Virus record (IMG/VR): IMGVR_UViG_3300013286_000081
Coordinates: 1-20,432 of that record
Origin: a virus
DNA: 20,432 bases
Reading direction: 5' to 3' (one strand)
Part shown: positions 1-20,432 of the stretch, in pieces
How positions within the stretch are numbered: position 1 is the stretch's first letter
How the letters are laid out: every line of letters starts with the position of its first letter
The notes under the pieces: generated by a model
The model's database searches: none
The model's input: only the letters and a program-made list of their open reading frames with translations
What the model was told of the DNA's origin: nothing
Position numbers and translations under genes: made by a program

Positions 1-837
1 AGTTCAATATATGGAAAAATATTATACAAAGATGGCAAACCTGTCATTGTAAATTATGATGATGCAGACAAATTATTACAACGGTTCACTGGTTCTAGTG
101 TGTGGAAATTACCTACTGGACGTTATCTTATTAAATTACCAGAAACTATTAGTAGTCTTGAAGAATGTGATTGCGAGATTGTTGGCCAACCACAAGCACA
201 ATCTTATGCAATGGGTTCACGCTATAGTGAAGAACCTCGTGACAATGAAGTTCATATGGCCCGTGCTGATCTTTATCGTACAGCAAAGTTAGCAATCATG
301 TTGCATGAGATGTTAAAAAATGTTGGCGAAGAGCGTGGACTTGATGGATGGGTGCAGCGCAAACTAACCCGTGCTGCAGATTATATTGAAAGCGTATTTG
401 ATTATATGGATTATGAAATGCGCTATCCAGAAGAAGAAATGATGGAAGACCCACAAGTACCAGGTCAATTACAACCGCCACAGGGTCAACAAACAGGAAC
501 ACCACAGCCTACTACCAATAATGGCACACCAGGTGCTGCACCAACAAAACCAGGTGTAACACAAACACCTGGTATGGTTAAGATGGCAAAGATTGACCCA
601 AGTGGTAATATTCAAGGTCAGGCTATTATGGTACCAGCATCACAAGTTGCTAGTAAACAAAAAGCAGGTATGCGTGTAATCGGTGAAAATGCAAGTGGCG
701 GTGCAAGCAGTGCTGGTGGTATTGCTGGTGGTGCAATGAACGGTGGTGCAGGCAGTAATAATGTTGGTTCACTATTTGGCGGAACTTATAATCAGAAAAA
801 GAAAAAACGTAGTAACAAAATAGTAGGTGGTAACTAA
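1..837 (+). CDS. 5'-truncated virion-associated protein, Pro/Gln/Gly-rich C-terminus
   Basis: The frame is open from the first base, so the gene begins before the window; the first internal ATG (100) is not the real start. Visible are 278 codons. A middle segment beginning HMARADLYRTAKLAI and running through GWVQRKLTRAADYI to a DYMDYEM end is a helical module that I recall from head-region proteins of aquatic T4-like phages. It is followed by a long low-complexity tail rich in Pro, Gln, Thr, Gly and Ala, and a basic end (KKKKRSNK). No catalytic motif is visible. It stops one base before the next gene's ATG, and that gene's ribosome-binding site lies inside its last codons, so the two are probably co-translated. 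A role as an internal or scaffold-associated head protein is inferred from context only. Confidence 0.8.
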   Translation, partial: SSIYGKILYKDGKPVIVNYDDADKLLQRFTGSSVWKLPTGRYLIKLPETISSLEECDCEIVGQPQAQSYAMGSRYSEEPRDNEVHMARADLYRTAKLAIMLHEMLKNVGEERGLDGWVQRKLTRAADYIESVFDYMDYEMRYPEEEMMEDPQVPGQLQPPQGQQTGTPQPTTNNGTPGAAPTKPGVTQTPGMVKMAKIDPSGNIQGQAIMVPASQVASKQKAGMRVIGENASGGASSAGGIAGGAMNGGAGSNNVGSLFGGTYNQKKKKRSNKIVGGN

Positions 838-838
838 C

Positions 839-1816
839 ATGAAAGCCAATGAAATTATTCTAGAAGCAAGTAGTTCAGCACAGCAAGCAGCAATTGCTAT
901 TAATATGAAAAAACATGGTAAGAAACCAAAAAAAGTAAAAGAAGTAATTCTTGGACCCAATGACCAACCAGATTTGACTGGTTCATCAAGCAGTTCTTCA
1001 TCATCTTCTTCTTCATCATCATCGCCTTCGTCATCTGCAAGTAGTTCAAGCCCAAGTATGCCAAGTGTTTGGGATAATACACCTGCCATGTTCCAACCTA
1101 AAATGCCAAAGGCAAGCAATCCATTTGAATCACGAAAAAAACGTGTTCGTGAAGCAGATGAAACAGACACAGTTAGAATGGATATCCCGCTACTACTACG
1201 TGTGATGGAATATGCTCGTGAAGATGCCAAGGAAGATGTTGATCTGCATAATGCAGTAGAAAATATGGTAAATCTATCACATAACCATAATTTTTTATGC
1301 ATGGAAAATTATGATGATATTGTTGCCGATCATTTGGGCGAAGCTAAACGAATTGCTAGAAAATCAGGACAACCTGCCAAGAGTAAAGCACACAGTGATT
1401 TATATACAGATGAAGAACCACGTGGCACTATTCATGGACTAAAGTTTGCTACAGTAGAAGATGCAAGAGCAAGTGTTGCTAAAATTAAATCAAGCGGTCG
1501 TAGCCATGCTCACAAGATTCAAGCAGCAGTTGCCATGGAGCAACGTGCACGAGCCGCAGGCAAAACATCAGCCGCTGCTGTATATCGTTCATACATAAAT
1601 GGTGCAAAGAAAAAAACTGATGAAAGTTTGGCAAATGAGAGTTGTCCACACTGTGGTGGCATGATGGTTCATGAATCCAAGTTAAATGAAAAGCAAGATG
1701 CTTGCTATTATAAAGTCAAGAGTCGTTATAAAGTATGGCCAAGTGCGTATGCAAGCGGTGCACTAGTTACTTGCCGCAAGAAAGGCGCAAAAAACTGGGG
1801 TAATAAATCAAAATGA
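839..1816 (+). CDS. modular internal head protein candidate: leader helix, poly-Ser linker, Cys knuckle
   Basis: 325 residues from ATG 839, chosen over an upstream GTG at 827 because AGGTGG at 825-830 gives 8-base spacing. The N-terminus MKANEIILEA ends in I-L-E|A, matching the (L/I)xE cut site of T4 prohead protease gp21. Next come a basic stretch, a run of about 26 residues that is almost all Ser (47-74), and a helical module (IPLLLRVMEYAREDAKEDVD). Then a segment (DARASVAKIKSSG to AAVYRSYI) that I have seen in other phage proteins. Last are a CPHCGG knuckle (269-274) and a basic C-terminal module, DACYYKVKSRYKVWPSAYAS to NWGNKS, common in aquatic T4-like phages and of unknown function. It overlaps the next gene by ATGA. 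A DNA-contacting protein packaged in the head is my inference. Confidence 0.85.
   Translation: MKANEIILEASSSAQQAAIAINMKKHGKKPKKVKEVILGPNDQPDLTGSSSSSSSSSSSSSSPSSSASSSSPSMPSVWDNTPAMFQPKMPKASNPFESRKKRVREADETDTVRMDIPLLLRVMEYAREDAKEDVDLHNAVENMVNLSHNHNFLCMENYDDIVADHLGEAKRIARKSGQPAKSKAHSDLYTDEEPRGTIHGLKFATVEDARASVAKIKSSGRSHAHKIQAAVAMEQRARAAGKTSAAAVYRSYINGAKKKTDESLANESCPHCGGMMVHESKLNEKQDACYYKVKSRYKVWPSAYASGALVTCRKKGAKNWGNKSK
986..1065 (+). repeat. Ser-codon low-complexity tract
   Basis: An imperfect TCA/TCT/TCG trinucleotide tract with interspersed AGC/AGT serine codons encodes the serine linker of the 839-1816 protein. The mixture of TCN and AGY codons shows that the amino-acid run is selected rather than being only a slipped microsatellite, although the central TCATCTTCTTCTTCATC stretch could still vary in length. 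Confidence 0.7.
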
Positions 1817-2214
1817 GCGATATGGATTTAAGATATTTTATAAATAAGATGGATGCTATTATACTTGGTGAAGAATCAAAAGATGAAACGAAAGATAGTA
1901 GTGAAGTAAAAGTAGGAAAGTATCAAACTCGTCATTTTGATATGTGTCCAAGTGCTACCAAACTTTATAAAGATATTAGTAGTAAAAATGTTGATATGGG
2001 TATAGCAGAGCGCACTGCTAAAATGCAAGACCTATTATTTTATCTTGAAAAATATGCTAATGAACGTGGTAGTATTGAACCAGAATTTGCAACAATGGCA
2101 GAAGTGCTTGGTGAGCAAATTATGAATATGGCAAGCATGATGGATTTATATGACGAACATCATTATATTATGGATACACATGTAAAAGCAATTAAGGATT
2201 TAGTTAAGTCATGA
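1813..2214 (+). CDS. small head-region protein with FDMCPSA module
   Basis: 133 residues. The ATG overlaps the upstream stop (ATGA) and the stop overlaps the next ATG (ATGA), so it is translationally coupled on both sides. The N-terminal helix (MSDMDLRYFINKMDAIILGEE) ends in L-G-E, resembling the prohead protease site, although the following residue is E rather than A/G/S. After an acidic linker comes a helical domain starting HFDMCPSATKLYKD and continuing with alternating hydrophobic residues to the end. The HFDMCP-type opening is one I recall from proteins of aquatic T4-like phages; no function is known to me. Size, position and leader suggest a head-internal protein or a chaperone-like partner of its neighbours. 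Confidence 0.8.
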   Translation: MSDMDLRYFINKMDAIILGEESKDETKDSSEVKVGKYQTRHFDMCPSATKLYKDISSKNVDMGIAERTAKMQDLLFYLEKYANERGSIEPEFATMAEVLGEQIMNMASMMDLYDEHHYIMDTHVKAIKDLVKS

Positions 2215-3164
2215 AAGCGGAAGAAATTCTTGGCGAGGCATGTTGGAAAGGTTACCATAAAAAAGGCATGAAGAAGATGTTTGGAAAAACATATCCAAAC
2301 TGCGTCAAGAATGAAAGCGAAGAGATCAAAGAATTTATCGACGTAAACAAAACACCAGAAAACTTTGATGTATACACAGATAGTTATGGTGCTGATTATG
2401 ATTTTACTGTTAGCGAAACCAGAATTGAAGTTACATTTAAAGAATATAATGAAAATTATTATATATTAGCATTTGAAAATAAAACGCAGAGTAGACCAGA
2501 TACTCATGCTGCAACTGGCACTGAAAGAGATACTGTTTTTAAAATATTCAATGGTGTTGCTTATTGTTTAAATCACTTTATTGCAAGACATCCCAAAACC
2601 GAAGTAATCGTCATGGGTGCAAAATCAAACGAACCAAGCAGAATCAAGTTATATGATAGGGCAGCAAAATTCTTTGAGCAGATGGGTTTTAAGGCTATAA
2701 CTGATCCAGTCCAACAGAAAAAAATTTTTAGCGATGATAGTTCAGGTTACAAACTATACATATACAAGAAAAAAATTGCTACAGAAATGACCACAGAAAA
2801 CACAGAACTGCGCTGTGATCCGATTACAGAAAGTGTGTTGCTTGAACAAGTTGATTATTGCATGCACTGTGGCAATTTAGTGTTACCAGAAGCTAGTGGC
2901 AATCTTCACAAATGGTTCAAGGACAAGTGGGTTAACATTGGCAAGAAAGTAAATGGCAAGCATCCCCCATGCGGCACAAGTGGCAGCAAGAGTGGATATG
3001 CCAAGTGTGTGCCAGCAGCCAAGGCACGTCGTATGAGTGCATCCCAAAAGAAAAGTGCAACAACTCGCAAACGCAAGGCACAGAATGCAGCAGGTCGTGG
3101 TGGCAAAGATACAGGTGGCAACGGCAAGGCACCAATTCGTGTGAGCACCAAAGCAAAATCATAA
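2211..3164 (+). CDS. modular head protein candidate: CWKGY module, GNAT-like middle, Cys knuckle, basic tail
   Basis: 317 residues, start fixed by the ATGA overlap. The leader MKAEEILGEA ends in L-G-E|A, a good match to the gp21-type cut site. It runs straight into a CWKGYHKKGMKKMFGKTYPN-CV module (11-32), a two-Cys basic element seen repeatedly in aquatic T4-like phages. Residues 50-190 have an alpha/beta pattern with EPSRIKLYDRAAKFFEQMGF, which resembles part of a GNAT fold, but no clear acetyl-CoA loop is seen. A CMHCGN knuckle (217-222) is followed at once by L-P-E|A (225-228), another potential cut site. The tail (232-317), opening KWFKDKWVNIG and then PCGTSGSKSGYAKC, is very rich in Lys/Arg and suits DNA binding. 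Cleavage at both sites would release separate modules; this is inference. Confidence 0.85.
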   Translation: MKAEEILGEACWKGYHKKGMKKMFGKTYPNCVKNESEEIKEFIDVNKTPENFDVYTDSYGADYDFTVSETRIEVTFKEYNENYYILAFENKTQSRPDTHAATGTERDTVFKIFNGVAYCLNHFIARHPKTEVIVMGAKSNEPSRIKLYDRAAKFFEQMGFKAITDPVQQKKIFSDDSSGYKLYIYKKKIATEMTTENTELRCDPITESVLLEQVDYCMHCGNLVLPEASGNLHKWFKDKWVNIGKKVNGKHPPCGTSGSKSGYAKCVPAAKARRMSASQKKSATTRKRKAQNAAGRGGKDTGGNGKAPIRVSTKAKS

Positions 3165-3171
3165 CTACTAT

Positions 3172-4410
3172 ATGACCAACTTTTCATGGCAAAAATTTCC
3201 AATTAAGACAGCAACTGCATGTCAAAGCAAATGGGCATGGAGCACCATATCTTTAGACCATGGAACAACTTCAAGTTGTTTTCGAGTAGAAAAATTAAAT
3301 TTAACACCAGATAACTTTGACAACTTTCACAATCTTCCTGAAAAAATTAGTGATCGGGAACGTATGCTTCAGGGACTATGGCCTGATAATAATCGATGCA
3401 ACTATTGCAAAGAAATAGAAAATGCAGGCGGGTATAGTGACCGTATGCACTATAATAGCATAGGCGGTTATACTCCCAAAGAACTTAAAAAAGATAAACA
3501 AGCGACCACAGTAACTCCAAAAATTGTTGAGGTATATTATACAAATGAATGTAATTTAGCTTGCATTTATTGTGGTGACCGATGCAGTAGCAAGATAGAA
3601 ATAGAGAATGATCGGTATCTTGGAAAAGATAGACCAAAACCATTTCACTCACCTTTTAAGGAACAGTTATACCAAAAATTTTTGCTTTGGTTAAAAGAAA
3701 ATATAAAAGATTTACAACGATTAAACTTGCTTGGCGGCGAAACATTTATACAACATAGATTATTAAATGATATTATATCAATAATAGATGATAACCCTAA
3801 TCCATTTTTACAATTGAACATTGTAAGTAATTTTAATGCTCCAAAAAAATATTTTTACAAATATATTGATGCAATTAAAAAATTATATGATTTTAAAAAA
3901 ATTGGACGACTTGATTTAACATGTAGTGTAGATTGTTGGGGGGCAGAACAAGAATATATTCGTAGTGGATTAAACTTAGAATTGCTTGAGGAATATCTTG
4001 CATACGTTGCTGAACAAGATGAAAAATGGTTGTATTTGGGCGTAAACTCTACTATTACTTGCATGACTCTTAAAACTATGCCAGAATTAATAAGAAAAAT
4101 AAAAAAATATAGTGGCAATAGACAAATTCACCATACATTTGAGATATTATTAGGACATGAATATCAAAATCCAAAGATATTTGATTATTCTTTTTGGAAA
4201 AATGACTTAGAAGATATTATAAAACTTATGAAAGGGAATAGTTTTGAATCCATTGAACTTGCAGAAAGAATGACGGGTTTACAAAAAATGTTACAAGCCA
4301 ATTGCAAACAAGATAATGAAAAAATTACGCAGCTTCATGCGTATCTTGATGAATTAGATCGTCGTCGTGGAACCAATTGGCGTCCACTATTTCCTTATCT
4401 AATCGTCTAA
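3172..4410 (+). CDS. radical SAM protein, twitch-type
   Basis: 412 residues. The signature CNLACIYC (C127, C131, C134) is the CxxxCxxC that holds the radical SAM [4Fe-4S] cluster, and GGE at 188-190 is the usual SAM-contact motif. Upstream, C76 and C79 (RCNYCKEIENAGG) could ligate an auxiliary site. The family cleaves S-adenosylmethionine reductively to make a 5'-deoxyadenosyl radical; the substrate cannot be read from the sequence. I recall similar 'twitch domain' radical SAM proteins near structural genes of aquatic T4-like phages, where they may modify a virion protein. The start at 3172 is 7 bases after the upstream gene and has no clear Shine-Dalgarno, so translational re-initiation is likely. 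Its AT-rich codon use differs from the flanking head genes. Confidence 0.88.
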   Translation: MTNFSWQKFPIKTATACQSKWAWSTISLDHGTTSSCFRVEKLNLTPDNFDNFHNLPEKISDRERMLQGLWPDNNRCNYCKEIENAGGYSDRMHYNSIGGYTPKELKKDKQATTVTPKIVEVYYTNECNLACIYCGDRCSSKIEIENDRYLGKDRPKPFHSPFKEQLYQKFLLWLKENIKDLQRLNLLGGETFIQHRLLNDIISIIDDNPNPFLQLNIVSNFNAPKKYFYKYIDAIKKLYDFKKIGRLDLTCSVDCWGAEQEYIRSGLNLELLEEYLAYVAEQDEKWLYLGVNSTITCMTLKTMPELIRKIKKYSGNRQIHHTFEILLGHEYQNPKIFDYSFWKNDLEDIIKLMKGNSFESIELAERMTGLQKMLQANCKQDNEKITQLHAYLDELDRRRGTNWRPLFPYLIV

Positions 4411-4432
4411 ATAATATAACAGGATTTATAAT

Positions 4433-5269
4433 ATGAGTGACATGCGTTCCATAATTGAAAAACTTACTGCCATAGCGGAAAACCGCCTATCTGTTGGCGA
4501 TGGTGTATATCTAGAGTTTGGTAATATGCTAGAAGTAGATACCGAAATCATGGAAATGAGTGGCGACAGTATCACTCTACTTGGCGATGAAAGATTGTTT
4601 AAGGTATTAGAAAGTTTAGAAGAATCAGAAAGCAAGCATGGTTCACCATATGATCGTGGTCGTGCTGATTCATATTATGGTCGTAGACACAATCCACATA
4701 AACTTGTGCCAAATGCACATGGTGGACACGAACACGAAAAATTAACTGACTCACATGAAGTAGAAGCATACTCCAAAGGTTATCGTGAAAATACTGATAG
4801 CAAAGATTACGGTGAAAGTGTCGAGGAAGGTGAAGTAGTTTCGCTACAAAACAATCCACAAACCTTAAAACGATTGGTAAAAATGTGGTGGAATGGCGAT
4901 GAAGGCAAACATGCCCAAGCCGCAAAGATGCTTGACAATATGGGATGGGATGTTGAAGAAGAAGATGATGATGTTGTTCTATACAAGGGCGATCAAGAAG
5001 TTCGTTTCTTCATGGATGACCTATATGAAGCAGAATATCACGGTCGTAAAGTTGCACTTGGCAAGCCAATGCGTGGCGATGTAAAAAAATTCAAAGTATT
5101 TGTTAAAGACCCAAAGAGCGGTAATATCAAGAAAGTCAACTTTGGTGACCCTAATATGCGCATCAAGAAGAGTAATCCAAAACGTCGTAAGAGTTTCCGT
5201 GCTAGACACCATTGTGAAAATCCAGGTCCACGCACAAAAGCAAGATACTGGTCTTGCCGCAAGTGGTGA
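4433..5269 (+). CDS. modular head protein candidate with Arg-rich C-terminal module
   Basis: 278 residues, with AGGA at 4422 before the ATG. The N-terminal helix (MSDMRSIIEKLTAIAE) ends in I-A-E, resembling a prohead protease site, followed by a small beta-rich segment (VGDGVYLEFGNMLEVDTE). Residues 71-118 hold an SPYDRGRADSYYGRR element rich in His. An acidic helical part (135-197) follows. The end (201-278) is a module running HGRKVALGKP, KFKVFVKDPKSGNIKKVNFG, DPNMRIKK and FRARHHCENPGPRTKARYWSC. I know that C-terminal module from head-region proteins of many aquatic T4-like phages, sometimes joined to the prohead protease. No protease triad is seen here. Its strong positive charge suggests a nucleic-acid or scaffold contact; that role is inferred. 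Confidence 0.85.
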   Translation: MSDMRSIIEKLTAIAENRLSVGDGVYLEFGNMLEVDTEIMEMSGDSITLLGDERLFKVLESLEESESKHGSPYDRGRADSYYGRRHNPHKLVPNAHGGHEHEKLTDSHEVEAYSKGYRENTDSKDYGESVEEGEVVSLQNNPQTLKRLVKMWWNGDEGKHAQAAKMLDNMGWDVEEEDDDVVLYKGDQEVRFFMDDLYEAEYHGRKVALGKPMRGDVKKFKVFVKDPKSGNIKKVNFGDPNMRIKKSNPKRRKSFRARHHCENPGPRTKARYWSCRKW

Positions 5270-5274
5270 TTTAA

Positions 5275-5817
5275 ATGTTATTAACAGAATTATTTGACCT
5301 TGATGAGGCGGCTGGCGTAGGTGTAGTTCCTGCCAATAAAAAAATGGCAAAAGACCCTCGTTATGCTAATGCACTGACGGTTGATATTCATCCAGGTGAA
5401 ACACAAAAGCAAGCAGCCAAGTTTGGAAATCGTACAACAAAATTAGGGTTACCGCCCATAATGAGTCCAAGTGGTAAAGTTACAGAAGCAGCAATGAGCA
5501 CTACTATTCAAGGACGCCATCCTATAAGTGCTGGCGCTCGTGGATTAATGTCGGCTAGGTGGAAATATGACACCATCGTTCAAGGCAGCGATATCAAGAA
5601 TATGATTAATGCAGTTGAGAAACTTGCAAGTAGTCTTGATACTTTAGAACGCACAGACTATATAGGCATTGATAGCATGATGCAACAAATATGCCGTGAG
5701 TTCGAGGCTGATCCAAAAGACCTACATAATTCATTTATTGCCAAATATAAGTTGACACCAGATCGTTTTGCTGCTAAATTAAAGCATGATCGTCAAAACC
5801 GTCCTAAATCCGTCTAA
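5275..5817 (+). CDS. small head-region protein with LDEA leader site
   Basis: 180 residues, starting 5 bases after the upstream stop. The leader MLLTELFDLDEAAG ends in L-D-E|A, a strong match to the (L/I)xE|(A/G/S) site of T4-type prohead protease, so this is a candidate processed internal protein. The middle is polar with no recognised motif. Residues 90 to the end look helical, and ADPKDLHNSFIAKYKLTPDRFAAKL is a pattern I recall from hypothetical proteins of aquatic T4-like phages. Its last 32 bases overlap the next gene in a different frame. No enzymatic function can be assigned. Confidence 0.8.
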   Translation: MLLTELFDLDEAAGVGVVPANKKMAKDPRYANALTVDIHPGETQKQAAKFGNRTTKLGLPPIMSPSGKVTEAAMSTTIQGRHPISAGARGLMSARWKYDTIVQGSDIKNMINAVEKLASSLDTLERTDYIGIDSMMQQICREFEADPKDLHNSFIAKYKLTPDRFAAKLKHDRQNRPKSV

Positions 5818-6202
5818 TACAACATTTGCACCACCAATCGGTGCTACTGGTTCATCTACAACATATACAATTTCTGGTGGTGGAGGCGGTGGTGGTAACG
5901 GCGGCGCTGGATATCTATCAAATACTGGTTCTATGAACTGGTCTACTGTAAGTCTAACTGGCAAAGAATTGCAAATTATACCACATGGTAACGGTGATGC
6001 AATTATTAGAACCCATCATAATGAAATAAATCTTGATAAATTATATAAAACTGTTATGATGATTGCAGATAAGATGATGATTATCGCAGATGATCCATAT
6101 TTTACCCAAAAGTATCCTACGCTAAAGGACGCTTACGAACAATACCAAACCCTATTAGGACTTTACAAGCAAGGAGAAGAGATTGACAACGAGAAATTTT
6201 AG
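5786..6202 (+). CDS. small Gly-rich structural-type protein
   Basis: 138 residues. ATG 5786 lies within the previous gene and lacks a good Shine-Dalgarno; the only other nearby ATG (5935) would remove the Gly-rich part, so 5786 is preferred. The layout is a short polar N-terminus (NPSNTTFAPPIGATG), a run of seven Gly inside ISGGGGGGGNGGAG, a beta-like stretch (LTGKELQIIPHGNGDAII), and a C-terminal helical segment (NLDKLYKTVMMIADKMM to GLYKQGEE). This layout of Gly linker, short beta part and terminal coiled helix is typical of a small conserved structural-module protein in aquatic T4-like phages. It overlaps the next gene by 20 bases. The exact role is unknown. Confidence 0.75.
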   Translation: MIVKTVLNPSNTTFAPPIGATGSSTTYTISGGGGGGGNGGAGYLSNTGSMNWSTVSLTGKELQIIPHGNGDAIIRTHHNEINLDKLYKTVMMIADKMMIIADDPYFTQKYPTLKDAYEQYQTLLGLYKQGEEIDNEKF

Positions 6203-6449
6203 TGCGGAAGAACGCAACAAACTTAAACAACTAATGAGCGAAAGCATGTCTGTAATGACCGAAGTAGAGGTTCTGACAGGCGGTCTTAATGATACTATTA
6301 GTGCGATTGCAGAAGAGATGAATCTTAAACCAAACCTACTTAAGAAGGCAATTAAGATGGCACAGAAACGTGACTTTGATAAGGCTCGTGAAGACCTTGA
6401 TATCATTGAAAGCATTCTTAACAGCACCAACAACTTGGATATCGAATAA
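6183..6449 (+). CDS. dsbA: DsbA-like double-stranded DNA-binding protein
   Basis: 88 residues from a TTG start. AAGGAG at 6171-6176 sits 6 bases before TTG 6183, a strong site that decides the start. The protein is all helical and charged: a first amphipathic helix (EERNKLKQLMSESMSVMTEVEVL), then TISAIAEEMNLKPNLLKKAIKMA, then a KRDFDKAREDLDIIESIL tail. The AIAEE-L-KP-LKKAI pattern matches my recollection of the T4 DsbA-type protein annotated in aquatic T4-like phages. In T4, DsbA binds double-stranded DNA and is implicated in late transcription. Its stop codon directly abuts the end of the convergent gene on the - strand, with no base between them. Confidence 0.6.
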   Translation: MTTRNFSAEERNKLKQLMSESMSVMTEVEVLTGGLNDTISAIAEEMNLKPNLLKKAIKMAQKRDFDKAREDLDIIESILNSTNNLDIE

Positions 6450-7187
6450 TCAATCCCAATAAGTAATAATATTATAAGATTTACTCAAAATTTGCTCACG
6501 TAGGACAGTTAATTGGTATATTTCGCCAAATGTTTTTCCTAATTGAGTATTAAATCTTTCAGGCGGATATTTTTCTGGATTACCATGCCAATATGAACCA
6601 TAATATTCATATACAGTGTTGGTTTCTGGATTATATCCGTCTACAATATAATTTTTTTCATCAATTGTGATTTTATATTGTCTAATTGGAACATCGAGAG
6701 CATCTAGCCAGTTTTTTTCTTTTTTACTAATATTGCCTGGTTTAAGATTTTCTAATTTGATTAACATTGCACACTGTGGACATCCACCGTTGTTTAATAA
6801 ATGTCTTTCAGCGATTGTAGTAAACACGGTGTGTTCTTTGCATTTTATAATTATTGGATGTTTAATTCCTGCAAAAACAGAAATAATTTCATATTTGTCA
6901 TTATATTTTTCTTTGCTCCTAACAATATATTGTTCATGTGTTAATGGATAATTGTGCGCACATTTAGGACAACCTTGTCCTTGTAAATGCATATAAGGCA
7001 ATTTATTAAATTCACCATGTTCTGGACAATCTATAATTATATTAGTATGAGAATTTTTGTATATGACCTTATCATAATTAAATATATTGCCGTGAATTTT
7101 TTTTGCTTTTTCTATAAATTTATTAAATCGGACCTGTTGCATTTTTTTAAATCTTTCAAATTGAGAACTAGATTGATTTATTGACAT
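6450..7187 (-). CDS. putative homing endonuclease: two zinc-ribbon repeats plus Vsr-like nuclease domain
   Basis: 245 residues, the only clear - strand gene. Two tandem zinc-ribbon repeats are visible: C54/H57/C73/C76 (CPEHGEF to GCPKC) and C116/H119/C136/C139 (CKEHTVF to GCPQC). The C-terminal domain has E157 (KKEKNWLDAL), D183 (IVDGYNPETN), E194 (VYEYYGSYW) and H201 (WHGNP). This layout fits the Vsr-related EDxHD group of homing endonucleases, and the zinc repeats probably read DNA. Such genes are free-standing mobile elements in T4-like phages. It lies between the dsbA-like gene, abutting it stop to stop, and the DNA polymerase, whose start is 24 bases away, as expected of a precise insertion. 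Its base composition is more AT-rich than its neighbours. Confidence 0.82.
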   Translation of the reverse strand: MSINQSSSQFERFKKMQQVRFNKFIEKAKKIHGNIFNYDKVIYKNSHTNIIIDCPEHGEFNKLPYMHLQGQGCPKCAHNYPLTHEQYIVRSKEKYNDKYEIISVFAGIKHPIIIKCKEHTVFTTIAERHLLNNGGCPQCAMLIKLENLKPGNISKKEKNWLDALDVPIRQYKITIDEKNYIVDGYNPETNTVYEYYGSYWHGNPEKYPPERFNTQLGKTFGEIYQLTVLREQILSKSYNIITYWD

Positions 7188-7211
7188 TTGCCTATATTTC
7201 CTGTAAAGTGC

Positions 7212-9908
7212 ATGTACATAAGTATTTATAAAAATTGGAGAATTAAAATTTCATACGTTGATGGGCTATTAGATCGACAAAAAGAAAAAGTATTCGTTGT
7301 TGAGCGAATAGATGGTAAACGCATCTATAAAGATTATCCAATAAATTACGTATTTTACTATGAAGATGGCAACGGGAGTTTCAAAAGTATCTATGATACT
7401 CCTGTGCGCCGTGTATCTTGCCGCAGTAGTAAAGATTTCCGCAAGGAACTTGCAATACACAGTGGTAAGAAACTATATGAGGCTGATATTAACCAAACAT
7501 TTCGTTGTTTGGCTGAAAATTATCTTGGCAAAGACTCACCACAGTTACAAACAGCGTTCTTTGATATTGAGACGGACTTTGATGGTGTCCGTGGTTACAG
7601 TACCCCAGATGACCCATTTACCAAGATTACAGCAATCACGTTGTATCTGGATTGGCTTGACCAACTAATTACACTAGCAATACCACCAAGTTCTATGAGC
7701 ATTGAAGATGCCAATGCTGTTGCTGCCAAGTTTGAAAACACATTTATGTTTGAGAAAGAAAGTGAATTATTACTTACATTCCTAGAACTTATTGATGATG
7801 CCGATGTGTTAAGCGGTTGGAACAGTGAAGGGTTTGATATTCCCTATACTGTTAACCGTGTTGCTCGTGTGCTAAGCAAAGATGATACTCGTCGTTTCTG
7901 TTTATGGGACCAGTTTCCCAAAGAACGGGAATATGAGAAGTATGGCAAGTTAAGCAAGACATTTGACCTAGTTGGACGAGTTCATCTAGACTATATGCTG
8001 TTGTATCAAAAGTATACATATGAAGAACGTCATTCTTATAGTCTTGATGCTATTGGTGAATATGAATTGAATGAGCGTAAGACTGCATATGAAGGGTCAC
8101 TTGATCAATTATATAATCGTGACTTCACGACATTTATTGAATACTCTCGACAAGACGTTGCACTGCTTAATAAGTTAGATAAGAAATTGCGATTTCTTGA
8201 TCTAGCAAATGAAATTGCGCACGATAATACCGTATTGCTGCAAACTACAATGGGCGCTGTTGCGGTAACGGATCAGGCAATCATTAATGAAGCACATCGT
8301 CGTGGCATGGTTGTTCCTAGCCGCCGTCCACGCAGCGAGGAAGTTAACACACAGGTTGCTGGTGCTTATGTTGCATATCCAAAGAAAGGATTGCATGATT
8401 ATATTGGTGCTATCGATATTAACTCACTGTATCCATCTGTAATTCGTGCACTCAACATGGGACCAGAAACCATTATTGGTCAACTACGTCCTGTCATGAC
8501 GGATGCGCATCTTGCCGCCAAACTTGACGAAGGCAAAAGCATTGCTGCTGCATGGGAAGGTTTGTTTGCTTCTATAGAATATGAAGCAGTGATGCGGCGA
8601 GATATTGGCACCGAAATTACTATTGATTGGCAAAACGGCAACAGTGAAGTGTTTAGTGCTGCACAGATATATGATATGATCTTTGACAACTATGCGCCAT
8701 GGGCATTAAGTGCCAATGGAACTATCTTTAATCTTGAGCATCAGGGTATTATTCCAAGTTTGCTTGAGCGTTGGTATAGTGAGCGAAAAGAACTGCAAGC
8801 CAAGAAAAAAGAAGCCAACTCCCCAGAACAAATTGCTTATTGGGATAAGCGTCAGTTGGTTAAAAAAATTAATTTGAACTCACTGTATGGCGCTATTCTT
8901 AACGCAGGTTGTCGTTTCTTTGACCAGCGAATCGGGCAAAGCACCACGCTATGTGGGAGAACTATTGCTAAACATATGGATGCCACCGTTAATGAACTGA
9001 TCACAGGTGAGTATGACCATATTGGCAAGTCCATCATCTATGGCGATACGGATTCTGTATATTTTAGTGCTTGGCCAGTTATCAAGGACGATGTTGAAGC
9101 CGGTCGCATGGAATGGAACAAAGAAATCTGTATTCAACTATATGACTCTATTGGTGAAAAGGTTAACGAAACATTTCCAAAGTTTATGTATGAGGCATTC
9201 CATACTACACCAGAACTTGGTGCTATTATCAAGGGCGGTCGTGAACTTATTGCATCAAAAGGATTGTTTATTACAAAGAAACGTTATGCGGTTCTTATTT
9301 TTGACCTTGAAAGCAAACGGCTTGATGTAGAAGGCAAAACTGGCAAGGTTAAGGCGATGGGACTTGATCTTAAACGGTCGGATACTCCAAAGATTGTGCA
9401 AGATTTTCTTGCTGATATATTAAAGAAGGTGTTGGATGGTGCGCAACGTGAACAAATTATTGAAGAAGTTCGTCAATTTAAATATATCTTTAAAGAATTG
9501 CCAAGTTGGGAAAAAGGCACACCAAAGCGTGTTAATAGGCTTACCTATTATGGTGCACTAGAAAAGAAGCAAGGCAAGGCAAATATGCCAGGTCATGTTC
9601 GGGCGGCGATAAACTGGAACAATCTCCGCAAAATGCACAGCGATTCTCGTTCAATTGAGATTACCGATGGCATGAAGACTATTGTGTGTAAGTTGCGTGA
9701 TAATCCACTTGGATTAACTAGTATTGGTTATCCAACTGACGAGTCTCGTATTCCGCAGTGGTTTAAGGATATGCCATTTGACCAAGACCTAATGGAAGAT
9801 ACAATTGTCACACAGAAGGTAGAAAATCTACTTGATGTGCTAGACTGGGATATCACTAATACAACCAATATTACCAATACGTTTACCAGTTTGTTTGAGT
9901 TTGAATAA
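7212..9908 (+). CDS. 43: family B DNA polymerase, T4 gp43 type
   Basis: Replicative polymerase with 3'-5' proofreading. ATG 7212 is chosen over TTG 7188 because MYISIY then lines up with the T4 gp43 start; it gives 898 residues, the T4 gp43 length. Exonuclease residues are D118/E120 (FFDIETDFDG), D209 (SGWNSEGFDIPY) and D315 (YSRQDVALLNK). Polymerase motifs are A at D402 (DINSLYPSVIRA), B (KKINLNSLYGA, 551-561) and C (YGDTDSVYF, D612 and D614), then KKRY at 689-692. All catalytic residues are present and there is no intein. The extreme C-terminus (TFTSLFEFE) resembles the hydrophobic clamp-binding tail of T4 gp43, and a clamp gene lies about 0.9 kb downstream. The divergent homing endonuclease leaves only 24 bases upstream. 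Confidence 0.97.
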   Translation: MYISIYKNWRIKISYVDGLLDRQKEKVFVVERIDGKRIYKDYPINYVFYYEDGNGSFKSIYDTPVRRVSCRSSKDFRKELAIHSGKKLYEADINQTFRCLAENYLGKDSPQLQTAFFDIETDFDGVRGYSTPDDPFTKITAITLYLDWLDQLITLAIPPSSMSIEDANAVAAKFENTFMFEKESELLLTFLELIDDADVLSGWNSEGFDIPYTVNRVARVLSKDDTRRFCLWDQFPKEREYEKYGKLSKTFDLVGRVHLDYMLLYQKYTYEERHSYSLDAIGEYELNERKTAYEGSLDQLYNRDFTTFIEYSRQDVALLNKLDKKLRFLDLANEIAHDNTVLLQTTMGAVAVTDQAIINEAHRRGMVVPSRRPRSEEVNTQVAGAYVAYPKKGLHDYIGAIDINSLYPSVIRALNMGPETIIGQLRPVMTDAHLAAKLDEGKSIAAAWEGLFASIEYEAVMRRDIGTEITIDWQNGNSEVFSAAQIYDMIFDNYAPWALSANGTIFNLEHQGIIPSLLERWYSERKELQAKKKEANSPEQIAYWDKRQLVKKINLNSLYGAILNAGCRFFDQRIGQSTTLCGRTIAKHMDATVNELITGEYDHIGKSIIYGDTDSVYFSAWPVIKDDVEAGRMEWNKEICIQLYDSIGEKVNETFPKFMYEAFHTTPELGAIIKGGRELIASKGLFITKKRYAVLIFDLESKRLDVEGKTGKVKAMGLDLKRSDTPKIVQDFLADILKKVLDGAQREQIIEEVRQFKYIFKELPSWEKGTPKRVNRLTYYGALEKKQGKANMPGHVRAAINWNNLRKMHSDSRSIEITDGMKTIVCKLRDNPLGLTSIGYPTDESRIPQWFKDMPFDQDLMEDTIVTQKVENLLDVLDWDITNTTNITNTFTSLFEFE

Positions 9909-10753
9909 TGAACGCCGTACAGATTCAAGAAATATACAATAAGTTGCATGAATTAAAAGAGTTTTACTCTTCATACGGCAGTGCGTTTGATAATCATTCA
10001 ACTGTATGCAGTTCATTTGAAACGTTAATAAGCAATATGGAAAGCAATCTATCTTCTGCAAAAGGTCAACTTTATGGAAATAGTGCAACACTGCTAGATA
10101 GGTTATTGCGACAAGATTTAGAAGCAAGAAAAAATTTTGTTGCTGTAAACAAACTACACGATGAGGATGTTAACAATTTATCAATGGCAATGGCAGCGCA
10201 TGTAGGAAATAATGAACCAGCGTTAGAATTGTTTCCTGGTATTGGGCAATTTTTACCATTTGCTGTTGCCAGTGAACCACTTTATATAGTTGACCGCTAT
10301 ATGGAAATATGCGAAACTGCTGGTGATTCTTTACAAAACGATTTCTATAAGAACCGTAGACTACGAAAATATACTACAAGCGGTTATGATTTGTCTGCAC
10401 TACCATATAACTCATTTGGGTTGGTATACTGCTTTAACGAGTTTTACTATGCTAACATAGAATATATCTATAGTTGGGCAGTTGAAATCTTTAACCTATT
10501 ACACAATGGCGGTAAATTTGTTTTTAATTTTATGCCAGATGATCAAATATGGGCACAAGAAGCAAATCTAAAACTTGATTTTAGCAGCATTGACTATAAA
10601 GAGTTAATACGTAGACTAATAGAATATGGTTATGAATTAGAAAACTATAAAATACAACCATTTCGCAGTAGTTACATAGTAGTTAAAAAACCAGGCGATG
10701 TACCACCTAGAGTAAAAATAAGTGGTAGCAGCGCAGAAATAATTGACATCTGA
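9908..10753 (+). CDS. putative class I SAM-dependent methyltransferase
   Basis: 281 residues; the ATG overlaps the polymerase stop (TAATG), so translation is coupled. The N-terminal 95 residues look helical. A Rossmann-type methyltransferase core follows: motif I ALELFPGIGQF (105-115), an acidic residue at the end of strand 2 (IVDRY, D129), LPYNSFGLVYCFNEFYY (165-181) where the motif IV strand is expected, and LLHNGGKFVFNF (197-208). No DPPY/NPPY motif is seen, so it is unlikely to be an N6-adenine or N4-cytosine DNA methylase of the usual kind. The substrate is unknown. Its place between polymerase and clamp might suggest a nucleic acid or replication-protein target. Confidence 0.75.
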   Translation: MNAVQIQEIYNKLHELKEFYSSYGSAFDNHSTVCSSFETLISNMESNLSSAKGQLYGNSATLLDRLLRQDLEARKNFVAVNKLHDEDVNNLSMAMAAHVGNNEPALELFPGIGQFLPFAVASEPLYIVDRYMEICETAGDSLQNDFYKNRRLRKYTTSGYDLSALPYNSFGLVYCFNEFYYANIEYIYSWAVEIFNLLHNGGKFVFNFMPDDQIWAQEANLKLDFSSIDYKELIRRLIEYGYELENYKIQPFRSSYIVVKKPGDVPPRVKISGSSAEIIDI

Positions 10754-10771
10754 CAAAACATCGGTTATAAT
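10743..10771 (+). promoter_or_regulatory. consensus sigma70 promoter for the sliding clamp
   Basis: A perfect TTGACA (10743-10748) and a perfect TATAAT (10766-10771) are separated by 17 bases, the host housekeeping consensus. The -35 lies in the last codons of the methyltransferase gene. The clamp ATG is at 10795 with AAAGG before it. This gives the clamp expression independent of the polymerase operon, probably early. Confidence 0.9.
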
Positions 10772-10794
10772 CAAAGAAAAAGCAAAGGTGATAC

Positions 10795-11523
10795 ATGAAA
10801 GATTTTCTTACAGATATTGTTGCACATACTCAAGCACTTGGTGTTATTGATACGATCAAGGTTACTGGCACAGACCAAAGTACAGTAATTGAAAGCGTTA
10901 GCGATGACCGTAGCGTTATTCTTAATGCAACATTTAATACAGCAAATGCCGCATTTACGGGTGTATTTGGTATGACAAACTTGGCAAAACTTAATACTAT
11001 TCTTAATATTCCTGAATATAAGGAGAATGAAAGAATTGGTGTAGTAACACAGCCTCGCAATGGTGAAACGGTTCCTGTTGGACTTCATTTTGAAAATGCA
11101 AGCGGTGATTTTAAAAATGACTATCGTTTCATGACAACCGAAACTGTTAATGAGAAGTTAAAGACTGTAAAGTTTAAGGGTGCCAATTGGAGCATTACCA
11201 TGCAGCCAAGCGTTACTAACATTCAACGCCTTAAGTTCCAGAGTCAGGCTAACAGTGAAGAAAAGATGTTTACTGTCAAGACCGAAGGTACCGACCTAAA
11301 GTTTTACTTTGGCGATCATTCTACCCATGCTGGTAACTTTGTATTTCAGAGTGGCGTTAGTGGTAAACTCTCCAAGAATTGGTCATGGCCAGTTGGTCTT
11401 TTCCTATCCATTCTCAATCTTTATGGCGATAAGAGCATTCAATTTAGTGATGATGGCGTAGCCAAGATTACGGTTGATAGCGGTCTTATCAAGTATGAGT
11501 ATCTGCTACCTGCAAAGGCATAA
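10795..11523 (+). CDS. 45: DNA polymerase sliding clamp, T4 gp45 type
   Basis: 242 residues, slightly longer than T4 gp45 (228). The start is supported by AAAGGTG 5 to 11 bases upstream. The protein begins MKDFLTDIVAHTQALGVIDT and contains GVFGMTNLAKLNTILNIPEY, a segment I know from clamps of aquatic T4-like phages. The second half has the alternating beta pattern of a clamp domain, and it ends with KITVDSGLIKYEYLLPA. Gp45-type clamps form a trimeric ring that tethers the polymerase and, in T4, also activates late transcription. It has its own strong promoter, which fits the need for many copies. Clamp-loader genes (44/62) are not in this window. Confidence 0.88.
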   Translation: MKDFLTDIVAHTQALGVIDTIKVTGTDQSTVIESVSDDRSVILNATFNTANAAFTGVFGMTNLAKLNTILNIPEYKENERIGVVTQPRNGETVPVGLHFENASGDFKNDYRFMTTETVNEKLKTVKFKGANWSITMQPSVTNIQRLKFQSQANSEEKMFTVKTEGTDLKFYFGDHSTHAGNFVFQSGVSGKLSKNWSWPVGLFLSILNLYGDKSIQFSDDGVAKITVDSGLIKYEYLLPAKA

Positions 11524-11525
11524 AA

Positions 11526-11816
11526 GTGGAACACAAAGACCTAAAAGTATTTCTTTCTTGCGAATGCAGTGATCCCGAACACATAGTAATTGTCAGTGTT
11601 TGGGATTGGGATGATAGTCATCCAGACTTTAACATCTCTGTTCAGGCAAGAAATTGGAAACCATTCTACAAGCGTGTGTGGGCAGCATTAAAATATATTT
11701 TCGGTGCTGATCTTGTATGGGATGATGTGCTCGTAGATAGAAAAGATATTCCTAAACTACAAGCAGCAATTGATCATTATAATAATTTACTTGACAAAGA
11801 AAAGAAACTAGACTAA
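11526..11816 (+). CDS. small acidic conserved phage protein
   Basis: 96 residues from GTG 11526, with AAAGG at 11514-11518 giving good spacing; it starts 2 bases after the clamp stop and shares the clamp promoter. A beta-rich N-terminal half (KVFLSCECSDPEHIVIVSVW) carries two Cys in a CEC arrangement. It leads into DDSHPDFNISVQAR and a Trp-rich helical part (WKPFYKRVWAALKYIFG), ending with a charged helix. I do not recognise a functional family. Co-expression with the clamp is the only clue to its role. Confidence 0.75.
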   Translation: MEHKDLKVFLSCECSDPEHIVIVSVWDWDDSHPDFNISVQARNWKPFYKRVWAALKYIFGADLVWDDVLVDRKDIPKLQAAIDHYNNLLDKEKKLD

Positions 11817-11819
11817 TAT
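11791..11819 (+). promoter_or_regulatory. possible sigma70-type promoter
   Basis: TTGACA at 11791-11796 is followed after 17 bases by TAATAT (11814-11819), with an overlapping TATAAT at 11817-11822 (20-base spacer). It lies in the end of the upstream coding sequence and precedes the gene at 11882. The TTGACA is also ordinary coding sequence (Leu-Asp-Lys), so chance is possible. Confidence 0.45.
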
Positions 11820-11881
11820 AATAACTATGGCACTGGCAAGTCGTCCATAATAATTTTAACTTCTGAAAAAAGAGAAATCAA

Positions 11882-12100
11882 ATGATTCGTAATTCAACTG
11901 TAAATCGTGTATTCAATGACTTGGATGCATATCGTAATTTCTGCCGAGACTATGGATACAAGTTTGATGAAAGTGATCTTTACCGTAGAAACACACCATA
12001 CAACCAGTTTGATAAACTGCGTCGTGGTGAATATGTAAAAAATAATTGGGATGTGGATGCCGCTGTATTACCAGAGCGTCATCAGTCAACTGCTCATTAA
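11882..12100 (+). CDS. small conserved phage protein
   Basis: 72 residues; ATG preceded by a purine-rich AAAAAAGAGAAATCAA leader. The sequence begins MIRNSTVNRVFNDLDAYRNF and continues CRDYGYKFDESDLY, a pattern I recall from small hypothetical proteins of aquatic T4-like phages. It is rich in Arg, Asp and Tyr, with no transmembrane segment or catalytic motif. It sits in a run of small genes between the replication block and the promoter-led genes. Function unknown. Confidence 0.75.
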   Translation: MIRNSTVNRVFNDLDAYRNFCRDYGYKFDESDLYRRNTPYNQFDKLRRGEYVKNNWDVDAAVLPERHQSTAH

Positions 12101-12117
12101 TTAACGAGACTTTGCCA

Positions 12118-12396
12118 GTGCCAAACCTAGATGTTGCAGTCTACAACAAAGACGAAAATAAAATAGCAAGATTTCCACTTGTATCATTGAGAAATTCAGC
12201 AAGATATAATTTGTGGAATAAACGCAATATAGCGATGCAGCAATCAAAAGAAATTTTTAATCGCTATGGACTGCGCAATGGTCAAGATTATGTTTTTCTT
12301 CAACTTGACAATGGTCAAGAATTGCCTGTTATGTTTGCAGATGAAAACCATGTAAGTTTTTTTATGTTGGCTTATGAATGTCAAAAAAACCCTTAA
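12118..12396 (+). CDS. small hypothetical protein, start uncertain
   Basis: About 92 residues from GTG 12118. The frame stays open upstream to an ATG at 12046, but that would overlap the previous gene by 55 bases and add an unlikely Cys-rich N-terminus. TTG 12112 is another option. GAG at 12106-12108 is spaced best for GTG 12118. The protein has a short beta start (PNLDVAVYNKDENKIARFPL), a helical middle (KRNIAMQQSKEIFNRYGL) and a C-terminal half with DYVFLQLDNGQELPVMFAD. The next gene, which overlaps its 3' end, has a similar layout, so they may be distant paralogues. Function unknown. Confidence 0.65.
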   Translation: MPNLDVAVYNKDENKIARFPLVSLRNSARYNLWNKRNIAMQQSKEIFNRYGLRNGQDYVFLQLDNGQELPVMFADENHVSFFMLAYECQKNP

Positions 12397-12683
12397 TACT
12401 TGAATTTCCAAGCAAATTACTTACTCAAAGACCGCCATCAAACAGTTATGTAATTGATCCTGGTGATTATGTAGAAGGTGGTGCGCTTAACGCTAACTAT
12501 CAAGATGTAGAGGCTGCTTGCATTATCTGTAATGCTATGGGCGAAGCAGGTTACAAATATGGTGTAGATTTTACATTTTTAACTTGCGGTTTAGATAGAG
12601 TTCATATACAATTTCATAATAGTGAAGCAGCCGCATTTGCTGCCATGCGATTACCTATGCAAAGAGAGAAGTATAATGATTAG
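12378..12683 (+). CDS. small hypothetical protein
   Basis: 101 residues; the start lies 19 bases inside the upstream gene and has only a weak ribosome-binding site, suggesting translational coupling. It has a Pro-rich N-terminus, then DVEAACIICNAMGEAGYKYG and VDFTFLTCGLDRVHIQF, ending in a helix (SEAAAFAAMRLPMQREKY). The order of helix, GYKYGVDF-type turn and beta strands resembles the preceding protein (RYGLRNGQDYVFLQL), so a shared small fold is possible. No function is recognised. The last 8 bases overlap the cupin gene. Confidence 0.7.
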   Translation: MSKKPLILEFPSKLLTQRPPSNSYVIDPGDYVEGGALNANYQDVEAACIICNAMGEAGYKYGVDFTFLTCGLDRVHIQFHNSEAAAFAAMRLPMQREKYND

Positions 12684-13023
12684 TGAAGAAAAAATTTGGG
12701 GACATTTTACAGTCCTTTATGATCTTAGAAATGTTAAAGTTAAAGAACTGGTTGTTAAACCAAGCCATTGCTTGAGTTATCAAAGACATAGCAAGCGTAG
12801 TGAGTTTTGGGTAATTCAAAGTGGCGTTGCCAGAGTTATAAAAAATGGCAGTAATGTTTTAGAAAACGACTACAATAGAATTTTACAGGCAGGTGAAACC
12901 ATTTCAATTCCAGTTAACAATTGGCATCAAGTAATCAACATTGGCAAGGAACCGCTTGTTATTATTGAAACGCAATATGGCGAGGCATGCGAAGAAGATG
13001 ATATTGAAAGGCAATTCCAATGA
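12676..13023 (+). CDS. cupin protein like the C-terminal domain of mannose-6-phosphate isomerase / ManC
   Basis: 115 residues from ATG 12676, chosen over an upstream ATG (12622) because AGAGAGAAG lies just before it. The single-domain cupin has a first motif SYQRHSKRSEFWVIQSGVA and a second GETISIPVNNWHQVINIG, then PLVIIETQYGEACEEDDIERQF. That ending closely follows the type II phosphomannose isomerase / mannose-1-phosphate guanylyltransferase pattern (IEVQ-G-EDDI-R). In that family the His/Glu residues bind a metal and the domain isomerises mannose-6-phosphate. The nucleotidyltransferase half is absent, so this is a stand-alone cupin. It could alter sugar-nucleotide pools or surface glycans, but its activity is unproven. 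It overlaps the next gene by ATGA. Confidence 0.82.
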   Translation: MISEEKIWGHFTVLYDLRNVKVKELVVKPSHCLSYQRHSKRSEFWVIQSGVARVIKNGSNVLENDYNRILQAGETISIPVNNWHQVINIGKEPLVIIETQYGEACEEDDIERQFQ

Positions 13024-13331
13024 AATTTTTTGATAAGTGGTTTGCCAAACAAGCAAAGAAGGCTTGGGATGCAGCACAAAAAGAAAATAATTTAATATAT
13101 GTTGACTCTCAAAAGCAAATAGGAATAAGCGGCGGACCAAATAGAATTGATGTTAATGGTATTAATATGAAACTGTATGTTGCCAATGGTGGATATATTG
13201 TAGATTTTCATCGTTATGATAATATCAAAGATCGTGGTTTTAATGAACTGCATATTATCAATGATGGTGAAGATTTAGGTCAGCGATTAAGCGAAGTCAT
13301 TGTTCAATACATTATAAGTAATCACCAATGA
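13020..13331 (+). CDS. small conserved phage protein
   Basis: 103 residues, ATGA overlap with the cupin stop and another ATGA with the next start, so the cupin and the next two genes form a coupled set. The N-terminus (MKFFDKWFAKQAKKAWDAAQ) is a basic amphipathic helix that could sit on a membrane or nucleic acid. The rest alternates beta segments (NRIDVNGINMKLYVANGGYI, VDFHRYD) and ends in a helix (RLSEVIVQYIIS). I recall similar proteins in aquatic T4-like phages, but no function. Confidence 0.75.
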   Translation: MKFFDKWFAKQAKKAWDAAQKENNLIYVDSQKQIGISGGPNRIDVNGINMKLYVANGGYIVDFHRYDNIKDRGFNELHIINDGEDLGQRLSEVIVQYIISNHQ

Positions 13332-13567
13332 CCGAAGAAGAATTTTTAGAGATTGATATTACGCAAGAAGAAGTTGAGTATCTGATACTAAAATACATCA
13401 GAGACCAAACTGCACTGGGCAGAGATAAAATTCCTATTGCTGAAATCTATGAATATCTGGAAACCGATCCACCAGAAATGGAAGAATTGGAAGAAACCTA
13501 TGCAGTTCTAACTAGAGATGCAGAGAAGGTTATTGCGGAATTTGAAACAAAAAATAGATTAAATTAG
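13328..13567 (+). CDS. small acidic hypothetical protein
   Basis: 79 residues, strongly acidic and probably all helical (TEEEFLEIDITQEEVEYLIL, then EYLETDPPEMEELEETYAVL). Its start overlaps the upstream stop by ATGA. The high Glu content with regular Leu/Ile spacing would suit a small binding protein or an inhibitor that mimics DNA charge, but this is only a possibility. It ends 3 bases before a strong promoter, so it is the last gene of its transcription unit. Confidence 0.72.
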   Translation: MTEEEFLEIDITQEEVEYLILKYIRDQTALGRDKIPIAEIYEYLETDPPEMEELEETYAVLTRDAEKVIAEFETKNRLN

Positions 13568-13570
13568 CCC

Positions 13571-13598
13571 TTGACAAACCCGATAAATATGTTATATT
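13571..13598 (+). promoter_or_regulatory. sigma70-type promoter, cassette type
   Basis: TTGACA 13571-13576, 16-base spacer, TATATT 13593-13598. A second -10-like TATAGT lies at 13602-13607, then a TCAATTGGAGAGA leader shared with the promoters at 17841 and 19132. It drives the exported Gly-rich protein at 13626. Confidence 0.85.
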
Positions 13599-13625
13599 GG
13601 TTATAGTCAATTGGAGAGAACCACT

Positions 13626-13946
13626 ATGCGTAAAACCCTAGCAATCCTACTCGCAGCCGCAACATTAGTTTCCGCAACGGCAGCCAATGCTGAATGGCGT
13701 GATCGTCGTGAATATGGTCATTATCATGGCGGTGGTGGTGGCGGTGGCAATTGGGTTGCTCCGCTAGTCGGTGGGTTGATTGTTGGTGGTATTCTAGGCG
13801 GCATGGCGCAACAGAACCAACAACAGTATTATGGTCAACAATACTATGGTCAGCCATATCAACCACAGGTATTCTGCCGCATGGAAGCAGTGTTTGATCA
13901 ATGGGGCAACTATATGGGTCGCCAACGTCGCTGCTATCAACAATAA
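13626..13946 (+). CDS. exported Gly-rich protein with signal peptide
   Basis: 106 residues from ATG 13626, placed after GGAGAG; an upstream in-frame TTG (13611) lies inside that ribosome-binding site. The N-terminus MRKTLAILLAAATLVSATA is a classic Sec signal peptide with an ANA|EW cleavage site after residue 22. The mature part has a Gly run (35-41), a hydrophobic Gly-zipper segment (PLVGGLIVGGILGGMA) and Gln-Tyr-Gly repeats (QQYYGQ). It ends with VFCRMEAVFDQWGNYMGRQR, where C84 and C103 could form a disulfide in the periplasm. Such proteins are usual for Gram-negative hosts and unusual for a phage core region. Behind a strong promoter it may change the cell envelope during infection, or be host-derived. 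Function unknown. Confidence 0.82.
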   Translation: MRKTLAILLAAATLVSATAANAEWRDRREYGHYHGGGGGGGNWVAPLVGGLIVGGILGGMAQQNQQQYYGQQYYGQPYQPQVFCRMEAVFDQWGNYMGRQRRCYQQ

Positions 13947-13954
13947 GGTATAAA

Positions 13955-14398
13955 ATGGGATTCCTTGACAAACTATTTGGTAAATTAACAAACAATGACG
14001 CTAACGCCTCTGCTGTAATTACAGAAAGCGTACCACTAGCCTCTACTCAAACTAGCACAAAACCTAAAAAACCTCGTATACCAAAAACAAAAAAAATTGT
14101 TGAGGAAACACCTACACCACAAGTTGAACCAGAAGTTCGTGTTCTTAAGTTTGACTTTGATCCCGCTAATCCACAAGTTGGCTCTATGGAACTTGATTGG
14201 AACGCAGAGTTTATTGAGATGCTGCGTCAACATGGCTATAATGGTGTCAATCCCGAAGCACTAGTAGATGCATGGTTAAATGATGTTGCTCGTAATATTC
14301 TTGCAAGTAATCCACCACCAGCAAATCCACCATCCACTGATGGTGCTCGCTATGTAAACCGTCGTGATGTAGGCGATGGTCGCAGCGAAATAAGTTAA
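13955..14398 (+). CDS. conserved phage protein with amphipathic N-terminus
   Basis: 147 residues from ATG 13955, with AAGG overlapping the previous stop codon; an in-frame upstream ATG (13901) would overlap the exported protein and is rejected. The N-terminal MGFLDKLFGKL is amphipathic and could touch membrane. A Lys/Pro/Thr linker follows (TKPKKPRIPKTKKIVEETP). The conserved part is LKFDFDPANPQVGSMELDWN, then AEFIEMLRQHGYNG and ALVDAWLNDVARNI, which I recall from hypothetical proteins of many aquatic T4-like phages. It shares the 13571 promoter with the exported protein. Function unknown. Confidence 0.8.
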   Translation: MGFLDKLFGKLTNNDANASAVITESVPLASTQTSTKPKKPRIPKTKKIVEETPTPQVEPEVRVLKFDFDPANPQVGSMELDWNAEFIEMLRQHGYNGVNPEALVDAWLNDVARNILASNPPPANPPSTDGARYVNRRDVGDGRSEIS

Positions 14399-14401
14399 TA
14401 C

Positions 14402-14430
14402 TTGACAATCCTCCAATAAGAGACTATATT
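14402..14430 (+). promoter_or_regulatory. sigma70-type promoter giving a probably leaderless mRNA
   Basis: TTGACA 14402-14407, a 17-base spacer and TATATT 14425-14430. The nuclease ATG is at 14437, only 6 bases after the -10 box, which is where transcription should begin. The -35 lies 3 bases after the upstream stop codon. Confidence 0.85.
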
Positions 14431-14436
14431 AGTATT

Positions 14437-15438
14437 ATGAAATATCTTCTTGTAGATACAGCAAATCTATTCGCACGAGCACGTCATAGTGTTCCCCGTG
14501 GCGCAGATACATGGACCAAACTTGGTCTAGCCTTGCATATTACATTTACAGGATTGCTCAAGGTTCATCGGTTGCATAAGCCTGACCATATTATCTTTGC
14601 ACTTGAGGCCCGCAGTTGGCGCAAAGATCACAATACAACCTATAAGGCAAATCGTCAGGTAGTCAAGAACAAGATGAGTGTTCGTGAAGCCGAAGAAGAT
14701 GCAGAGTTTTGGGCAGTATATGCAGAATTTACCAAGTGGATTGCTGAACGCACCAACTGCAGTGTTATTCGTGTAGAACAGGCAGAAGCCGATGATGTTA
14801 TTGCTCGTTGGACTGCCCTACATCCTAATGATGAACATATTATCTTTAGTAATGACAGCGATTTCCATCAGTTGTTGAGCGATAAGGTTACTATCTATAA
14901 TGGGTTAACCAACAACTATATTACCCTAGAAGGTTTCTTTGATGACAATGGCAAGCCAGTTGTTGACAAGAAAACCAAAGAACGCAAGACTGTTGGTGAT
15001 CCCAAGTTTGTGTTATTTGAAAAGTGTATGCGTGGTGATCCTACTGACCATATTATGAGTGCGTATCCTGGCGTTCGCAGCAAAGGAACCAAGAAAAAGG
15101 TTGGGTTAGAAGAAGCATATGCTGACCGTAGTCGCAAGGGTTATGCATGGAATAACATGATGTTGCAGCGTTGGGTTGACCATAATGGTGTAGAGCATCG
15201 GGTGCTTGACCGCTATGAAGAAAACCGTATACTAGTTGATCTTACTGCACAGCCACAAGAAATTCGTGATGCTATTGATGCTGCTCTTGTTGCAGTAGAA
15301 CCAAAGACCAAATCGCAGATTGGCACACAGTTGATTAAATTCTGCGCAAAATATGAACTCAATCGGATAAGTGAAAGTGTTACATCACTTGCTGATATTT
15401 TAAGTAAACCACTTGTAAAGGAAACCGCACATGCGTGA
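14437..15438 (+). CDS. rnh: 5'-3' exonuclease / flap nuclease, T4 RNase H type
   Basis: 333 residues. The conserved metal-binding acids of the 5' nuclease (FEN/PIN) family are visible: D7 (LLVDTANLFARAR), E117, D119 and D120 (QAEADDVIARW), D140 and D142 (FSNDSDFHQLL), and D201 and D204 (RGDPTDHI). The last leads into YPGVRSKG, the helix-hairpin-helix that grips duplex DNA. In T4 the enzyme removes RNA primers and 5' flaps during lagging-strand replication, working with the clamp and polymerase encoded upstream. The start is certain because the catalytic Asp is residue 7. There is no Shine-Dalgarno, and the promoter's expected start falls on the ATG. Its last 8 bases overlap the next gene. Confidence 0.92.
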   Translation: MKYLLVDTANLFARARHSVPRGADTWTKLGLALHITFTGLLKVHRLHKPDHIIFALEARSWRKDHNTTYKANRQVVKNKMSVREAEEDAEFWAVYAEFTKWIAERTNCSVIRVEQAEADDVIARWTALHPNDEHIIFSNDSDFHQLLSDKVTIYNGLTNNYITLEGFFDDNGKPVVDKKTKERKTVGDPKFVLFEKCMRGDPTDHIMSAYPGVRSKGTKKKVGLEEAYADRSRKGYAWNNMMLQRWVDHNGVEHRVLDRYEENRILVDLTAQPQEIRDAIDAALVAVEPKTKSQIGTQLIKFCAKYELNRISESVTSLADILSKPLVKETAHA

Positions 15439-15643
15439 TTTTTTTGTAAAATACTTTCCATGGATAATTCTTACAATATTTTTATTTGAAATTTATGAAT
15501 ATTGGAATATTGACAAAGACCGTGTATTAATGGATATTGTTGCTGCTATTGGATGGGCTTCATTCATTGAAGTGCGCAATGAATATAATTCACTTATGGA
15601 TATGATTGAAGGAAAGATTAAAGATGACAAAACTCAAGGCTAA
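15431..15643 (+). CDS. small membrane protein
   Basis: 70 residues, AAAGGAAA 7 bases before ATG 15431, overlapping the nuclease stop by 8 bases. Residues 4-25 (FFVKYFPWIILTIFLFEIY) form one clear transmembrane helix with a short N-terminal tail. A second weaker hydrophobic stretch (MDIVAAIGWASFI) precedes a charged C-terminal helix. An inner-membrane location is likely. Function unknown; co-transcription with the 5' nuclease does not imply a shared role. It overlaps the next gene by 20 bases. Confidence 0.75.
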   Translation: MRDFFVKYFPWIILTIFLFEIYEYWNIDKDRVLMDIVAAIGWASFIEVRNEYNSLMDMIEGKIKDDKTQG

Positions 15644-16106
15644 AAATATTGTAGAAAACCGTTTTTGGATTATTGAAAACGATGCAGGTGAACGTATTGG
15701 AAACATTGCGCAAACCAGCAGTGGTGTTCGTTGTACTGTCAGCGATGTTGTAGAAACGTTTCCTTCTATGGCAGAAATGGTAGAAAAGAAAAATATCTCT
15801 ATTGTTCGTAGAACTCGTGAATTAAAATCTAAGACCGTTGATGGTGAAGTTTATGGTTTCCCTACAAATCATACGCCACATAATACACTATGGAATGTAA
15901 AACTTAAACTTCCACTATACACTAAAAATGATAAGAGTAGTTCATTCTATTGCGCTGGCTATTATATCGTCAAGTATAACAAACTATTTGTTGGCGAGTT
16001 TATGCCTAAACTTATTACACTACAACGGTATGAGTATGAGGGTCCATTTAAGACCAAGTTAGAACAGCAAGAACGCTTAAGGTTATCAAACAATGAGACA
16101 GCCTAG
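15624..16106 (+). CDS. conserved phage protein, widespread in aquatic T4-like phages
   Basis: 160 residues from ATG 15624 with GAAGGA at 15608-15613; the in-frame TTG at 15606 precedes that site and is rejected. Recognisable segments are NIVENRFWIIENDAGERIGN, VHGYP-like EVYGFPTNHTPHNTLWNVK, LKLPLYTKNDKSSSFYCAGY and PKLITLQRYEYEGPF. I know this pattern as a hypothetical protein of many cyanophage- and pelagiphage-type T4-like phages, often near replication genes. It is beta-rich with no catalytic motif that I can name. Function unknown. Confidence 0.82.
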   Translation: MTKLKAKNIVENRFWIIENDAGERIGNIAQTSSGVRCTVSDVVETFPSMAEMVEKKNISIVRRTRELKSKTVDGEVYGFPTNHTPHNTLWNVKLKLPLYTKNDKSSSFYCAGYYIVKYNKLFVGEFMPKLITLQRYEYEGPFKTKLEQQERLRLSNNETA

Positions 16107-16314
16107 TACGCATTATATTCGTGAGTTTGTCAATCGTGGTCAAAATGTAAACAATAACGGTTTAATTGTTGATAAAGAAACCATTGTAAATGTTACCAGA
16201 GAACTAACCGATTTGCTAGCGCATCTCATGGAATTGCAAAATGAAATTGCAAATTTGCGAGAAAACGCAGAAAATGCAATTATTGAAGTGCAACTTGTAG
16301 GTGAAAGTTTTTAA
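16093..16314 (+). CDS. small coiled-coil protein
   Basis: 73 residues; ATG 16093 lies 14 bases inside the previous gene, with AAGG at 16078-16081. The second half is a likely coiled coil with heptad Leu/Ile spacing (IVNVTRELTDLLAHLMELQN, then EIANLRENAENAIIEV). Such small proteins usually act by binding a partner. No family recognised. Confidence 0.7.
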   Translation: MRQPSTHYIREFVNRGQNVNNNGLIVDKETIVNVTRELTDLLAHLMELQNEIANLRENAENAIIEVQLVGESF

Positions 16315-16358
16315 TACCCCTATATAATTAGATAAATAATTATGTATGGATACAATCA

Positions 16359-16649
16359 ATGAGTAGACCAAAGCCAAATATTCTATTAGAAGTTACTAAT
16401 AAGGCAAATTACAAGAGTGATCAAATTCTAGCAAGTGAAGGAATTTGGGCGATATTCTTGGATAACAAACCTATTAATTTTAAAACAACAAGTATGCTTG
16501 CTACTTACGCTGGTCCAAAGTATAAGAAAACAAGTTTTTCCAATCCTGGTCATGCTATCAATCTTTGTAAGAAACTTAATGTTCAATTTAAAACCAACAA
16601 ATTTAGTGTGGTATTGTTAAACAGTGGTTCAACAATCTATCCAACATAG
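16359..16649 (+). CDS. small conserved phage protein with FSNPGHA segment
   Basis: 96 residues. ATG 16359 follows a 44-base AT-rich gap that contains TATAAT (16323-16328) but no properly spaced -35. Segments SRPKPNILLEVTNKANYKSD, GIWAIFLDNKPINFKT and GPKYKKTSFSNPGHAINLCK match a small hypothetical protein that I recall from aquatic phages and some alphaproteobacterial genomes. It looks like a compact alpha/beta fold and is basic overall. Function unknown. Confidence 0.78.
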   Translation: MSRPKPNILLEVTNKANYKSDQILASEGIWAIFLDNKPINFKTTSMLATYAGPKYKKTSFSNPGHAINLCKKLNVQFKTNKFSVVLLNSGSTIYPT

Positions 16650-16653
16650 CCAA

Positions 16654-17034
16654 GTGTTACAAAAATCTAAACAAGAGTGGACGCACGAATTATATCATCT
16701 TGCTCATGGCGAAGATGCGTTTGTTCCACATATAAAACAAAAAAATATCTATATTCTTTATTGGTATAATAACAACAAAAATTTTGGATACAGGCTCAAC
16801 AATACCGCATTTGAAATGATGCGCAATGCTGGTTATAAATTTTACGAACATCATATTGATAGACGAAAATATCAGGTCAATGGCAAAGAACTAGTGTTAA
16901 TGGATCGTTATCATGCGCATCCTTGGTTTTACCAAATGAGTAAGGGTGAATTGTTTTTAATGGACAGCGAACTCTCTATGATGTTAGAACTTTGTGGCGG
17001 AAATTTAGGGCAAGCCATTCAAAATATGTCTTGA
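16654..17034 (+). CDS. hypothetical protein, start uncertain
   Basis: About 126 residues from GTG 16654, 4 bases after the upstream stop; an in-frame GTG at 16624 (136 residues) is equally possible, and neither has a good Shine-Dalgarno. The protein is rich in Tyr, His and Asn: NIYILYWYNNNKNFGYRLNN, FEMMRNAGYKFYEHHID, VLMDRYHAHPWFYQMSKGE. It looks alpha/beta with no recognised motif. The final TGA is the TGA inside the TTGACA of the next promoter. Function unknown. Confidence 0.65.
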   Translation: MLQKSKQEWTHELYHLAHGEDAFVPHIKQKNIYILYWYNNNKNFGYRLNNTAFEMMRNAGYKFYEHHIDRRKYQVNGKELVLMDRYHAHPWFYQMSKGELFLMDSELSMMLELCGGNLGQAIQNMS

Positions 17035-17058
17035 CAGATATATAATCCATGCTATATT
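17031..17058 (+). promoter_or_regulatory. sigma70-type promoter, cassette type
   Basis: TTGACA 17031-17036, a 16-base spacer and TATATT 17053-17058, with a second TATAAG at 17064-17069, then GGAGAAAGG before ATG 17085. The TGA within TTGACA is the stop codon of the upstream gene. It drives the ArfA-like gene and the gene after it. Confidence 0.85.
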
Positions 17059-17084
17059 CATAATATAAGCAGTGGAGAAAGGCG

Positions 17085-17204
17085 ATGCGCAGCGCAGCAG
17101 CAAAAGAATTAGCGAAACCGCTGTACCGTCAGCGAATAGTTCTTGCCAAAAAAGGCAGAGGCAGTTATAATCGTAAGAAGCAAAAGGAAACTAGCAATGA
17201 CTGA
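17085..17204 (+). CDS. ArfA-like alternative ribosome-rescue factor (39 aa)
   Basis: A 39-residue gene with GGAGAAAGG just before the ATG and a cassette promoter upstream. The core PLYRQRI-x3-KKGRGSYNRK matches, from memory, the E. coli ArfA core PLFRQRV-x3-KKGKGSYMRK: about 13 of 21 aligned positions identical and most others conservative. ArfA enters the empty mRNA channel of ribosomes stalled on broken mRNA and recruits RF2 to release the chain. The Lys/Arg-rich tail here (RKKQKETSND) is shorter than that of E. coli. Unlike E. coli arfA, whose mRNA is cut by RNase III to make it tmRNA-sensitive, I see no strong hairpin, and the frame ends in a normal TGA overlapping the next gene by 8 bases. 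A phage could use it to keep ribosomes free while host mRNA is degraded. Activity is inferred. Confidence 0.75.
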   Translation: MRSAAAKELAKPLYRQRIVLAKKGRGSYNRKKQKETSND

Positions 17205-17844
17205 CATGATTTCTCTCAAGGATGCTATGACTGCCGCCGTAGCCGCCCAACGGGTTAATGGCAAGTATATCAAGCGTTATGATGCCAAGGAAGGTGAACT
17301 TTCTAATGGTGTTCTCATGCGTGAATTTCTCAATCCAGAAATGGTAAACTTTAGCCATTTGTCGCAAGATATTGAAGTTGCTGAACAAATTTTGGAATAC
17401 CTTGACAGCAAGATGATTGAACTTATTGCTGGCACTCTCCATGATTATTGGAAGAATCTTGTCCTATTGACAGAACAAAAAACGATTAATGGCAAGGATT
17501 TCAAGACTTTAGCACTAGTTGCTAGCGTACCTAACTCCTATTTTAACGCAATTGGGCGTGAAAAAGCGCAGGATGAACTGCGTATTATTAGCGAAACTAG
17601 CCGTCATATTGGCAAGGTTGGCGACAATATTGAGGCAGATTTGACCATCAAGTCAGCGGTTTATAGTGCCAACTATAACAAATGGTATCATACCGCCCTT
17701 ACTGCTGACCAAAATTTGGTTTGTTTTCCGCTGTCAGAACAGTTAAATCGGGACGATATTATCTCTATTTCAGCCAAAATTCACAAGCATGACGATAATA
17801 ATCAGACCCGATTGCACTATGTGCGGATTAAAAAAAGTGCTTGA
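17197..17844 (+). CDS. hypothetical phage protein, 215 aa
   Basis: Start at ATG 17197 with AAAAGGAAA before it, overlapping the ArfA-like stop by 8 bases; an in-frame ATG at 17143 lies inside the ArfA-like gene and is rejected. The first half is helical (ISLKDAMTAAVAAQRVNGKY, QDIEVAEQILEYLDSKMIEL). The C-terminal part (NKWYHTALTADQNLVCFPLS, then ISISAKIHKHDDNNQTRLHY, VRIKK) has a beta pattern with H-x(4)-QT-L-VRI that I have seen at the ends of various phage replication proteins and may be an OB-like fold. Function unknown. Its TGA stop lies inside the next promoter's TTGACA. Confidence 0.78.
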   Translation: MTDMISLKDAMTAAVAAQRVNGKYIKRYDAKEGELSNGVLMREFLNPEMVNFSHLSQDIEVAEQILEYLDSKMIELIAGTLHDYWKNLVLLTEQKTINGKDFKTLALVASVPNSYFNAIGREKAQDELRIISETSRHIGKVGDNIEADLTIKSAVYSANYNKWYHTALTADQNLVCFPLSEQLNRDDIISISAKIHKHDDNNQTRLHYVRIKKSA

Positions 17845-17865
17845 CATCCTCTAATTCTGTGTTAT
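17838..17865 (+). repeat. 28-base promoter repeat, copy 1
   Basis: An exact 28-base match to 18375-18402, covering TTGACA, the spacer CCTCTAATTCTGTG and the first bases of the -10. The match extends well beyond what RNA polymerase recognition needs, pointing to recent duplication or a conserved regulator site. Confidence 0.85.
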
Positions 17866-17868
17866 ATT
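17841..17868 (+). promoter_or_regulatory. sigma70-type promoter, cassette type
   Basis: TTGACA 17841-17846, 16-base spacer with CTCTAATTCTGTG, TATATT 17863-17868, second box TATAGT 17873-17878, leader TCAATTGATGGAGAG. The TGA of the -35 is the stop codon of the upstream gene. It drives the 56-residue gene at 17898. Confidence 0.88.
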
Positions 17869-17897
17869 AAGTTATAGTCAATTGATGGAGAGCACGG

Positions 17898-18068
17898 ATG
17901 CGCAATTCTTGGTCATTCTCTCAATATGTGGAAGAAATCATCACCCTTAGCGAAATTGCTGAAATTCCTGGTATTGAGGAATCCCGTGCTGCTCTTATCA
18001 CGGAAATGTGGGGCAAATTTCCTAACGAATGTGTGGCAATTGGTCTCACAGACGGAGTTAAAAAATAA
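17898..18068 (+). CDS. 56-aa hypothetical protein
   Basis: A short gene placed exactly where the cassette predicts: promoter, GGAGAG, then ATG 17898, ending TAA at 18068 just before the next promoter. The product is MRNSWSFSQYVEEIITLSEI, then AEIPGIEESRAALITEMWG, then KFPNECVAIGLTDGVKK. It is probably two or three helices, mildly acidic, with no transmembrane segment. The frame is intact with ordinary codon use. Not recognised; candidate early host-takeover peptide by position only. Confidence 0.7.
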   Translation: MRNSWSFSQYVEEIITLSEIAEIPGIEESRAALITEMWGKFPNECVAIGLTDGVKK

Positions 18069-18071
18069 CCC

Positions 18072-18099
18072 TTGACAGCCTCTAAATCTGTGTTATATT
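18072..18099 (+). promoter_or_regulatory. sigma70-type promoter, cassette type
   Basis: TTGACA 18072-18077, a 16-base spacer with CCTCTAAATCTGTG, TATATT 18094-18099, second box TATAAG 18105-18110 and leader CAATGGAGAAAT. It starts 3 bases after the upstream stop and drives the gene at 18127. Confidence 0.88.
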
Positions 18100-18126
18100 A
18101 GTAATATAAGCAATGGAGAAATAAAA

Positions 18127-18381
18127 ATGACTGAATTCGAACTCATGCGCTACGGTATGTCTAGAGATGATATCCGTGAACAATATATAAACAGTATCTC
18201 TGCCAAAATGGTTGGCGTGGAAATGGCTGTCATGGGTATCCTTTCCGATTGTCAGGAAATGATGGCTAGGAAGAATCCAACAATTCCTTCCCCAAATACC
18301 GATGAATTTATCCGTCAGCAGTTAAATATCACCAAATTTATTATAAGCGAAATGATGACAAATAAACAAAAAAATGCTTGA
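18127..18381 (+). CDS. 84-aa hypothetical protein
   Basis: 84 residues, GGAGA before ATG 18127. Probably all helical and Met-rich: MTEFELMRYGMSRDDIREQY, INSISAKMVGVEMAVMGIL, then a Pro/Asn loop (RKNPTIPSPNTDEF) and a C-terminal helix (QQLNITKFIISEMMTNKQ). The TGA stop is shared with the next promoter's TTGACA. No family recognised. It is a single-gene unit with its own promoter. Confidence 0.75.
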   Translation: MTEFELMRYGMSRDDIREQYINSISAKMVGVEMAVMGILSDCQEMMARKNPTIPSPNTDEFIRQQLNITKFIISEMMTNKQKNA

Positions 18382-18411
18382 CATCCTCTAATTCTGTGTT
18401 ATTGTTATAAT
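18378..18411 (+). promoter_or_regulatory. sigma70-type promoter, cassette type, two -10 candidates
   Basis: TTGACA 18378-18383, then after 16 bases TATTGT (18400-18405), immediately followed by a perfect TATAAT (18406-18411), which is 22 bases from the -35. A further TATAAA starts at 18411. The bases from 18390 to 18419 recur exactly at 18752-18781. It drives the gene at 18437; the -35 contains the upstream stop codon. Confidence 0.82.
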
Positions 18412-18419
18412 ATAAACAG
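18390..18419 (+). repeat. 30-base promoter/leader repeat, copy 1
   Basis: An exact 30-base match to 18752-18781, covering AATTCTGTG, both -10 candidates and the start of the leader. Together with the 28-base match between the 17841 and 18378 promoters, this shows that the cassettes derive from one another. Confidence 0.85.
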
Positions 18420-18436
18420 TGCAACGGAGAATTTAA

Positions 18437-18730
18437 ATGCAGTTGATCCCAACCAATCGTTTTGATAAGAAACTGTTCATCACCACGGGTGATTATGTTT
18501 TTTATGGTGCTGAACGCCGGTTTGTTGCACGTTTTAAACATTCTAAAAGCCCCTTTACTAAAGCAAAGTTCATCAAGGAACTGATTGCCAACCATACTGT
18601 TGAAGGCTACTTCATGGCTCTTGAACACAACAATCAGGCACCGCTTAATATCCTTCGTGACAAGAACGAGGACTGGTATTTTGAAATTCTTGAGGCGTTT
18701 TCTGGTCGTAATCTGCGGAAAGCAGCATAA
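18437..18730 (+). CDS. 97-aa hypothetical protein
   Basis: 97 residues with ACGGAGA before ATG 18437. Basic and aromatic-rich: MQLIPTNRFDKKLFITTGDY, VFYGAERRFVARFKHSKSPF, then helical KAKFIKELIANHTVEGYFMA and NEDWYFEILEAFSGRNLRK. It looks like a small mixed alpha/beta protein without transmembrane or catalytic motif. It is a single-gene unit between two nearly identical promoters. Function unknown. Confidence 0.75.
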   Translation: MQLIPTNRFDKKLFITTGDYVFYGAERRFVARFKHSKSPFTKAKFIKELIANHTVEGYFMALEHNNQAPLNILRDKNEDWYFEILEAFSGRNLRKAA

Positions 18731-18739
18731 TTTTTTTGC

Positions 18740-18773
18740 TTGACATACCCCAATTCTGTGTTATTGTTATAAT
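18740..18773 (+). promoter_or_regulatory. sigma70-type promoter, cassette type, two -10 candidates
   Basis: TTGACA 18740-18745, 16-base spacer with CCCCAATTCTGTG, TATTGT 18762-18767, TATAAT 18768-18773, TATAAA from 18773, leader CAACGGAGA. Nearly a copy of the 18378 promoter. It drives the gene at 18797. Confidence 0.85.
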
Positions 18774-18781
18774 ATAAACAG
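18752..18781 (+). repeat. 30-base promoter/leader repeat, copy 2
   Basis: Second exact copy of 18390-18419. The two copies are 362 bases apart and each stands before a different small gene, so only the regulatory part appears duplicated; the proteins that follow are not alike. Confidence 0.85.
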
Positions 18782-18796
18782 CAACGGAGATTTCCC

Positions 18797-19123
18797 ATGG
18801 ATATGCAATCTGGCCTCGCCGCTCTTATTGAAAAGTCAAAAGCCGATTATCTTGCTTGGAACGGTAATCGCACCAGTGATCCAATCGTCGCCAAGATGAT
18901 TGAGGAATACAACGGCTCTATCCGTATTGAGGAAGGCAACAAGTATTTCAAGGTTGTTCAGCGTAATTCAGTGCATTCCTTCGTGGTTAAAAACGATGGA
19001 CCAAAGTTTCGTGCAGGCGATATTTTGAAAGCAGCCTCGTGGAAGGCTCCTGCTATGAACTTTGCTCGTGGCAATGTTCTTGAAAACAAACTTGATTGCA
19101 TCCGTTGGACGGGAGCACTGTAA
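18797..19123 (+). CDS. small conserved phage protein with GDILKAASWKAPAMN module
   Basis: 108 residues, ACGGAGA before ATG 18797. After a helical N-terminus (GLAALIEKSKADYLAWNGN) comes a beta-rich module: GSIRIEEGNKYFKVVQ, VHSFVVKNDGPKFRAGDILK, AASWKAPAMNFARGNVLE, ending CIRWTGAL. I recall this module (a KYxKV strand, an F-x-GDILKAA turn, then P-x-N-xARGN and WTG) as a frequent small domain in phage and bacterial hypothetical proteins. Function unknown. Behind its own strong promoter, so likely made early and in quantity. Confidence 0.82.
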   Translation: MDMQSGLAALIEKSKADYLAWNGNRTSDPIVAKMIEEYNGSIRIEEGNKYFKVVQRNSVHSFVVKNDGPKFRAGDILKAASWKAPAMNFARGNVLENKLDCIRWTGAL

Positions 19124-19131
19124 AAAAATGC

Positions 19132-19159
19132 TTGACAACACAAAATAATATGCTATATT
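19132..19159 (+). promoter_or_regulatory. sigma70-type promoter, cassette type
   Basis: TTGACA 19132-19137, a 16-base spacer (without the CTCTAATTCTGTG block), TATATT 19154-19159, second box TATAGT 19164-19169 and leader TCAACTGATGGAGAAAC. It drives the MoxR-type ATPase. Confidence 0.88.
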
Positions 19160-19187
19160 AAGTTATAGTCAACTGATGGAGAAACAA

Positions 19188-20318
19188 ATGGCTAAGAACA
19201 CTGACACTGCACTCACCGAAGTGCGCACGGTTACCCTCGCTGCCGCAAAGCGTGAGGTCATGGTTTGCGCTCGTCGCAAGCGTCCTGTATTCCTTTGGGG
19301 TGCACCTGGTATCGGTAAGTCCGAACTCGTTGCAGACCTTTGCGAAAGTCTTGGTGGCAAGTTGTATGACTTGCGTCTTGCACTTATGGACCCAAGCGAC
19401 TTGAAGGGTGTCCTCTACTACAATCCTACTGTCGGCAATGCAATGTGGAATGCGCCACCTGATCTACCATCGGCAGAGGAAGCCGCAAAGTATCCTGTTG
19501 TGTTCTTGTTCCTTGATGAAATGAACTCTGCTGCACCAGCAACACAGGCTGCTGCCTACCAGTTGGTTCTTAATCGTCGTGTTGGTACCTATGAGTTGCC
19601 TGACAATGTTGTTATTGTTGCTGCTGGTAACCGTGACACTGACCGTGGTGTAGTCTATCGTATGCCATCGCCACTTGCCAATCGTTTTGTTCACTTGAAC
19701 TTGCGTGTTGACTTTGAGTCGTGGAATGATTGGGCTATCAACCATGCTATCAATCCTGATGTGGTTGCGTATGTCACCTGCAACAAGAACGATCTGTTTA
19801 ACTTTGATCCACGCTCAAGCGGTACTTCGTTTGCTACACCTCGTTCATGGTCGTTTGTTAGCGAGTTGCTGCAAGAAGACCTTAACGATACTGAACTCAA
19901 CGACCTTGTGAGCGGTACGGTTGGCGAAGGTGTTGCACTCAAGTTTGCTGCCCATCGTAAGGTTGCAAGCCAGATGCCTAACCCTTCTGACATTCTGTCT
20001 GGCAAGGTCAAGGAACTTCGTACCAAGGAAATCGGTGCCAAGTATTCTCTCACAGTATCATGCTGCTATGAGTTGAAGGACTCATTTGACAAGCGTGGTG
20101 GTGAGCGTATGAAGGAAAACGATATCGTTTCATGGCATGAAGAACTTGACAATGTGTTCCGTTTCTACCTTGATAATATGGACACTGAGTTGCAAGTTAT
20201 GATGCTTGCTACTATCCTTCGTAACTACAAGTTGCCTATGAAAACTAGTCGCTTGAAGAACTACAAGGATTACCATTCCAAGAATGGCGATTATATTCTC
20301 GCCGCCGTGCGTGATTAA
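19188..20318 (+). CDS. MoxR-type AAA+ ATPase
   Basis: 376 residues from ATG 19188, with GGAGA 5 bases before it; an in-frame ATG at 19176 overlaps that site and is rejected. The AAA+ core shows Walker A GAPGIGKS (38-45), Walker B VVFLFLDE (104-111), sensor-1 Asn in VIVAAGN (N148) and a likely arginine finger in SPLANRF (R166). MoxR ATPases use ATP to remodel or load metals into partner proteins and usually pair with a von Willebrand A-domain protein encoded next to them. No such gene is seen here because the window ends. The GC content is higher than in the head genes. The final codons (VRD, stop) lie inside the terminal palindrome, so the 3' end should be confirmed. Confidence 0.9.
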   Translation: MAKNTDTALTEVRTVTLAAAKREVMVCARRKRPVFLWGAPGIGKSELVADLCESLGGKLYDLRLALMDPSDLKGVLYYNPTVGNAMWNAPPDLPSAEEAAKYPVVFLFLDEMNSAAPATQAAAYQLVLNRRVGTYELPDNVVIVAAGNRDTDRGVVYRMPSPLANRFVHLNLRVDFESWNDWAINHAINPDVVAYVTCNKNDLFNFDPRSSGTSFATPRSWSFVSELLQEDLNDTELNDLVSGTVGEGVALKFAAHRKVASQMPNPSDILSGKVKELRTKEIGAKYSLTVSCCYELKDSFDKRGGERMKENDIVSWHEELDNVFRFYLDNMDTELQVMMLATILRNYKLPMKTSRLKNYKDYHSKNGDYILAAVRD

Positions 20319-20432
20319 TTCTCGCCCCATCGTTCTCCATCAGTGAGGGCGAGTTATAGGGGAGCAGTTGCAACTGCTCCCCTATAACTCGCCCTCACTG
20401 ATGGAGAACGATGGGGCGAGAATTAATCACGC
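20309..20432. repeat. perfect 124-base palindrome at the window end, probable fold-back
   Basis: Two 62-base arms (20309-20370 and 20371-20432) are exact reverse complements with no loop; the centre is CAGTTG|CAACTG. The left arm starts 10 bases inside the MoxR coding sequence and includes its stop codon. Each arm also holds a smaller 7-base inverted repeat (CTCGCCC 20321-20327 with GGGCGAG 20347-20353). The window stops exactly where the symmetry is complete, as happens when an assembler walks into its own reverse strand or an amplified molecule folds back. A true hairpin end or a strong terminator is less likely. Bases after 20370 should not be taken as unique genome sequence. Confidence 0.9.

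Follow-up and report, generated by a model that had tools for sequence, protein, structure and literature searches.

The DNA analyzed here, a stretch of 20,432 nt referred to below as the window, comes from a freshwater, giant-phage-like virus that carries a very short version of ArfA (39 aa). The ORF encoding it lies on the + strand (17085–17204) and its product reads MRSAAAKELAKPLYRQRIVLAKKGRGSYNRKKQKETSND. The transcription unit is ordered promoter, arfA, 215-aa gene, with an 8-nt overlap between the two genes, and the next promoter (17841) comes directly after (Table 1). The original prediction had endowed arfA with its own promoter and ribosome-binding site: both the promoter and the GGAG site are present, but the promoter is shared with the downstream gene, and it is retained in relatives that lack arfA. 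It is also a standard phage promoter, since the window has seven promoters of the same kind, i.e. TTGACA followed at 15–18 nt by a TAT-rich second hexamer, all of them on the + strand and none on the - strand. These TTGACA...TATATT-like promoters lie at 10743, 13571, 14402, 17031, 17841, 18072 and 19132, and in most cases a GGAG-like site and a start codon come next.

Table 1. Features of the arfA transcription unit (positions in the window)
Feature	Position	Strand	Basis or remark
Sigma-70-type promoter, TTGACA-16-TATATT, TG before second hexamer	17031–17058	+	Consensus scan, 11/12 matches
arfA ribosome-binding site, GGAG	17074–17077	+	Sequence; 7 nt before arfA ATG
Short-type arfA, ATG to TGA (39 codons + TGA)	17085–17204	+	PF03889, PDB ArfA chains, conserved position, purifying selection
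Codons 1–11, equivalent to E. coli residues 12–22	17085–17117	+	K7 at Ala18, E8 at Leu19
PLYRQRIVLA, equivalent to E. coli residues 23–32, including RF2-contacting Leu24/Phe25 and beta strand 25–29	17118–17147	+	Alignment
Basic tail KKGRGSYNRKKQKETSND, equivalent to E. coli residues 33–50, which fill the empty mRNA channel	17148–17201	+	Alignment
AGGA ribosome-binding site of the next gene (17185–17188, inside arfA) and its ATG (17197)	17185–17199	+	Sequence
215-aa gene, unknown function (phrog_3628), co-transcribed with arfA	17197–17844	+	PHROGs, relatives, structure model

As a whole, the structure model of the 215-aa protein is of low confidence (pLDDT 57.5), but its C-terminal beta domain is modelled at fair confidence. 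Structural matches to this low-confidence model include a protein of Sinorhizobium phage phiM9 and some entries annotated as ssDNA-binding or OB-like; the relatives retrieved are all of unknown function.

In enterobacteria, a 3' hairpin ends the arfA message before the stop codon, so that the product is tagged by tmRNA (PMC8012679). The window gene, unlike E. coli arfA, has neither the 3' hairpin nor the tmRNA gate: its RNA folds no better than shuffled sequences (z 0.01; 0.12 for the surrounding region), whereas a Citrobacter arfA analyzed as a control gave a z of -5.8 and a long 3' hairpin. The suggestion that the phage copy escapes tmRNA control thus holds at the sequence level. With an ordinary in-frame stop codon and no hairpin at its 3' end, the gene should yield its peptide without a tmRNA gate, i.e. 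irrespective of how occupied tmRNA is. We considered a terminator-like stem at 17119–17134, within arfA, as a conserved control element and rejected it, as it is absent from one of the arfA subtypes described below (subtype B).

Family membership and comparison with E. coli ArfA

The Pfam ArfA profile PF03889, whose curated gathering cut-off is 25.5 bits, matches the 39-aa protein with 35 bits (E = 9.9e-9), and with 33 bits when searched over the virus record. In agreement with this, a phmmer search against the PDB retrieved the E. coli ArfA chains of ribosome complexes (E about 7e-4) in an ungapped match covering query residues 8–32. A search of NCBIfam with the protein gave no match, and PHROGs gave weak matches only, to families of unknown function. 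The GGQ catalytic motif of ArfB/YaeJ is absent from all 39 residues. As 39 residues leave little room, we used recurrence in relatives (see below) as a second line of evidence. The 39-codon ArfA-like gene that had been predicted is therefore real: the ORF matches PF03889 and recurs in relatives, and its match to ArfA is not due to chance.

The protein was aligned to E. coli ArfA without gaps, with the proline as anchor, and residue roles were taken from PMC5378476. The segments read in the original prediction, PLYRQRI and then KKGRGSYNRK, are both found in the protein; their order and spacing are those of the PLFRQRV and KKGKGSYMRK core of E. coli ArfA. By this alignment, L13 and Y14 correspond to Leu24 and Phe25, residues 14–18 to the RF2-pairing strand (25–29), and residues 20–37 to the channel tail (31–48), while the C-terminal end falls at the equivalent of residue 50. 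The KKGxGSY core is thus present and the basic tail, which extends past the equivalent of Asn47, is long enough for the mRNA channel, as in E. coli ArfA; note that E. coli ArfA truncated at Asn47 is active while truncation after Met40 inactivates it (PMC5378476, Demo et al. 2017).

The reading of the segment as an ArfA core is therefore borne out, but it had overlooked the absence of the N-terminal part present in E. coli ArfA. Indeed, the protein starts at the equivalent of residue 12 and has no counterpart of E. coli residues 1–11, which include Ile11 and the contacts with h44 and S12 (PMC5378476). The E. coli-type N-terminal minidomain, with Ile11 and Ala18, is absent from the alignment, and so is the hydrophobic C-terminal extension. 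Ala18 is replaced by K7; the A18T substitution in E. coli ArfA abolishes peptide release while retaining RF2 binding (PMC5378476). In the Leu19/Leu24/Phe25 hydrophobic patch, which in E. coli ArfA contacts Trp319 of RF2 (PMC5378476), Leu24 (L13) and Phe25 (Y14) are kept, whereas Leu19 is replaced by E8, with L9 next to it. With the minidomain largely missing and Ala18 and Leu19 replaced, RF2 activation must differ in detail from that in E. coli. The missing N-terminus and the non-alanine residue at position 18 are traits of short-type proteins overall and not damage in one copy; we file the window protein as a short-type PF03889 member, not as an E. coli-type ArfA.

BrfA from Bacillus subtilis also rescues ribosomes by recruiting RF2, and it is likewise a small peptide whose C-terminus is basic (PMC6881298). 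It has a different sequence, however, with two N-terminal helices and a conserved Arg25, whereas the window ORF matches PF03889; compared by description, BrfA-type helices would not fit the window protein, because just 11 residues precede the core.

Recurrence in relatives, in other phages and in alphaproteobacterial genomes

Relatives of the locus, found via the downstream gene, comprise 33 contigs of a viral collection (64–93% identity). An ArfA ORF lies directly upstream of the downstream gene in 18 of them, as in the window, and falls into subtype A, MRSAEARELAKPLYRQRIVLAKKGKGSYNRKKQKETSND, or subtype B, MRS[VL]IAKSL[AT]DPKYRQK...RKGKGSY.... The KKGxGSY core is conserved in all arfA-bearing relatives, as KKG[RK]GSY or RKGKGSY. 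Two of the outcomes named beforehand as refuting the original prediction, a lack of any profile match and a core not conserved among related phages, are contradicted by these results. Between subtypes, pS is 0.65–0.93 and pN 0.27–0.30 (pN/pS about 0.31–0.46). Within subtype B, pN/pS ranges from 0.06 to 0.40 where any amino-acid change occurs and is mostly below 0.2; within subtype A, the changes are silent except for three replacements that set the window apart. Changes between the window and its own subtype apart, pN/pS is well below 1, and the ArfA protein is under purifying selection.

The remaining 15 relatives have no arfA at the locus. Fourteen of them retain the promoter as well as the upstream and downstream genes, with a clean junction at which one GGAGAACT.GC-like site runs directly into the downstream gene; one arfA-less relative (L043) has its upstream side replaced. 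Eleven arfA-less contigs were searched whole and their fragments hold no ArfA copy elsewhere. arfA is dispensable, and on the tree of the downstream gene its distribution requires at least five gains or losses (two if only strongly supported branches count).

ArfA was also sought in other phages, with PF03889 over phage records and, for 39-aa relatives, with degenerate DNA patterns. Matches above the cut-off were found in Caulobacter phage Cr30, Erythrobacter phages XM05 and L02, Roseobacter phage CRP-212, Brevundimonas phage Gurke, Citromicrobium phage RXM, Ochrobactrum phage OC, Microcystis phage Mwe-JY26, Pseudomonas phage pf16 and Salmonella phage Arash; two pelagiphages gave weaker matches. 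ArfA is named in these records only for RXM and, as a note, for OC. The ArfA ORF lacks a CDS annotation in Cr30 and L02 and overlaps a different annotated CDS in CRP-212 and pf16, and the Arash gene (gp99c; PF03889 68 bits) is labelled ribosomal protein L2 although it is a long-type ArfA. The overlap in CRP-212 is with the 3' end of gp38, in another frame; similarly, the short ArfA ORF of a Rhodospirillaceae MAG contig overlaps the 3' end of a longer ORF in another frame.

Among the phages seen, short types predominate in those of Alphaproteobacteria, and the long type occurs in those of Gammaproteobacteria. The long-type proteins of T4-like enterobacterial and pseudomonad phages (Arash, pf16) are phage-borne like that of the window, but have the full E. 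coli-like N-terminus, e.g. YKHNRGVIKESAVKAILQDPLF, and score 66–71 bits. Short-type phage proteins were already reported: RXM g10 was named ArfA in its own paper, and gp30 of Pelagibacter phage HTVC027P, also named ArfA, was expressed at a high level both early and late in infection (PMC12753301). Both share with the window protein the core NPxAxxLxxPxYR...KKG[RK]GS[FY]; they belong to other phage groups, lie at other positions and show a modest identity to it (37–44%), and gp30 has a longer, unrelated N-terminus. Phage ArfA is thus already known (RXM and HTVC027P reported, OC noted), and the window is a confirmed, better-defined example rather than a system of a new kind. No ArfA is present in the jumbo phages whose DNA polymerases are nearest (Phosso, Atu_ph07, XaC1 and Vibrio 2.275.O), so that, as far as tested, arfA is not ancestral to that whole group. 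From the nearest polymerases and the ArfA type, we lean towards an alphaproteobacterial host.

Small basic proteins resembling short ArfA without the GKGS stretch, e.g. MAAKKNAIARDLRSPKYRPRVVKSKKAYVRRPKHP, were noticed in L282–L288 and in Acinetobacter phage ZZ1. Profile comparison with short ArfA gave a 98.4% probability, and some resemble DUF7230 (PF23876); judged by their sequences, they are possibly another rescue-factor family.

In a DNA-level survey published in 2024, arfA was found in none of 2,376 alphaproteobacterial genomes (PMC11633108). By contrast, the protein profile matched 17 of 385 genomes in the class to which a Rhodospirillaceae MAG belongs and 68 of 99 genomes in one family of small, low-GC alphaproteobacterial genomes (49 above the Pfam cut-off), a family called SAR11-like here on the basis of genome size, GC and gene content. 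The published zero is thereby corrected, as at least one alphaproteobacterial family with small, low-GC genomes commonly has short ArfA. The clear cellular short ArfAs that we read are about 35–40 aa long from the likely start, and the single one examined in its context has ordinary chromosomal genes as neighbours. SAR11-like proteins (about 35–50 aa, MKKRNPIAEDLRSPKYKKRIVKPKKGKGSFKRKKK-like) lack the same N-terminus as the window protein and are about 45–48% identical to it, but are encoded by cellular genes. Since the short form is native and common in these small low-GC genomes, it is no relic confined to phages but a protein that is maintained. The published zero had suggested that phages provide ArfA to hosts always devoid of it; this idea was dropped because ArfA is found in Alphaproteobacteria.

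Proposed action and alternatives

We propose, with a probability of roughly 0.8, that the window encodes a genuine, conserved short-type phage ArfA, which likely acts in RF2-dependent rescue of non-stop ribosomes. The phage promoter would drive transcription of arfA, and the peptide would enter ribosomes whose mRNA channel has been emptied by a cut or run-out message: its basic tail (KKGRGSYNRKK...) would occupy the empty channel, the PLYRQRIV segment would pair with host RF2, and RF2 would hydrolyze the peptidyl-tRNA, which would free the ribosome. RF2 recruitment, peptide release and a benefit to the phage are what we infer from the following. The protein matches PF03889 above the cut-off and the ArfA chains of the PDB, recurs in 18 of 33 relatives and has a low pN/pS; its tail reaches the equivalent of residue 50, beyond the Asn47 truncation that is still active (PMC5378476); other phage ArfAs also exceed the cut-off, HTVC027P gp30 is highly expressed, short ArfA is native to low-GC alphaproteobacterial genomes, and the message has no hairpin. 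Against RF2-dependent rescue we count the absence of residues 1–11, the replacement of Ala18 by K and of Leu19 by E given that A18T abolishes release, the lack of arfA in 15 of 33 relatives and the absence of a match in NCBIfam.

As regards purpose, the phage could need rescue by ArfA to cope with cleavage of ribosome-bound mRNA by host toxins or defence nucleases, and not with mRNA destruction of its own making. This is compatible with RF2-dependent rescue, and the patchiness of arfA among close relatives (the gain and loss steps counted above) is that of accessory counter-defence genes; we nevertheless consider it rather unlikely, as a PADLOC search gave no match and ArfA can also aid defence, DRT2 Neo production being thought to use ArfA (PMC11100668).

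The N-terminal differences would also fit a dead-end ArfA, which enters the channel and may bind RF2 but, devoid of the minidomain, cannot open it; instead of rescuing ribosomes it would hold them or block trans-translation, resulting in ribosome parking or host shut-off. The phenotype of A18T in E. coli, i.e. RF2 bound and release stopped (PMC5378476), is in line with such behavior in a protein lacking residues 1–11 and bearing K and E at positions 18 and 19. Yet the native short ArfAs of low-GC Alphaproteobacteria share the missing N-terminus and the non-alanine residue 18, which would be odd for an inhibitor and makes a dead-end role improbable. It is most improbable that the small ORF chiefly couples translation to the 215-aa gene, its ArfA likeness being secondary: the 8-nt overlap and the ribosome-binding site inside arfA would suit a translational leader, but the downstream gene is retained in arfA-less relatives and has a ribosome-binding site of its own there, conservation extends beyond the reading frame to the protein sequence, and PF03889 is matched strongly.

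A tentative possibility, which we find somewhat less probable than its opposite, is that short ArfAs (35–45 aa, without N-terminal minidomain or tmRNA gate) form a minimal class of rescue factors in their own right. Such a class would be native to some Alphaproteobacteria, would have been acquired repeatedly by the phages of these bacteria, and would open RF2 by contacts unlike those known from E. coli. A ribosome-rescue peptide is carried by phages of unrelated groups, most copies being unannotated, and its short form poses a sharp question: how little ArfA suffices to open RF2.
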